Shown here one piece after another: positions 1-64,000 of a DNA stretch of 64,000 bases. Each line of letters opens with the position of its first letter. The first letter of the stretch is position 1. Made by a program: the position numbers and the translations under genes. The DNA is from Pseudooceanicola sp. GTDB taxonomy: Bacteria > Pseudomonadota > Alphaproteobacteria > Rhodobacterales > Rhodobacteraceae. The stretch is taken from contig PAPR01000043.1 in NCBI GenBank assembly GCA_002709085.1, positions 1-64,000 of the forward strand. Direction: 5' to 3'. The notes under the pieces were generated by a model. That model searched no databases, had not been told where the DNA came from, and worked only from the letters and a program-made list of their open reading frames with translations.

Positions 1-1466
1 ACATTGCCGTTCTCATAGGCACCGAGCCATAGCGATCCGGCCATCTCGCCCTTGGGGATGAACGGGCCTAGCTGCATGGAGGTGTGAATTTCGTCCCCCG
101 TCCGGTCAAGGAAACCGGTGTTGATGAACACCAGCCGATCCTTCACCGCGCGCATGCATTCGCGCAGGTTGACAGAGGTGCGGCGTTCCTCGTCCATCAC
201 GCCCAGCTTCACGGTATTCAGGGGCAACCCGAGGATCGCCTCGACGCGGGCGTAAAGGCTCTCGGCAAAGGCCACCTCTTCGGGACCATGCATCTTGGGC
301 TTTACCACGTAAACGGACCCGCTGCGCGAATTTCGCGGCCCTTCGGTTTTGCGCAGATCATACATCGCCGCGGCCACCGTCATCAGCGCGTCGAGCATGC
401 CTTCGGGCGTCTCCTCGCCCTCGAACAGGACGGCGTCCGTCGTCATCAGATGTCCGACATTGCGCACCAGCATGAGGGCGCGACCCTGAAGCTGCATTTG
501 CGAGCCGTCCGGCGCGGTCAACACCTTGTCCTCGGCCAGACGGCGGGTGATGACCTCTTCGCCTTTGCTGAAGCTCTCGCTCAAATCGCCCTTCATCAGG
601 CCTAGCCAGTTGCCGTAGACCAACGTCTTGTCCGCAGCATCGACGGCGGCGACGGAATCCTCGCAATCCTGAATCGCTGTCAAGGCAGATTCCAGCACGA
701 CGTCCCGCAAACCAGAGGGGGATGCGGCCCCAACCTCATGCCTAGGGTCGATTATCAACTCTATGTGCAACCCGTTGTGGCGCAGCATGTAATTTCTCGC
801 CTCGCCCTCATCGGAATACCCGACAAAGACGTCGGGGTCCTCGAACGCGTGCACCACGTCACCGACGACCGCCGTCAGCGCCGCGCCATCGCGTCGATAG
901 GCGGTGACATCGGCATGCGACGCGCCGTCCAGTGGGACGGCACCGTCCAGAAACTTTGCCGCCCAGGCGACGGCCTGACCGCCGCGCTTTGCGTCATACC
1001 CCGACCCTTCGGGTTTGCCCGGCAAGGCGTCGGTTCCGTAGAGTGCGTCGTAAAGCGACCCCCAACGGGCATTCGCAGCATTCAGGGCAAAGCGTGCGTT
1101 CATCACCGGAACGACAAGCTGCGGGCCCGCGATCGAGGCAATCTCGGGATCGACATGTCGCGTGGTGATGTTGAAATCCGGGCCCTCAGGCACGAGATAG
1201 CCGATCTCCTCCAGAAACGCGCGGTAGGCGGGGAGGTCCAGAGGTTGGCCTCTGTGCTCTTTCGACCAGGTGTCGATCTCACTCTGCAAGCTGTCACGGA
1301 CCTCGAGAAGGCGCAGGTTCTCGGGGACCAGGTCGACAAGCATCTTGACGTAACCGCCCCAGAAATCCTGTGGTTTCAGACCCAAATCCGGCAGGATATC
1401 TTCTTCGACCAAATCGGCCAGAACATCAGCCACCTGCAATCCAGCCCGCTCGACGTATTTCGTCAT
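1..1466 (-). CDS. glcB: Malate synthase G, 3' part outside window
   Basis: Condenses glyoxylate with acetyl-CoA to malate (glyoxylate shunt and glycolate use, cytosolic). About 488 N-terminal codons are present; the family is about 720 residues, so the C-terminal third lies beyond the window edge. The translation starts MTKYVERAGLQ and contains GNWLGLMKGDL, the RALMLVRNVGHLMT stretch and VYVVKPKMHGPEEVAFA, all typical of form G rather than form A. The ATG at 1466 has an AAGGAG ribosome site 8 bases upstream. A perfect inverted repeat lies in its short leader (1485-1506). Confidence 0.93.
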   Translation of the reverse strand, partial: MTKYVERAGLQVADVLADLVEEDILPDLGLKPQDFWGGYVKMLVDLVPENLRLLEVRDSLQSEIDTWSKEHRGQPLDLPAYRAFLEEIGYLVPEGPDFNITTRHVDPEIASIAGPQLVVPVMNARFALNAANARWGSLYDALYGTDALPGKPEGSGYDAKRGGQAVAWAAKFLDGAVPLDGASHADVTAYRRDGAALTAVVGDVVHAFEDPDVFVGYSDEGEARNYMLRHNGLHIELIIDPRHEVGAASPSGLRDVVLESALTAIQDCEDSVAAVDAADKTLVYGNWLGLMKGDLSESFSKGEEVITRRLAEDKVLTAPDGSQMQLQGRALMLVRNVGHLMTTDAVLFEGEETPEGMLDALMTVAAAMYDLRKTEGPRNSRSGSVYVVKPKMHGPEEVAFAESLYARVEAILGLPLNTVKLGVMDEERRTSVNLRECMRAVKDRLVFINTGFLDRTGDEIHTSMQLGPFIPKGEMAGSLWLGAYENGN

Positions 1467-1484
1467 CTCATGACTCCTTGTGTT

Positions 1485-1506
1485 GACCGCACCTTAACGT
1501 GCGGTC
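1485..1506. promoter_or_regulatory. Perfect inverted repeat in the glcB leader
   Basis: Eight-base perfect arms (GACCGCAC / GTGCGGTC) around a 6-base loop, centred about 30 bases upstream of the glcB start codon. On the minus strand it is not followed by a T run, so it does not look like a terminator for the upstream gene. It may be an operator or a leader hairpin; the sequence does not decide. Confidence 0.45.
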
Positions 1507-1564
1507 GCGAAAAAGGGATCGAAGGATTGCTGAGCTTTGCCGCTCGGAAGGCCTGTCATAGACC

Positions 1565-3124
1565 TCAGCGCACCCAGACTTCGACCCGGCGGTTGACTTG
1601 CCGACCCCAGGCGCTGTCATCGCAAGCCATTGGCATCGCCTCGCCAAATGCCTGAACGCCCAACTTGATCCGGTCTAAATCCGCTGTGCGCGCGGCGCGT
1701 GTGACGGCCCCTCGCACGGCCTGGGCCCTGTCCGCTGCGATCCGTTTGTTCCCGGCCGCGTCACCCTGACCGTCCGAGAACCCGACGAACACCACCTGAC
1801 GGCCATCATACATGCCACTTTCCATCGCGGCGGCGAGCTGTTCGACATTGGAACGGGACTGCGCGTCCAGCAAGCTTGAGCCCGCCTCGAATCGGAACGA
1901 GGTCGTTAACCGTTTCAAAGGAGTGAGGGCACGCACCATACGTTGCAATTCGACGAGGCTGACCTCCGCCCCGGCCTGAGCGATGGCATTGGCAAACCGC
2001 GCGCCTTGATCCTCAATCGGGATTTCTTCGGGCATCTGATCGACGAATCCTGCCCGTCGGATCACCAATTGCGCGGCCGGTTGGCGCGTGTAGGCCAAAA
2101 ACTCGCGAGCCAGCTTTGGCAGACGGCGCGCCGGCATATAGAGGAACACGGGCGCGGTGAGAGGGTAGTCCTCTGTCTTCGCGCTGCGCCGCGTGGCGTT
2201 GACAGTAAATCCGCAGGCGCCGCTAAGACCCAATTGTACGGCATTACCGGTCTTCGACGCGGTCGTCAGCCCGATTGCGAAGGGATCCGCCAGCACCGCA
2301 TCGACCAGCGCCTGATCGCTCGAATGTCGCACGGCGTCGCGCGACAACCTTGCGCCGACAGGTGTCATGAGCCTGTCTTCAACCGCCTGACCAAGGCCCG
2401 TATCCGCGGTCAGCAGATGCGGGACAACGGGGGCATCCGGGCCGCCAACGGCCTGCCAATTGTCGAATTCCCCGGAATAGAGCCTTGAAAGTTGCGGCAA
2501 GGTGAGCTGCACCACCGGATTTCCGGGCGCAACGATCGGCACCAGCGCATCCAGCGCCACCACGCGGTTACGCCCGATGGCCCGCAGGTTGCCCAACCCT
2601 TCAGCTATGGCGTCACGCAGTTCGTCGGGACGAATTTCGCGCAGCGCCATGACCAGATCAGCCCGGTTCGCGAGCAGGTCGGCAAATCCTGAGTCCGTTG
2701 TGCCGGAATGAATGGTGAAACGGCCTGCGGTCCGTTCGCCGCCACGCTCGCTCAGCAGGTAAGACACCACACCGGGTTCCAGCGTTTCGCGGGTGACAGC
2801 GTAGCCATAGCGGGTTCCGAACGCCTCGATCAGCGCGGGGATCAGCACTTCGCCCGTCGTCGCCGCACCGGATATCACCATCTCCGCCACAAAGGCTTGC
2901 AGGTTCGGACAGCCCGGCCCCTCGCACACCACGCCGGAGCCGTCGACGGTCAATTCGCCGAACTCCGTTTCGACTCGGTAGAATTCACCATCATAGCCCA
3001 TCAGCATGCCCCGAATCGTCACGCTGCCGTCTCGCGATGACAGGGTCACGTCCTGCGCCAGGGTCAGATTGGCGGTCGTGAACAAGAAAAGTGCGGCGCA
3101 AAACGCCGCACGCAAGATTGTCAT
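1565..3124 (-). CDS. Phosphate-binding-like (PstS-type) protein fused to an OmpA peptidoglycan-binding domain
   Basis: 519 residues. A signal peptide (about 1-24, ending TLAQ) is followed by a small beta-rich module (about 26-80, with two Cys in CEGPGCP), a periplasmic substrate-binding region like the phosphate ABC transporter PstS family (about 85-370), and a C-terminal OmpA domain (about 405-519). The OmpA domain has FRFEAGSSLLD, VGFSDGQGD and a closing RRVEVWVR. This layout suggests a periplasmic protein anchored to peptidoglycan. No pst permease genes are adjacent, so transport itself is not implied. It ends about 100 bases upstream of glcB. The ligand is unknown. Confidence 0.8.
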   Translation of the reverse strand: MTILRAAFCAALFLFTTANLTLAQDVTLSSRDGSVTIRGMLMGYDGEFYRVETEFGELTVDGSGVVCEGPGCPNLQAFVAEMVISGAATTGEVLIPALIEAFGTRYGYAVTRETLEPGVVSYLLSERGGERTAGRFTIHSGTTDSGFADLLANRADLVMALREIRPDELRDAIAEGLGNLRAIGRNRVVALDALVPIVAPGNPVVQLTLPQLSRLYSGEFDNWQAVGGPDAPVVPHLLTADTGLGQAVEDRLMTPVGARLSRDAVRHSSDQALVDAVLADPFAIGLTTASKTGNAVQLGLSGACGFTVNATRRSAKTEDYPLTAPVFLYMPARRLPKLAREFLAYTRQPAAQLVIRRAGFVDQMPEEIPIEDQGARFANAIAQAGAEVSLVELQRMVRALTPLKRLTTSFRFEAGSSLLDAQSRSNVEQLAAAMESGMYDGRQVVFVGFSDGQGDAAGNKRIAADRAQAVRGAVTRAARTADLDRIKLGVQAFGEAMPMACDDSAWGRQVNRRVEVWVR

Positions 3125-3145
3125 GTTGGCATGAACCTTCGTCGT

Positions 3146-4186
3146 TTATCTGGCCGCGATCTTTAGGTCAGAGACGAGGTTTTTCAACAGAAGATAGTCG
3201 CCCACCGCGTCACAGCCCGGGACTGTTACATCAAGGCGCGCCATCTCCGACGCGATGCCTTCGGAAACTTCGATCACGTCAGCCGCGACCTCGCGACCGC
3301 AATTCAGGTCCGTCACCGCCACTTCGACGCTGACCGCGACATCGCCCTGCGACTTCGCCGTACCTGTAGGGAAAGTGTAGACGTCGGCCATATCCGCGCC
3401 GTCAACACCGGTATCGCCCAGGCGTGTGACAAATCCGCCCTCGCCGCGCGCCGCAACGCCCGGATCACGCGGCGCGCCCGACCAGACGTGCCCGGCACTG
3501 TCGTAGGTGGCCCCATATTCCAGCGCGTGAATGGCCAAGCCTGACTCACCGTGCCATTGCACGACAGAGCGGTCGTAAAACGCCAGCGTATCGACAGCCA
3601 TCTCGACCCCGGCACCGTTGCCGTCATCCATCATGGCCAAAAACAGCGCGTTTTCAGAGAGCGCGGGAATTTCAACCTCGACCCGCCCCGCCTCGTCCGT
3701 GGTGGTCGAGAATTTCAGACCCGAATGCTGGAAAACCACCCGCGCGTTCGGCTGACACGGCGCTGTCAGCACAACAGAAACCATTGCGGCGGCGCGCGTC
3801 TCCCCCACCATATCAACCGGGCAGTCCTGCACGACCGACGGCGTTTCGGTAACGCGATCCACCATCAGATCGTCACTGGATGCTGCGGCCAGAATGGGCG
3901 TGATCGGGAAGTCGGCATCGGCTGTCATAATCTTTGGCAGGTCCGTGGCATCCGACGACATCAGGGTGATCGAGGCCAGTTCAACCCGGTCCTGCGACAA
4001 GTCCGCGGGGCCCTCGGCGTCTGCGGGAAGGGCGTCGAGAACGGAAACCGCGACCTCTGCAACAGGGGTCAATTCGCTGATCTCAACCGCGGGTGCCGCA
4101 GCGCTGGTCTGCATGTAGAGGCCCGCGCCCGCCGCCAGCACCAACGCGCCACCGGCAATGCTAATCGTACTGATCTTGATCATCAT
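3146..4186 (-). CDS. Uncharacterised secA-adjacent envelope protein
   Basis: 346 residues. An N-terminal hydrophobic segment (about 7-24) is followed by an acidic, Ala/Val-rich, probably periplasmic region. I recognise no catalytic motif. Later parts carry paired cysteines (DCPVD, APCQP, LNCGRE, PGCDA) that could form disulphides. It lies downstream of secA on the same strand, and such neighbours are sometimes labelled translocase from position alone; nothing in the sequence supports that function. Tandem ATGs at 4186 and 4183 follow GGAG; the second has better spacing. Confidence 0.7.
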   Translation of the reverse strand: MMIKISTISIAGGALVLAAGAGLYMQTSAAAPAVEISELTPVAEVAVSVLDALPADAEGPADLSQDRVELASITLMSSDATDLPKIMTADADFPITPILAAASSDDLMVDRVTETPSVVQDCPVDMVGETRAAAMVSVVLTAPCQPNARVVFQHSGLKFSTTTDEAGRVEVEIPALSENALFLAMMDDGNGAGVEMAVDTLAFYDRSVVQWHGESGLAIHALEYGATYDSAGHVWSGAPRDPGVAARGEGGFVTRLGDTGVDGADMADVYTFPTGTAKSQGDVAVSVEVAVTDLNCGREVAADVIEVSEGIASEMARLDVTVPGCDAVGDYLLLKNLVSDLKIAAR

Positions 4187-4280
4187 ACTCTCCGATCATC
4201 TGCTCTCGCCATGATGACCGAAGAAAAGGGCAAACTTGTGGCAAGGGCGGGTCAGAAATCCGCAACTCGCCTTTTGGTTG

Positions 4281-6980
4281 TTAGACTAGCGCCCCGTGGC
4301 AATGCTTGAACTTCTTGCCCGATCCGCAAGGACAGGGCGCATTGCGCGACGGGTCACCCCAGGTGGAGGGGTCGGTTTCGTCGAATCCGGCCAGTGCTTC
4401 GCCAGCCTCGCCCGACGGGACAGCGGCGGCCTCCGCAGGGGCGGCCTGTGCCGTCATCTGGCGCTGGATCGCCTCAAGCTGCTGGCGCTGTTCATCCTCG
4501 CTCATCGGGCGGACCCGTGCGAGCGTCTGGGTCACGTCGACGCGCAGACCGTCCAGCAGCGACTGGAACAGCTGGAACGCCTCGGTCTTGTATTCGTTTA
4601 GCGGATCACGCTGCGCATAGCCCCTGAACCCGACGACAGAGCGCAGGTGCTCCAGCGTCAGAAGATGTTCACGCCACTTGCCGTCGATGGCTTGCAACAG
4701 AACCTGCTTTTCGATCGAGCGCATGTTTTCAGGGCCAAAGGCGGCGGCCTTTTCAGCCATATAGACGTCGGCCTTCTCTTCCAACCGCTCAGCGATGGCT
4801 TCATCATCCACGCCCTCTTCGGCGATCCATTCCATCACAGGAAGGTCGAGGTTGAGGTGTTCCAGAACAGCGGCGTAGAGCCCTTCGCCGTCCCACTGAT
4901 CAGCGTAGGTCTTGGGCGGAATGTGCTTTTCGACCAGATCGTCGATCACCTGGGACCGCATGTCGGCGACCGTCTCGGAAAGATCCTGCGCCTCCATGAT
5001 TTCCATGCGCTGACCGAAAATCAGCTTGCGCTGATCGTTCATCACATCATCGAATTTCAGAACCTGCTTGCGCATGTCAAAGTTGCGCCCTTCGACCTTG
5101 GCCTGCGCGCGCTCCAGCGATTTGTTCACCCATGGGTGAATGATCGCCTCGCCTTCCTTCATGCCAAGAGAAGACAACACCTTGTCTAGCCGTTCTGACC
5201 CGAAAATCCGCATCAAGTCGTCTTCGAGCGACAGAAAAAACGCCGAACGACCCGGATCCCCCTGACGACCCGAGCGGCCGCGCAGCTGGTTGTCGATCCG
5301 GCGGCTTTCGTGCCGTTCAGTCGCGAGGACAAAGAGACCGCCGGCGTCCTTGACCTTCTGCTCTTCGGATTCGTGCTGCGCTTCGATCCGCTCGCGGATC
5401 TGTTCGGGGTCGGCCTCGGGATCGGCGTCAATCGCCTCCATGATCTTGAAATCGACGTTGCCGCCCAGCTTGATGTCGGTGCCTCGCCCAGCCATGTTCG
5501 TGGCGATCGTGATAGCGCCGAACTTGCCGGCGTCGGCGACGATCTGCGCCTCCTGTTCGTGCTGCCGGGCGTTCAAGACGTTATGCGTCAGGCCTGCGCT
5601 CGTCAGCAAATCGGATAGCGATTCCGATTTTTCGATGGAGGTCGTGCCGACCAGTGTCGGCTGGCCCTTCTCCTGCGCTTCCTTGATGATCTCGACGATC
5701 GCGGCATATTTCTCAGACGCGGTGCGGTAGACCGCGTCATCATCATCAACCCGCGCAATCGGGCGATTGGTCGGCACTGCCACAACGCCGAGCCCGTAGA
5801 TCTCCATGAATTCCTCGGCCTCGGTCACGGCCGTACCGGTCATGCCGCCGAGCTTCTCATAGAGACGGAAATAGTTCTGGAACGTCACCTGGGCCAGCGT
5901 GACATTCTCCGGCTGGATCTGAACGTTTTCCTTGGCTTCGATGGCCTGATGAAGCCCCTCGGACAACCGCCGCCCAGCCATCATCCGGCCGGTGAATTCA
6001 TCGATCAGCACAACTTCGTCGTTGCGCACGATGTAGTCCTTGTCCTTCTGGAACAGGACGTGCGCGCGCAATGCCTGATTGACGTGATGCACGATGGTGG
6101 TGGATTCAGGGTCATAGAGCGTCTGATCCTCGGGCAGGATGCCACGCGCGAGCAGCTGCGCTTCGAGAAATTCGTTGCCCGCGTCGGTGAAGGTCACCTG
6201 ACGCTGTTTTTCGTCGCGGGTGTAATGCTCTTCGGTCAACTCGGGGATCAGCGCGTCAATCGAGGTATAGAGATCGGAGCGGTCCTCAGCAGGGCCGGAA
6301 ATGATCAGTGGGGTACGTGCCTCGTCGATAAGGATCGAATCCACCTCGTCCACGATGGCGTAATTGTGCTTGCGCTGAAACATCTCCGAGAGTTCGGATT
6401 TCATGTTGTCGCGCAGGTAGTCGAACCCCAGCTCATTGTTCGTCGCATAGGTCACGTCACAGCCATAGGCGGCCTTTTTCTCGGCCGAGGCCTGCTGCGG
6501 ATAGATGACCCCTGTGGTCAGGCCAAGTGCGCCGTAAACATTTGACATCCATTCCGAATCGCGCTTGGCGAGGTAGTCGTTCACCGTGACGATATGCACG
6601 CCCTTGCCGGTCAGGGCGTTAAGATAGGCCGGGAAGGTCGCGACGAGGGTCTTGCCTTCACCCGTCTTCATCTCGGAAATATTGCCCTGGTGCAGGAAAA
6701 TTCCGCCCATCAGCTGCACGTCGAACGCCCGCAGGCCCAGCGCGCGGCGGGCCGCCTCGCGACAATTGGCAAAGGCTTCCGGCAGCAGGTCATCCAGGCT
6801 TTCGCCATTCAGGGCGCGCGTCTTGAGCTCATCGGTCTTTTGCTTGATTCCCTCATCCGACAGTTTCTCGAACTCAGGCTCCAGATCGTTGATCTTCTGG
6901 ACAAGGGGCCGGGTCGCTTTCACCTTCCGGTCGTTCGGGGTGCCGAACACCTTTTTGGTAAGTGTAGCCATTCCCAGCAT
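4281..6980 (-). CDS. secA: Preprotein translocase ATPase SecA
   Basis: Cytosolic and membrane motor that pushes unfolded preproteins through SecYEG. 899 residues from the ATG at 6980 ([13 protein letters not shown]), a start matching the family; an upstream in-frame start would add 35 atypical residues. Walker A is MKTGEGKT (about 104-111), the Walker B region is [15 protein letters not shown], and the C-terminal SEC-C zinc motif reads [13 protein letters not shown]. Length and all domains are normal. The gene is divergent from the parvulin gene, a secreted protein likely to depend on it. Confidence 0.98.
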
Positions 6981-7155
6981 GATCTGATCCGTTCCGCTTG
7001 TTGACGTCGATGTGTTGGCTGGTTGCTTGTGCACCCCCGCCGCTGACCATAGAACTGACACCAAGCCGGGACCCCGCAGAGCCATAGTGCGATGTAAGGG
7101 GACACCCCTACCCTGTCAACGCTGCGCCCTGACGCAGCCTATCAAAGGTTCGTAC

Positions 7156-8004
7156 ATGACCCCAAGATTTACCCGCTCGCTCGCCCTTGCCCTGACGTTC
7201 GCCGTGACCACTCCGGCGCTGGCCGAAGACGCGCCGACCGCCCAGACCGTGATTGCCACCGTGAACGGCCAGGAGATCAAGCTCGGTCATATGGTTCTGT
7301 TGCGCCAATCCCTGCCGGAGCAGTATTCGCAACTGCCGAACGACGTACTGTTCGACGGTCTTCTGGATCAGTTGATCCAGCAGGCCGCTCTGGAGGGTGC
7401 CTATGATGGCGAAACCCCGGATCGGGTGACGCTGGCGCTCGAAAATCAGACGCGCACCCTTCTGGCCGCGGAAGAAGTTGGCGAAATCCTGAAAACCGCC
7501 GTCAGCGAAGAGGCGATCGAAGCGGCTTATAACGAGGCCTACAGCGACGCCGAGCCTGAACCCGAATACAAGGCCGCGCATATTCTGGTCGAGACCGAAG
7601 ACGAAGCGAAGGCCATCATCGAGGAACTGGCCGGCGGTGCGGATTTTGCCGAACTCGCCAAGGAGAAATCCACCGGACCCTCCGGCCCGACAGGCGGCGA
7701 ACTTGGCTGGTTCAGCAAGGGCATGATGGTCGGCCCCTTCGAAGAGGCGGTCAAGGATATGGAGCCCGGCGCGATCTCCGATCCGGTTGAGACCCAATTC
7801 GGCTGGCACGTCATCAAGCTTAACGAAACCCGCGAGAAAGAAGCGCCCTCGCTGGAATCGGTTCGCAATGAGTTGAAAGCCAAGGTCGAACAGGACGTCG
7901 TTAAGGCGCATGTTGACGCGCTGGTGGAAGATGCGACTGTCGACAAGACCGTCGCCGAATCCATCGACCCCGCATTGCTTAGCAACACCGAGCTTCTGGA
8001 GTAA
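7156..8004 (+). CDS. Periplasmic parvulin-type peptidyl-prolyl isomerase
   Basis: 282 residues with a signal peptide (about 1-23, ending PALA|ED), an N-terminal chaperone-like helical region (about 28-130) and one PPIC rotamase domain (about 140-228). That domain has the hallmarks AHILVETEDEA, GGELGWFSKGMM and FGWHVIKL. It likely folds secreted and outer-membrane proteins in the periplasm (PrsA/SurA group). The ATG at 7156 is chosen because it starts directly at the signal peptide; the longer in-frame GTG at 7012 would add 48 residues lacking signal-peptide character. It ends 4 bases before argJ. Confidence 0.92.
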   Translation: MTPRFTRSLALALTFAVTTPALAEDAPTAQTVIATVNGQEIKLGHMVLLRQSLPEQYSQLPNDVLFDGLLDQLIQQAALEGAYDGETPDRVTLALENQTRTLLAAEEVGEILKTAVSEEAIEAAYNEAYSDAEPEPEYKAAHILVETEDEAKAIIEELAGGADFAELAKEKSTGPSGPTGGELGWFSKGMMVGPFEEAVKDMEPGAISDPVETQFGWHVIKLNETREKEAPSLESVRNELKAKVEQDVVKAHVDALVEDATVDKTVAESIDPALLSNTELLE

Positions 8005-8008
8005 CTTC

Positions 8009-9238
8009 ATGGGTGGCACACCTCCGCTCTCCCCACTGGCCCCGGCGGCCTTTCCCGACCTGCCGGTCATCGACGGCGTCGAATTCGCGACCGCGCAGGC
8101 CGGGGTGAAATACAAGGGCCGTACGGATGTCATGCTGGTGCGTCTTGCGCCCGGCACGGCGATGGCGGGGGTGTTCACCCGGTCGGCCACCCGGTCGGCT
8201 TCGGTGCTGGATTGTCAGGCCAAGATCGGCGGGGACGGCACCGGTGCGGCGGGGATTGTCGTGAACTCTGGCAACTCCAACGCATTCACGGGGCAGAACG
8301 GGATCGACGCCACACGGGCTGTCACCGCCGCTGCCGCCCGTGCGCTGGGAATCGAGGAGGACAGGATGTTCTCTTCCTCCACCGGCGTGATCGGTGAGCC
8401 GCTCCCACATGACCGGATCACCGACAAGCTCTACGAATTGGTCGGTAATTTGCAGAGCACCGGGATTACTGAGGCCGCCAAGGCCATCATGACCACCGAC
8501 ACCTACCCCAAAGGCGCCACTGCCGAGGTGCTGATCGACAATCAAAGCATCAAGATCGCCGGAATCGCCAAGGGGTCGGGCATGATCGCGCCGGATATGG
8601 CGACAATGCTGGTCTATATCTTTACCGACGCCGAAGTTGATCGCGCGGTCCTGCAATCCATGGTCGCGGCCACTGCAGATCTAACCTTCAACTGCATAAC
8701 GGTGGACAGCGATACCTCGACCTCCGACACGCTGTTGTGCGCCGCGACGGGGAAATCCGGCGTCCGCGTGACCGAGGCGAATACCGGCTTTATCGACGCC
8801 CTGCGCGGTGTGATGCTGGACCTCGCCCACCAGGTCGTGCGCGACGGCGAAGGCGCGACGAAATTCGTGCAGATCCACGTGACCGGCGCGCATTCCGATG
8901 CCGACGCGCGCACGCATGCCCTGTCCATCGCGAACTCCCCGCTGGTCAAGACCGCCATCGCTGGTGAGGATCCGAACTGGGGGCGCATCGTCATGGCCGT
9001 CGGAAAATCCGGCGCAGCGGCGGATCGGGATCGCTTGTCGATCTGGTTCGGCGACGTTCTGGTCGCCGACAAGGGCTGGCGCTGCCCCGACTACCGCGAA
9101 GAACAAGGCGCGGAGCTGATGAAGGATGAGGACATCCACATCAAGGTCGATCTGGGTCTTGGAGGCGGCGTCGCGACGGTCTGGACCTGCGATTTGACCC
9201 ACGGCTATATCTCGATCAACGCCGACTACCGGTCGTGA
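8009..9238 (+). CDS. argJ: Bifunctional ornithine acetyltransferase / N-acetylglutamate synthase
   Basis: Moves the acetyl group from N-acetylornithine to glutamate in the cyclic arginine pathway and may also acetylate glutamate from acetyl-CoA. 409 residues. The self-cleavage site MIAPDMA|TML places the nucleophile at Thr199, splitting the chain into alpha and beta subunits. VVNSGNSNAFTG and the EDPNWGRI region are also family hallmarks. The start at 8009 is 4 bases after the parvulin stop. The stop overlaps the GTG of the following mutT. argG occurs elsewhere in the window (33580). Confidence 0.97.
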   Translation: MGGTPPLSPLAPAAFPDLPVIDGVEFATAQAGVKYKGRTDVMLVRLAPGTAMAGVFTRSATRSASVLDCQAKIGGDGTGAAGIVVNSGNSNAFTGQNGIDATRAVTAAAARALGIEEDRMFSSSTGVIGEPLPHDRITDKLYELVGNLQSTGITEAAKAIMTTDTYPKGATAEVLIDNQSIKIAGIAKGSGMIAPDMATMLVYIFTDAEVDRAVLQSMVAATADLTFNCITVDSDTSTSDTLLCAATGKSGVRVTEANTGFIDALRGVMLDLAHQVVRDGEGATKFVQIHVTGAHSDADARTHALSIANSPLVKTAIAGEDPNWGRIVMAVGKSGAAADRDRLSIWFGDVLVADKGWRCPDYREEQGAELMKDEDIHIKVDLGLGGGVATVWTCDLTHGYISINADYRS

Positions 9239-9636
9239 CCAAGGTCGTTCTGGTCTCTGCCGTCGCGCTGATTGACGCCGATGGCCGTGTCCTGCTGGCG
9301 CAGCGCCCCGAAGGGAAGCCGATGGCGGGCCTGTGGGAATTTCCCGGCGGCAAGGTCGAGCCGGGCGAAAGCCCCGAGGCCGCGTTGATCCGTGAGTTGC
9401 ACGAAGAGTTGGGGATCGAGACCTGGAACTCCTGCCTCGCGCCGCTGACGTTTGCCTCGCATGCCTATGAGACGTTTCACCTGCTGATGCCGTTGTTTGC
9501 GTGCCGAAAGTGGCAGGGCGTTCCGCACCCGAAGGAAGGCCAGACCCTCGCCTGGGCGCGCCCGAATCAGCTACGGGATTATCCGATGCCGGCCGCCGAC
9601 ATACCTCTCATTCCGATCATTCGGGATTGGTTGTAA
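9235..9636 (+). CDS. mutT: 8-oxo-dGTP diphosphatase (MutT-type Nudix)
   Basis: Removes oxidised guanine nucleotides from the pool. 133 residues with a full Nudix box at about 38-61 (GGKVEPGESPEAA followed by RELHEELGI). MAGLWEFPGGKVEPGE is characteristic of MutT rather than other Nudix enzymes. The GTG start lies inside the argJ stop (GTGA overlap), so translation is probably coupled. Confidence 0.93.
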   Translation: MTKVVLVSAVALIDADGRVLLAQRPEGKPMAGLWEFPGGKVEPGESPEAALIRELHEELGIETWNSCLAPLTFASHAYETFHLLMPLFACRKWQGVPHPKEGQTLAWARPNQLRDYPMPAADIPLIPIIRDWL

Positions 9637-9810
9637 CCATCGACACAGGACTTGAGACCCTTAATATAGGGAACTCAGGCAGGATATCGCGTCGCGCCGA
9701 AGGTCGATATTGCCGCCGTGTCCTTGGAACTTTATAGTCCTTGAAAGCAGCTCAATGTCGGCCAGCGCCAGAGATTGCGTTAAAATGAGCGATAATTCTG
9801 TGGGGGGATA

Positions 9811-9954
9811 ATGATGCTTAGAACAATCACGGTAGGATCCTGCGTATCCGTGCAGGGGACATATCTTGCGACCATGTCGGATGGGCGAGTCGAAGTTCGG
9901 GTTGGCAACCAAATTTTCCGCGGCATTCCCGTATCGGGAACCGCCGCAGCCTGA
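9811..9954 (+). CDS. Small 47-residue protein facing infB
   Basis: The frame begins MMLRTITVGSCVSVQGTYLA and ends in SGTAAA before TGA at 9952-9954. A purine-rich GGGGGGATA lies just upstream of the ATG, and a good terminator begins 29 bases after the stop, so it looks like a complete small transcription unit. No signal peptide or membrane segment is visible; the pattern of short beta strands (ITVGSCVSVQG, GRVEVRVGNQIFRG) suggests a small beta fold. Similar short proteins beside infB are sometimes labelled initiation factor 2 by position only. The bases from 9637 to 9810 hold nothing I can name. Confidence 0.6.
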   Translation: MMLRTITVGSCVSVQGTYLATMSDGRVEVRVGNQIFRGIPVSGTAAA

Positions 9955-9982
9955 CTGCAAGCTTCAGTGTACCACGATCAGA

Positions 9983-10012
9983 CGCGGGCTCCTCATCGGG
10001 GCCCGTTTTTTT
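9983..10012 (+). terminator. Intrinsic terminator of the 47-residue gene
   Basis: Stem CGGGC/GCCCG (9985-9989 with 10001-10005), an 11-base loop and a run of seven T (10006-10012). It is oriented to end plus-strand transcription from the small gene before it enters infB. Confidence 0.8.
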
Positions 10013-10035
10013 GATCCTTTTTGTAGCTGGCAAAT

Positions 10036-10064
10036 AAAAACGCGCCGGCGTGGAAACCGGCGCG
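10036..10064 (-). terminator. Intrinsic terminator of the rimP-nusA-infB operon
   Basis: Perfect 8-base stem (CGCGCCGG at 10041-10048, CCGGCGCG at 10057-10064) with an 8-base loop, followed on the minus strand by TTTTTATTT. It sits 24 bases downstream of the infB stop. Confidence 0.9.
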
Positions 10065-10087
10065 AGATTTTAACGACTTGCAGCAGA

Positions 10088-12586
10088 TCAGAGCGTGCGC
10101 TCGATCTCCTCGCGGGTGAAGATTTCGATCACGTCATCAGCACGAATGTCCTCGTAGTTCTCAAACGCCATGCCGCATTCCTGACCGGACTGAACTTCGG
10201 GAACTTCGTCCTTGAAGCGTTTCAGCGTCTTCAGCGTACCTTCGTGGATCACCACATCGTCGCGCAGCAGGCGCACCCCGGCAGAGCGGCGCGCCACCCC
10301 TTCGGTCACGAGACAACCGGCGACCTTGCCGACATTGGAGACCTTGAAGACCTCCTTGATCTTCGCGTAGCCGATGAAGTTCTCGCGGATTTCGGCAGAC
10401 AAAAGACCCGAGGCAGCGGCCTTCACGTCGTCGACCAGATCGTAGATCACCGAGTAATACCGGATCTCCACGCCTTTCTGGTTCGCGGCGTTCCGGGCCG
10501 GAGCATTGGCCCGAACGTTAAAGCCAAAGACCGGCGCGCCGGAGGCTTCCGCCAACCCGATATCGCTTTCCGTGATCGCGCCGACGCCCGAGTGCAGAAC
10601 ACGAACCCGCACCTCGTCGTTCCCGATTTTGTCCATGGCCTGAACGATGGCCTCTGCCGAACCCTGCACGTCCGCCTTCACGACGATCGGCATTTCGGTC
10701 AGGTTCTCATCTTCCTTGGCACGCTGCATCATCTGCTCCAGGGTCGTAGCAGCCCCGGCAGCAGCGCGTTTATCCTTGGCAAGCTTCTCGCGGTATTCTG
10801 CGATTTCGCGGGCCTGCGCTTCGGTGTCGGTCACGTTCAACACGTCGCCCGCTTCGGGCGTACCGTTGAGGCCCAGGACCTCTACGGGCTGCGACGGACC
10901 GGCTTCTTTCACGCGCTCACCCTTGTCGTTGACCAGTGCGCGGACCTTGCCGAACTGCTCACCCACAACAAAGATGTCGCCCTGACGCAAGGTACCGGTT
11001 TGCACCAGCACGGTCGCGACGGGACCACGGCCCACGTCAAGCTGCGCTTCGATCACGGCCCCCTGAGCGGCCCGGTCCGGGTTCGCCTTGAGTTCCAGCA
11101 ATTCCGACTGCAGCGCGATGGCTTCCAGCAATTCGTCCAGACCCTGCCCCGTATGGGCCGAAACCTCGACGTCCTGAACATCACCGGACATCTGTTCCAC
11201 GATCACTTCGTGCTGAAGCAGATCGGTCCGCACCTTGGTCGGATTCGCCTCGGGCTTGTCGACCTTGTTGATCGCCACGATCATGGGAACCTTCGCCGCT
11301 TTGGCGTGGTGGATCGCTTCGATCGTCTGAGGCATCACGGCGTCATCCGCTGCGACAACCAGAACGACGATATCCGTCACCTGCGCCCCGCGAGCCCGCA
11401 TGGACGTAAAGGCAGCGTGACCCGGTGTATCGAGGAAGGTCAGCGCCTGACCGCCATCGGTGGTCACCTGATAGGCCCCGATATGCTGGGTGATGCCGCC
11501 CGCCTCACCAGAGACAACCTTGGCATTGCGGATCGCATCCAAAAGCGAAGTCTTACCGTGGTCGACGTGACCCATGATGGTCACGACAGGCGCACGCGGC
11601 TTCAGCGTACCCTCGTCATCCACGATCACCTTGATGACGTCCTCGACATCCGCATCCGAAACGCGAACGATATTGTGACCGAATTCCTCGATGATGAGTT
11701 CGGCGGTATCCGCGTCAACCGTCTGATTCTGTGTGACCATCATGCCGTTGTTCATCAGCGCCTTGACCACATCGCCAACACGTTCGGCCATTCGGTTGGC
11801 CAGCTCGCCGACCATGATCGCCTCGGGCACCTTGACGTCCCGTACAACCTTTTCGCGCGAGACGGGGCCGCCCATAGCCTTTTGGCGCGCCCGCTCCTGC
11901 TTGCGCTTCATCGCGGCCATGGACTTCTGACGACCGCCTTCGCCGCCTCTCAGCGCCTGATTCAGCGTCAGCTTGCCAGAACGGCGGCCATCGTCGCGGT
12001 TGTTCTTGCCACGTCCGCCGCGATCATCGCGGTCATTAGACGGGCGGGCCGGACGGTCCGGCGCCGGACGTGCGGCACCCGATTTCGCGGCGCGCGAGGC
12101 GCCGGTGTCGGCTGCGGGATCGGGCGTCGGAGCGGCGGCCTGCTTCGCGGCCTGTTCGGCATCGCGGCGCTGGCGCTCTTCCTCTTCGGCCTTGGCTTTC
12201 AGCGCTTCTTCACGCTCACGCTCTTCGCGGGCCTTGGCCTCAGCCTCCTCGCGGCGACGCTCGCGATCTTCCTCGCGAGCCTTTTCATCAGCTGCACGCT
12301 GTGCGGCTTCCTCGACTTCGCGCGCCTTGGCGGCCTGCACGGCCTTGAGACGGCGATCCATCTCGGCATCGGTGATCCCGGCAGGCCGCTTGGAGGGGTC
12401 ACCACCCGCTGCGCCAGGCCCACCGGGCCTACCCGAGGCACCGCTTTTAGGCACCACAACGCGCTTGCGTTTGGTTTCCACCACGACATTCTTGGTCCGC
12501 CCATGGCTGAAGCTCTGCTTCACGTTCCCCGGACGGGACCCAGCACCACGTACACCCAAAGTCTTCTTGCCGTCGTTGTCACTCAT
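10088..12586 (-). CDS. infB: Translation initiation factor IF-2
   Basis: GTPase that places initiator tRNA on the 30S subunit and promotes subunit joining. About 832 residues from [11 protein letters not shown]. An N-terminal basic region ([21 protein letters not shown]) is followed by a long charged Glu/Arg/Ala segment, then the G domain with [16 protein letters not shown] and NKVD, and the C-terminal IF2 domains. The ATG at 12595 (MNHMSDN) is an alternative: an AAGGA lies 3 bases before it and 12 before 12586, so the start is not settled. Last gene of the operon. Confidence 0.97.
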
Positions 12587-12627
12587 GTGATTCATAAATC
12601 CTTTCGAGCGGGACCCTCCCGCCGTCA

Positions 12628-13218
12628 TCAAGCCCGCAAACCCTTGAGCCTTGCGGCCTCCTCTACAACTCTTTTGCCCAGACCGCCAGTTCCTAAGGCC
12701 GCGTGTATGACAGTTTCGCGTCCAAAGGCCAATCCCAGCTCATCTGCAGTCAACCAGCCGATAAATTTACCGCCAAAAGGGGTCGAGAGCTTGCTCTTGC
12801 CGCGCCCCGATCCGTCGCTGGCCTGTATGAGCACATCAGCCTCATCCTTGCCCAGCCAATCCTTGACCCGCTCATAGCCGGCGACCGCATCGCCGGACTT
12901 GCGCGCCAGGGCCAGCAACCCGGTCACCCGGGCCACCAATTGCGTCTCGACCTGTGCCACCAGATCCGCCGGTACCGTGACCGGGGCCTTGGCCGCCCTT
13001 GCAAACAGCTTTTTCGCAACCGCCTTGTCCAATGCCTCACGGTCAGCTGATACCCAGATGCCGCGTCCCGGCAGCTTTTCCAGAACATCCGGCACGATCT
13101 GCGATTCCGGGCTCACGACGAAGCGGATCAGCCCGTTCTTGGGCTGAACCTCGCCTGTGGCGATGCACTTACGCTCCGGTCCGTCGGACCTGTCTTTGGC
13201 CTGGCCGCCTCTGCTCAT
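12628..13218 (-). CDS. YlxR-family RNA-binding protein with L7Ae-like C-terminal domain
   Basis: 196 residues. The N-terminal YlxR (DUF448) domain (about 13-90) has the ERKCIATGE and [13 protein letters not shown] signatures. The C-terminal part (about 95-196) resembles the L7Ae/L30e ribosomal protein fold ([28 protein letters not shown]). The two-domain form between nusA and infB is common in alphaproteobacteria, whereas many Firmicutes carry the two parts as separate genes. A role in RNA binding during transcription or translation is inferred; Gram-positive YlxR has been linked to RNase P. GGAGG lies 7 bases before the ATG. Confidence 0.88.
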
Positions 13219-13235
13219 CTCGGCGCCTCCGAAGC

Positions 13236-14846
13236 TCAGGCGTCCGCCTGAACCTCGACCTCCTCGGATGCCTCTTCGGACTCCAGCTCAGCCGGATCGA
13301 CCCAACCCAGAAGGACCCGTGCCGTCATCACCAGATGCTGGGCTTCTTCCAGGGACATCTCAAAGGGTTCGAGAATGCCGTCATCCTTGACGCGCTCCCC
13401 GTCGACCGTAGTCCAGCCGCCGGCCAGTTCCCAATCCGCACAGGTCGCGAAATCTTCCAGGGTCTTCACGTCGTCCTCGGCCAATGCCTGAACCATTTGG
13501 GGTGTCAGACCCTCAAATTCAATGAGGCTGTCTTCCGCGCCCAGCGACCGCGCCTTTTCAAGGGCCGCCTTGGCCTGCGCTTCCAGCACATCGCGGGCAC
13601 GGGCCTGCAATTCATTCGCCGTGTCCTGATCGACACCGTCGATCACCAGCAGTTCGTCCACTTCGACATAGGCCACCTCTTCGAGATTGGTGAAACCTTC
13701 GGAGACCAGAAGCTGCGCGAAGAACTCATCCAGATCGAGGTTGTCCATGAACAACTGCGTCCGCTCTTCGAATTCCTTCTGACGGCGGGCCGATTCCTCT
13801 TCCTCCGTCATGATGTCGATGTCGAGCCCGGTGAGCTGCGAGGCCAGCCGCACGTTCTGACCGCGACGACCGATAGCGAGGCTCAATTGTTCCTCGGGGA
13901 CGACGACCTCGATCTTGCCGGCTTCCTCGTCCAGAACCACCTTGGACACCTCGGCGGGTTGCAATGCGTTCACCAGAAACGTCGGCTGATCCTCGTTCCA
14001 CGGAATGATGTCGATCTTTTCGCCCTGAAGCTCGTTTACCACGGCCTGCACGCGGCTGCCGCGCATCCCGACACAGGCGCCGACCGGGTCGATCGAACTA
14101 TCGTAGGAAATCACGGCGATCTTGGCGCGCGACCCGGGGTCACGGGCGACTGCCTTGATGTCGATGATGCCGTCGTAGATCTCGGGCACTTCCATCTTGA
14201 ACAATTCCGCCATGAACTGCGGGTCAGTCCGGCTGAGGAAGATCTGCGGGCCGCGCTGTTCGCGGCGCACATCCTTGATGTAGCAGCGGATGCGGTCATT
14301 GGGGCGATAGCTTTCGCGGCCAATCTTTTCGTTGCGGCGCAGGATGGCTTCGCCCCGGCCCACATCGACGATGATGTTGCCGTATTCCTCGCGCTTGACC
14401 TGACCGTTGATGATCGTCCCTGCGCGGTCCTGGAATTCCTCGAACTGGCGGTCACGCTCTGCTTCACGCACCTTTTGCAGGATCACCTGCTTAGCGGACT
14501 GGGCGGCGATCCGGCCCATGTCGACCGGCGGAACCTCTTCGACAAAGGTGTCACCGATCTGCGGCTCGGCCATATACTGTTTGGCCTGATCGACGGTCAG
14601 TTCAGCCTGATAATTTTCGAGCAGATCATCCTCGACCACAGTGCGCACACGGGTAAAGGCGGCGCGGCCCGTCTTGCGGTCGATGGACACGCGGATGTCC
14701 ATTTCCGCGCCGTACCGGCTTTTCGCCGCACGGGCGAGCGACTCTTCCATCGCCTCGATGACCAGACCGGGGTCGATCATCTTTTCGCGTGCCACCGCCT
14801 CGGCGGTTTGCAGCAGCTCAAGCTGGTTTGCAGAGGTAATCGCCAT
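13236..14846 (-). CDS. nusA: Transcription termination/antitermination factor NusA
   Basis: Binds RNA polymerase and nascent RNA and tunes pausing, termination and antitermination. 536 residues. The N-terminal polymerase-binding domain (about 1-130) is followed by an S1 domain, two KH domains (DPVGACVGMRGSRVQAV, LAIGRRGQNVRLA) and a C-terminal acidic extension with helix-hairpin-helix-like repeats. It starts after AGGAGGACTG, with the rimP stop just upstream. Confidence 0.97.
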   Translation of the reverse strand: MAITSANQLELLQTAEAVAREKMIDPGLVIEAMEESLARAAKSRYGAEMDIRVSIDRKTGRAAFTRVRTVVEDDLLENYQAELTVDQAKQYMAEPQIGDTFVEEVPPVDMGRIAAQSAKQVILQKVREAERDRQFEEFQDRAGTIINGQVKREEYGNIIVDVGRGEAILRRNEKIGRESYRPNDRIRCYIKDVRREQRGPQIFLSRTDPQFMAELFKMEVPEIYDGIIDIKAVARDPGSRAKIAVISYDSSIDPVGACVGMRGSRVQAVVNELQGEKIDIIPWNEDQPTFLVNALQPAEVSKVVLDEEAGKIEVVVPEEQLSLAIGRRGQNVRLASQLTGLDIDIMTEEEESARRQKEFEERTQLFMDNLDLDEFFAQLLVSEGFTNLEEVAYVEVDELLVIDGVDQDTANELQARARDVLEAQAKAALEKARSLGAEDSLIEFEGLTPQMVQALAEDDVKTLEDFATCADWELAGGWTTVDGERVKDDGILEPFEMSLEEAQHLVMTARVLLGWVDPAELESEEASEEVEVQADA

Positions 14847-14849
14847 GTG

Positions 14850-15434
14850 TCAGTCCTCCTCGGAACCTGTCTCTGTCTCGATATCGTCAAATTGGCTGTC
14901 GTCGATGGTTTCGTCGGACGTATTGCCGGCGGCCTTGCGGGCGCGCAGCATCTCGCGGATAAGATCGTCGGTCAGCACCAGCTTGGCCTCGGCCAGCCAG
15001 TCGAAGTGCAGACCCACGGTCCCCTCGTCGATGTTGATCAGAACCTCGCCACCCTCGACGCCGGCCAGAACGCCCTTGAAGCGTTTGCGCCCGTCGATCA
15101 GTTCGGCGGTCTCGATCTTGGCCTCGTAACCCTCAAAGGTCTCGAAATCCTTCAGCCGGGTCAGGGGCCGATCGATTCCGGGGCTGGAGACCTCCAGCGT
15201 ATAGGGGTCGCTCACCGGATCCTCGACGTCGAGGGTGGCAGAGACCGCCGTGGAAATCTCGGCGCATTCATCGACCTCGATGCCGCCATCGGGGCGCTCG
15301 GCCATGATTTGCAGCGTCTTGGTCTGCCCGCCCATCAGGCGCAGGCGCACCAGTTCGAACCCCATGTCGGCGATGACGGGGCTAACGATCTCGGCCAAAC
15401 GGCGGTCGATGGCGGTCTTGGCGATAAGGTCCAT
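14850..15434 (-). CDS. rimP: Ribosome maturation factor RimP
   Basis: Assists assembly of the 30S subunit. 194 residues from the ATG at 15434 ([17 protein letters not shown]). Hallmarks are [38 protein letters not shown] and [12 protein letters not shown]. The C-terminal tail is acidic. Extending upstream in frame would run through the leader hairpin and is rejected. It is the first gene of rimP-nusA-ylxR-infB and is preceded by a terminator-like hairpin 23 bases upstream of the start. Confidence 0.95.
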
Positions 15435-15456
15435 TGGGACGGGTATCTCCGGGCAC

Positions 15457-15480
15457 AAAAAAACGGGCGCGCGGCCCGTT
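15457..15480 (-). terminator. Terminator-like hairpin (probable attenuator) in the rimP leader
   Basis: On the minus strand, AACGGGC (15480-15474), a 5-base loop and GCCCGTT (15468-15462) form a 7-base perfect stem that runs into seven T (15463-15457). This is a textbook intrinsic terminator, yet no minus-strand gene ends upstream of it and rimP starts 23 bases downstream. It is therefore best read as a leader attenuator of the rimP operon, or as the 3' end of a short RNA. Confidence 0.75.
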
Positions 15481-15534
15481 GTTGCTTCGGTGGAGCGTTT
15501 CGGCCAGAGCCAGCAACACGCCGCTGTTGAGGGG

Positions 15535-15563
15535 CATATAGGCCCCGGACGGACGAATCGCAA
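15535..15563 (-). promoter_or_regulatory. Predicted sigma-70 promoter of the rimP-nusA-infB operon
   Basis: On the minus strand, TTGCGA (15563-15558), a 17-base spacer, then TATATG (15540-15535). Transcription would begin near 15529, giving a leader of roughly 95 bases that contains the hairpin at 15457-15480. Within the leader, TGTTGCT and AGCAACA could pair just before the terminator stem. Confidence 0.5.
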
Positions 15564-15635
15564 GCCCATTCTCACCCCTCCCTCTGGCGGGTCGCGCATG
15601 CTATTGGCAAGCAAAGCGATCTGGACGGAGACACC

Positions 15636-16064
15636 ATGACCCAAGCAATCCCCACGCCCCCCGACGACAACTGGCATCCGGTCGATGATTCGGGCTTTAT
15701 CGAACACGTCGGACCGCTGTTCGTCCGTCAGGTCGGGACAGAGCCGACCTGGATCGGATTTCGACCCGATCAGCGTCACCGCAATTTGAACGGCGTGGTC
15801 CAGGGCGGCATGTTGATGACCCTCGCCGACCGCGGCCTGGGCCGGATCGCCCGGACGCGATATAATGGTGGTCCCGTGGCGACGGTCAATTTCAGCTACG
15901 ATTTCATCGGTGCCGCGCCATTAGGCCAGTTCGTCCATATCGAACCGAAGGTCGCAAAGGAAACCGGGACGATGCTCTTTATGCAGGGTGAGGTGTTCTG
16001 CGACGGCGATCTGATTGGTCGCGCCCATGGCATCTGGAAAAAACTCAAGCGCAAGCCGGAATAA
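15636..16064 (+). CDS. PaaI-family hotdog thioesterase
   Basis: 142 residues. A single hotdog domain with the helix signature [18 protein letters not shown] and strand [18 protein letters not shown] fits the PaaI / 4HBT acyl-CoA thioesterase group. Soluble, probably acting on an aromatic or medium-chain acyl-CoA; the substrate cannot be read from the sequence. It is transcribed away from rimP and converges with the selenoprotein-B-like gene across an extragenic repeat (16101-16150). Confidence 0.82.
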
Positions 16065-16100
16065 GGGCGATACGGGATCGCGCCGTTTGCAATTGGCAGA

Positions 16101-16150
16101 GGGGCGCTGCCCCCGGCCTGCGGCCTCCCCCGGAGTATTTGGAACGCGGT
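16101..16150. repeat. Mosaic extragenic palindromic repeat
   Basis: Two adjacent small hairpins (GGGGCGCTGCCCC at 16101-16113 and GGCCTGCGGCC at 16115-16125) are followed by CCCCCGGAGTATTTGGAA. This hairpin-plus-tail layout resembles intergenic elements recurrent in Rhodobacteraceae genomes. It lies between two convergent genes and may help end transcription. Partial relatives appear near 24853 and 41387. Confidence 0.55.
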
Positions 16151-16155
16151 GAAAA

Positions 16156-17052
16156 TCAGGTTTCCCGGACCTGCCGGGCGACCTCGCGGTCAGCATGCGC
16201 CTTGGCGCGAAGCTGCGCCATCTCTTCTTCTGTGCGCGATTCCGTATTGCAGTAGTCGCGCTTCCAGTCGGCAGTCTCGGCCCAGACCTGCGGGTTCACC
16301 TGGGTTTGACCCGGACCGCTGGTGGTATCGAACAGACGAAGAGCCAATGCCAGGGTCTCGGCCTGCGAATCTGGATCATGCGGCTTGCCCGCCGCGTTAC
16401 CCAATGGAAAGTCGGAAAACAGAAAGCGGGGCGGACCCGCATGTTCCACTATATCCCGCGCACTGCCCATGATGAGAGTAGGGATACCGGCGGCTTCCAG
16501 GTGGCGGGCGACGAGTGTCGCGGACTGATGGCAGACCGGACAGTTCGGCACAAAGAGCGCCGCCTCCGCCCCGTCCTCGCGACAGCGGCGCAGAATCTCC
16601 GGCGCGTCGACCTCCAGAGTGTGGCGCTGCGACCGATTGGTCGGCAACCCGTGAAACCGCGTTGTGAGCGATCCAAAGAGAGACCCTTCGACTGCGCGCA
16701 ATGCGGGCAGTGGAAACCAGCTGCCGGGATCGGTCATGGTGGTGTGGTCCCGGTCGATCGCAACGTGAGAGACACGCAGATCGTGATCCTGCCGCATGTC
16801 GCCGGAGTACACCTTGTAGAATTTCGCCGCAGCATTGTAAGGCGCGCCCGGTCCCTGATCGCCCTTCTCGGGATCGTAGGGAGCAGCGGTCGTGATCAGG
16901 GTCAGCGCCGATTGCGAGATCGGTTTTGACGGCTTGGTAAAGGGAATATCGTCGTTCTGCGCCCAGACGTAGGGATTGCCGAACCCCAGCGCGAGATACC
17001 AGTCGCGGGTGCGCTGCATGTATGGGATCGGGGTGTCATCTGTATCGGTCAT
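16156..17052 (-). CDS. Cys-containing homologue of glycine/betaine/proline reductase selenoprotein B
   Basis: 298 residues. The core resembles GrdB/PrdB-type reductases, with a redox-like CPVC (Cys171, Cys174) at about the position where the clostridial enzymes carry selenocysteine. This is followed by HLEAAGIPTLIMGSARDI and a PRFLFSDFPLGNAAGKP segment typical of the family. No in-frame UGA is used and no grdA/C/D/E partners are nearby, so amino-acid reductase activity is not implied; a thiol-redox role is an inference. The ATG overlaps the stop of the upstream iminopeptidase gene by one base (TGATG). Confidence 0.72.
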   Translation of the reverse strand: MTDTDDTPIPYMQRTRDWYLALGFGNPYVWAQNDDIPFTKPSKPISQSALTLITTAAPYDPEKGDQGPGAPYNAAAKFYKVYSGDMRQDHDLRVSHVAIDRDHTTMTDPGSWFPLPALRAVEGSLFGSLTTRFHGLPTNRSQRHTLEVDAPEILRRCREDGAEAALFVPNCPVCHQSATLVARHLEAAGIPTLIMGSARDIVEHAGPPRFLFSDFPLGNAAGKPHDPDSQAETLALALRLFDTTSGPGQTQVNPQVWAETADWKRDYCNTESRTEEEMAQLRAKAHADREVARQVRET

Positions 17053-18035
17053 CAGCTTCCCAACGTATCGTTAGCGATACGGTTGGTGGCCCGCACCAGT
17101 TCGGCCGAGATGCCCGGCTCCGACAGCGCATGCCCTGCGTCCCCGATGATTTGAAGTTCACCATGCGGCCAGCGGGCGGCCAAGGTATAGGCCGTCGCGG
17201 GCGGGCAGATCATGTCATAGCGCCCCTGCACGATCACACCGGGGATATCCGCGATCTTGTCCATGTTGTTCAGGATATGCTCGTCTTCGGGCAGCCAGCC
17301 GAAATTGGTGAAGTAGTGGTTTTCTAACCTGGCGAAAGCGCGGGCGTAATCCCCAGGAGCCTCCCCCCCAAGGCCTGCCGTGCGTATGGAGGCCAGCGAA
17401 TTTTCCCAGCCCGACCAAATGCGACCGAACATGACTTCCTGCTTCATATCCCCGCTGAACAACCGGCGATGATAGGCGGCGATCATGTCGTGACGCTCAT
17501 CCTCGGGGATCGGGTCCTGAAATCGCGCCCAGGCTTCAGGCCAAAAGGCGCCTGCACCGCCCTGATAAAACCAGCTGAGTTCCTTGCGGCTCATCAGGAA
17601 CACACCGCGCAACACCAGATGATGCACCCGGTCGGGATTGGCCTGCGCATAGAGCAACGACAGTGTCGCGCCCCAGCTACCGCCAAAGACCACCCACTGA
17701 TCAATGCCGAGAGTTTCGCGAATCAGTTCGATGTCCGCAACAAGGTGCCAGGTGGTGTTCTCACTGACGCTGGCATGGGGACGCGACCGCCCGCAGCCAC
17801 GCTGATCAAAGAGGATAACGCGGTAATGCGCCGGATCGAAATAGCGCCGCATCGCCGGGCTGCATCCACCGCCGGGGCCGCCATGCAACACCACCACCGG
17901 CGCGCCCTCGGGGTTGCCCGATTGCTCCATGTAAATGGTGTGACCCTGCCCGACGTCGATCATCCGCTGATCGAAAGGGTCAATCGGCGGATAAAGGTAG
18001 GAAGCTGCGCTCTTTTGGCCCGAGGACTTGTCCAT
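17052..18035 (-). CDS. pip: Proline iminopeptidase
   Basis: Removes N-terminal proline from peptides (alpha/beta hydrolase, peptidase S33). 327 residues from MDKSSGQKSAASYLYPP. The oxyanion motif HGGPGGG (51-57) and nucleophile elbow GGSWG (Ser120) are present, as are FDQRGCGRS and a C-terminal GDAGHALSEPGI carrying the catalytic His. The ATG at 18035 is chosen because the 54 extra residues of the longer open frame do not resemble the family. It is the first gene of a two-gene unit. Confidence 0.95.
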   Translation of the reverse strand: MDKSSGQKSAASYLYPPIDPFDQRMIDVGQGHTIYMEQSGNPEGAPVVVLHGGPGGGCSPAMRRYFDPAHYRVILFDQRGCGRSRPHASVSENTTWHLVADIELIRETLGIDQWVVFGGSWGATLSLLYAQANPDRVHHLVLRGVFLMSRKELSWFYQGGAGAFWPEAWARFQDPIPEDERHDMIAAYHRRLFSGDMKQEVMFGRIWSGWENSLASIRTAGLGGEAPGDYARAFARLENHYFTNFGWLPEDEHILNNMDKIADIPGVIVQGRYDMICPPATAYTLAARWPHGELQIIGDAGHALSEPGISAELVRATNRIANDTLGS

Positions 18036-18084
18036 GATCTGCTCTATATTAATCCAAGAGTAGAATGACCCCAAGGATCCGGAA

Positions 18085-18837
18085 ATGCAATCGACCGCCC
18101 CGCGCACCGACACCATCGACCCGGCCGAAGTCGCCAAGTTCGAGGCGATGGCGGCTGATTGGTGGAATCCCGATGGCAAGTTCAAGCCGTTGCACATGAT
18201 GAATCCCTGCCGGCTGGACTATATCACCCGCCAGATCGCCGCCGAGTTTGACCGCGACATGACCAGGGACAAGCCCTTTTCTGGCTTGCGGATCCTCGAC
18301 ATCGGCTGTGGCGGCGGGTTGCTCTGCGAACCGATGGCGCGATTGGGTGCGACGGTCGTCGGCGCCGATGCGGCCGAGGGCAATATCCCCGTCGCAGAGG
18401 TGCATGCCCATCAGTCCGGGCTTGAGATCGACTACCGCCACACCACCGCCGAGGCTTTGGCCGAGGCAGGCGAGGTTTTCGATGTTGTTCTCAACATGGA
18501 AGTGGTCGAACATGTCGCCGACCCCCTCGCCTATTTGACCGCCTGTCACGATCTGCTGAAACCGGGCGGGCTGCACATCTGTTCGACCATCAACCGCAAC
18601 CCCAAGAGCTTTGCCGCCGCGATTGTCGGGGCCGAGGTCGTCATGCGCTGGTTGCCCAAGGGCACGCACGACTGGAAAAAATTCATCACCCCGGATGAAC
18701 TGTTCGATCTTATGCGCCAGGCCGGTCTCGATCCGGTGGACCGCAAAGGGTTCGTCTTTAACCCCGTCTCATGGCAATGGCGGATTTCGGACCGGGATCT
18801 TTCGGTGAATTACGTCACGGCCTCGATCCGACCCTGA
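18085..18837 (+). CDS. ubiG: Ubiquinone biosynthesis O-methyltransferase UbiG
   Basis: SAM-dependent enzyme performing both O-methylations of ubiquinone synthesis. 250 residues. Motif I is LDIGCGGG (71-78). The N-terminal [19 protein letters not shown] and the later [10 protein letters not shown] and GTHDWKKFI segments are UbiG hallmarks. It is divergent from pip and converges with marR, stop to stop, 12 bases apart. Confidence 0.96.
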
Positions 18838-18849
18838 TTTCTGTGCTGA

Positions 18850-19284
18850 TCATTCCAGCCGGCCGCGCAGCTCCCTTAGGATGGGCAGAACAGCGCGCAC
18901 CCGGTCCGCGCCCAGCGCGCCGATCAATTCACCGACCATCGGAGATATGCCTTCGAGCGCTGTGTCGCGCGCCTGTCGTCCCGCGGGCGAAATACCGACC
19001 ATCTTGCGCCGCGCATCGTCCCAATCGGGACGGATATGCACATATCCCGACCATTCAAGCCGCGACAGGGTGTTTGTCATCGCACCGCGCGTCACGTGAA
19101 ACGTCTGGGCCAGCTGCGCAGGCGTGCGTTCCTCGCTGACATGGGCGAGATGGTTCAACACTGAAAAATGCGAGATTTCCATCCCCTTGGGCAACACCTT
19201 TGACAGCCGATTGCGGACCAGCTGGTCGGCCGTCAGGATCTCGCTGAAGAGCGCGATGGCCAGAGAATGGTTCGGGTCCGTCAT
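18850..19284 (-). CDS. MarR-family transcriptional regulator
   Basis: 144 residues with a winged helix-turn-helix: TPAQLAQTFHVTRGAMTNTLSRLEW as helix-turn-helix and GYVHIRPDWDDARRKMVGISPAG as wing. Probably a dimeric DNA-binding repressor or activator with an unknown ligand. It is the last gene of comF-grxC-nitrilase-marR, its ATG overlapping the nitrilase stop by 4 bases. I found no clear palindromic operator near the operon start. Confidence 0.88.
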   Translation of the reverse strand: MTDPNHSLAIALFSEILTADQLVRNRLSKVLPKGMEISHFSVLNHLAHVSEERTPAQLAQTFHVTRGAMTNTLSRLEWSGYVHIRPDWDDARRKMVGISPAGRQARDTALEGISPMVGELIGALGADRVRAVLPILRELRGRLE

Positions 19285-20114
19285 GTGGCGAGAGTATACT
19301 CACGATCATGTGAAAGCGATGCGATGCGGCGACGCGCCTGATCGACCCGGTCCATATCGAGATCGACGAGGTGGATGCCCACCTCCTCGCCCCCATCCAG
19401 CAGCACTTCGCCCCAGGGCGCCACGACCAGGGAATGACCGTAGGTGCTGCGCTGCTTGCCCTTGGTGATTGCGTGGTCGCCCGACTGCGCCGGGGCGAGC
19501 ACAAAGCAGCCGGTTTCAATCGCGCGCGCCCGCAAGAGCGGCTCCCAATGGGCCGCGCCGGTGACGGGTGAAAAGGCCGCCGGGACCGTCAGGATCTGCG
19601 CCCCGCCCTGCGCCAGCGTGCGGTATAGCGCAGCAAACCGCAGATCGTAACATACGGTCATGCCGATGCGGGCAAAGCCGGCATCCACCACCACCGCACG
19701 CGTTCCGGGGCGATAACCGGCGCTTTCACGATATGTTTCCTCGGGCGTGACATCGACGTCGAACATGTGGATCTTGTCGTACCAGCCAGCGATGCGCCCA
19801 TCCGGCGCGATCATGTAGGACCGATTGGCAAACCGCCCGTCCGGATCATCCGTCTGCACCCCGATGGAGCCGAGCAAGAGCCAGACGCCCTGTGCCGCCG
19901 CCTCTTCGCGCATTCCGGCGAGGAAGGGGTTGCCGGCCTCCGGTTCCAGCACCTTGTCCTGATGACTGCGGCTTGCAGAGACGCAATTCGTCACCTCGGG
20001 TGTCAGAACGAACCCGGCACCCTGCGCGGCTGCGTCCCGAACCATCTCGCGCACCATCGGAAGGTTGTCCGCAGGCATCTCGGACGAGGTGATCTGAAGC
20101 AGCGCCGCTTTCAT
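19281..20114 (-). CDS. Carbon-nitrogen hydrolase (nitrilase superfamily, Nit-type)
   Basis: 277 residues. The catalytic triad is visible: Glu40 (LTPEVTN), Lys114 (WYDKIHMFDVD) and Cys155 (VCYDLRF). The closest match is the Nit1/Nit2 group, which includes omega-amidases and deaminated-glutathione amidases; placement next to a glutaredoxin fits the latter but is only suggestive. The ATG at 20114 starts at the first beta strand. It follows grxC with a 1-base gap and overlaps marR. Confidence 0.9.
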   Translation of the reverse strand: MKAALLQITSSEMPADNLPMVREMVRDAAAQGAGFVLTPEVTNCVSASRSHQDKVLEPEAGNPFLAGMREEAAAQGVWLLLGSIGVQTDDPDGRFANRSYMIAPDGRIAGWYDKIHMFDVDVTPEETYRESAGYRPGTRAVVVDAGFARIGMTVCYDLRFAALYRTLAQGGAQILTVPAAFSPVTGAAHWEPLLRARAIETGCFVLAPAQSGDHAITKGKQRSTYGHSLVVAPWGEVLLDGGEEVGIHLVDLDMDRVDQARRRIASLSHDREYTLAT

Positions 20115-20115
20115 G

Positions 20116-20370
20116 TCAGTCCGCCAGCATCGGGTCGAGCTTGCCCGCGCGATGCAATGCGCTGAGCTCATCATACCCGCCGACGTGTTCGTCACCGATA
20201 AAGATCTGCGGCACCGTGTGTCGGCCCGCGCGCTGCATCATCTCCTGCTTCTTGGCCGGATCGCGCATCACGTCGATCTCGGTATAGGCGACGTCCTTTC
20301 CGTCCAGCAGACGTTTGGCGGCGGAGCAAAAGCCGCAAATCGGGGTGGTGTACATGACAACAGGTTTCAT
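20116..20370 (-). CDS. grxC: Glutaredoxin 3
   Basis: 84 residues, a normal size for a dithiol glutaredoxin. The active site is CGFC (Cys12, Cys15), a variant of the usual CPYC. The glutathione-binding TVPQIFIGDEHVGGYDEL is intact. It reduces protein disulphides and mixed disulphides with glutathione in the cytosol. The ATG at 20370 overlaps the comF stop by 4 bases; longer frames only extend into comF. Confidence 0.95.
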   Translation of the reverse strand: MKPVVMYTTPICGFCSAAKRLLDGKDVAYTEIDVMRDPAKKQEMMQRAGRHTVPQIFIGDEHVGGYDELSALHRAGKLDPMLAD

Positions 20371-21134
20371 ATCGGGTCTCCGGTATCCTTTCCGGGGAAC
20401 GTAGCATCTTTCACCGCGCGCGCCAGAGTGAGGACGCAAACCGAGGCCGCGCCCGCCCGCAACAGAGCCTCAGTGCCCGCCGAAAGCGTCGCACCCGAGG
20501 TCATGACGTCATCAACCAGCAGGATTGCGCGACCCTTTACCATGGCGGCGCGACGCGGGTGGATCGTCAGCGCACTGTCGAGAGTCGCGAACCGCTCAGC
20601 CCGGCCCTTGCCATCCAGAACAGGTGTCTGGTGTCGTCGCAACAGGAGGTCGGGACAGAACTGTAACTCCAACGCCCGCGCCGCGCCCCGCCCCAACAGA
20701 AGCGACTGATTATAACGCCGCTTGACCCGCCGCCGCCAATGGAGGGGGACGGGTGCAATCAACATACCGGGGCGAACGAGGTCGCCCGCGACCCGCGCCA
20801 TCCACTTCGCTGCAGGCGTGGCGAAATCCATGCGATCGCCGTGTTTCAGGCCCAGAACGATCCTACGCCCGTTACCGCCGTAGACCATCGCCGTGCGGCC
20901 ACTGCGCCAGGGTCGCGGCATCGACAGGCAATCGTCGCAGCGATCCTCGCAGGTCGCGAAATCCCCGACCAAAGGCACGCCGCAGGCATCGCATATGGAC
21001 CCTCCGACAAAGGGCGTCTCGCGCCAACACCGGCCACAAAGCCCTTGATCCGTCTCGACCAGCGCGTTGCAGGTCAGGCACCCCGGCGGGTAAACCAATC
21101 GCAAGCCTGTTTGCAGTACCCTCGCGACGCGCAT
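20367..21134 (-). CDS. ComF-family phosphoribosyltransferase-like protein
   Basis: 255 residues. An N-terminal zinc-ribbon region carries several Cys pairs (PPGCLTCNAL, CGRCW, CDACG, CDDC). The C-terminal phosphoribosyltransferase domain has the PRPP loop ILLVDDVMTSGAT. In competent bacteria ComF acts in DNA uptake; other com genes are absent here, so the role is uncertain. The ATG at 21134 has GGAGG 6 bases upstream. Only 11 bases separate this start from the divergent methyltransferase start. Confidence 0.88.
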   Translation of the reverse strand: MRVARVLQTGLRLVYPPGCLTCNALVETDQGLCGRCWRETPFVGGSICDACGVPLVGDFATCEDRCDDCLSMPRPWRSGRTAMVYGGNGRRIVLGLKHGDRMDFATPAAKWMARVAGDLVRPGMLIAPVPLHWRRRVKRRYNQSLLLGRGAARALELQFCPDLLLRRHQTPVLDGKGRAERFATLDSALTIHPRRAAMVKGRAILLVDDVMTSGATLSAGTEALLRAGAASVCVLTLARAVKDATFPGKDTGDPI

Positions 21135-21145
21135 ATCTACCCTCC

Positions 21146-21973
21146 ATGACCGGATCACAGCCCCCCCGCCTGACCGACCGCAACGCATTGCGACGCAACC
21201 GTCAGCGCACGCGCGCGGATGCCATGTTCCTGCACGACATCGCCATCGAGGACATTCAGGATCGCCTGTCGATGGTTAACAGGACGTTTAGCGAACCGGC
21301 GATTGTCACCGGGCATCCTCAGGTCTGGACCGGCGTCACAGGTCAGTCCGAACGCGTCGTGGCGGATGACGAGGTGCTGGACCTGACCCCCGGCACCCAT
21401 GATCTGGTGATCCACGCCATGGCGCTGCACTGGGCGGACGACCCCATCGGGCAGATCATCCAATGTCGCCGGGCGCTGCGCCCCGATGGTCTGTTCCTCG
21501 CCGTACTGCCGGGCGGGCAGACCCTGCATGAATTACGCGCCACGCTGGCCCAAGCCGAAAGCGATGTGACCGGGGGTCTGTCGCCCCGTGTCGCCCCAAT
21601 GGCGGAAATCCGGGACCTTGGCGCATTGCTCCAACGGTCGGGCCTGGCCTTGCCGGTGGCCGACGGGCATCCCTTTCCGGTCAGCTATGCCTCCGCCTTG
21701 CATCTGATGCGCGAGTTGCGCGCCATGGGTGAGGGCAATGCGTTAGAAGCCCGTCAACGCAGACCGACGCGCCGCGCCGTCCTGAACCGCGCCGCCGAGG
21801 TCTACGCCGCGCATTATCCGGCCGAGGACAACCGCATCACCGCGACATTCGAGCTGATTACCCTGACCGGCTGGGCGCCGGACGAAAGCCAGCCCAAACC
21901 GCTACGCCCCGGCTCTGCCGCAAGCCGGCTTTCGGATGCGCTGAATGCGCGCGAAGTCCCGCTAAAGGATTGA
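21146..21973 (+). CDS. NDUFAF5/BioC-like class I methyltransferase family protein
   Basis: 275 residues. The segment HALHW-like (MALHWADDPIG), CRRALRPDGLFLAVLPGGQTLHELR and the C-terminal EVYAAHYP and FELITLTGWAP match alphaproteobacterial homologues of mitochondrial NDUFAF5, a complex I assembly factor. The usual glycine-rich SAM motif I is not recognisable, which may be a degenerate site. No ribosome-binding site precedes the ATG (TCTACCCTCC), so it may be leaderless. Alternatives are BioC or another SAM methyltransferase. Confidence 0.78.
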   Translation: MTGSQPPRLTDRNALRRNRQRTRADAMFLHDIAIEDIQDRLSMVNRTFSEPAIVTGHPQVWTGVTGQSERVVADDEVLDLTPGTHDLVIHAMALHWADDPIGQIIQCRRALRPDGLFLAVLPGGQTLHELRATLAQAESDVTGGLSPRVAPMAEIRDLGALLQRSGLALPVADGHPFPVSYASALHLMRELRAMGEGNALEARQRRPTRRAVLNRAAEVYAAHYPAEDNRITATFELITLTGWAPDESQPKPLRPGSAASRLSDALNAREVPLKD

Positions 21974-22023
21974 CCCCCGACGCGAAGTCGCTACGTCCGA
22001 AACATCATCAGCGAGGGAAGACC

Positions 22024-23070
22024 ATGACCAACGCCCGCCCGGCCCATGCGGCTGCCGATCATCCCGCCCTCCCGCGCGAGAAGGTGGGCGTGCTGGTGGC
22101 GAACCTCGGCACGCCGGACAATACCGATTACTGGTCGATGCGCCGCTACCTGAGCGAGTTCCTCTCGGACAAACGTGTGATCGACTACCCGCGGTGGAAA
22201 TGGCAACCGATCCTGCAAGGCATCGTGCTGAGCATCCGGCCCTTTAAGTCCGGTGCGGCCTATCGGACGATCTGGAACAAAGAGGCCGATGAATCGCCCC
22301 TCATGACCATCACGCGTCAGCAGACGGCCAAGCTGAGCGACGCGATCAGCGCGCGCTACGGGGATGATGTGATGGTCGATTTCTGCATGCGATACGGCAA
22401 TCCATCGACCCGATCCAAGGTGCGCGCCATGGTTGCGGCGGGCTGCACGAAAATCCTGTTCTGCCCGCTCTACCCGCAATATGCCGGGGCGACGATGGCG
22501 ACCGCGAACGATGAATTCTTTCGCGCGTTGATGGGGGAAAAGTGGCAGCCAGCGGTGCGTACCCTGCCCCCCTATTTCGACGATGAGGCCTATATAGACG
22601 CGCTTGCCGGATCAGTGGAACGCGCCTACGCCTCGGCGGATCAGGAACCCGATGTGCTGGTCTGCTCCTATCACGGCTTGCCGTTCCGCTATCTGACCGA
22701 AGGCGATCCCTACCATTGCCAATGTCAGAAAACGACGCGCCTGCTAAAGGAACGGTTGGGCTGGGCGGATGATCGAATCATCACGACCTTTCAGTCAAAA
22801 TTCGGTCCCGAGGAATGGTTGCAGCCTTACACGGTCGAAGAGGTCGCGCGGCTTGCCGAACGAGGGCGCAAACGGATCGCGGTAATCGCGCCCGCATTTT
22901 CGGCCGATTGCATCGAAACATTGGAAGAGATCAACGAGGAGATCCGCGAAAGCTTTGAGCGCGCGGGCGGCGAGGCGTTTACCTATATCCCCTGCCTCAA
23001 CGACGGCGAGGCGCATATCGCCGCGCTCGTAGGGCGGATCGAGGCGAACTTGTCCGGCTGGCTGGATTAA
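22024..23070 (+). CDS. hemH: Ferrochelatase
   Basis: Inserts Fe2+ into protoporphyrin IX as the last step of heme synthesis. 348 residues from MTNARPAHAAADHPALP, with GAGGGAAG-like purines upstream. VGVLVANLGTPD, RYGNPS, CPLYPQYAGATMAT and the catalytic-His segment CSYHGLPFRY are intact. HCQCQKTT and the C-terminal APAFSADCIETLEEI complete the family pattern. It follows the NDUFAF5-like gene by about 50 bases. hemJ and hemW are also in this window. Confidence 0.97.
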   Translation: MTNARPAHAAADHPALPREKVGVLVANLGTPDNTDYWSMRRYLSEFLSDKRVIDYPRWKWQPILQGIVLSIRPFKSGAAYRTIWNKEADESPLMTITRQQTAKLSDAISARYGDDVMVDFCMRYGNPSTRSKVRAMVAAGCTKILFCPLYPQYAGATMATANDEFFRALMGEKWQPAVRTLPPYFDDEAYIDALAGSVERAYASADQEPDVLVCSYHGLPFRYLTEGDPYHCQCQKTTRLLKERLGWADDRIITTFQSKFGPEEWLQPYTVEEVARLAERGRKRIAVIAPAFSADCIETLEEINEEIRESFERAGGEAFTYIPCLNDGEAHIAALVGRIEANLSGWLD

Positions 23071-23135
23071 CATCACAAGGTGCGGCGTCACGATATCGAC
23101 TGACCAGACCCGAACATTCAGAACACCGGAAACAG

Positions 23136-23165
23136 AAAAAGGCGGTGCATTGCACCGCCTTTTCC
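23136..23165. terminator. Bidirectional intrinsic terminator between hemH and a small membrane protein gene
   Basis: Stem GGCGGTG/CACCGCC (23141-23147 with 23153-23159) is flanked by AAAAA on the left and TTTTT on the right. It therefore works as an intrinsic terminator on both strands for the two convergent genes. Confidence 0.9.
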
Positions 23166-23187
23166 CACTGAATCTCTTCAGCTGATC

Positions 23188-23367
23188 TTAGCGCGATGCT
23201 GCAACTGCAACAACTGCAAGAAGCAGCAGCGGGATCAGGATACCGCTCGACGAAGAAGTGGTTTCTTCGACGATGACGGGTGCTTCGATAACAGGCTCGG
23301 CGTAGGAGCCGGCGGTTGCGGTCGAAGCTGCGGCTGCCAGAACGGCTGCGAGAACGAGTTTCTTCAT
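23188..23367 (-). CDS. 59-residue secreted or membrane miniprotein
   Basis: MKKLVLAAVLAAAASTATAG looks like a signal peptide with cleavage near residue 19. A short acidic Pro/Glu/Val linker with a Ser run (SSSS) follows, and a hydrophobic tail segment (about 42-57) closes the protein, ending in Arg. The mature product would be about 40 residues held in the inner membrane. GGAGG precedes the ATG at 23367. Function unknown; it shares a terminator with convergent hemH. Confidence 0.75.
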   Translation of the reverse strand: MKKLVLAAVLAAAASTATAGSYAEPVIEAPVIVEETTSSSSGILIPLLLLAVVAVAASR

Positions 23368-23509
23368 AGTATCCTCCAGATGTAACGCTGGAAAGGCACA
23401 CACACCTATCCAGCACCCAAGACTTACCTCGTAACTCGTTCTAACCAGCAATTTTCGGCGATTGCAATTACTTGTTAAGCGCCGTTCGTGCTGCGGTGCC
23501 GCACTGTCG

Positions 23510-24121
23510 TCAAATAAGCAACACCTGAGTCCCGACGTTCGTCATCTCAAAAAGCTGGGTGATGTGCTCGTTGTAAAGCCCGATGCAGCCGTTCGAAGAC
23601 CGGCGTCCGATCTTGCGTGTGTCGTGGGTCCCGTGGATACGATAATACGTCCAGCCAAGGTACAGCGCCAGCGGGCCCAGCGGATTGTCGGGCGCGCCGC
23701 CTTCGACGACGGCAGGCCACTCGGGGTTACGCTTGCGCATGTTCGGCGTCGGCCGCCATGTCGGTTTGACCACTTTCTGGATCACCGTGGTGCGACCCCG
23801 CCGCGTCAACTCTTCGGAGACGGGAACCGAGGTCGGGTAGAGCATGTAGGTCGACTGATCCTCCGACCAGTAATGCAGCGCCCGACTGTCGATATCGACA
23901 AGGATCGCGCCGTTGTTGGTATTGGAGAAGTAGGGCCGCCAGTCCAGCGACCGGAAACTGGAGATGTTGTGGCGCACAACCTCCGATGGATCGCGCTCTA
24001 CTTCGGTCGAGTTTTCGAAAGGCGATGCATAGGTGGAATTCGTTTGGGCAAGCGCCGGTGTCGCCAATGCGGCGGCGGAGCCGGCAAGGAACGACCGGCG
24101 AGACTTCAGATGGCTTTTCAT
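23510..24121 (-). CDS. Tat-exported L,D-transpeptidase (YkuD domain)
   Basis: 203 residues. A twin-arginine signal (SRRSFLAGSAAALATPALA) is followed by a YkuD catalytic domain (about 70-203). The catalytic pair is His163 (YRIHGTHD) and Cys179 (SSNGCIGLYN), the HGT...SxGC pattern. It should cross-link peptidoglycan by 3-3 bonds or attach lipoproteins to it in the periplasm. A second transpeptidase lies 0.8 kb away, on the other side of a CAP-domain lipoprotein. Confidence 0.92.
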   Translation of the reverse strand: MKSHLKSRRSFLAGSAAALATPALAQTNSTYASPFENSTEVERDPSEVVRHNISSFRSLDWRPYFSNTNNGAILVDIDSRALHYWSEDQSTYMLYPTSVPVSEELTRRGRTTVIQKVVKPTWRPTPNMRKRNPEWPAVVEGGAPDNPLGPLALYLGWTYYRIHGTHDTRKIGRRSSNGCIGLYNEHITQLFEMTNVGTQVLLI

Positions 24122-24296
24122 GACTGACCTGACTGCGCTGGATTGGTTAAGAGTTCACGCTACAATATGGGCTGAATGCGCAAGAAACAAATCAAACCCC
24201 CGCGAGACCGGCGAAGTCACACCGATGTGGGTTTGAATAGCGACGCCGCATTCGCTAGGAGTTCTAGGACATGAATATCATCGAGGACAGAGACTA

Positions 24297-24842
24297 ATGC
24301 GGCTACCCCTCCTTATCGCTTCGGCCCTTATCGCCCTGACGGCATGTACCCCGGTCACGACCGACACCCCGCCGCGCCTTGGCGCCGACGGCAAGCCGCT
24401 GCCGAAACTCTATCGCATTCCGGCCTCGGCAAAGGCGACGATCCCCTATGAGGTTCTCGATGCTGTCAACAGCCTGCGCGCCGCATCCGGCGCCGGGCCG
24501 GTTCAGATCGACACCCGCCTGACGGCCGCCGCGGCGACCCATGCACGGGATATGTCGCAGCAGAACCGCCCCTGGCATTTCGGGTCTGATGGGTCCTCGC
24601 CGATCGACCGGGTGCGCCGGGTCGGATACTCGGGCCAACTGCTGGGCGAAAATATCTCGGAAACCTACGAGACAGAGCTTGAGACCCTCGCCGCCTGGAT
24701 GGATCAACCCGACACCCGGCGCGTCATCCTGGACAAGCGGGCGCGCGATATGGGCTTTGCCTGGCATCAGGAGAACAACGGCAAAATCTGGTGGGACATG
24801 ATCATCGGCGGCGGCTCCGGCGTGGCTACGCCCGGAACCTGA
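24297..24842 (+). CDS. CAP (SCP/PR1)-domain lipoprotein
   Basis: 181 residues. Signal peptide with lipobox LTAC (lipidated Cys17), then a CAP domain (about 50-175) with DAVNSLRAASGAGPV, THARDMSQQNRPWHFGSDG, the GENISET motif and a WWDMIIGGG end. Bacterial CAP proteins act in the envelope but their enzymology is mostly unresolved. Sitting between two L,D-transpeptidases, it probably belongs to the same cell-wall neighbourhood. Confidence 0.86.
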   Translation: MRLPLLIASALIALTACTPVTTDTPPRLGADGKPLPKLYRIPASAKATIPYEVLDAVNSLRAASGAGPVQIDTRLTAAAATHARDMSQQNRPWHFGSDGSSPIDRVRRVGYSGQLLGENISETYETELETLAAWMDQPDTRRVILDKRARDMGFAWHQENNGKIWWDMIIGGGSGVATPGT

Positions 24843-24936
24843 TCAGGCTCAGTGTCGGGGCGCTCTGCCCCTTCACCCTCTTTCGACGCGCAGATTCCAG
24901 CGGTGCGCTCCGTTACCGGCACGCACCGAACAAGGG

Positions 24937-25434
24937 TCAGGGATAGACGGTGATGATCGTACCGTCGCCCACCATGGCGTAGATATCTTCGATCTCGTGA
25001 TCCTCCACAGCGATGCAGCCTGCCGTCCAGTCGCGGCGCAGCGCCTTTTTCTTGGAATTGGGCTGGCCATGGATAAAGATGTTGCCGCCCGCGCTCTTGC
25101 CCTGACTTGAGGCAAAGGCGAAATCCTCGGTGTTGGGATAATTCATCCCGACCGACAGGTAGAATTCGCTATTCGGATTGCGCCGATCAATGCGGTAGGT
25201 GCCCTCGGGGGTTTTTCCGTCCCCTTCGAACTGCTTGTGACCGACCGGGGCAAAGCCCAGGGCGATATCGTAACTTTTCAGCACGTCCTTGTTGTGCATC
25301 AGATACATCTTGCGGTCCGCCTTGTAGACGAGGATCTGCGTCACCTCGGGACCGTTGTAGGTTTTGAACTTGCCGGAACAACCCGCGAGGCTGAATGCCA
25401 TCACGACTGTCAGAATCAAGGATAGAAATCGCAT
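24937..25434 (-). CDS. L,D-transpeptidase lipoprotein (YkuD domain)
   Basis: 165 residues from MRFLSLILTVVMAF. Lipobox LAGC (Cys19) is followed by a YkuD domain (about 32-165) with His122 (NIFIHGQPN) and Cys140 (DWTAGCIAVED). An ATG four codons upstream (25446) is an alternative start; the choice does not affect the signal peptide. Likely periplasmic, membrane-anchored peptidoglycan cross-linker or hydrolase-type transpeptidase. It differs clearly from the Tat-exported paralogue at 23510. Confidence 0.9.
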   Translation of the reverse strand: MRFLSLILTVVMAFSLAGCSGKFKTYNGPEVTQILVYKADRKMYLMHNKDVLKSYDIALGFAPVGHKQFEGDGKTPEGTYRIDRRNPNSEFYLSVGMNYPNTEDFAFASSQGKSAGGNIFIHGQPNSKKKALRRDWTAGCIAVEDHEIEDIYAMVGDGTIITVYP

Positions 25435-25508
25435 ACTGCCGCCCATATTTTTTCAGACCTTATAGTCCGGAATCCGGTTTCGAGAAAGCGATCTCATGCG
25501 ACTCACGA

Positions 25509-26726
25509 TCATGTGAGGCGGAACCCTGCCACCATTTCAACGTGCGATGACCATCGAAATTGGTCGATCACCGTGATCGGATCCATGACGTATCCCGCTG
25601 CGATCAAGTGCCCGGCGTCCCGTGCAAAGGTCACCGGATTGCAGGAGACATGCGCGATCACCGGCACCCGCGCCTTGGCCAGCTCCTCAATCTGCGCCTC
25701 GGCTCCGGCGCGCGGCGGGTCGATCACGATGGCGTCGATCTTGCGCAGATCCTCCGCGATCATCGGGTTGCGAAAAAGGTCTCGCGTCACGCTGCGCACC
25801 TTCTTCAGTCCCGGCGTGTCGCGCCACCCCCTGTCCAGTGCCTTGGTCATCGCCGCGACGCCTTCGACTGCCAGAACCTCCGAGCGCTGCGCGAGCGGAA
25901 GGGCAAAGGTGCCCACGCCCGCAAAGAGATCCGCGATTTGGGCCGCACCTCGGGTGATCTTGCTAACCGCGGCCATTAGCGCGGCTTCGCCTGCATGGGT
26001 GGCTTGCAGAAACGCCCCCGGCGGCGGCAGAACCAGCGCAGGACCAAAGCGTTGCAGGGGCGGGCGGCGCGAAAGCTCAAGCTCATCGCCCCATGCCAGC
26101 CGGGCCAGGTCATGGCGCGCTGCCACTTCGGCTAACTCAACTTCGAGGTCACGGTCCAACGGCTTGCCACCGCTGACCAGTACGTCGATTCCGGACTCCG
26201 ACAGAGTGGCCATGACGTGAAGCTCCGCCTTGCGCGACCCGCCGATGACGGCCAACGCCTCTGCCACGAGGCGGGCCGGCATGAGATCGGGGTGCAGTAA
26301 CTGGCAGTCGGGAATGTCCACGATCACGCCCGATGCGCGGCCATGGAACCCCGCCAATGCGCCTTTCTTGGTGCGACGCGCCGAAAGGGTCGCACGACGC
26401 CGCGACCGAGGCGGGGAAGTCTCGATCCCGGCAATCTCAACCTCCAGCCCGTGCGCCCGCAGCGCATCCACCACGATGCCCGCCTTCCAATCGCTGACGA
26501 ATGCGTCCGAGGCGTGTTGCACCTGACAGCCGCCGCAACTACGGAAATGGCGACAGGGCGCTGCGACACGATCGGTGGAGGGGCGGACAATCTTCACCTC
26601 GCTCAACCGCGTACCGTCGAGGCTCCCGCTGACGGTTTCACCCGGCAGGGTCATGGGGGCAAAAACCGGCCCAGGCGCAATGCCGTCGCCGTGATGTCCA
26701 AGTCGTTGAATAATGTGTTCGCTCAT
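25509..26726 (-). CDS. TrmA/RlmD-family RNA (uracil-5-)-methyltransferase
   Basis: 405 residues. Cysteines for a 4Fe-4S cluster are visible: Cys58, Cys64, Cys67 (CRHFRSCGGC) and Cys141 (DIPDCQLLH). The methyltransferase part has LFAGVGTFALPLA (SAM site), DPPRAGA and the catalytic HVSCNP. It methylates uracil C5 in rRNA or tRNA; which one cannot be read here. The ATG at 26726 begins MSEHIIQRLGHHGDGIA, matching the usual TRAM-like start. It follows the ABC exporter gene by 39 bases on the same strand. Confidence 0.9.
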   Translation of the reverse strand: MSEHIIQRLGHHGDGIAPGPVFAPMTLPGETVSGSLDGTRLSEVKIVRPSTDRVAAPCRHFRSCGGCQVQHASDAFVSDWKAGIVVDALRAHGLEVEIAGIETSPPRSRRRATLSARRTKKGALAGFHGRASGVIVDIPDCQLLHPDLMPARLVAEALAVIGGSRKAELHVMATLSESGIDVLVSGGKPLDRDLEVELAEVAARHDLARLAWGDELELSRRPPLQRFGPALVLPPPGAFLQATHAGEAALMAAVSKITRGAAQIADLFAGVGTFALPLAQRSEVLAVEGVAAMTKALDRGWRDTPGLKKVRSVTRDLFRNPMIAEDLRKIDAIVIDPPRAGAEAQIEELAKARVPVIAHVSCNPVTFARDAGHLIAAGYVMDPITVIDQFRWSSHVEMVAGFRLT

Positions 26727-26765
26727 GGTGCCCGGATACAGCGACGCAGTGTGTCGGGCCAAGCC

Positions 26766-28607
26766 CTATTCCGCAGCATCCCGCGCGCCGATGAATCCGC
26801 CCGACTGGCGGCTCCAGTAGCGCGCATAAAGTCCGCCCTTGGCCAGAAGATCGTCGTGGCTGCCCAACTCGACGATTCGACCCTGATCGAGAACGGCAAT
26901 CCGGTCCATATGCGAAATCGTGGAAAGACGATGTGCAACGGCAAGGACCGTCTTACCCTCCATCACACGCTCCAGCGCGGACTGGATCGACGCCTCGACC
27001 TCGGAATCGAGCGCTGACGTCGCCTCGTCCAGAACGAGGATCGGAGCATCCTTGAGGATCGCGCGCGCCAAGGCGATGCGCTGGCGCTGACCGCCCGACA
27101 GTTTCACCCCGCGTTCACCAAGACGCGCGGAATAGCCTTCATTGCCCAGATGGTCGCTGAGGGTGCGGATGAACAGATCCGCCTCGGCCTGACTCGCCGC
27201 GGCAAAGACTTCCTCCTCCGTTGCCTCGGGACGCCCGTAGCGTATGTTTTCCATCGCCGATCGATTGAACATCGCGGTTTCCTGCGTGACCATGCCGATC
27301 TTGCGCCGCAAACTGTCCTGTGTAACCGAACTGATGTCCTGCCCATCGATCAATATGTGCCCCGATTCAGCATCGTAGAGCCGCATCAGTAGCGCCACGA
27401 GCGTCGATTTCCCCGCGCCCGATGCACCGACGATCCCGAGCTTTTCGCCCGGCTTAATGTCCAGCGTCACACTGTCGACCCCACCCACATCACCGCCATA
27501 GGTGAAGGTGAGGCTATCCAGAACGACGCGCCCTTCCGGCACGTTCAGATCGACCGCGCCAGGCTTGTCTTCCAACCGCATGGGGTGCGCCAAAGTCCGC
27601 ATCCCATCCTCCAGCTCACCGATATTCGCCGAAATCCCCATCAGCGTGAACGAGACCCAACCTGTCATCTGCGCCAGCCGGATCGCAACCGTACCCGCCG
27701 CGACAATCGCGCCGACCGTGGTCGCGCCGGTTGACCAGAGCCACAGTGATCCGCCGACAAGAATCACCGGCAGCGCCCCGGCCAAGGTCATCAACAACAC
27801 TCGAAAGGTCACCGAAACCTTGGCGAAATCGTAGGCCCGATTGCGAAATTCGCCAATGGCGCGCAGGGCGACACGATCCTCATAATCCGCATGGGCGAAC
27901 AGCTTGACCGTCTTGATGTTGGTGATCGTATCGACAACCTGTCCCGACACCATCGCACGCGCGGCGGCGCGCGCCTTTGCCCGCTGGCGGATGCGCGGCA
28001 GGAAATACCGGATCAGCGCCACGTATCCGATGAACCAAACGCCAAACCCCGCAACCAGCCAAGGATCAATCGTAAAGATCAACACCGCCGCGCCGATAAT
28101 CGAGCTCATCGCGAAAACGACTGAGTTGATCGTTTCCATCGACACTTCGGTCATCGCGCTGGCGCTTTGCATTTGCTTCTGTGAAATTCGTCCGGCGAAA
28201 TCATTGTCGAAATACGTCACGCTCTGACCCATGGTCCAGCGATGCAGCCGTGACAGGGTGAGACTCCAAACATTCGGCATGATGAAGAGCGTGTTCGCAG
28301 CCGAACTCAAGCCCATCAGAACCGGTCGCGCCAGCATGAAGAACGCCAGCGCGATCAGGATCATAGTCAGGCTTTCGCCGGTAAACGCGAGGTCCGGGCC
28401 AGCCGCCGTCGCCCGGTCGATGACCGCGCCGAGGATCCAGGCCGAGCCGACTTCGACCGTGCCGGCAATGGCCGAAAGAACGCAGGCCACGCTGATGACG
28501 GGCCATGCGCCACGCAACAGCCAGCCGATATAGCGCATCAACGTCGCGGGCGGCGGCCCATCGGCAGGTTTGAACGGGTCAATGAAACGGCTGGTGTCAA
28601 AGGGCAT
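26766..28607 (-). CDS. ABC transporter, fused permease and ATPase (multidrug/lipid exporter type)
   Basis: 613 residues. Six membrane helices in the N-terminal half (about 30-330), then a nucleotide-binding domain with Walker A GASGAGKST, signature LSGGQRQR, Walker B PILVLDEATS and the switch His (AVAHRLS). A half-transporter that should act as a homodimer in the inner membrane. The substrate is not evident; MsbA-like lipid and drug exporters are the nearest group. Confidence 0.92.
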   Translation of the reverse strand: MPFDTSRFIDPFKPADGPPPATLMRYIGWLLRGAWPVISVACVLSAIAGTVEVGSAWILGAVIDRATAAGPDLAFTGESLTMILIALAFFMLARPVLMGLSSAANTLFIMPNVWSLTLSRLHRWTMGQSVTYFDNDFAGRISQKQMQSASAMTEVSMETINSVVFAMSSIIGAAVLIFTIDPWLVAGFGVWFIGYVALIRYFLPRIRQRAKARAAARAMVSGQVVDTITNIKTVKLFAHADYEDRVALRAIGEFRNRAYDFAKVSVTFRVLLMTLAGALPVILVGGSLWLWSTGATTVGAIVAAGTVAIRLAQMTGWVSFTLMGISANIGELEDGMRTLAHPMRLEDKPGAVDLNVPEGRVVLDSLTFTYGGDVGGVDSVTLDIKPGEKLGIVGASGAGKSTLVALLMRLYDAESGHILIDGQDISSVTQDSLRRKIGMVTQETAMFNRSAMENIRYGRPEATEEEVFAAASQAEADLFIRTLSDHLGNEGYSARLGERGVKLSGGQRQRIALARAILKDAPILVLDEATSALDSEVEASIQSALERVMEGKTVLAVAHRLSTISHMDRIAVLDQGRIVELGSHDDLLAKGGLYARYWSRQSGGFIGARDAAE

Positions 28608-28655
28608 GTGGGTCTCGGATGGTTACCCGTTGAACGTAGCGCGCAACGCGGCGGT

Positions 28656-29813
28656 TCAACCATCCCCCTCGGCGCACAATGCCGCGCGTGTGAGCGCGAA
28701 CCCCGAGGCGATCCAGCGCGCCTCAAGCTCACGCATACGAACGCCGAGCGCCGCGCCGCTGTACTGCGGCATCAGATCGCCCGGTTTCACTGGAAACGTC
28801 GCGACCGCCCCGCGTCGGACAGCGGCGAAGTCATCGGCGCAGGTCGGGGTCTCCAGCATCGCTCCTCGCAAGAGAAGGATATTTTCGCCCTGCTCCGCGC
28901 CAAAGCGATACCCCAATTCTTCCGGCGACATAGCGTTTTGAACACCCTCGCGCAGGGTTGCCAGGGCTTTCGACTCAGCCTTGCTCAGCCGCAAATCAGC
29001 GACCGGATCGGTCCCGCCCAATGCAGCAAGACGGCGCATGGGATCGGGTGGGCGACCGCCTTCCAAGTGGACCAAAGGCGCCAGCGCACGATCCTCCGCG
29101 CCCGGCAGAACATGGCCAAGCACCCCGCTGATCGCCATGACCGCGACCGCGGGGGCAGGGTCCGGGGCGTTCAGCAATTTGCGCATTTCCTGCCCGATCC
29201 GTTCGCGCGACAGGTTTGCCACAGTGTCGGCGGTCGCGGCGATGGCCGACAGGGCGTCGCTATCCATCCCCGCCTGAGGGTCGCCGTACCAAGCGTGAAA
29301 CCGAAAAAACCGCAGGCTCCGCAGCGCATCCTCTGTGATCCGCGCGACCGGGTCGCCGACGAACCGCACCCGCCGCGCGTGCAGGTCGGGCAACCCCTCC
29401 AACGGGTCGATCACCTCACCCGTCGCGGTCGCATAGAGGGCGTTCATGGTGAAATCGCGACGCGCGGCATCCTCACCCACCGCATCGGAAAACTGCACGA
29501 CCGCGTGACGACCATCCGTCTCGACATCACGTCGGAACGTGGTGACTTCGTGACCTCGCCCCTTCGCGACGAGGGTCACAGTCCCATGCGCGATCCCCGT
29601 GGGAACGACCTTGATGTCGCTGGATTCCGCCAGTTCAGTCACGATTTCAGGACGCGCATCGGTCGCGATATCGATATCCCCGACGGGACGATCCAATAAC
29701 GCATCGCGCACACAGCCCCCAACGAAAAGGGCCTGATACCCGCCGTTTTCAAGCGCCCGAAAAACCGCCCGCGTTCCCGGATGATCCATCCAAGCGCCAC
29801 GGATCCGCGTCAT
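28656..29813 (-). CDS. CCA tRNA nucleotidyltransferase
   Basis: 385 residues. Class II nucleotidyltransferase head with FVGGCVRDALL and DIDIATDARPE metal-binding carboxylates, then RRDFTMNALY and the poly(A) polymerase/CCA RNA-binding region (ALRSLRFFRFHAWYG). It adds or repairs the tRNA 3' CCA. The ATG at 29813 overlaps the stop of the upstream Nudix gene (ATGA), so the two are probably translationally coupled. Confidence 0.93.
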   Translation of the reverse strand: MTRIRGAWMDHPGTRAVFRALENGGYQALFVGGCVRDALLDRPVGDIDIATDARPEIVTELAESSDIKVVPTGIAHGTVTLVAKGRGHEVTTFRRDVETDGRHAVVQFSDAVGEDAARRDFTMNALYATATGEVIDPLEGLPDLHARRVRFVGDPVARITEDALRSLRFFRFHAWYGDPQAGMDSDALSAIAATADTVANLSRERIGQEMRKLLNAPDPAPAVAVMAISGVLGHVLPGAEDRALAPLVHLEGGRPPDPMRRLAALGGTDPVADLRLSKAESKALATLREGVQNAMSPEELGYRFGAEQGENILLLRGAMLETPTCADDFAAVRRGAVATFPVKPGDLMPQYSGAALGVRMRELEARWIASGFALTRAALCAEGDG

Positions 29814-30412
29814 GCCAGCCGGTCCGCAAGAACGCGGCAGATCATCGCCGTCGCACCCCAGATGTAGTAGGGACCCCATGGCACGACATAGTATCGACGA
29901 GTTTCGCCGCGCCATCGCCGATCTTGAATGCGATAGTTCTCCACATCCAGCAAATGCGCGAGCGGCACATCAAACGCCTCCTCCACCTCGCCCGGTTCAG
30001 GGCGCAGGGAAAAATCGCTTTTGATCCGAGCCACGACCGGAGTCATGGAAAATACGCTGACCGTTTCATGCGGCGGCAGGTATCCGAGCACATCGACAAG
30101 CCCATTGGGTAAGCCTATCTCTTCCTCGGCCTCCCGTATGGCGGCGGCGGTGACATCGAAATCGCTCTCTTCGACCTTACCGCCGGGGAAGGCGATTTGC
30201 CCCGGATGATGTTTCAGATGCGAGGTCCGCTTGGTGAGAATGACGTGCAGCGCCCCACCGCGTTCGATCAGCGGGACCAGAACACCAGCGGGGCGCAGGG
30301 GATTGGACGGAGGCATCCCGACGCCTCCGTTCACATCAAAGTCAGACGATCCAAGACCCTCGCGTGCGAGAGCTGCGCGAATACGGTCGAAACTGGCGGC
30401 CTCAGCCTTCAC
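29810..30412 (-). CDS. Nudix CoA pyrophosphatase (NUDT7/YeaB-like)
   Basis: 200 residues. Nudix box in the segment FPGGKVEESDFDVT..REAEEEIGL, preceded by TKRTSHLKHHPGQIAFPGG, the UPF0035 signature of CoA pyrophosphatases. The GTG at 30412 has GGAGG 6 bases upstream and is preferred over the TTG at 30430. It overlaps the hslO 3' end by 11 bases. Likely part of hslO-nudix-cca. Confidence 0.88.
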   Translation of the reverse strand: MKAEAASFDRIRAALAREGLGSSDFDVNGGVGMPPSNPLRPAGVLVPLIERGGALHVILTKRTSHLKHHPGQIAFPGGKVEESDFDVTAAAIREAEEEIGLPNGLVDVLGYLPPHETVSVFSMTPVVARIKSDFSLRPEPGEVEEAFDVPLAHLLDVENYRIQDRRWRGETRRYYVVPWGPYYIWGATAMICRVLADRLA

Positions 30413-31394
30413 TCGGGCCCTCCGCGTCAAAGCCGACCGAGGCGGGATCCATCACGTAATGTGCCCCACAGAATTGACAGTCTGCCGTTACCGTCCCTTC
30501 GGCCGTCGTCATCTTTTCAATGTCCTTGGCCGAATAAATCGACAGGGACTGCCGCACCTTGTCTTCGGAACAAGAGCAGCCAAATCGGACCGGCTGAGCA
30601 TCAAAGACACGCGGCTGTTCTTCGTGAAACAAGCGAACGAGAAGATCCGTGGGAGAGACGCTCGGGCCAATCAGTTCCAGGGCTTCCACCGTATCAAGAT
30701 GGAAGTTCACACGGTTCCAGTTCTCCTCCTCCTCGCCGTCGACGAGATCAGAGGCAAGCAATAGCCCACCTTCGCCGCTGCCGCCCTCACCAGAAACATG
30801 CGGACTGGCTTGTGGCATCACTTGGATCATGACGCCTCCGGCGCGCCAATGCTCCGCGCCGCCCGCCTCCCGGGATTTGCCGAAGGAAAGCGAAAATCGG
30901 GTGGGCAATTGCTCAGACTGCGCAAAATAAGCCTCTGCGCAGGCTTTCAGCGATCCACCGGACAACGGCGTGATGCCCTTGTAAGGCTGCATCCCCATGC
31001 CCTGATCCAGCATGATCGCAAAGTAGCCTTTGCCAACCTGTTCGATCGGCGCCTCATCGGTCAGCCGGTCACGGTCATAGCTAGCATATGCCCGGATGCG
31101 AGCTGGCTCCCCTTCCTTTTCGGGGCCGTAGTAATCGGTCGCGATCATTCGGACCGGCCCATCGGATTGCACCTGCAATTGCAATTTCCAACGCAGCTTG
31201 ATGGTCTGCCCGATCAGCGCGGTAAGCAGTGCCATCTCGGCCACCAAAGCTTCGACCTTCTCGGGGTAATCATGCTGGGACAGGATGCCCTCAAGCACGC
31301 CATCCAACCGCGCAACCCGTCCGCGCACATCTGATGTATCCAGCTGAAACGGCAATACAGTGTCGTCCCAAGCCAATTTGGAGCCGAGTGTCAT
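30402..31394 (-). CDS. hslO: Redox-regulated chaperone Hsp33
   Basis: Holdase switched on by oxidation of its zinc site. 330 residues from MTLGSKLAWDDTVLPFQL. The C-terminal zinc cysteines are present as CSCSED and CQFCGAHY (CxC...CxxC). GYFAIMLDQGMGMQPYKGITPLSGGSL is the conserved core. The ATG at 31394 is preferred; a longer in-frame start adds 18 unmatched residues. An unusually Gly/Ser/Glu-rich insert (SGEGGSGEGG) lies mid-protein. Confidence 0.94.
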   Translation of the reverse strand: MTLGSKLAWDDTVLPFQLDTSDVRGRVARLDGVLEGILSQHDYPEKVEALVAEMALLTALIGQTIKLRWKLQLQVQSDGPVRMIATDYYGPEKEGEPARIRAYASYDRDRLTDEAPIEQVGKGYFAIMLDQGMGMQPYKGITPLSGGSLKACAEAYFAQSEQLPTRFSLSFGKSREAGGAEHWRAGGVMIQVMPQASPHVSGEGGSGEGGLLLASDLVDGEEEENWNRVNFHLDTVEALELIGPSVSPTDLLVRLFHEEQPRVFDAQPVRFGCSCSEDKVRQSLSIYSAKDIEKMTTAEGTVTADCQFCGAHYVMDPASVGFDAEGPSEG

Positions 31395-31478
31395 GGGGTT
31401 TCCTTCCGCGCGCAGTCTTGGCATATCTTTGCCAGCACCTAGGGGCAAGGACGCCCGGTTACAAGCGGGGCACCCCCC

Positions 31479-31913
31479 ATGCGACGTTACGGAGACGCCC
31501 CTGACCCCGCTCGCAGATATCAGTTTCGACCCGGCGCCTACGCAATCCTACCGCGCGATGGCTCACTGCTGTTGACGCATCAAGCGGTCCCAGTACCCGA
31601 ATTTCAACTGCCCGGCGGAGGAATAGAGCCTGGCGAATCTCCTATCTGCGCCCTCCATCGGGAGGTTCATGAGGAAACTGGTTGGGCCATTGCAGGGGCC
31701 CGTCGCGTTGGCGCGTTCAGGCGTTTCACCTTCATGCCGGACTACGACTTATGGGCCGAGAAGCTCTGCACGATCTATATGGCTAAACCTATATTTCAGC
31801 GGCACTCTCCTACTGAACCCGGACACACTGCGGTTTGGATGCCTTATCGCGCCGCGGGTGGCCAACTTGCAGATCGCGGGGCCCGAGACATTCTGGCGAA
31901 AGTGGATTGGTGA
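31479..31913 (+). CDS. Nudix hydrolase of unknown substrate
   Basis: 144 residues. Nudix box GGGIEPGESPICALHREVHEETGW is complete, near residues 46-69. The N-terminal RRYGDAPDPARRYQFRPGAYAIL resembles ADP-ribose/NADH-type or generic RNA pyrophosphohydrolase-like enzymes; the substrate cannot be assigned. The start at 31479 is only weakly supported because no strong ribosome site precedes it. Divergent from hslO by about 85 bases. Confidence 0.8.
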   Translation: MRRYGDAPDPARRYQFRPGAYAILPRDGSLLLTHQAVPVPEFQLPGGGIEPGESPICALHREVHEETGWAIAGARRVGAFRRFTFMPDYDLWAEKLCTIYMAKPIFQRHSPTEPGHTAVWMPYRAAGGQLADRGARDILAKVDW

Positions 31914-32238
31914 GGCCCGAAGGTCCACAAGTTTTCCCATCATTTTAATTCATCGTCACACCAATCTCTTCTGCCGAGCGCATCTCTTCACAACCGAACT
32001 CTACCCGTGACCTATTACTATTAGGTTAACTGAAAAATTCTTTTCTCTTAATCATTTAGCAACGTCTTCCCTGTACCAATCTCCGGAAACAAGGCCAATT
32101 TAGGGGGTTGATGATGACAATGCTCAGGCACACCGAGAGGACGACGCAGGGTGTTATGTGGTCCGGGCATTTGGCATCCCGACCCAATCGCCGGCCTCGT
32201 GACGGACCATGTAACTTATGCGTTTGGAAAGCGCAGCC
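31914..32238. other. Intergenic stretch between a Nudix gene and ilvA
   Basis: About 325 bases, more AT-rich than the surroundings near 32010-32070. It holds a short inverted repeat, ACCTA and TAGGT around 7 bases (about 32010-32026). It also holds a possible 43-codon frame starting at 32111 behind AGGGGG, which runs into the ilvA 3' end. I cannot show either is functional. Confidence 0.4.
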
Positions 32239-33474
32239 TTAGATCAGAAACTCTGCGAGGATCGTGTCTTGAGTAATGTCACGGTAGGTAAAGCCGCTCT
32301 CTTCCATTCGATCAAAGAGGCGATGGAAATCGGAGGCTTCCTTCGTTTCGATACCGATGAGCACGGAGCCAAAATTGCGCGCGGATTTTTTCAGATATTC
32401 GAACCGCGAAATATCATCGTTCGGACCAAGAAGGCTCAGAAAATCCTTCAGCGCACCCGGACGCTGTGGCAAACGAAGTATGAAGTACTTCTTAACACCC
32501 GAATACCGCTGCGCTCTTTCCTTCACTTCAGGCAGGCGCTCAAAATCAAAATTTCCGCCAGAGGTGATGCAGACAACCCGTTTGCCACGAATCTCGTCGC
32601 GGATCATACGCAAGGCATCAATGGACAGCGCGCCGGCGGGCTCCAGAACCACGCCCTCGATGTTGAGCATGTCGAGGATCGTGATACAAATGCGATCCTC
32701 CGGCGAGGCAAGCACATCTTCCCGCCGAATATCATGCAAACGCGCCCAAGGCCGCTCTCCGATCCGGGCGACCACAGCACCATCGACAAAGCTGTCCACC
32801 TTTTTCAAGGTGACAAGACCCCCGGCTTCCACCGCAGCCGCGAGGCTGGTTCCGCCTTGCGGTTCAACGTACTTCAACGCCTGATCTTTGCCAAAATAGC
32901 TGCGTATGCCGGCCGCGAGGCCACCACCTCCGACCGGCAAAACGATCAGATCAGCGCCCTCGGCCAACTCCGCATCGATCTCGGCGCCGATGCTCGCCTG
33001 CCCCAGGATTACGTCCTCGTCGTCGAAGGGCGCCAGAAAATGGCCCCCTCTTTCATCACAAAACACTTTGGCCTCGGCCAGCGTGTCATCAAAATAGTCC
33101 CCGATCAGACGAATTTCGACCTTGTCGCCACCAAAGATACGGGTCTTCTCGATCTTCTGCTGGGGCGTCGTCACAGGCATGAAGATCACGCCGTTAACGC
33201 TGAAATGGCGACACATGTAGGCAACGCCCTGCGCGTGATTCCCCGCACTCGCACAAACAAACAGTTGCGCATCCTGCGCGTGTCGCATGGCATTGAAGGC
33301 ACCCCGCAACTTGTACGAGCGAACAGGCGAGAGATCTTCCCGCTTCAGCCAGATGTCCGCGTCGTACATCTTTGACAGATGATCGTTGCGTATCAGGGGC
33401 GTCGCGGGGAATACCGAACGCATGGCCACCATGGCCGCTTTGGCCCGGTCTCTGAAATCATCGTGATCGCTCAT
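32239..33474 (-). CDS. ilvA: Threonine ammonia-lyase (deaminase)
   Basis: PLP enzyme converting threonine to 2-oxobutyrate, the first committed step to isoleucine. 411 residues. The PLP lysine is Lys55 in VRSYKLRGAFNAM. ASAGNHAQGVAY and PVGGGGLAAGI bind the cofactor phosphate. A C-terminal regulatory ACT-like domain (about 330-411, KYFILRLPQRPGALKDFL) suggests feedback control. The shorter single-ACT form fits the biosynthetic enzyme of this bacterial group. Confidence 0.94.
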   Translation of the reverse strand: MSDHDDFRDRAKAAMVAMRSVFPATPLIRNDHLSKMYDADIWLKREDLSPVRSYKLRGAFNAMRHAQDAQLFVCASAGNHAQGVAYMCRHFSVNGVIFMPVTTPQQKIEKTRIFGGDKVEIRLIGDYFDDTLAEAKVFCDERGGHFLAPFDDEDVILGQASIGAEIDAELAEGADLIVLPVGGGGLAAGIRSYFGKDQALKYVEPQGGTSLAAAVEAGGLVTLKKVDSFVDGAVVARIGERPWARLHDIRREDVLASPEDRICITILDMLNIEGVVLEPAGALSIDALRMIRDEIRGKRVVCITSGGNFDFERLPEVKERAQRYSGVKKYFILRLPQRPGALKDFLSLLGPNDDISRFEYLKKSARNFGSVLIGIETKEASDFHRLFDRMEESGFTYRDITQDTILAEFLI

Positions 33475-33521
33475 TCTCCTTCCCTGCCTTGCCCTGCGCC
33501 GCTCGGCAAGGGGTCTCGACC

Positions 33522-33550
33522 TTGTGCGCCAAGCAAAAAACGGCTATCGC
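33522..33550 (+). promoter_or_regulatory. Possible argG promoter
   Basis: TTGTGC (33522-33527), a 17-base spacer and TATCGC (33545-33550), about 30 bases before the argG start codon. The -10 box is weak, so this is a tentative call. Confidence 0.3.
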
Positions 33551-33579
33551 CCCGCAGAAATACGATGAAGGACATGTAA

Positions 33580-34809
33580 ATGAGCGCGCCGAAGAAAGTC
33601 GTCCTGGCCTATTCCGGGGGCCTCGACACCTCCATCATCCTGAAGTGGCTTCAAACCGAATACGAGTGCGAGGTCGTGACCTTCACCGCGGACCTCGGCC
33701 AGGGCGAAGAGCTGGACCCCGCCCGCAAGAAGGCCGAATTGCTCGGCATCAAACCCGAGAACATTTTCATCGAAGATGTTCGCGAAGAGTTCGTTCGTGA
33801 CTTCGTCTTTCCGATGTTCCGGGCAAACGCGCTCTACGAGGGTCTCTATCTCCTTGGCACCTCCATTGCGCGGCCCCTTATTTCCAAGCGTCTGGTCGAG
33901 ATTGCCGCCCAGACCGGCGCCGACGCCGTCGCGCATGGCGCTACGGGCAAGGGCAACGATCAGGTCCGGTTCGAACTGTCAGCCTACGCACTGAACCCCG
34001 ACATCAAGGTGATCGCACCATGGCGCGAATGGGATCTGTCGTCGCGCACCAAACTCCTTGCCTTTGCCGAAGAGAACCAGATCCCCATTGCCAAAGACAA
34101 GCGAGGCGAGGCCCCGTTTTCCGTTGACGCGAACCTGCTGCATACATCCTCCGAAGGAAAAGTCCTCGAGGACCCTGCGCAGGAGGCGCCCGACTACGTC
34201 TTGCAGCGGACCACACGGCCCCAAGACGCGCCGGACACGCCGGAGCTGGTCGAAATCGCGTTTGAAAAAGGCGATGCCGTCGCCATCAATGGCGAAGCGA
34301 TGTCGCCTGCAACGATTTTGACCAAACTGAACGAACTGGGCGGAAAGCACGGGATCGGCATCCTAGACCTCGTCGAGAACCGCTTTGTGGGGATGAAATC
34401 GCGCGGGATTTACGAGACGCCCGGCGGGACGGTTCTACTGGAAGCGCACCGCGGGATCGAACAGATCACGTTGGATTCCGGCGCGGGCCACCTGAAAGAC
34501 TCGATCATGCCGCGCTATGCGGAACTGATCTACAACGGCTTCTGGTTCTCCCCCGAACGCGAGATGTTGCAGGCCCTGATCGACAAGAGTCAGGAACTGG
34601 TCTCGGGCACGGTGCGTCTGAAACTCTACAAAGGCTCCGCACGGACCGTGGCGCGTTGGTCCGACAATTCGCTTTACTCCGAGGCGCATGTCACATTTGA
34701 GGATGACGCAGGCGCCTATGATCAGAAAGACGCAGCCGGTTTCATCAAACTGAATGCGCTTCGGCTAAAGTTACTTGCGAAGCGGGCCCGGCGGTTGGGA
34801 AAATCCTGA
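33580..34809 (+). CDS. argG: Argininosuccinate synthase
   Basis: ATP-dependent joining of citrulline and aspartate in arginine synthesis. 409 residues. The N-type ATP pyrophosphatase P-loop AYSGGLDTS is at about 10-18; [14 protein letters not shown] and the [13 protein letters not shown] segment are hallmarks. Divergent from ilvA; ends before a strong terminator. Confidence 0.98.
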
Positions 34810-34850
34810 CTGGCCGTGATTGCCTATAGATCACATCGGTATTGCATCAC

Positions 34851-34881
34851 AAAGGCCGCGGAGCTTCCGCGGCCTTTGTCG
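34851..34881 (+). terminator. Intrinsic terminator of argG
   Basis: An 11-base perfect stem (AAAGGCCGCGG at 34851-34861, CCGCGGCCTTT at 34867-34877) with a 5-base loop. The T tract is short (TTTGTCGTTT) but the stem is very stable. Confidence 0.85.
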
Positions 34882-34921
34882 TTTGATCCGGTTTAGGAGG
34901 ACTGGGTCGAGCCGGATCAAA
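34882..34921. repeat. Ten-base inverted repeat between argG and the small secreted protein gene
   Basis: TTTGATCCGG (34882-34891) and CCGGATCAAA (34912-34921) are perfect arms around a 20-base loop. No T run follows on either strand. It may support transcription end for the convergent genes or be a protein site. Confidence 0.45.
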
Positions 34922-34953
34922 ATCTTGAGCCGGCAAAACCGACAGTGCAGAGA

Positions 34954-35367
34954 TTACTCCGCGGTGACGGTCGTCATCACCAGCTTGTCTTCGACCTTGA
35001 TCGGGCCATCTTCCTTGGCGCCAAGCGTGTATTCGAAAACACCCGTCTTCATGCCACCGTTTTCCGAATGCACCATAAGCATCAGCATGTCGCCGGACGC
35101 GACTTCTTCGGTCAGAATGGCGGCAACGTCCATGTTTTCGCCCATCTTGATCGGCGCATGGCCGACGACTGGACCCGGTTTCATGTCGGCGTCGGTGCGG
35201 TGCACGACGAGCCAGCCGTTTTCGCCCGCGACAACTTTGGACGCGGTGACAGTGCCGCCCGAAACGTCCTGATCAGAGCCTTCGATCGCCGGAGTCATGG
35301 AGTGAGCTGCGGCAAAAGCAGTTCCAGCGGACAGGACGAGGGCGACGGCGGTAAGATGAAATTTCAT
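34954..35367 (-). CDS. Secreted DUF7282-type protein
   Basis: 137 residues. A signal peptide (1-19, ending TAFA) is followed by a single domain with the pattern SDQDVSGGTVTASKVVAGENGWLVVHRTD, then VVGHAPIKMGENMDVAAIL and MLMLMVHSENG, ending in a GVFEYTLG strand. This matches the DUF7282 class of small beta-sandwich proteins of unknown function, often in bacterial and archaeal envelopes. Probably periplasmic. It is flanked by unrelated genes. Confidence 0.75.
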   Translation of the reverse strand: MKFHLTAVALVLSAGTAFAAAHSMTPAIEGSDQDVSGGTVTASKVVAGENGWLVVHRTDADMKPGPVVGHAPIKMGENMDVAAILTEEVASGDMLMLMVHSENGGMKTGVFEYTLGAKEDGPIKVEDKLVMTTVTAE

Positions 35368-35442
35368 GAGGTTAGCTCCCTAAATTAAACAGGGGTCCGT
35401 TTGGACCTTGCCATGACTCACGAAAGCGCATGATGCAGAGTT

Positions 35443-36321
35443 TCAGGCTGGAGCGAAAAAATCCGCGACTTCTTTGCGGGTCGGGATGACATCCGCGGTC
35501 CCCAGCCGCGTCACCATGACGGCCCCGGCCCTTTGCGCGAGGTCGAGAGCCCGCTCTGTCGTCTCGCCCGCATCAAGGGCGGCCAGGAAGTATCCGGTAA
35601 AGGTATCGCCGGCCCCCGTGGTGTCGACGACCTCAACCCGCGGCGCGGGAAACGTGCGGTCAGTCACTGCCGCACGGTTGATCCAGCGGCATCCCTCACC
35701 GCCAAGCGTCACCACGATATCGGCCACCGGAAGGGTGTTCAGCGCTTCTTCGATCGCCTGCTCCAACTGCTGCGCCTCGACGGCGTTCAGGATAAGGATG
35801 TCGAGAAATGGCAGCGCGGCGCGGACGCTATCAACGTCGAAGGGCGCGGCGGCATAGGCGACCCGTAGGCCGGCAGACCTGGCGTGGCTCAGAAATTCAA
35901 CCTGCGCGTTCGTCTCATTCTGGCACAGCGCGATATCACCGGGTTGGGCTGCGGACAGCGCTTTTGGGATGCTCTCAGCCTCAATCAACCGGTTGGCCGC
36001 CGGATAGATCACAATCTGGTTCTCGCCCTCCTCATCCAGCATAATGATCGCATGGCCTGAGGTCGCGCCAATGGTCGTCAGACGAGAAACCCCTACCCCG
36101 TAGGACAGCAATCTCTCGCGCATCCAGTCGCCATCCGCCCCGAGAGCGCCGATATGTTCGACTTGAGCGTCTGCGCGGACGGCAGCAACGGACATGTTCG
36201 CGCCCTTGCCACCCAGACCTTTGCTGTGGCTCGTCGCCGTCAGCGTCTCCCCGGCAGTCGGCAGATGCGGCAACCGGTAAACCAAGTCCGCGTTAACCGA
36301 TCCGAGGTTCCAGATCGTCAT
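35443..36321 (-). CDS. PfkB-family carbohydrate kinase (ribokinase-like)
   Basis: 292 residues from MTIWNLGSVNADLVYRLPHLP. N-terminal GGKGANMSVAAVRADAQVEHIGALGADGDW and C-terminal DTTGAGDTFTGYFLAAL (catalytic Asp and anion hole) are the two PfkB signatures. Ribokinase is the closest match, but no ribose transport or rbs genes are adjacent. The ATG overlaps the maeB stop by one base (TGATG), an unusual pairing. Confidence 0.88.
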   Translation of the reverse strand: MTIWNLGSVNADLVYRLPHLPTAGETLTATSHSKGLGGKGANMSVAAVRADAQVEHIGALGADGDWMRERLLSYGVGVSRLTTIGATSGHAIIMLDEEGENQIVIYPAANRLIEAESIPKALSAAQPGDIALCQNETNAQVEFLSHARSAGLRVAYAAAPFDVDSVRAALPFLDILILNAVEAQQLEQAIEEALNTLPVADIVVTLGGEGCRWINRAAVTDRTFPAPRVEVVDTTGAGDTFTGYFLAALDAGETTERALDLAQRAGAVMVTRLGTADVIPTRKEVADFFAPA

Positions 36322-38582
36322 CAGTTCACCTTGCACGCAGCCAGTAGAGCCATGTTCATAATGTCATTCACCGTCGAGTTCGTCGAACATATCTGGATTG
36401 GCTGATCGACCCCGGAGAGGATTGGCCCAATCACGGTCGCGCCGGCCATTTCCTGCATCAATTTGACACTGATACTGGCGGAATGGCGCGCTGGCACGAC
36501 GAGGATATTGGCGTTGTCGGTTAACCGGGCGAAGGGGAAATTCGCGCGCGCCCTGGCGTTCAGCGCGACATCGACAGTCATCTCGCCTTCGTATTCGAAA
36601 TCGACTCCTCGGCCCTGCAACACGCGGGGCGCGAGGTGCATCTTTTCCGCACGTTCCGACACGGGATATCCAAAGGTCGAAAAGCTGACAAAGGCAACGC
36701 GCGGTTCCAACCCGAGGTCACGCGCGACTTCGGCGCAACGCTCGGCGATGTCGGCCAGGTCTTCTTCGTCGGGCCATTCGTGCACCAGGGTATCCGAGAT
36801 CAAGACGATTCGACCATTGTGCAAGACGGCAGTGACCCCTGCGGCGCCGTGATCCGCGTCCGCATCGAACACGTGATTGATCAGTTCCAGCACATGCGCG
36901 GACTTGCGCGTCGCACCGGTGACCAGCCCGTCGCCATGACCATGCGCCAACATCAGAGCCGAAAACACGTGGCGATCACGCGCAGCGAGGCGATGCACAT
37001 CATGCATGTCGTAGCCCTTGCGCTGCAGGCGGGCAAAGAGGAAGGCCTTGTAGTCTTCGAGATGCTCGGTCTTGGCGGCATTGGTGACGGTGAGTTCCTC
37101 GAAAGCTTCGCCTAATCCGGCTGCGTCGAGCTTGGCCTTCACGTCGGCGTCACGGCCCACAACGATGGCTTCGCCAAGACCGGCGCGCTGATACATCACG
37201 GCAGCGCGCAGGACGCGGGGATCATCGCCTTCGGCAAAGATCATCCGGGCCTGCGCATTACGCGCCCGCATATTGATGCCCCGCAGAATGGACGCGGTCG
37301 GGTCCATCCTGCTTTTCAGGCTCAACTCATAGGCCTCCATATCCACGATCGGTCGCCGCGCCGCGCCGGTTTCCATACCTGCACGTGCAACCGCGGGCGG
37401 GATGCGATGGATCAGGCGCGGATCAAAAGGCGTGGGGATGATATAGTCGCGCCCAAAGGTCAGCGTCGTGCCATAGGCCATCGCGACTTCATCGGGTACA
37501 TCCTCGCGGGCCAGTTCGGCCAGGGCTTCGGCGCAGGCGATCTTCATCTCGTCATTGATCGCCCGGGCATGAATGTCGAGCGCGCCACGGAAGAGGTAGG
37601 GAAAACCCAACACGTTGTTCACCTGATTGGGGTAATCGCTGCGCCCCGTGGCAACGATAGCGTCATTGCGGACCTCGTGCGCCTCTTCCGGGGTGATCTC
37701 GGGGTCCGGGTTCGCCATGGCAAAGATCACCGGATCCTTGGCCATGCTTTCCACCATGGCAGGGGTCACCGCCCCCTTGACCGAGACGCCCAGAAAAACG
37801 TCGGCACCGCGCATCGCCTCGTCCAGCGTGCGCAGCTCTGTATCGACCGCGTGGGCTGATTTCCATTGGTTCATGCCCTGGGTTCGACCCTGAAAGATCA
37901 CGCCCTTCGTGTCACAAACAATGCAATTATCGTGCCGCGCGCCCATCCGCTTTAGCAGCTCGATACAGGCGATCCCGGCGGCCCCGGCCCCGTTGAGGAC
38001 GATCTTGCAATCCTCGATCTTCTTACCGGAAATCTTCAGCGCATTGAGCAACCCAGCCGCGCAGATCACAGCCGTGCCGTGCTGGTCATCATGAAAGACG
38101 GGGATGTCCATCTCTTCTTTCAGACGCTGCTCGATGATGAAACATTCCGGCGCCTTTATATCCTCCAGGTTGATCCCGCCGAACGAAGGCCCCATCAGTT
38201 TGACCGCGTTGATGAAAGCCTCGCTATCCTCGGTATCAAGCTCCAAATCGATGGAATTCACGTCCGCGAATCGTTTGAAGAGCACCGATTTGCCCTCCAT
38301 CACCGGCTTGGAGGCCAGCGCGCCGAGATTGCCCAAGCCGAGAACCGCCGTGCCGTTGGAGATCACAGCGACAAGATTGCCCTTGTTCGTATAATCGTAG
38401 GCGGTCTCGGGGTTCTGCGCGATGGCTTCGCAGGGGACCGCCACGCCGGGGGAATAAGCCAGCGACAGGTCGCGTTGAGTCGTCATCGGCACCGTGGCCG
38501 ACACCTCCCATTTGCCTGGGCTAGGCTCCAGATGGAACGCCAGCGCATCCTCTGGCGTGATCCGGGATTTCGACTTCGACAT
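36321..38582 (-). CDS. maeB: NADP-dependent malic enzyme with phosphotransacetylase-like domain
   Basis: Oxidative decarboxylation of malate to pyruvate. 753 residues from MSKSKSRITPEDALAFH. The malic domain (about 1-430) has YSPGVAVPCEAIA, FHDDQHGTAVI and GAGAAGIACIELL. The C-terminal phosphotransacetylase-like domain (about 435-753) is usually regulatory and inactive in MaeB. The ATG at 38582 is the family start; the longer frame reads into the mutS leader. Confidence 0.96.
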   Translation of the reverse strand: MSKSKSRITPEDALAFHLEPSPGKWEVSATVPMTTQRDLSLAYSPGVAVPCEAIAQNPETAYDYTNKGNLVAVISNGTAVLGLGNLGALASKPVMEGKSVLFKRFADVNSIDLELDTEDSEAFINAVKLMGPSFGGINLEDIKAPECFIIEQRLKEEMDIPVFHDDQHGTAVICAAGLLNALKISGKKIEDCKIVLNGAGAAGIACIELLKRMGARHDNCIVCDTKGVIFQGRTQGMNQWKSAHAVDTELRTLDEAMRGADVFLGVSVKGAVTPAMVESMAKDPVIFAMANPDPEITPEEAHEVRNDAIVATGRSDYPNQVNNVLGFPYLFRGALDIHARAINDEMKIACAEALAELAREDVPDEVAMAYGTTLTFGRDYIIPTPFDPRLIHRIPPAVARAGMETGAARRPIVDMEAYELSLKSRMDPTASILRGINMRARNAQARMIFAEGDDPRVLRAAVMYQRAGLGEAIVVGRDADVKAKLDAAGLGEAFEELTVTNAAKTEHLEDYKAFLFARLQRKGYDMHDVHRLAARDRHVFSALMLAHGHGDGLVTGATRKSAHVLELINHVFDADADHGAAGVTAVLHNGRIVLISDTLVHEWPDEEDLADIAERCAEVARDLGLEPRVAFVSFSTFGYPVSERAEKMHLAPRVLQGRGVDFEYEGEMTVDVALNARARANFPFARLTDNANILVVPARHSASISVKLMQEMAGATVIGPILSGVDQPIQICSTNSTVNDIMNMALLAACKVN

Positions 38583-38714
38583 GGACGCTCTCCTCCTGCG
38601 GCTCTGGCCTCTTACACGATGCCCTGCGTCACACTCAACCATTTCGCCTTTTACCTGAGTCGCGGGGTTTGTAAGGTCCGCGCCAGACGACGCCATGCGA
38701 CCTTGGGGGCAATC

Positions 38715-41363
38715 GTGAGCACACAAACCGCCACGCCGATGATGGCGCAGTTTCTCGACATCAAATCCGGCTATCCCGACGCCCTTCTGTTCTATCGCAT
38801 GGGTGATTTTTACGAGATGTTTTTCGAGGACGCCGTTGCCGCGTCCGAGGCGCTGGACATCGCCCTTACCAAACGCGGCAAGCACCTGGATCAGGACATA
38901 CCGATGTGCGGGGTCCCGGTTCATGCCGCCGAGAACTACCTGCTCACCCTGATCCGCAAGGGATTCCGGGTCGCGGTCTGTGAACAGATGGAAGACCCGT
39001 CCGAGGCCAAGAAGCGGGGTTCGAAATCCGTGGTGCATCGTGAAGTCGTGCGGCTGGTGACGCCGGGCACGCTGACCGAGGAGACCCTGCTCGACGCGCG
39101 GCGCCACAACTTTTTGGCGGCTTTCACTCTGGTTCGGGGCGAAGGTGCGCTGGCGTGGGTCGATATTTCGACGGGCGCATTTCACGTGATGCCCCTGCCG
39201 CCGGTGCGATTGGGGCCGGAGCTGGCGCGGCTCTCCCCGTCCGAGATGCTGATCCCCGACGAGATAGAGCGTGATTACACCGATTTAGTGTCTGATTTCG
39301 GGACGGCGCTGACGCCGCTTTCCCGTGGATCCTTCGATTCCACCGGGGCGAATGACAGGCTTTGCCGGGTCTTTAAAGTCGCCTCCCTCGATGCCTTCGG
39401 GACCTTCAGCCGAGCCGAAGTTTCGGCTATGGGGGCAATCGTCGACTACCTCGATATCACGCAAAAGGGCAAATTGCCGTTGCTGCGCCCCCCACAGCGT
39501 GAGGCGTCGGACCGGGCCATGCAGATCGACGCTGCCACCCGGCGCAATCTGGAACTCAACCGCGCCCTGTCCGGCGGCCGGGCCGGATCGCTGCTGGCCG
39601 CGATTGACCGCACCGTGACCGCCGGTGGCGCGCGGCTGTTAGAGCGGCGCCTGTCCAGCCCCTCGCGTGACCTTTCCGTGATCCACAGCCGCTTGGCCGC
39701 CGTTGATTTCATGGCGGAACAGCGACTGATTGCACAGGATTTGAGAGAGGCGTTACGTCATGTTCCCGACCTTGACCGCGCTCTCTCTCGCCTTGCGATC
39801 GACCGGGCAGGTCCGCGAGATTTAGCCTCAATCCGGAGCGGGCTATCGCAAGCAGAGACAATCGCCAGGTCCCTGAAGTCGCGCGATCTACCACCCCTGC
39901 TAAGCGAGGCCTGCGCGCACCTCAGCGGTCATGATGTGCTGCTCTCGCTGCTCGACGCGGCACTTGTTGCGGAGCCTCCGCTTCTTGCGCGCGATGGTGG
40001 CTTTATCGCGCCCGGATACGATCCTGATCTCGACGAAGCCCGCCAGTTGAGGGACGAGGGCCGGGGCGTTATCGCGCAGATGCAGACACGCTATGCCGAA
40101 ATGACCGGGATCAGCGCGCTGAAGATCAAGCATAATAACGTCCTCGGTTATTTCATCGAGGTCACGGCAACCCACGCCGACAAGATGCTGTCGGAACCGC
40201 TGAACGAGCAGTTCAAACATCGCCAGACCACCGCCAATCAGCTGCGCTTCACCACGCCGGAACTGAGCGAAATCGAGACACGTATCCTCAATGCCGGCGG
40301 TCGGGCACTGGACATCGAAAAGCGGCTCTATGACAGCCTGAAAAGCGAGATTCTCGACAAAGTGTCCGAGCTGACGGACACCGCCCGTGCATTGTCCGAC
40401 CTCGATCTCGCGACCTCCCTCGCTGACCTCGCATTGGCTGAAGACTGGTGTCGCCCCTCGGTTGACGACAGCAAGCGGCTGGCCCTGACCGGCGGCCGTC
40501 ATCCCGTTGTCGAACAAGCGCTGCGTCGCGACGGGACGCCGTTCATTGCCAATGATACCGACCTAGGGGGCGATCCGTCCTCGATATGGCTGCTAACCGG
40601 GCCCAATATGGCCGGTAAGTCCACATTCCTGAGGCAGACCGCGCTGATTGTCCTCCTGGCCCAGATGGGCAGCTACGTGCCAGCCGAGGCGGCAGAGATC
40701 GGCGTGGTGTCGCAACTTTTCTCACGCGTCGGGGCCTCGGACGATCTGGCTCGGGGGCGATCCACATTTATGGTGGAGATGGTCGAAACTGCGGCAATCC
40801 TCAATCAGGCCGACGACCGCGCGCTGGTCATACTGGACGAGATCGGGCGCGGGACGGCCACCTATGACGGTCTTTCCATCGCCTGGGCCACGCTGGAGCA
40901 CCTCCACGAGGTGAACAAGAGCCGCGCGCTGTTTGCGACCCACTATCACGAGATGACTGCCCTCGCTGGAAAGCTCGCAGGCGTTGAGAACGCCACCGTG
41001 TCGGTGCGGGAGCATGACGGCGACGTGATTTTCCTGCACGAAGTCATTCGTGGCGCGGCCGACCGATCTTATGGTGTGCAGGTCGCGCGCTTGGCGGGAT
41101 TGCCTGACAGCGTCGTCGCCCGTGCGCGTGAGGTTCTGGACGCACTTGAGAAAGGGGAACGTGAGGGCGGTGCGAAACCCAAGGCCATCATTGACGACCT
41201 ACCACTGTTCGCCGCTGCGGCCCCAGCATCCGCGAGATCAGAGCCTATCTCGCCCGGACACGCCAAGGTCGCGGACCTTCTCAGCGCGACACATCCGGAC
41301 GAGTTGACGCCGCGCGAGGCGCTCGACCTGCTCTATAAATTGAAAGAGGCATCGCAACAGTAA
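38715..41363 (+). CDS. mutS: DNA mismatch repair protein MutS
   Basis: 882 residues from a GTG at 38715, preceded by GGGGG. The mismatch-reading Phe-X-Glu is in FYEMFFEDAV. Walker A GPNMAGKST is near residues 629-636, and the ATPase has VILDEIGRGTATYDG and FATHYHEM. ATG codons at 38736/38739 (MMAQFLD) are alternatives, but the GTG gives the usual MutS N terminus. Divergent from maeB across 132 bases. Confidence 0.97.
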   Translation: MSTQTATPMMAQFLDIKSGYPDALLFYRMGDFYEMFFEDAVAASEALDIALTKRGKHLDQDIPMCGVPVHAAENYLLTLIRKGFRVAVCEQMEDPSEAKKRGSKSVVHREVVRLVTPGTLTEETLLDARRHNFLAAFTLVRGEGALAWVDISTGAFHVMPLPPVRLGPELARLSPSEMLIPDEIERDYTDLVSDFGTALTPLSRGSFDSTGANDRLCRVFKVASLDAFGTFSRAEVSAMGAIVDYLDITQKGKLPLLRPPQREASDRAMQIDAATRRNLELNRALSGGRAGSLLAAIDRTVTAGGARLLERRLSSPSRDLSVIHSRLAAVDFMAEQRLIAQDLREALRHVPDLDRALSRLAIDRAGPRDLASIRSGLSQAETIARSLKSRDLPPLLSEACAHLSGHDVLLSLLDAALVAEPPLLARDGGFIAPGYDPDLDEARQLRDEGRGVIAQMQTRYAEMTGISALKIKHNNVLGYFIEVTATHADKMLSEPLNEQFKHRQTTANQLRFTTPELSEIETRILNAGGRALDIEKRLYDSLKSEILDKVSELTDTARALSDLDLATSLADLALAEDWCRPSVDDSKRLALTGGRHPVVEQALRRDGTPFIANDTDLGGDPSSIWLLTGPNMAGKSTFLRQTALIVLLAQMGSYVPAEAAEIGVVSQLFSRVGASDDLARGRSTFMVEMVETAAILNQADDRALVILDEIGRGTATYDGLSIAWATLEHLHEVNKSRALFATHYHEMTALAGKLAGVENATVSVREHDGDVIFLHEVIRGAADRSYGVQVARLAGLPDSVVARAREVLDALEKGEREGGAKPKAIIDDLPLFAAAAPASARSEPISPGHAKVADLLSATHPDELTPREALDLLYKLKEASQQ

Positions 41364-41386
41364 AGCGCGACGCCTCTGAATTATCT

Positions 41387-41406
41387 GGGCGAAAATACCC
41401 CGACCG
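41387..41406. repeat. Partial copy of the extragenic repeat
   Basis: GGCGAAAATACCCCG is the reverse complement of a CGGGGTATTTTCGCC tail like that of the element at 16101-16150. No full hairpins are left. It lies between the convergent mutS and grpE. Confidence 0.35.
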
Positions 41407-41415
41407 ATACCTAGG

Positions 41416-41976
41416 TCAGCTCGCCGGCATGGACGACACGCCAACCTGCGCGGGACGCAATAGGCGGTCGGACAGCCAGAACCCTTCGGCAGAGACCTGG
41501 ATGATTTCCCCGGCCTTGGTGCCGGGCACCGGGGCTTCGAACATCGCTTCGTGGATATTAGGATCGAATTTGTCGCCGACCGCTGGCGCGATGGGCTCAA
41601 TTCCGTGCTTACGGAAGGTGTTGACCAATTCGCGCATCGTCAGTTCCAGACCTTCGATCAGCGGGGCGTTCTCGTCTGTTTTGTCGCCCGCAGCTTCTAA
41701 CGCGCGCTTCATGTTATCGTAAACCGGTAGCAGATCGCGAGCGAGCTTCGAACCGCCGTACATCTCGGCATCACGGCGTTGCTTGTCCGCCCGCTTGCGC
41801 GAATTTTCGGCATCCGCGAGGGCACGCATCCATTTGTCTTTCAGCGAGTCCCTTTCCGCGCGCAGCGAATCAACCTCGATCGCTTCGTCGCTGAATTCCT
41901 CAAGCTCTTCTGCGTAGGCGTCCGCTTCTGCGGATTCGATGTCGTCGAGAAAGTCGTCGTTCTCAGGATTTGCCAT
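41416..41976 (-). CDS. grpE: Nucleotide exchange factor GrpE
   Basis: 186 residues. An acidic N terminus (about 1-35), a long coiled coil (about 35-85) and the beta-wing with the signature VGDKFDPNIHEAMFEAPVPG near the C terminus. It releases ADP from DnaK. Same strand as hrcA, 9 bases downstream; dnaK and dnaJ are not in this window. Confidence 0.95.
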   Translation of the reverse strand: MANPENDDFLDDIESAEADAYAEELEEFSDEAIEVDSLRAERDSLKDKWMRALADAENSRKRADKQRRDAEMYGGSKLARDLLPVYDNMKRALEAAGDKTDENAPLIEGLELTMRELVNTFRKHGIEPIAPAVGDKFDPNIHEAMFEAPVPGTKAGEIIQVSAEGFWLSDRLLRPAQVGVSSMPAS

Positions 41977-41985
41977 GTCTTACCT

Positions 41986-43050
41986 CTAACTCCGGTCCGC
42001 GATCATCCGGCCAACCAATTGGGCGGTGTAATCCACGATCGGGACGATCCGTCCATAGTTCAGCCGCGTGGGTCCGATGACTCCGACCGCGCCGATGATC
42101 TTTCGGTCCGCGTTCATATAGGGAGACACCACCAGAGAGGAACCCGAAAGTGAAAAAAGTTTGTTCTCTGAGCCGATAAAAATGCGCACACCTTCGCCAT
42201 CTTCGGTCAGTTCCAGAAACTCGGCGATATCCCGCTTGCGTTCAAGATCGTCGAACAGGTTGCGGATCCGCTCAAGATCCTCTTCGGCCGCGTCCTCATC
42301 CAGCAGATTGGCGCGGCCGCGAACGATTAGCCGTTCGTAGCGCGAGCCCTGGTCATTCCACTCAGCCCAGCCCGAATCGATCAGCTCGCGCGCCAGCGCG
42401 TCGATCTCCTGTCGCCGTGCCGCGATCTCCTGTTTGATAACGCGGCTCAATTCTCCCAAGGTGCGCCCCTCCGCAAGGGCGTTCAGGAAATTCGCAGCCT
42501 CGCGCATCGAACTGGGCGTTTGCCCCGGCGGCGGCATGAAAATACGGTTCTCGACATGACCATCAGCAAAGACCAGCACGACCAGCGCGCGATCATGCCC
42601 CAGACCAACGAATTCGATATGTTTGATGGGCGCTTCATGCTTCGGCGCCAGCACGAGCGAGGCGCCATGCGTCGCCCCCGACAGCGCAGAGCCAATCCGG
42701 TCGAGTATCCCGCCCACATCCCCTGCCCCGTTGCCAACCGTGGCGTCGATCTTCTCGCGATCCTCAAGGCCCAGATCACCGACCTCCAGCAACCCGTCGA
42801 CAAACATCCGCAAGCCCTGCTGTGTCGGCACCCGGCCCGCACTGATATGCGGCGAACCAAGCAATCCGAGGTACTCCAGATCTTGCATGACATTGCGGAC
42901 CGTCGCAGCGCTGACTTTTTCATTCATCAAACGCGTTAACGTGCGGGAACCGACCGGCTCTCCGTTGTTCAGATAGCCCTCAACGACCCGGCGAAACACT
43001 TCGCGGGACCGATCATTGAGTTCGTCCAGAATTTTCGTTGTATCGTTCAT
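41986..43050 (-). CDS. hrcA: Heat-inducible transcription repressor HrcA
   Basis: 354 residues from MNDTTKILDELNDRSREVF. An N-terminal winged helix (about 8-80, VGSRTLTRLMNEKVSAATVRNVM, LGSPHISAGRVPT) and a C-terminal HrcA domain (SSLVVSPYMNADRKIIGAVGVIGPTRLNYGRIVP). It represses chaperone genes at CIRCE sites. I see no CIRCE sequence upstream of hrcA itself, so autoregulation is not apparent here. Confidence 0.95.
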   Translation of the reverse strand: MNDTTKILDELNDRSREVFRRVVEGYLNNGEPVGSRTLTRLMNEKVSAATVRNVMQDLEYLGLLGSPHISAGRVPTQQGLRMFVDGLLEVGDLGLEDREKIDATVGNGAGDVGGILDRIGSALSGATHGASLVLAPKHEAPIKHIEFVGLGHDRALVVLVFADGHVENRIFMPPPGQTPSSMREAANFLNALAEGRTLGELSRVIKQEIAARRQEIDALARELIDSGWAEWNDQGSRYERLIVRGRANLLDEDAAEEDLERIRNLFDDLERKRDIAEFLELTEDGEGVRIFIGSENKLFSLSGSSLVVSPYMNADRKIIGAVGVIGPTRLNYGRIVPIVDYTAQLVGRMIADRS

Positions 43051-43088
43051 TAGGCGCCAAGCTACATCGCATGCATCATAGTCCGGGC

Positions 43089-43117
43089 TTGCGTTACCCA
43101 TAAAGCCGGGATTATGC
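43089..43117 (+). promoter_or_regulatory. Possible rph promoter
   Basis: TTGCGT (43089-43094), a 17-base spacer and TTATGC (43112-43117), with an AGGAG ribosome site at 43129-43133. It lies in the 91-base gap divergent from hrcA. Confidence 0.35.
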
Positions 43118-43141
43118 CACGACCAAACAGGAGAAACCCCT

Positions 43142-43855
43142 ATGCGACCATCAGGTAGAGAATTAAGCGAAATGCGCGCGGTTTCAATCGAAACCGGGTT
43201 CACGAAACACGCAGAAGGCTCTTGCCTGATCAAAGTTGGTGACACCCACGTGATCTGCACCGCCACGATCGAGGATCGGGTGCCGCCCTTTATCAAGGGG
43301 TCCGGCCTGGGTTGGGTCACGGCAGAGTACGGTATGCTGCCGCGCTCCACCACATCGCGGATGCGGCGCGAATCTTCCGCTGGCAAGCAAGGCGGGCGGA
43401 CCGTCGAGATCCAGCGACTGATCGGGCGCTCGCTGCGCGCCGGTGTGGATCGGGTGGCATTGGGGGAACGTCAGATCTCTGTCGATTGCGATGTGATCCA
43501 AGCGGACGGCGGGACGCGCTGCGCCTCCATCACCGGTGGCTGGGTCGCGTTGCGGCTTGCCGTCAACAAGTTGATGAAGGCGGGCGACGTGATCACGGAC
43601 CCGCTGGTCGATCCGGTGGCCGCGGTTTCTTGCGGGATTTATGCGGGTCAGCCCGTGCTCGACCTCGATTATCCAGAGGACAGCGAGGCCGGAGTTGACG
43701 GCAATTTCATCATGACAGGGTCAAAACGGCTGATCGAAGTGCAGATGAGCGCTGAAGGCTCCACCTATTCCCGTGATCAGATGAACGAGCTTCTCGATCT
43801 CGCCGAAAAGGGCGTGGATGAGCTGGTACAGATGCAAAAAGCCGCCTGTGCGTAG
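43142..43855 (+). CDS. rph: Ribonuclease PH
   Basis: 237 residues. Phosphorolytic 3' trimming of tRNA precursors. [20 protein letters not shown], the basic [13 protein letters not shown] and the [32 protein letters not shown] core are all intact. Its stop lies 8 bases inside the next gene, a coupled unit rph-rdgB-hemW. Confidence 0.96.
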
Positions 43856-44456
43856 GTTCGACGGAAATAAGCTGGTTATCGCCAGTCATAACGCGGGCAA
43901 GCTACGCGAAATCGCCGCGCTGCTTGCCCCGTTTGGGATCAACGTCTCCTCAGCCGCCGATCACGGGTTGGAAGAGCCGGAAGAGACTGAGGATACCTTT
44001 GTCGGAAATGCGCGTATCAAGGCGCATTTTGCGGCACGTACGACCGGTCTGCCTGCGCTCTCCGATGATAGTGGCATCATGGTGGAGGCGCTGGATGGGC
44101 AGCCCGGTGTCTACACTGCGGATTGGGCAGAGACGCCGGACGGACGCGACTTTCCCATGGCGATGACCAAAGTGTGGACGATGCTGGAGGAGAAATCCGC
44201 CACCCTCCCACGCAAGGCAGCGTTCAACGCGACGCTCGTGCTCGCCTGGCCCGACGGGCATGACGAGGTCTTTGAGGGGCGCGTCGAGGGTGAAGTCGTT
44301 TGGCCGACACGCGGTGACAAGGGCTTTGGCTTTGATCCGATGTTTCTGCCTGCGGGCGAAACGGAAACATTCGGCGAGATGGACCCGAACAGGAAACATG
44401 AAATGTCGCACCGCGCCGATGCGTTTCGCAAGCTTGTGACAGGTTGTTTTGCCTGA
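43848..44456 (+). CDS. rdgB: dITP/XTP pyrophosphatase (RdgB/HAM1)
   Basis: 202 residues from a GTG at 43848, overlapping rph by 8 bases. [14 protein letters not shown] is the nucleotide-binding signature; [28 protein letters not shown] and SHRADAF follow. It cleanses non-canonical purine nucleotides. The stop overlaps the hemW start. Confidence 0.95.
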
Positions 44457-45603
44457 CGATTGGGAAGCCGGCGGGTTCGGCATTTACCTCCATTGGCCTT
44501 TTTGCCAAGCCAAATGCCCCTACTGCGACTTCAACTCTCATGTTTCGCGGGAAATAGACCAGAACCGCTGGCTTAGAGCCTATTTAGCCGAAATTGACCG
44601 CTATGCTGCCGAAGTCCCGGACCGGGTCCTGCGCTCAATCTTTTTTGGAGGCGGCACGCCTAGCTTGATGGAGCCGGACGTGGTCAGGGCAATCCTCGAA
44701 CGGATCGCGCGACACTGGCCACAAGCCAACGATTTGGAAGTCACGCTGGAGGCTAATCCCGGATCGGTCGAAGCGGGACGGTTCAGAGCCTTTCGTGATG
44801 CGGGTGTTTCACGTGTATCGATGGGAATACAGGCGCTGAATGATAGGGACCTTCAGCGTTTGGGACGAATCCACACGGTAAACGAAGCGCTCAAAGCCTT
44901 TGACGTTGCGCGTGATTGTTTTGAGCGAGTGAGCTTCGATCTGATCTACGCCCGTCAGGATCAAACCCCCGAAGAATGGCGAACGGAGCTGAAGCAAGCG
45001 CTGAGCTTGGCCATTGATCACATATCTCTCTACCAGCTGACAATCGAGGACGGCACGGCCTTTGGAGATCGATACAGCCTCGGCAAGCTTCGCGGTTTAC
45101 CTGATGATGACGATGCCGCGAAGATGTACGAAATTACACAGGATATTACGGAATCCGCCGGATTCGAGACATACGAGGTCAGCAATCATGCCCGTCCCGG
45201 CGCGGAATCTCGTCATAACACGCTTTACTGGAAATACGGCGATTACATCGGTATTGGTCCCGGCGCGCATGGTCGCGTGACTCTCAACCATCAAAGATAT
45301 GCCACCGAAGCCGTCCGAATGCCCGACGGCTGGCTATTGGCGGCCGAAGGTGGAAATGGAGACAAAATCCGAGACGGATTGATAAAAGACGACCAAGCCA
45401 CCGAATTCTTGCTCATGGGCCTTCGTCTGGTCGAGGGCGTAGACTTGGAACGCTTTCGCGCGCTTGCGGGTCACGATGTATCGCCAAGCACCATAGCCGA
45501 GTTAACAGATTTAGGCATGGCCGAGGTTTCGCAATCCACCTTACGCGTAACGCCACGCGGGCGTATGGTACTGAATGCGGTGATAGAGAGCCTGTTGAGG
45601 TAA
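44449..45603 (+). CDS. hemW: Radical SAM heme chaperone HemW
   Basis: 384 residues. Radical SAM cluster motif CQAKCPYC (Cys19, Cys23, Cys26), GGGTPS and the HNTLYW motif typical of HemW rather than true oxygen-independent HemN. Probably inserts or traffics heme rather than oxidising coproporphyrinogen. The start is a TTG at 44449 inside the rdgB end; no closer ATG gives the family N terminus. A parS-like sequence lies inside the gene at 44815-44830. Confidence 0.92.
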
Positions 45604-45606
45604 TAC

Positions 45607-45966
45607 ATGCGGTACCTATGGGCGAGCGCCGGGGTTTTAAGCCTGTTGTTGGGCGCAATCGGCGTCGTGCTCCCCCTCATTCCAACCGTACCATTCGCGC
45701 TATTGGCCGCCTTTTGTTTTGCCAGATCTTCAGAGCGCATGCATCTATGGCTCTTGCAGCACCGTATTTTCGGACCCGCAATCGCGAATTGGAACGCGCA
45801 TGGGGCGGTTTCCCCATCCTCAAAGCGCGCCGCTACATTCGCCTGCACAATCGTTCTCACAGCATCAATCGTTCTTGGTTTGCGCTGGCAGCTGATACTG
45901 GTTCAAGCCGTCACCCTGGCTTGCGTCCTGCTTTTTCTCTGGACACGCCCTAACGGCCGGCACTGA
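45607..45966 (+). CDS. YbaN-family (DUF454) inner-membrane protein
   Basis: 119 residues with a membrane hairpin (about 5-40, SLLLGAIGVVLPLIPTVPFALLAAFCFARSS) and two further helices near the C terminus. The PTVPFALLA..CFARSS block defines DUF454. Function unknown. Starts 3 bases after hemW and overlaps the convergent parB 3' end by 17 bases. Confidence 0.88.
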   Translation: MRYLWASAGVLSLLLGAIGVVLPLIPTVPFALLAAFCFARSSERMHLWLLQHRIFGPAIANWNAHGAVSPSSKRAATFACTIVLTASIVLGLRWQLILVQAVTLACVLLFLWTRPNGRH

Positions 45967-46843
45967 GAATTCGACACAACTCATCGAGGTCTTCAAGTGT
46001 CTTGTAACGGATCGAGATAATACCACCCTCGGTTCCCGCCTCGTGACTGATCTGCACTGACATCCGTAAAGCCGCGGAAAGATCGCCTTCGATCGCCTTT
46101 GTATCAGCGTCTTTCTCTACGCGGCTTTTTTGGATTTTCGGCGGCTTAGTCCCGGATTTCCCTTCGGTCGCCAACCGTTCCGTCTCGCGAACAGACAGAC
46201 CGCCGGATACGACTTGTGACGCAAGGATCGAGGGATCCTCTGAAGTGATAAGGGCCCTCGCATGCCCGGCGGACAACTTGCCAGCCTTGAGCATGTCCTG
46301 AACATCCATTGGCAAATTGAGAAGGCGCAGCAAGTTAGCAATGTGGCTACGACTTTTGCCAAGGGCGGCGGCCAATTTCTCCTGCGTATGTCCGAAGCGG
46401 TCCATCAACTGGCGGTACCCTGCGGCTTCCTCGACGGGGTTTAGATCCGCGCGCTGGATGTTTTCGATGATCGCGACTTCTAGAACTTCGGTATCGTCGT
46501 AGTCCCTGAGGAGCACAGGCACCTCATGCAGCTTGGCCATCTGAGCGGCGCGCCACCGCCGTTCCCCCGCGACAATTTCATATTGCTCGCCCTTGGCCCG
46601 AACGATCATCGGCTGAATGATGCCCTTTTCAGCAATTGAGCGCGCAAGTTCCTGAAGTTGCTCCTCGGTAAAACTACGGCGAGGCTGATCGGGATTGGGG
46701 ATGACGCTCTCTATCGGTACCAGAAGATCCGGTCGACGATTGTTTTCCGACGCGAGGGCTGTTGCTTCTTGATCGGGCCCAACGTCTGCCATCAAAGCGG
46801 AAAGTCCGCGCCCCAATCCACGATTTTTTGGTCGATTATTCAT
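45950..46843 (-). CDS. parB: Chromosome-partitioning protein ParB
   Basis: 297 residues. N-terminal GLGRGLSALM, ParB/Srx CTPase domain with NPDQPRR and GERRWRAAQMA, helix-turn-helix KLAAALGKSRSHIANLLRLL and a C-terminal dimer domain. It loads at parS, two copies of which lie 1.4 and 3.3 kb upstream. Last gene of the mnmE-mnmG-rsmG-parA-parB run. Confidence 0.97.
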   Translation of the reverse strand: MNNRPKNRGLGRGLSALMADVGPDQEATALASENNRRPDLLVPIESVIPNPDQPRRSFTEEQLQELARSIAEKGIIQPMIVRAKGEQYEIVAGERRWRAAQMAKLHEVPVLLRDYDDTEVLEVAIIENIQRADLNPVEEAAGYRQLMDRFGHTQEKLAAALGKSRSHIANLLRLLNLPMDVQDMLKAGKLSAGHARALITSEDPSILASQVVSGGLSVRETERLATEGKSGTKPPKIQKSRVEKDADTKAIEGDLSAALRMSVQISHEAGTEGGIISIRYKTLEDLDELCRILSAGR

Positions 46844-46850
46844 GCGCTTC

Positions 46851-47660
46851 CTAGGCCTCTGCCGCTTCGTTTTTCTGCAAAAATTCCCGTGCCAAATCCC
46901 GATAGGCCTTGGCGCCCTTGGACCCGGTATCGAAATCCAGCACCGTCATGGCGTAGGACGGTGCCTCGCTCACGCGTACGTTCCTCGGTATTTTGGTTTG
47001 GTACACGATATCGCCGAGATTCTCCCGCGCATCGGCCTCCACTGCTTGTGAGAGATTGTTTCGCGCATCATACATCGTCAGCAAGACGCCCTCCATACGG
47101 AGGTTCTTGTTAGCCGATTGGCGCACTTCGCGAATGGTTAACATGAGCTGTGAGAGCCCTTCGAGAGCGAAAAATTCACTTTGAAGAGGCACCAACACCG
47201 AATGTGCGGCAACCATCGCGTTCACTGTCAAAAGGTTTAGCGACGGGGGACAATCGATGAGGATGTAATCAAATTCGAAGGACGCCATGGCCGGTTGTCG
47301 AAGCGCGTCATGCAGCAAAAAACTTCGTTTCTCGTTGGCAATTAACTCGATATCCGCTGAACTGAGGTCAATTGTGGACGGAACGATACTGAGTCCAGCC
47401 ACGTCAGTATCAATAATAACGTCAGACAATGAAGCGTCATCAAGTATCAATTCATATGTCGTGTGAGCCCTGGCTTCAATTTCAATGCCTAGGCCGGTGG
47501 ATGCGTTACCCTGAGGATCGAGGTCGATTACAAGAACGCGCGCGCCGGATTCTGCGAGTGCCGCGCCTAGATTTATCGTCGTTGTGGTCTTCCCGACTCC
47601 GCCTTTTTGATTGGCTACTGCGACAATTTTCGGTTTTCGAAGCGCCAAAAGATCAGACAT
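46851..47660 (-). CDS. parA: Chromosome-partitioning ATPase ParA
   Basis: 269 residues. Deviant Walker A KGGVGKTTT (19-27), DLDPQGNASTGLG and DYILIDCPPSLNLLT. Drives origin segregation with ParB. Overlaps rsmG by 8 bases and lies 7 bases before parB. Confidence 0.97.
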   Translation of the reverse strand: MSDLLALRKPKIVAVANQKGGVGKTTTTINLGAALAESGARVLVIDLDPQGNASTGLGIEIEARAHTTYELILDDASLSDVIIDTDVAGLSIVPSTIDLSSADIELIANEKRSFLLHDALRQPAMASFEFDYILIDCPPSLNLLTVNAMVAAHSVLVPLQSEFFALEGLSQLMLTIREVRQSANKNLRMEGVLLTMYDARNNLSQAVEADARENLGDIVYQTKIPRNVRVSEAPSYAMTVLDFDTGSKGAKAYRDLAREFLQKNEAAEA

Positions 47661-48264
47661 GTTCGATACTTTCGATCCTCAATATCACACCTTCTGGGTC
47701 GGTCTCGCTCGGGATAACTCGATGGGTGAACTGCCAATTCCTTTTGGCTTCAATCAGTTCTTCTTTCCACGTCCGCCCCTTCATAAAGAGATAGGTCGTT
47801 GCCTCGTTACCATGCCGTGATGCTAAATCCAACAACTTGGGAAGCGGTGCGAGCGCGCGTGCAGAAATGATATCTGCTTGTAATTCTTCCACGGCTTCGA
47901 TCCGACCACACGTCACCTTTGCCGCGACGCCGGTCTTACGCAGAACAGTTCGTAAAAACGCACACTTTCGTTGATCGGATTCAATTAGTGTAACGGAACG
48001 GTTCGGGACCGTCTCTGCCGAAAGTATTGCGATTGCAGCACCAGGAAATCCGCCACCACTGCCAAGGTCCACCCAGTTTGTCTGATCTGTGGCCGAAATA
48101 TTCATCAACTGAGATGAGTCCTTGAAGTGACGGTCCCACGCATCATCGAGAGAGGCCAATGATACCAGATTGATCCGCGGACTCCACTCCTCCAAGAGAC
48201 GTTGGTAAATCTCCAAGCGATTCATTGTTTCACGTGAAACAGAACTCAAGAGATTAGACATCAA
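47653..48264 (-). CDS. rsmG: 16S rRNA (guanine527-N7)-methyltransferase RsmG
   Basis: 203 residues. [18 protein letters not shown] is the SAM site; it methylates G527 of 16S rRNA. The N-terminal residues SVSRETM are encoded by a perfect parS site. Its ATG overlaps the mnmG stop by 4 bases. Confidence 0.96.
48226..48241. other. parS: parS site inside rsmG
   Basis: Perfect 16-base palindrome TGTTTCACGTGAAACA, identical to the consensus parS. It encodes codons for SVSRET near the RsmG N terminus, so it is protein-coding and a ParB-loading site at once. Confidence 0.93.
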
Positions 48265-50141
48265 GCGGTAGCCGGAAGCTTCGCATCGCGACGAATCCGT
48301 GCCATTATGAGCATCAAGGCGGCGGGCGTCATACCTTCAACTCGAGACGCTTGTGCAATATTCGCCGGCCTCCGCCGCTCAAGTTTGACTTTCAGTTCAT
48401 TTGACAAACCGTCAAGCTCAGAGAAAATCAAAGCCGCTGGAATAAGATGAGCTTCATCTCGTTTCGTGACCGCAACATCCTGATTCTGACGCTCAATGTA
48501 TGTGGCGTATAGTGCGTCGCGACCGAGTTGTGCTCGTGTCTCGATGTCAATACACCCAAGGCTGCTGTCCAGCTTCACCAGATCGTCAAAGTCAATATTT
48601 GGAAGTCCGAGCAATTGGTAAGCAGTTCGTCGTGAGCCATCTTGACTCAATCTTTTTCCGGCCTTCGCCACATCCTGAGGAGAAAAGTATTTATCCGACA
48701 TAGCTTTCTGTCCAGATGCCAACCGTTCAGCCTTTTCAGTAAAGTAAGTTTGCCGTCGCCGCCCGACACACCCGATTTCCAATCCCTTCGGAGTCAACCT
48801 TTGATCAGCGTTATCTGCCCTCAGCGACAACCGAAACTCTGCTCGTGAAGTAAACATACGGTAAGGCTCAGTAACACCGCGAGTTGTCAGATCGTCGATC
48901 ATTACACCGATGTAACTTTCGGAACGTCCAAATTCGACCCGAGGCTTGTCCAACGCCGTAGCTGCTGCGTTCAATCCCGCAACAAGACCTTGGGCAGCAG
49001 CTTCTTCATATCCCGTCGTCCCATTAATTTGACCCGCAAGATAGAGCCCCTGCAAACTCCTCACAGCTAACGATAAATTCAATGCTTGTGGATCAACATA
49101 GTCGTATTCAATTGCATACCCAGGCTGAACAATTTCGGCCTGCTCGAGCCCGCGAATGGAACGAATATACAATTCCTGGACATCCAGCGGCAATGAGGTC
49201 GAAATGCCGTTGGGATATACTGTATGGTCATTCAACCCCTCTGGTTCGAGAAATACCTGATGCGAGGTCTTCTCAGCAAACCGCACAACTTTATCTTCTA
49301 TCGAAGGACAATAGCGTGGTCCGACGCCGTCGATGAAACCCCCATACATGGCAGATTTCGCTAGATTTCTTTGAATGATCTCATGCGTTTTTTCGTTAGT
49401 ATGGGTAATCCCACAGGAAATTTGCGCGGATGAGACTGAATTGGACAGAAAGGAGAAGAAGACCGGATCTACATCGCCGGGTTGAGTTTCCAGGATTTCC
49501 CAATTGATCGTCTGCCCATCCAACCTCGGCGGTGTCCCCGTCTTCAATCGCCCGAGCGGTAGAGCGTAATCGTCGATACGCTCGGCAAGTTTAGTGGACG
49601 GCGCGTCGCCCATCCGGCCCCCAGCGTGCGACTGCTCTCCAATATGAATGACACCGCGAAGAAAGGTGCCCGTCGTCAACACCACGGCGCTGCTTCGAAT
49701 TTCTACACCGTCATGCAAGACGATCCCATTAATAACGCCTTTTTCGTCCAGGAGGTCGACGACTTCCCCTTCGATCACAGATAAATTCGGAGTTCTCTCT
49801 ATCTCAGACAGCATAGTGGAGCGGTACACAGCTCGGTCGGCTTGAGTTCGGGGCCCTTGAACCGCCGGCCCTTTACGACGATTAAGCAGACGAAATTGAA
49901 TACCAGCTTTATCTGCCACACGACCCATTACGCCGTCCATTGCGTCAATCTCTCGTACCAGATGACCTTTACCCAAGCCGCCAATGGCGGGATTGCAAGA
50001 CATCACGCCAATTCCAGCCTTCTTAATGGTAATGAGCGCTGTTCTTGCACCCATGCGAGCGGAGGCCGTAGCAGCTTCACACCCGGCATGACCCCCACCT
50101 ATGACCACAACGTCGAAATGAGAATGTTTCACGTGAAACAA
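48261..50141 (-). CDS. mnmG: tRNA uridine 5-carboxymethylaminomethyl modification enzyme MnmG
   Basis: 626 residues. FAD-binding [30 protein letters not shown] and [18 protein letters not shown] are hallmarks. With MnmE it modifies the wobble uridine of tRNA. The first codons MFHVKH are specified by a second perfect parS. Follows mnmE by 3 bases. Confidence 0.97.
50125..50140. other. parS: parS site inside the mnmG start
   Basis: Perfect TGTTTCACGTGAAACA overlapping the mnmG start codon region, coding for MFHVKH. It lies about 1.9 kb from the rsmG site and 3.2 kb from the putative oriC. Confidence 0.93.
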
Positions 50142-50144
50142 CTC

Positions 50145-51425
50145 CTACTTTCCTATACAAAAGCTTGAGAAAATGTCGTCCAACAGCATCTCCACATCAA
50201 CTCTTCCTATCAGAGAATCGAGGCTTCGAATAGCACTCCGAATGTCTTCTGCGACAAGTTCATAAACCTCGCCACTTTTAAGGTTCACGAGCGCGTCTCT
50301 TAAGGAACCTGAAGCAGAACTCATAGCAAACCGATGACGCTCGCGCGTCGCGATTCCTGATTGACCGGCGAGCTCTGAAATTCGAGATTGTATCATTTCT
50401 ATCAACTTCGGAAGACCTTGCCCCGTTCGCCCTGACACCCCTTCGCTTGACTCCCCGATCAGATCGGCCTTGGAGGCAACCACGATGTCACGAGCAATTG
50501 GCTCAAACGCAGGGGAGCCGCCGACATCAACCAGAAATATTCTTAAGTCAGCCGATTTAGCGCGCGCCTGGGCCTTCTCCACACCGATAGATTCAACAGG
50601 ATCATCCGTATCTCGTAAACCAGCAGTGTCCAGAATTGTAACCGGCAAACCGCCCAGGTCCATTCGAACTTCTATAACGTCCCGGGTGGTCCCCGCTATC
50701 TCAGAGGTGATCGCTGCCTCCCGCCCTGCCAAGGCGTTCAATAACGTGGATTTTCCAACATTTGGCGCGCCGACAATTGCCACCTCGAATCCGGTCCGTA
50801 CTCTCTCAGCAAACCCGACGCCGTCGATTTCGGACTCCAGTTCATTAAGCACCCGCCGTAGAATATCATCGACCTCAGGCGTGACGTCGATAGGTACGTC
50901 CTCATCTGCAAAATCAATCGAGGCCTCAATCAAAGCTGCCGCTCTGATCAACCCTTGCCGCCAACCCTCCGCCTTCTCCCCAAGTTCGCCGGAAAGGACT
51001 CGGATCGCCTGACGACGCTGTGCTTCGGTTTCTGCGTCGATGAGATCAGCAAGACCCTCAACCTGAGCGAGGTCCAGACAGCCATTTTCCAAAGCACGAC
51101 GCGTAAACTCACCTGGTTCAGCATGGCGGAGACCTTCGAGCGACGAAATCTCCGACAGAACTGCGGACACCACCGCGGATGAGCCATGCAGGTGTAATTC
51201 CGCGACATTCTCGCCGGTGAAACTCGCTCCGTCCTCAAACACGACAACCAGGGCTGTGTCCAGCAACCCGTCCCGACCATGCAATTCGCGCAATCCTACA
51301 ACCCGTGGCTCTGGTAAGCCGCTGCACATAGTTTCAATCGCCACCCAAGCTTTCGGACCAGAAAGCCGGACGATCGCAACGCCGGCTTTGCCGGGCGCTG
51401 TCGCTTGTGCAAAAATCGTGTCCAT
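50145..51425 (-). CDS. mnmE: tRNA modification GTPase MnmE
   Basis: 426 residues from the ATG at 51425 ([20 protein letters not shown]); GGGAGG lies 7 bases upstream, better placed than the GTG at 51431. The inserted G domain has [14 protein letters not shown] and a DxxG switch. The C-terminal CIGK box is present. Partner of MnmG. 24 bases downstream of rho. Confidence 0.97.
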
Positions 51426-51449
51426 GCGCACCCCTCCCGAGGGCCGGCC

Positions 51450-52721
51450 TTAGCCGTTCATCGACTCGAAGAACTCGCTGTTCGTTTTGGTCTGCTTCAG
51501 CTTGGAAATAAGGAATTCAACCGCATCGGTAGTGCCCATGGGATTAAGAATGCGTCGCAGCACAAAAGTCTTCTGCAGATCGACTTTATCGGTCAGAAGG
51601 TCTTCCTTCCGAGTTCCCGATTTAAGGATATCCATCGCAGGATAAACGCGCTTGTCGGCAATTTTGCGATCCAGAACAATCTCGGAGTTACCGGTCCCCT
51701 TGAATTCTTCAAAGATGACCTCATCCATACGAGAACCCGTATCGATCAGAGCCGTTGCGATGATGGTCAGTGAACCACCCTCTTCAATGTTTCGTGCAGC
51801 ACCAAAAAATCGCTTCGGACGCTGCAAGGCATTGGCATCGACACCACCGGTCAAAACCTTGCCGGAGGAAGGCACCACCGTGTTGAAAGCTCTACCAAGT
51901 CTTGTGATCGAATCGAGCAAGATGACAACATCTCGCTTATGTTCAACCAGCCTCTTGGCCTTTTCGATCACCATCTCAGAGACTGCCACATGGCGTGTCG
52001 CCGGCTCGTCAAAGGTGGAGGACACAACCTCACCCTTAACCGACCGCTGCATGTCGGTCACCTCTTCAGGTCGCTCATCGATCAAAAGTACTATGAGGTA
52101 ACATTCGGGATGATTGGTCTCGATTGAATTGGCGATATTCTGCAACAAGACTGTCTTGCCGGTTCGGGGGGGCGCCACAATCAGCGCGCGTTGCCCCTTC
52201 CCGATCGGCACGACAAGATCAATGATGCGTGCCGAGCGATCCTTTATGGTCGGATCCTCGATTTCCATCTTGAAGCGTTCGTCCGGATAAAGGGGCGTCA
52301 GGTTATCAAAGGAAACCTTGTGCTTCGCTTTCTCCGGTTCTTCGAAATTGATCTTCTGCACAGAGGTCAGGGCAAAGTAGCGTTCGCTATCGTCGGGCTC
52401 TTTCATCAGCCCTTCGACCGTATCGCCCGTGCGCAAGGAAAATTGCCGGATCATCTCGGGCGAAACATAAATGTCGTCCGGTCCAGGCAGGTAGTTTGCT
52501 TCCGGCGACCGCAGGAAGCCGAATCCGTCCTGCAGAACCTCCAAAACACCGTCGCCGCCGATTTCCCACTCGTCATCCGCCAGCTCACGCAGGATCTGGA
52601 ACATCATGTCCCCCTTGCGCATGGTGGAGGCATTCTCGATCTCCAGCTCTTCGGCCATGGAAAGAAGATCCTTGGGGCTTTTCGCCTTGAGATCAGACAG
52701 GTTCAGACGGTTGGTTGTCAT
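51450..52721 (-). CDS. rho: Transcription termination factor Rho
   Basis: 423 residues. An N-terminal OB/cold-shock-like RNA-binding domain, then the hexameric ATPase with APPRTGKT (P-loop), [12 protein letters not shown] and [13 protein letters not shown]. It ends transcripts lacking intrinsic terminators. First gene of the leftward run rho-mnmE-mnmG-rsmG-parA-parB. Confidence 0.98.
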
Positions 52722-52841
52722 GCAAAGCTCCGGCTTCGGCCCGGTCGGGGGCGCGCGGCTATGTCAGTTCGGGGAATCGTCGCGCCCGGACGGGCGGCTT
52801 GGTTCGCGGATCTAGGGATCCATGCCCCACAAGTCAACGCC

Positions 52842-53288
52842 TCAGAATTTTACCACGACCGATATCACGATCACCACCATCAAGAGTGTCGGTGCCTCGT
52901 TCATGATGCGGTACTGGCGTCCCGTCACCTCATTCTCTCCGCTCGCAAAACCGCGATAGCACCGCGATAGCCATCCATGGAACGCCGTCATCAGCAAGAC
53001 CCCCCCGGCCTTGCTCCAAGGCCAGACCAGGCCCCAGTCGACGATACCGGGGGTCAGGGCGAGGCATAGGCCAAACACCCAGGTCGCGACCATCGCCGGT
53101 CGCATGATCACAGTCAGAAGTTTTTCTTCCATCATCCGGAACGTTTCACGCATCTCTGCGTTATTCGCTTGTTCGACGTGATGAACGAAGAGCCTCGGTA
53201 GATAGAAAATTCCTGCCATCCAGGCAATCACAGCGATGATGTGAAACGCCTTAGTCCAAGGGTACAGGATCGAGAGCAGGTCCGTCAT
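52842..53288 (-). CDS. hemJ: Protoporphyrinogen IX oxidase HemJ
   Basis: 148 residues with about four membrane helices (UPF0093). Conserved histidines and WMAGIFYLPRLFVHH, MRPAMVATWVFG and KAGGVLLMTAFHGW identify HemJ, the oxygen-linked oxidase that replaces HemY/HemG in many alphaproteobacteria. Its ATG borders the putative oriC. Confidence 0.9.
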   Translation of the reverse strand: MTDLLSILYPWTKAFHIIAVIAWMAGIFYLPRLFVHHVEQANNAEMRETFRMMEEKLLTVIMRPAMVATWVFGLCLALTPGIVDWGLVWPWSKAGGVLLMTAFHGWLSRCYRGFASGENEVTGRQYRIMNEAPTLLMVVIVISVVVKF

Positions 53289-53697
53289 ATCTTTCCCTTA
53301 TTCTTAAATATAAAAGAAAAAAAGAATGATGTTTGATGTAGGCATCGCAAAACCTGTGGATTATCAAGCTTGCCACAGTCTTGCCAACATTCTGCCACAT
53401 CTTGTGGATGAACATGTGTAAAGTTTGAAATATTCCTCTGTTCTCAAGTAAATTATCTATTTGAATCAATTAGTTAGAACCACTCTTCCAAAACAAATTA
53501 TTCGGGATAATTTTCGGTGCAAAATCGGTAGAACCAGGTTCATCCCCGGTCCTCAGCTTATCCCAACCAACAGCAGGACAGTGTGAGGCATGGGCTGGGA
53601 GAACGGGGATGACTTCACCCGCCTTGCGTCCTCCCTGTTAATTCTTCAGAAACCTTCCTTAACCCATCCCTAAGATTTTCCCGGGTGTTATCCACAT
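53289..53697. other. oriC: Putative chromosomal replication origin (oriC)
   Basis: The longest AT-rich gap of the window, between leftward hemJ and rightward maf. It contains a perfect DnaA box TTATCCACA (53688-53696), two one-mismatch boxes on the other strand (TGTGGATTA 53355-53363, TGTGGATGA 53403-53411) and three tandem 11-12 base repeats between them (53369-53403). Two AT-rich blocks (53289-53340 and 53411-53512) could unwind. Gene orientation switches here, and the maf-aroE-coaE-dnaQ side matches the Caulobacter origin neighbourhood. Confidence 0.82.
53369..53403. repeat. Three tandem 11-12 base repeats within oriC
   Basis: CTTGCCACAGT (53369-53379), CTTGCCAACATT (53380-53391) and CTGCCACATCTT (53392-53403) lie head to tail, flanked on each side by a near-perfect DnaA box in the same orientation. 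They share a CTTGCCA/CTGCCA core. Confidence 0.6.
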
Positions 53698-54292
53698 GAC
53701 TGAGCTTGTTCTGGCCTCCGGTTCCGCAATTCGCGCGCAGCTTCTCACCAACGCAGGGGTTGCGTTTCGTGTCCGCACCGCGCCGGTGGATGAAGAGACG
53801 ATCAAAGCCTCCCTGCTGGCCGAAGATACACTTCCGCGCGAGATTGCCGATGCTTTGGCTGAGGCCAAGGCGCGCCGGGTCGGGATGAAAGAACCGGCGG
53901 CGTTTACCTTGGGATGCGATCAGGTTCTGGACCTCGACGGGACGCTGCTCTCCAAGGCGGAAACAAGGGAGCAGGCCGCCGAACATCTCCGGCGCCTCTC
54001 GGGCCAGACCCACAAGTTATTTGCAGCAGCTGTCATCTTTCACGAGGCCCGGCCGATCTGGCGATTTATCGGCGAAGCGCGCTTGTCCGCGCGAACACTT
54101 TCATCCGAGGGGATCGAAGCCTACCTCGACCGCAACTGGCCCGAGGTCGGGCAGTCTGTCGGTGCATATCAGATCGAAGCCGAAGGAAGCCGATTGTTCT
54201 CGCGGATCGATGGCGACTATTTCTCGATCCTGGGGCTGCCTTTATTGCCACTTCTGACATTCCTGACTGACCGCGGAGTAATTGCCCATTGA
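53696..54292 (+). CDS. maf: Maf-family nucleotide pyrophosphatase
   Basis: 198 residues. LASGSAIRAQLLTNAGV, the DEETIKASL region and GCDQVLDLDG match Maf/Ham-type nucleotide pyrophosphatases; it probably hydrolyses modified pyrimidine or other non-canonical NTPs. The ATG begins at the last base of the perfect DnaA box and no Shine-Dalgarno sequence precedes it. Confidence 0.92.
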   Translation: MTELVLASGSAIRAQLLTNAGVAFRVRTAPVDEETIKASLLAEDTLPREIADALAEAKARRVGMKEPAAFTLGCDQVLDLDGTLLSKAETREQAAEHLRRLSGQTHKLFAAAVIFHEARPIWRFIGEARLSARTLSSEGIEAYLDRNWPEVGQSVGAYQIEAEGSRLFSRIDGDYFSILGLPLLPLLTFLTDRGVIAH

Positions 54293-55125
54293 CCGAGCTT
54301 GCCAAAATTCCCCTCGCCGGTGTCATGGGACATCCGGTCGCGCACTCCAAATCGCCCCAGCTGTTTCGCCACTGGCTGGATAGCAATGGTTTGGCGGGTC
54401 ACTACGTTCCGCTTCATGTCAGTCCCGATGCCTTTGAGACGACCTTGCGCGCGATGCCTGGAATGGGGTTTGTCGGCGCGAACGTGACGATCCCGCACAA
54501 GCAACGGGCGATGGAGCTTGCTGATCATGTCACAGAGCGCGCGACCCGAATCGGCGCGGCCAACACGTTGACGTTTCAACAGAATGGCGAAATTCATGCC
54601 GATAATACCGACGGTTTTGGGTTTCTGGAAAACCTGCGCCAAAACGCACCTCATTGGCGTCCCGAAGGCGGCGCTGCTGTTGTTCTGGGTGCCGGCGGCG
54701 CGGCGCGGGCGGTGCTGGTCAGCTTGCTGGATGCCGGCGTGCCGCGCATCATCCTCGCTAACCGCACCCGTTCGCGTGCCGATGACTTGGCTCAGAGCTT
54801 CGGCCCCGCGATCGAGGTGATCGACTGGGCTGATCTTGCCGAGGCCCTGCCCGAGGGGGTGAGCGTGATCAATACCACCTCACTCGGCATGTCGGGGAAA
54901 GCGCCTCTGACGCTCGACCTCTCTGGTCTGCACAAAGATCAGGTTGTCACCGATCTTGTTTATTCGCCGCTTGAAACGGATCTGTTGCGGGCCGCCAGTA
55001 AGGCCGGTTGCCATACAGTTGATGGATTGGGCATGCTGCTCTATCAGGCGGTTCCGGGATTTGAACGGTGGTTTGGCGTCACCCCCGTCGTAACGCCCCA
55101 GACGCGAAAGGCGGTGCTTGCATGA
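54289..55125 (+). CDS. aroE: Shikimate dehydrogenase
   Basis: 278 residues. Starts at a TTG overlapping the maf stop (TTGA). GHPVAHSKSPQLFR binds shikimate; NVTIPHKQ holds the catalytic Lys; GAGGAARA is the NADPH loop. Chorismate pathway. Stop overlaps coaE (ATGA). Confidence 0.95.
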   Translation: MTELAKIPLAGVMGHPVAHSKSPQLFRHWLDSNGLAGHYVPLHVSPDAFETTLRAMPGMGFVGANVTIPHKQRAMELADHVTERATRIGAANTLTFQQNGEIHADNTDGFGFLENLRQNAPHWRPEGGAAVVLGAGGAARAVLVSLLDAGVPRIILANRTRSRADDLAQSFGPAIEVIDWADLAEALPEGVSVINTTSLGMSGKAPLTLDLSGLHKDQVVTDLVYSPLETDLLRAASKAGCHTVDGLGMLLYQAVPGFERWFGVTPVVTPQTRKAVLA

Positions 55126-55715
55126 CTTATCTGATCGGTTTGACCGGCTCCATCGGGATGGGGAAATCGACCACTGCAAAGCTCTTTGCCGAAGAAGGTT
55201 GTGCGGTCTGGGACGCGGACGCTGCCGTGCATCGTCTCTATTCAGCTGGCGGGGCTGCCGTCGCTCCGATGGGCGAGGCCTTTCCGACCGCTGTTCTCGA
55301 GGGGGCAATTTCGCGAGATGCGCTGAAGACTGTGATCGCGGATGATCCGCAAGCCTTGCGTCGGATCGAACAGATCGTGCATCCGCTTGTCGCAGAGGAC
55401 CGTCTGGCCTTCATCCGCGCCACCGAAGCGGACATCGTTGTCCTGGACATCCCGCTGCTTTTCGAAGGCGGTGGACATCAGGGCATGGACCTGACCGTAT
55501 GCGTCTCTGTTCCGGCGGAATTACAGCGCTTGCGTGTTCTGGAACGGGGCACGATGAGCGAAGATCAGTTCGAGATGATCAAGTCCAAACAGATGCCCGA
55601 TGCCGAGAAACGCGCGCTGGCGGATCGTGTCGTCATCACCGACACCTTGGACCATGCGCGGCAGCAGGTGCAGTCTATTGTTGCTGATGTGAGGCAAAAG
55701 CTGGGCAATGCGTGA
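55122..55715 (+). CDS. coaE: Dephospho-CoA kinase
   Basis: 197 residues. P-loop GLTGSIGMGKST near 6-17; VVLDIPLLFE and the lid region R..RG follow. Last step of CoA synthesis. ATGA overlap with aroE, 8-base overlap with dnaQ. Confidence 0.95.
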   Translation: MTYLIGLTGSIGMGKSTTAKLFAEEGCAVWDADAAVHRLYSAGGAAVAPMGEAFPTAVLEGAISRDALKTVIADDPQALRRIEQIVHPLVAEDRLAFIRATEADIVVLDIPLLFEGGGHQGMDLTVCVSVPAELQRLRVLERGTMSEDQFEMIKSKQMPDAEKRALADRVVITDTLDHARQQVQSIVADVRQKLGNA

Positions 55716-56400
55716 AATTGTCCTCGATACGGAAACGACCGGTTTCGATCCTGAACAGGGCGATCGCATCGTGGAAATCGGCGCGGTTGAGCTGCTGAAC
55801 CATATGCCGACCGGCGAAACATATCACGTCTACATCAACCCGGATCGCAGCATGCCGAAAGAGGCATTCGAGGTGCACGGGCTGGGCGATGACTTCCTGC
55901 GCGGTCAGCCGAGGTTTCGCGATATCGCCCAAGGATTTCTCGACTTTGTCCGTGGCGACAAGCTTGTGATCCATAATGCCAGCTTTGACATGAAGTTCCT
56001 CAATGCCGAATTGGGGTGGCTCAATCTGCCGAAACTACCCTGGGAGCAGGCGATCGACACGCTGGCAATCGCCCGGCAGAAATTTCCCGGCGCCTCAGCG
56101 TCGCTGGACGCGCTTTGTCGCCGCTTTGGGGTCGATAATTCGTCGCGCACCCTGCACGGCGCCCTGCTCGACTCTGAAATTCTTGCGGAAGTGTATCTGG
56201 AGCTGATTGGCGGGCGGCAACCTGATTTCGGCTTGGCCACTTCGGGCGGGTCGACATCGGATGACGCAACAGATGACTGGCGACCCAAACCGCGCCCGAC
56301 GCCGCTCCCCTCACGATTGTCACCCGGGGAGGCCGAAGCCCACGACGCTTTTGTAAAGGCCATGGGCGACGGCGCTGTCTGGAATCGTTATCAGGCCTGA
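55708..56400 (+). CDS. dnaQ: DNA polymerase III epsilon subunit (proofreading exonuclease)
   Basis: 230 residues. The DEDDh exonuclease motifs are LDTETTGFDP (Asp7, Glu9), VIHNASFDMKF and the HGALLDSEIL region. Ends in convergent overlap of 10 bases with secB. Part of the maf-aroE-coaE-dnaQ unit. Confidence 0.96.
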   Translation: MREIVLDTETTGFDPEQGDRIVEIGAVELLNHMPTGETYHVYINPDRSMPKEAFEVHGLGDDFLRGQPRFRDIAQGFLDFVRGDKLVIHNASFDMKFLNAELGWLNLPKLPWEQAIDTLAIARQKFPGASASLDALCRRFGVDNSSRTLHGALLDSEILAEVYLELIGGRQPDFGLATSGGSTSDDATDDWRPKPRPTPLPSRLSPGEAEAHDAFVKAMGDGAVWNRYQA

Positions 56401-56876
56401 GCGGGCTGATTTTCCGTGCGGCGCTGCAATTCCTGACGGTAAAGGCTCACGAAGTCGATGTTGTCGAGGTTCAGCGGCGGGAAACCCCCGTCGCGGGTGA
56501 CGTCCGACACGATCCGGCGCACAAAGGGGAACAGCATGCGTGGGCATTCGATCAGCAGGAACGGGTGCAACTGATCCTCGGGCACGCCTTCGATGTGGAA
56601 GACACCGGCATATTCCAGCTCAAACACGAACAACGCATCTTCGGTGCCCTGCGCGACCGATTTGATCGTCAATTTCATCACCACTTCGAACTGGCTGTCA
56701 GCCTCGCGCTTTTTGGCGTCCAGAGCGACCTGCACCTTCACGTCGGGCTGGACCTGACCGTTGCCGGCCCTGCGCGCGAGGATGTTCTCAAAGGACATGT
56801 CGCGCACGAATTGCGTCAACACGTTCATCTTCATCTGAGGGGCCGCCTGCGCCGCGCCGTTCTCGTTTTCGGCCAT
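56391..56876 (-). CDS. secB: Export chaperone SecB
   Basis: 161 residues from MAENENGAAQAAPQMKMN. FVRDMSFENILA and FPPLNLDNIDFVSLY are SecB hallmarks. Holds precursors for SecA, which is also encoded in this window. GGAGA precedes the ATG; a TTG one codon earlier is less likely. Confidence 0.95.
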   Translation of the reverse strand: MAENENGAAQAAPQMKMNVLTQFVRDMSFENILARRAGNGQVQPDVKVQVALDAKKREADSQFEVVMKLTIKSVAQGTEDALFVFELEYAGVFHIEGVPEDQLHPFLLIECPRMLFPFVRRIVSDVTRDGGFPPLNLDNIDFVSLYRQELQRRTENQPAQA

Positions 56877-56982
56877 CAATTTTCTCCAGAAGGGTTCATA
56901 ATGCGCCTGAGCATCTATCAGGATGCGCCTTGCGCCTCAATGCCCCGCCGATGCTCTGCTGCGGATCGGGCGCGCGCGCCGC

Positions 56983-57477
56983 TCAGTGCTTGGTCCAGCC
57001 GGAGGGCGTATGCGTCGGCTGCTTGGGCGGCTCGACCTCGTGATAACTGCCGTCGATCACCTCGTCACGCGCTGGCCTGCGTCGCGGATCCCGCTGCGGA
57101 CCTGCGCCCTGACCCATGGTAAAGGACTTGACCTTGATGTTGCGCCGCAGCCATTTGAACGCCGCAATCCGGAACGGAGGCGTCAGCAGCGCAAAGCCGA
57201 CCGCATCGGTGAAAAACCCCGGCGTCAGCAACAAGACGCCGGCGACGAGGATCATCGCCGCATCTGCCAGGGGTTGCGTCGGGTCGCTGAGGTCGGACAG
57301 GCTGCGGCGAATGTTGTTCACAGCTAGCGCACCCTGAGCCCGCACCAGATAGGTCCCAAGGATGGCCGTCCCCAACACGATCAGCAGTGTCCAGCCCAGC
57401 CCGATCAGACCGCCGACCTGAATGAACAGCGCAATCTCGATCATCGGCACGGCAACAAAGGCCAAAAGCAGCCACAT
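56983..57477 (-). CDS. fxsA: FxsA-family membrane protein
   Basis: 164 residues. Four predicted helices in the first 110 residues (MWLLLAFVAVPMIEIALFIQVGG, LIVLGTAILGTYLVR, MILVAGVLLLTPGFFTDAVGF) and a polar tail. The LLTPGFFTD..GF box is the FxsA signature. Function poorly known; in E. coli linked to phage F exclusion. Confidence 0.9.
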   Translation of the reverse strand: MWLLLAFVAVPMIEIALFIQVGGLIGLGWTLLIVLGTAILGTYLVRAQGALAVNNIRRSLSDLSDPTQPLADAAMILVAGVLLLTPGFFTDAVGFALLTPPFRIAAFKWLRRNIKVKSFTMGQGAGPQRDPRRRPARDEVIDGSYHEVEPPKQPTHTPSGWTKH

Positions 57478-57586
57478 AGCGTTCTCCTGCAATCCCGGTG
57501 CGGTAGACTTACCGCGACCCAGCACCTACATAGGATGAGAACCCGGTCATTTCCATGCCCGGCCGAGCTGAGCCTATGAGGATTTG

Positions 57587-58246
57587 ATGAACTCGCCCAT
57601 TCTGCAATTGTTGGTGCTTGCCGGAATCGCTGTCTTTCTGATCCTGCGGCTCAGAAGCGTTCTTGGTACGCGCGAAGGTTTTGAAAAGCCGCCCGCCGTG
57701 CAATCCGGTCCCGCCCCGGAGCGTCGCCGTCAGTTTGAGGTCGTCGAGGGTGGCCCCGATCCGGATATTGCCGACCACGTACCGACCGATAGCCCTGCTG
57801 CCGATGCTCTAGCGCGGATGAAACACCTTGAACCGTCCTTCTCTGTCACGGAGTTTCTCGGTGGCGCGCGTGGCGCGTACGAGATGATCCTTATGGGCTT
57901 TGAGCGGGGCGATATGGCCGAAATTCAGCCCTTTTTGTCGCCCGAGGTCTACGAGAGCTTTGCTTATGTGGTGAACGATCGCGATAACAAGGGCCTGACA
58001 GTCGAGTCCGATTTTCTTGGCGTCAAGGAGCTGCAACTGGTCGACGCGAGCCTCGACGACACAACGAACGAAGCGGAGTTGACCGTGCGGTTCGTCGGTC
58101 AGATGACCTTTGCCGTGCGCGACCGGGCCGGTGAGGTGGTCGAAGGGGATCCCAAGGCGACCAAGACGCAGCGCGACATCTGGACCTTTGCGCGTCAGAT
58201 GGGAAGCAATGATCCCAACTGGCAGTTGGTCGCGACTGACGAATGA
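57587..58246 (+). CDS. Tim44/TimA-like membrane-anchored protein
   Basis: 219 residues. One N-terminal membrane segment (about 4-22), a charged linker and a Tim44-like domain (about 80-219; FLGGARGAYEMILMGFERGD, WTFARQMGSNDPNWQLVATDE). Alphaproteobacterial relatives of mitochondrial Tim44 sit in this order beside fxsA and mltA. The role, probably in membrane-protein handling, is not read from the sequence. Overlaps mltA by 4 bases. Confidence 0.9.
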   Translation: MNSPILQLLVLAGIAVFLILRLRSVLGTREGFEKPPAVQSGPAPERRRQFEVVEGGPDPDIADHVPTDSPAADALARMKHLEPSFSVTEFLGGARGAYEMILMGFERGDMAEIQPFLSPEVYESFAYVVNDRDNKGLTVESDFLGVKELQLVDASLDDTTNEAELTVRFVGQMTFAVRDRAGEVVEGDPKATKTQRDIWTFARQMGSNDPNWQLVATDE

Positions 58247-59277
58247 CCCTGACGCGGCTGGCAGTCCTGCTGGCCGCGCTGACCCTGCCCGTCGCAGGGA
58301 AGGCGGCGGACACCAGCCTGAAGGTGCTGGACTACTCCGAACTCAGCGGCTGGGGCAGCGACGATCACGACGCCGCGCTCAGGGTTTTCCTGAACACCTG
58401 CCGGGATTTCAAGACGCCGGATTGGCAGTCGATTTGTGCCGTCGCGGCACAGCAGACCAATGCGCGAACCTTTTTTGAACTGTTCTTCACACCTGTTCTG
58501 ATCGAAGACGGCGAACCGGCCCTCTTTACTGGCTACTTCGAGCCCGAACTGAAGGGCGCGCGCAGCCCCTCCGCCCGTTATCGCTATCCCGTCTATCGGA
58601 TGCCGCCCGAGGCGCGCGCGCAACCCTGGCTCTCCCGCCGTGACATCGAAACCAGCGGCGTGCTCGACAATCGTGGGCTGGAAATCGCTTGGGTGGATGA
58701 CCCGGTTGAGCTGTTTTTCCTGCAAATTCAAGGGTCCGGACGCATCCGCCTGCCCGACGGAAGTGTAATTCGAATTGGATACGGCGGTAAGAACGGGCAG
58801 GAATACCGCTCTGTCGGGCAGGAGTTGGTGCGGCGTGGGGTCTATTCGATCCATCAGGTCTCGGCTCAGGTCATCAAGAACTGGGTGAGGCGCAATCCGG
58901 TCGCGGGCGCGGAACTGTTGCGGCACAACCCCTCCTTCGTCTTCTTTCGCGAGATCACCTCGATCGACCCGAACGATGGCCCAATCGGGGCGATGGGCCG
59001 ATCTGTCACCGATGGTCGGACGATTGCCGTCGATCCGGCCTACACGCCGCTCGGCGCGCCGGTTTGGGTCGAAAAGGCGGGCAAGGAGGCGATGAACCGG
59101 CTGATGATCGCGCAGGACACGGGCTCTGCGATCAAGGGGGCGCAGCGCGCGGATATTTTCTTTGGCACCGGTGACAAAGCCGGGCGCGCTGCTGGCCGAT
59201 TGCGCGACCCCGGACGCATGGTGGTCCTGCTGCCAATCCAGCGTGCCTATGCGATGTTGCCGGAGGACAGCCTGTGA
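58243..59277 (+). CDS. mltA: Membrane-bound lytic murein transglycosylase A
   Basis: 344 residues. Signal peptide (about 1-21), MltA domain (GYFEPELKGARSPSARYRYPVY, FFLQIQGSGRIRLPDG) and 3D domain with catalytic Asp in IAQDTGSAIKGAQRADIFFGTG. Cleaves peptidoglycan glycan strands. No clear lipobox, so it may be soluble rather than lipidated. Overlaps smr by 4 bases. Confidence 0.94.
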   Translation: MTLTRLAVLLAALTLPVAGKAADTSLKVLDYSELSGWGSDDHDAALRVFLNTCRDFKTPDWQSICAVAAQQTNARTFFELFFTPVLIEDGEPALFTGYFEPELKGARSPSARYRYPVYRMPPEARAQPWLSRRDIETSGVLDNRGLEIAWVDDPVELFFLQIQGSGRIRLPDGSVIRIGYGGKNGQEYRSVGQELVRRGVYSIHQVSAQVIKNWVRRNPVAGAELLRHNPSFVFFREITSIDPNDGPIGAMGRSVTDGRTIAVDPAYTPLGAPVWVEKAGKEAMNRLMIAQDTGSAIKGAQRADIFFGTGDKAGRAAGRLRDPGRMVVLLPIQRAYAMLPEDSL

Positions 59278-59858
59278 GCCGCCGCCTGCGCCCGGATGAG
59301 GTCGAGCTGTGGAACAAGGTCGCCGGGACCGCAGAACGCATCAATCGCCCGAAACCGAAATCTGACGTGAAGCCTGCGGATACCTTTCGCAAACCCGTCA
59401 CTATTCCAGCAGATCCCCTGCCCTCTTTTCAGATCGGGGCGCGGGCAAAGGGTGCGCAAGGCAATCACGATTTAAGGAATTCGGTCAGTGATCAGATACG
59501 TAGCGCACCGCTGCGGATGGATCGTAAAACCCACACCAAGATGAAGCGCGGCAAGCTGGTACCCGAAGCACGCATCGACCTTCATGGCATGACCATGGAT
59601 CGCGCCCACCCCAGCCTGACCGGGTTCATCATGCGCGCGGCGAGCGAGGGCAAGCGGCTGGTCCTCGTCATCACCGGCAAGGGCAAGGATCGTGACGAGG
59701 ACGGGCCGATCCCGATCCGTCGTGGCGTCCTGCGTCATCAGGTGCCGCACTGGCTCAGCGTGCCGCCATTGTCGCAACTGGTGTTGCAGATCACCGCGGC
59801 GCATGACCGTCACGGCGGGGGCGGGGCCTATTACGTCTACCTCAAACGGCTTCGGTAG
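59274..59858 (+). CDS. Smr/MutS2 C-terminal domain protein
   Basis: 194 residues from a GTG in the mltA stop. A disordered basic N-terminal half and an Smr domain (about 100-194) with IDLHGMTMDRAH and LVITGKGKDRDEDGPI. Smr domains cleave or bind nucleic acids. Converges with hslU. Confidence 0.92.
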   Translation: MSRRLRPDEVELWNKVAGTAERINRPKPKSDVKPADTFRKPVTIPADPLPSFQIGARAKGAQGNHDLRNSVSDQIRSAPLRMDRKTHTKMKRGKLVPEARIDLHGMTMDRAHPSLTGFIMRAASEGKRLVLVITGKGKDRDEDGPIPIRRGVLRHQVPHWLSVPPLSQLVLQITAAHDRHGGGGAYYVYLKRLR

Positions 59859-59873
59859 CGGCCCCGCGTCAGA

Positions 59874-61178
59874 TCACAGCACGTAGCGGCTGAGATCGGC
59901 TGAGGCGGCGAGCTTGCCGATATTGTCGTTCACGAAGGCCTCGTCGACCGAGATGACCTCGCCCGAGCGTTCCGGCGCGTGGAATGACAGCTCCTCAAAG
60001 ACACGCTCCATGATCGTATAAAGCCGCCGCGCGCCGATGTTCTCGACCGACTGGTTCACTTCGGCGGCGGTACGGGCGAGCGCGGCGATACCGTCTTCGG
60101 TGAACTCCACCTGCACGCCTTCTGTCTCCATCAGGGCGGTGTATTGCCGTGTCAGCGCATTATCGGTCTCCGTCAGGATCGCCACGAAATCCGCCTCCGT
60201 CAGTGATTGCAATTCAACCCGGATGGGTAGACGCCCCTGCAATTCCGGCAAGAGGTCCGAGGGTTTGGCGACGTGGAACGCACCCGAGGCAATAAAGAGG
60301 ATGTGATCAGTTCGGACGGCGCCATACTTGGTGCTGACGGTAGTACCCTCGATCAGCGGCAACAAATCGCGCTGCACCCCTTCGCGGCTGACGTCGCCGC
60401 CGCGCGCGTCGGTGCGGGCGCAGACCTTGTCGATCTCGTCCAGAAACACGATGCCGTTTTCCTCGACCGCGCTCAGCGCGGCCTTGTTCACCATTTCATC
60501 GTCGAGCAGCTTGTCGGCTTCTTCACCCAGCAGCAGCTCATAGCTGTCCGCAACGCGCAGTTTCTTGCGCACGGTCCGGTTGCCGAAGGCTTTGCCAAAG
60601 ATATCGCCGAGGTTCATCATGCCCATCTGGCCCTGCTGTCCCGGAACATCCATCATCGACATTGGGTTCGAGGTGTCCGCGACGTCCAGCTCGATCTCCG
60701 TGTCGTCCAGCTCTCCGTTGCGCAGTTTCTTGCGGAACATCTCGCGCGTGCCGTCGCGCGCATCGGTGCCGGCCAAGGCTTCGATGACCCGATCTTCGGC
60801 CATCTTGTGGGCTGAGGCGCGCACATCGTCACGCATATGCTCTCGGGTCATCGCAACGGCGCTGTCCATCAGGTCCCGCACGATCTGTTCGACGTCGCGC
60901 CCGACATAGCCGACTTCGGTGAACTTGGTCGCCTCGACCTTGATAAAGGGCGCGCGGGCCAGTTTCGCCAGGCGGCGGCTGATCTCGGTCTTGCCGACGC
61001 CGGTCGGGCCAATCATCAGGATATTCTTGGGGAAAACTTCGTCGCGCAGATCATCGGCCAGCTTGGCGCGCCTCCAACGCGATCGCATGGCGACGGCCAC
61101 GGCGCGCTTGGCATCCTTTTGACCGATGATGAACCGGTCGAGTTCCGAGACGATTTCGCGGGGGGTGAGGTCGGTCAT
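59874..61178 (-). CDS. hslU: HslU ATPase of the HslUV protease
   Basis: 434 residues. Walker A GPTGVGKT (57-64), Walker B IVFLDEID, and the I domain between them. Unfolds substrates for HslV. Nine bases after hslV on the same strand. Confidence 0.97.
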
Positions 61179-61187
61179 GAAATTTCC

Positions 61188-61745
61188 TTAGCCGCCAATG
61201 GTTTCGACGGTCAGATTGCCGTTCGTATAGACACATATGTCCGCCGCGATGCCCATCGCCTTGCGGGCGATCCCCTCAGCGTCGAGGTCGGTATCGATCA
61301 GCGCGCGGGCGGCGGCGAGCGCATAGTTGCCCCCCGATCCGATGGCGGCGATGTCATGCTCTGGCTCCAGCACATCGCCGGCGCCGGTGATAACGTAGAG
61401 CTCTTTGCCATCGGTGACGATCAGCATGGCCTCAAGCTTCTGGAGGTACTTGTCGGTCCGCCAGTCCTTGGCCAACTCGACGCTCGCTCGCTGCAATTGG
61501 CCCGGCGTCGCCTCCAGCTTGGCTTCCAGCCGTTCCAGCAGGGCAAATGCGTCGGCGGTCGATCCGGCGAAACCCGCAACGACGTCATATCCACCGGGTG
61601 ACAGGCGCCGCACCTTGCGCGCCGTGCCCTTCATCACCGTCTGACCCATGCTGACTTGACCGTCACCGGCGACAACCACGTGGTCGCCCTTGCGGACGCC
61701 AATGATCGTCGTGCCGTGCCAGCCGGGGAAATCTTTATCTGCCAT
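61188..61745 (-). CDS. hslV: HslV peptidase of the HslUV protease
   Basis: 185 residues. Catalytic threonine is Thr12 in [12 protein letters not shown]; the 11 residues before it should be removed on maturation. [17 protein letters not shown] and [23 protein letters not shown] complete the proteasome-like fold. Confidence 0.96.
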
Positions 61746-61844
61746 CAGGTCGCTCCTTCATTCCGAGACTATATGCGGTCGCGGCAGGCGGGGGACAACC
61801 CCAGCCCGCTTGCCCGCTTCGATGCCAGCCAGTAGCGTCGCGCC

Positions 61845-62738
61845 ATGCCCCAGAGCGTGACCCTCTATCTCGAAGACCCGTTGTTGCGCAGTGCGCGTGC
61901 CGGTGCACATAACTTCATCGCCCATCTCGTCGCTGTGCTAGAGCAGGCGGGCTATCGGGTGCACTTCGCCGCGACAGAGGAGGTTGCATCGAACGACGGC
62001 CTCGCTCTCACCCACATGATACCGCCGCCACCGGGAGGCCTGACCTTCCGCCGGGTATACCACTACCCGTTCTGGGCCATTGAACCCAGCGCGGAGCGGT
62101 GGGCCTGGGACGTCGCAAAAGAAGCATATTCGCCTGATTTAGTGCCAAAAACAGAGGCGGATAAGTTCTACGAGCGCTGGCAGAAACGCCTATTCCCGAC
62201 CGCGGAGGCATCACGGCAAAACGGCTTCGTCTACGTCCCGCTACAGGGTCGGCTTTTAGAGCATCGCTCGTTCCAGTCCTGCGCGCCAATAGACATGCTT
62301 CGCGCGACTTTGAATGCGGACCCGCATCGCCCGGTTGTCGCCGCCTTGCACCCCAAAGAGCGGTACTCGGATGCTGAAATGGAGGCGCTGACCAGATTGG
62401 CCCATCGCAGTCCAATGCTGACCCTCCGCACCGGCGGAATGGAGGACATGCTGCGTGACTGCGATTATATCGTGACGATGAATTCTGCGGCCGCCTTCAA
62501 CGGAATGTTTTTTGCAAAGCCCTCCATTCTGTTTGCCAAGATCGATTTTCACCACGTCGCGCTGCACGCCAGTCCGGAGGAGCTTTCGGCGTTCCGAGAG
62601 GTCTCTGATCACCTCCCCGATTATGCCCGCTACCTTTGGTGGTTCTGGCAGGAGCGCGCGATCAATGCGGGTCGCCCTGACGTTCACGAAAAAATTCGGG
62701 CGGCATTGCACCGGGGCGGCTGGTCTCTGCCAACCTGA
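61845..62738 (+). CDS. KpsC/KpsS-like capsule glycosyltransferase domain protein
   Basis: 297 residues. The C-terminal half has a nucleotide-sugar transferase pattern: AALHPKERYSDAEM, then DYIVTMNSAAAFNGMFFAKPSILFAKIDFHH, matching the TxNSxxxxxAL..KP motif of capsule Kdo transferases of the KpsC/KpsS type. No other capsule genes are near, so it is an orphan. Product and substrate are unknown. Same strand as neither neighbour. Confidence 0.68.
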   Translation: MPQSVTLYLEDPLLRSARAGAHNFIAHLVAVLEQAGYRVHFAATEEVASNDGLALTHMIPPPPGGLTFRRVYHYPFWAIEPSAERWAWDVAKEAYSPDLVPKTEADKFYERWQKRLFPTAEASRQNGFVYVPLQGRLLEHRSFQSCAPIDMLRATLNADPHRPVVAALHPKERYSDAEMEALTRLAHRSPMLTLRTGGMEDMLRDCDYIVTMNSAAAFNGMFFAKPSILFAKIDFHHVALHASPEELSAFREVSDHLPDYARYLWWFWQERAINAGRPDVHEKIRAALHRGGWSLPT

Positions 62739-62753
62739 ACCGGCACCGGTCAT

Positions 62754-62781
62754 GAAAAAGGGCGCCCAAACGGACGCCCTT
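62754..62781 (-). terminator. Intrinsic terminator of trxA
   Basis: Stem AAGGGCG/CGCCCTT (62758-62764 with 62775-62781) with a 10-base loop that can pair further, then TTTTTC on the minus strand. It ends the addA-trxA transcript. Confidence 0.82.
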
Positions 62782-62805
62782 CAAACCGTCAGATGACGGA
62801 AAAGG

Positions 62806-63126
62806 TCAGATGGATTCCTCGATCCACGCCTTGAGCGAGGCTTTTGGCGCCGCGCCGGCACGGTTCGAAACCACTTCGCCATCCTTGAAGATGAACAGCG
62901 CGGGGATCCCGCGTACGCCCATCTGCATCGGTGCGTTGGGGTTCGAATCAACGTCGACCTTGGCGATTTTTACTTTGCCACCAAACTCTTGGGCGAGTTC
63001 CTCCAGTGCCGGGCCGATCTGTTTGCAAGGGCCACACCATTCGGCCCAGAAGTCCACGACAACGGGGACATCAGAATTTTTTACTTCGGCATCAAAGGTA
63101 TCGTCGGTCACGGCCACTGTGGACAT
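62806..63126 (-). CDS. trxA: Thioredoxin 1
   Basis: 106 residues. Active site WCGPC (Trp30, Cys31, Cys34) and the cis-Pro loop RGIPALFIF. Cytosolic disulphide reductase. AGGAG precedes the ATG at 63126; a start six codons upstream is less likely. Follows addA in the usual Rhodobacteraceae order. Confidence 0.97.
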
Positions 63127-63187
63127 GGGGATCTCCTGGATCAAGGGTGCGCTTGGAGGTGAAACGTAAGGACCGAGGCGTGGAAGT

Positions 63188-64000
63188 TCAAGAAGCGGTT
63201 GTGTCCTGCAACGCCGCCGTCACAAGATCGTGCGGCAGGCGCATCAGCTCCGCTGTGCGTGTCCACAAGAGCGCGGTCTGGACCCTCCGTCCTGGGTAAA
63301 CCTGTTCCAGCGCCGCAGCATAGGCCCCCATCTGGGCCAACAGGCCGGTGGGGACATCCGTCACGCTTGCCGGCACCACAGCATTGGTCTTGAAATCGAC
63401 GGCGAGGACCTCATCCGATGTGATGATCAGCCGGTCGATGGTGCCGTGAACCCGCAACCCGCCCAATTCAGCCAAATTCGCTGAAACAGAGACTTCCTCA
63501 AGCGCCTCTCGACTGAACAATCCTGTAAGATGCGGCGCTGTCAGGACCTTGCGGACTTCGCTAGTCAAAAGCGCCAGTTCCGCCCCTTCCGCCCGATCCA
63601 CCCCACTGTTGAGGACCAAGCCGGCACGTTGATCAAACTCCGCGTCCGTCGCGCCAGGCAGATGTTCCAGCAGTGAATGGATCTGGCGGCCGCGACGCGT
63701 TGCTGCGTCCTTGTCCAACCCCTCTTCGCCGGGCAGCGCCTTGGGGCCGCCCAGTTCCGACGGGCTGGTGGTTTTCACCGGAAGCGCGGCGAAGGGGGCT
63801 GTACGGTGCGCCCAATCGGGCAAGTCGGGGGCGGAGGTGTCGGGCAGGGCAGGGGGCTGCATCGTCAGGGTGGACCAATCGCCGGTTTCCAGCCGCAATC
63901 CATCCCCACCCGGGGCGGGCGTCTCCACCGCGCCGAGCGTCCGCATCCCGTCACGAATGCGCTCGTACCACGTCTCACCGCCGCGCCCGAGATCTCCGGC
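63188..64000 (-). CDS. addA: Double-strand break repair helicase-nuclease AddA, C-terminal part
   Basis: About 270 C-terminal residues; the start lies beyond the window. They form the RecB-like nuclease domain: [37 protein letters not shown] and the [25 protein letters not shown] motif III region. With AddB it resects broken DNA ends for recombination. Confidence 0.93.

Follow-up and report, generated by a model that had tools for sequence, protein, structure and literature searches.

The 407-bp intergenic gap that separates hemJ from maf in this Pseudooceanicola-like bacterium of the family Rhodobacteraceae is very probably its chromosomal replication origin, because a conserved clustering of DnaA boxes, the lowest duplex stability of the region, an adjacent parABS system and a published family-wide prediction all agree on it. 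The window analyzed, that is, the whole stretch of DNA under study, covers bases 1 to 64,000 of contig C43 (113,624 bp), which belongs to a 3.02-Mb draft genome of 78 contigs that is 77% complete. Among at least 80 loci matched by Maf, the nearest named relatives were four Pseudooceanicola species and Primorskyibacter flagellatus, with 72-76% identity, and the window was therefore assigned as Pseudooceanicola-like. The features of the predicted origin and of its surroundings are collected in Table 1.

Table 1. Predicted origin and neighboring features, with positions in the 64,000-base window.
Feature	Position	Strand	Basis or remark
parB	45950..46843	-	TIGR00180, 193.6 bits
parA	46851..47660	-	ParA-type ATPase matches, none above an equivalog cut-off
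parS TGTTTCACGTGAAACA	48226..48241		exact
parS TGTTTCACGTGAAACA	50125..50140		exact; inside 5' end of mnmG
hemJ, left neighbor of gap	52842..53288	-	TIGR00701, above cut-off
Predicted chromosomal oriC	53289..53696		hemJ-maf gap (53289-53695) plus one base of maf; boxes, melting, conservation
AT-rich block, candidate unwinding element left of 53355 box	53287..53326		least stable 40 bp of 84 kb
DnaA box TAATCCACA, one mismatch	53355..53363	-	box scan
Three TGCC(A)ACA-type elements	53371..53399	+	starts 53371, 53382, 53393, 11 bp apart, between the two minus-strand boxes
DnaA box TCATCCACA, one mismatch	53403..53411	-	box scan
AT-rich block, second candidate unwinding element	53414..53514		least stable at 60 and 100 bp of 84 kb
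Inverted repeat	53540..53612		arms 53540-53551 and 53601-53612
CtrA-like TTAA-N7-CTAA, upstream of maf	53659..53673	+	one mismatch; weak
Perfect DnaA box TTATCCACA	53688..53696	+	overlaps maf by one base, its final A being that of the ATG
maf, right neighbor of gap	53696..54292	+	PF02545, above cut-off

A likely oriC at this place had been proposed by a sequence-only reading, on the grounds that the gap is AT-rich, holds one perfect and two one-mismatch DnaA boxes together with possible unwinding blocks, has genes diverging from it on both sides, and lies within 8 kb of parAB and two parS sites. Each of these observations held up: the GC content of the gap is 0.417, compared with about 0.59-0.64 across most of the window, the three boxes and the segregation elements were recovered at their positions, and the strands of the annotated neighbors agree with divergence. 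The genes parB-parA-rsmG-mnmG-mnmE-rho-hemJ run leftward on the minus strand and maf-aroE-coaE-dnaQ rightward on the plus strand. Between positions 45000 and 54000, from parB to the gap, GC content is 0.51-0.56, lower than in most of the remaining window. Rfam and tRNA scans of the window gave no matches.

The gene order rdgB-hemW / parB-parA-rsmG-mnmG-mnmE-rho-hemJ / maf-aroE-coaE-dnaQ is common, as judged by eye, to most of the Rhodobacteraceae-labelled loci among the at least 80 loci matched by Maf. Some variation was seen. A hemJ match is missing between rho and maf in ten loci (L009, L010, L014, L015, L019, L027, L035, L056, L072, and L075), where the nearest left match is rho, about 520-580 bp from the maf match. 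In an Algimonas draft (L061), parB-parA-rsmG-mnmG-mnmE is found downstream of dnaQ and not on the left side of the gap, and in L017 the hslU-to-secB block adjoining dnaQ is reversed in order and orientation with respect to the other loci compared.

From left to right, the gap consists of an AT-rich block by hemJ, the two minus-strand boxes, a second AT-rich block, a repeat carrying AACGGGGA, and the perfect box at maf. Among 2000 dinucleotide shuffles of the gap, 0.85% had three or more boxes with at most one mismatch, 1.6% had one or more exact boxes, and 0.25% had both. Over the whole 64 kb, a single exact box is ordinary, being reached by 37 of 100 shuffles, and near boxes show no excess (15, against a shuffle mean of 17.1); the signal thus resides in the clustering of boxes in the gap, not in their number. 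The two minus-strand boxes are 48 bp apart and belong to one repeat family. In an alignment of the window with five close relatives (six genomes), GTGGATTA, from the box at 53355, is present in all six, with a second mismatch in the full 9-mer of P. flagellatus and P. atlanticus, and TGTGGATGA, from the box at 53403, in five, being lost in P. nitratireducens; a seventh aligned row came from the P. atlanticus genome already represented and adds no further genome to these counts. Elements similar to the TGCC(A)ACA type between these boxes were found in four of the five aligned relatives and are absent in P. atlanticus; phased at 11 bp, they are possibly weak DnaA sites. The word AACGGGGA, in the right arm of the inverted repeat, is shared by five of the six genomes and reads AGCGGGGA in P. 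batsensis. As single-stranded DNA, the gap folds with z = -1.93, and 4 of 100 shuffles fold at least as well. Promoter and terminator scans gave two matches (0.7 expected) and one match (0.8 expected), respectively.

Control of the origin by CtrA was considered as well. In 46 gaps, 20 one-mismatch sites were counted in 17 of the gaps, with a shuffle mean of 10.9 and a largest shuffle value of 19, and a single exact site against 0.43 expected by shuffle. This was judged too weak a signal, and the proposal was rejected.

The gap is also where the duplex is weakest. According to nearest-neighbor energies calculated for the window and the 20 kb downstream (84 kb altogether), a simple stability sum and not a superhelical model, the minima at the 40-, 60-, 100- and 200-bp scales all fall in the gap. 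The least stable stretch starts at 53287 at 40 and 200 bp and at 53414-53419 at 100 and 60 bp; at the 400-bp scale it starts at 53114 and overlaps the gap.

The clustering of boxes extends to relatives. From the at least 80 Maf loci, 45 were selected in which the nearest upstream match to a query gene ends roughly 90-890 bp before the maf match; a further 35, with greater spacing or truncated contigs, did not enter the box count. In the 45 loci, the gaps (20.8 kb in total) contain 38 exact DnaA boxes and the flanks (875.6 kb) contain 4; at up to one mismatch, the counts are 161 in the gaps and 200 in the flanks. An exact box is present in the gap of 28 of the 45 relatives and absent from 17, and 44 have at least one near box, which is the only one in L015, L020, L024, L026, and L056; L046 has none at all. 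According to a word count, CTGTGGA, GTGGATA, ATCCACA, and TATCCACA rank highest among the 7- and 8-mers that are enriched in the gaps. A second set of 23 genomes from the same genus or family, which overlaps the first in five genomes, was examined over the 460 bp preceding the maf match: an exact box is present in 17, and 21 have two or more boxes with at most one mismatch, the exceptions being L113, with one near box, and L128, with none. These 460-bp regions contain 24 exact boxes, against none in 71.6 kb of flank.

A cluster of DnaA boxes might also serve to titrate DnaA, as in a datA-like locus, or to place a gene under DnaA control, as an operator of maf, and not to start replication. The fusion of a box to the maf start codon, described below, makes a regulatory role plausible, and groups of boxes do occur elsewhere; in G021 two exact, oppositely oriented boxes lie 65 bp apart, 130 kb from maf (G021:C1:3343316-3343389, in L170), in DNA of 53% GC. 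Judged by ORF coordinates, this pair falls within or next to an intergenic gap, and no third near box was found up to 700 bp away. When contiguous 400-kb tracts around maf, each a minor part of its genome, were scanned, the hemJ-maf gap nevertheless ranked first among 450-bp clusters of near boxes in three of four relatives, with five boxes each in G018 (two exact), G021 (one exact), and QY30 (one exact). In the fourth, P. batsensis, the three near boxes of the gap are outnumbered by four at 2,404,366, none of them exact, and include the sole exact box of the tract. Together with the stability minimum, the pair of parS sites alongside and the published prediction for the family, this ranking makes a purely titrating or regulatory gap very improbable.

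Segregation elements accompany the gap. At up to one mismatch, the two parS sites of Table 1 are the only ones in the draft genome, itself 77% complete, and both are 3-5 kb to the left of the gap. Two exact parS sites, both 3-6 kb from maf, were found in each of nine genomes searched (eight distinct, as G001 equals G008), and G017 and G021 have an additional third site with one mismatch. In the window, both sites fall in the first codons of genes, namely mnmG and, provided that the TTG start assigned to it is correct, rsmG. According to a 2021 study, parAB is a good anchor for ori (PMC8116508). A 2019 study used parAB as one guide when assigning oriC by Ori-Finder in 101 Rhodobacteraceae, with eight more unassignable (PMC6699656).

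In many bacteria the origin lies at dnaA, and the hemJ-maf gap could then be merely regulatory. In genomes with dnaA and maf on a single contig (among G007-G029), the two are separated by about 47 to 450 kb, such that dnaA drifts relative to maf. No exact DnaA box was found at dnaA in any of 29 loci of 2.0-3.5 kb each (27 distinct genomes, two of them represented twice), over which 21 near boxes are spread, nor in the first 20 kb of the 25.9-kb dnaA contig of the genome studied here, where there are four near boxes.

GC skew was compared with the gap in four relatives, and the simple change point lies within 1 kb of it in two (G018 and G021) and 54 kb and about 90 kb away in the others; as only two of the four agree, skew is not decisive. 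In G018, the change point and the cumulative minimum coincide at 2,927,001, and maf is at 2,926,958. G021, of the same genus and assembled as one contig of 4.37 Mb, has its best two-level change point of a contiguous 400 kb at 3,214,001, and the maf match, on the minus strand, ends at 3,213,595; the cumulative minimum of that stretch, at 3,134,001, is 80 kb off and lies a little below the dip at the gap. In sparse samples from elsewhere in G021, skew is for the most part positive to one side and negative to the other, although several samples depart from this. In P. batsensis, the nearest relative with a long scaffold, the change point (2,633,001) falls 54 kb past maf, and the cumulative minimum (2,707,001) is 128 kb away. 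In QY30, where maf is at 50 kb, the corresponding values are 139 kb (89 kb off) and 153 kb (103 kb off). None of 500 block shuffles matched the strength of the change point in G008, G018, or G021; QY30, outside the shuffle test, has the weakest (R2 0.07). The misses in P. batsensis and QY30 may reflect local rearrangement or weak skew. When third-codon skew was corrected for gene strand, the points moved to +16 kb in G018, -10 kb in G021, +67 kb in P. batsensis, and +114 kb in QY30, and therefore even the two simple matches loosen. Over the window extended by 20 kb, the best point, 54,001, was equalled by 123 of 500 block shuffles and thus provides no evidence.

The strand-corrected point of P. 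batsensis is nearly on dnaA, which lies at +68 kb from maf in this species, as an origin at dnaA would predict. In QY30, by contrast, dnaA is 50 kb from maf on the side opposite the skew point, and in G018 and G021 it is 188 and 165 kb away, respectively, from a maf gene at which the simple skew point lies. With the lack of exact boxes at dnaA, these positions leave an origin there extremely improbable.

A position of the origin next to maf agrees with previous predictions. In the 2016 genome paper of Ketogulonicigenium vulgare, the predicted origin directly precedes maf, and the adjacency of oriC and maf is stated to be conserved in Rhodobacteraceae according to DoriC (PMC4793288). As described there for K. 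vulgare Hbe602, the Ori-Finder-predicted origin contains DnaA boxes and ends at the base before maf, much as in the window, which belongs to another genus. The hemJ-maf gap may also be likened to oriC1 of Rhodobacter sphaeroides, by published description and not by sequence; that origin was located with cumulative skew and Ori-Finder, and ParB served to follow it (PMC6315104).

The comparison with Caulobacter is less complete. The right-hand genes maf, aroE, coaE, and dnaQ had been said to match the Caulobacter origin neighborhood. This part stands, with rho and hemJ on one side and maf-aroE-coaE-dnaQ-secB on the other in Caulobacter-labelled loci as well, but the immediate neighbors differ: the genes for ferrochelatase (hemH) and uroporphyrinogen decarboxylase (hemE), together with a PF03618 gene, separate hemJ from maf in the Caulobacter-labelled loci L050 and L078. 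The Cori of Caulobacter crescentus is located beside hemE, and the gap of the window is flanked instead by hemJ and maf. Cori contains the G-box TGATCCACA and exact CtrA sites (PMC4285127); its G-boxes, W-boxes, and CtrA sites are described in two sources (PMC4285127, PMC4468827). In the gap neither this G-box, the boxes there being TAATCCACA, TCATCCACA, and TTATCCACA, nor an exact CtrA site (TTAA-N7-TTAA) was found; a one-mismatch CtrA site starts at 53659.

The last A of the perfect box is also the A of the maf ATG, and this arrangement recurs. At zero or one mismatch, the maf-proximal box is fused in this way to the start codon in 23 of the 45 short-gap relatives (11 of them exact) and in 18 of the 23 near relatives (11 exact), a set that overlaps the 45. 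Starts were counted when the match began within 12 residues of the query start and an in-frame ATG was present; the eight preceding bases plus the A were scored, and the best candidate ATG was taken per gene, for maf and other genes alike. Among other gene starts with ATG in the same 45 loci, none of 524 shows such a fusion at zero or one mismatch, the best five having two mismatches, and none was found among 25 maf starts with ATG in the 35 remaining loci. The fusion of box and maf ATG is thus common in the group and not universal. In the publications retrieved by literature search, as far as their text was available, no start-codon fusion of a DnaA box with maf was found.

A Shine-Dalgarno-like four-base word is missing upstream of 17 of the 23 fused starts, of 33 of the 44 maf starts counted, and of many starts of some other genes, which suggests that the maf start is leaderless or Shine-Dalgarno-poor. 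The box overlaps the start codon and the usual place of a Shine-Dalgarno sequence, and it might therefore be conserved for translation or promoter reasons alone and stand outside the origin, an explanation compatible with an origin in the rest of the gap. The conserved letters of the box fit the DnaA consensus, however, and both the absence of the box from the 524 other starts and the scarcity of Shine-Dalgarno-like words at fused starts speak against this explanation; we consider it unlikely.

If the hemJ-maf gap is the origin, DnaA would bind three boxes, those at 53355 and 53403 and the perfect one at the start of maf, and would perhaps also occupy the weak sites spaced at 11 bp between the first two. 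The resulting DnaA filament would then open one or both of the AT-rich blocks (53287-53326 and 53414-53514), helicase would be loaded, and forks would depart both ways. ParB bound to the two parS sites 3-5 kb away would separate the new origins.

Maf proteins are described as nucleotide pyrophosphatases and have been implicated in cell division arrest (PMC3899018). It can tentatively be imagined that the origin of many Rhodobacterales ends, on its right, in the start codon of maf, and that this arrangement places Maf under the direct control of DnaA; bound DnaA would block the leaderless or Shine-Dalgarno-poor start, and a brake on division would thereby depend on the state of the origin. We regard this as a doubtful, though conceivable, reading of the fusion.

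The likely origin of this draft genome is narrowed to about 400 bp, which in turn indicates the likely direction of replication and gene dosage. A position of the origin at maf had already been predicted for the family; what is added here is a precise, testable anatomy of the gap and the observation that a DnaA box is conservedly fused to the maf start codon. If regulatory, this fusion would connect the initiation of replication to the expression of Maf.
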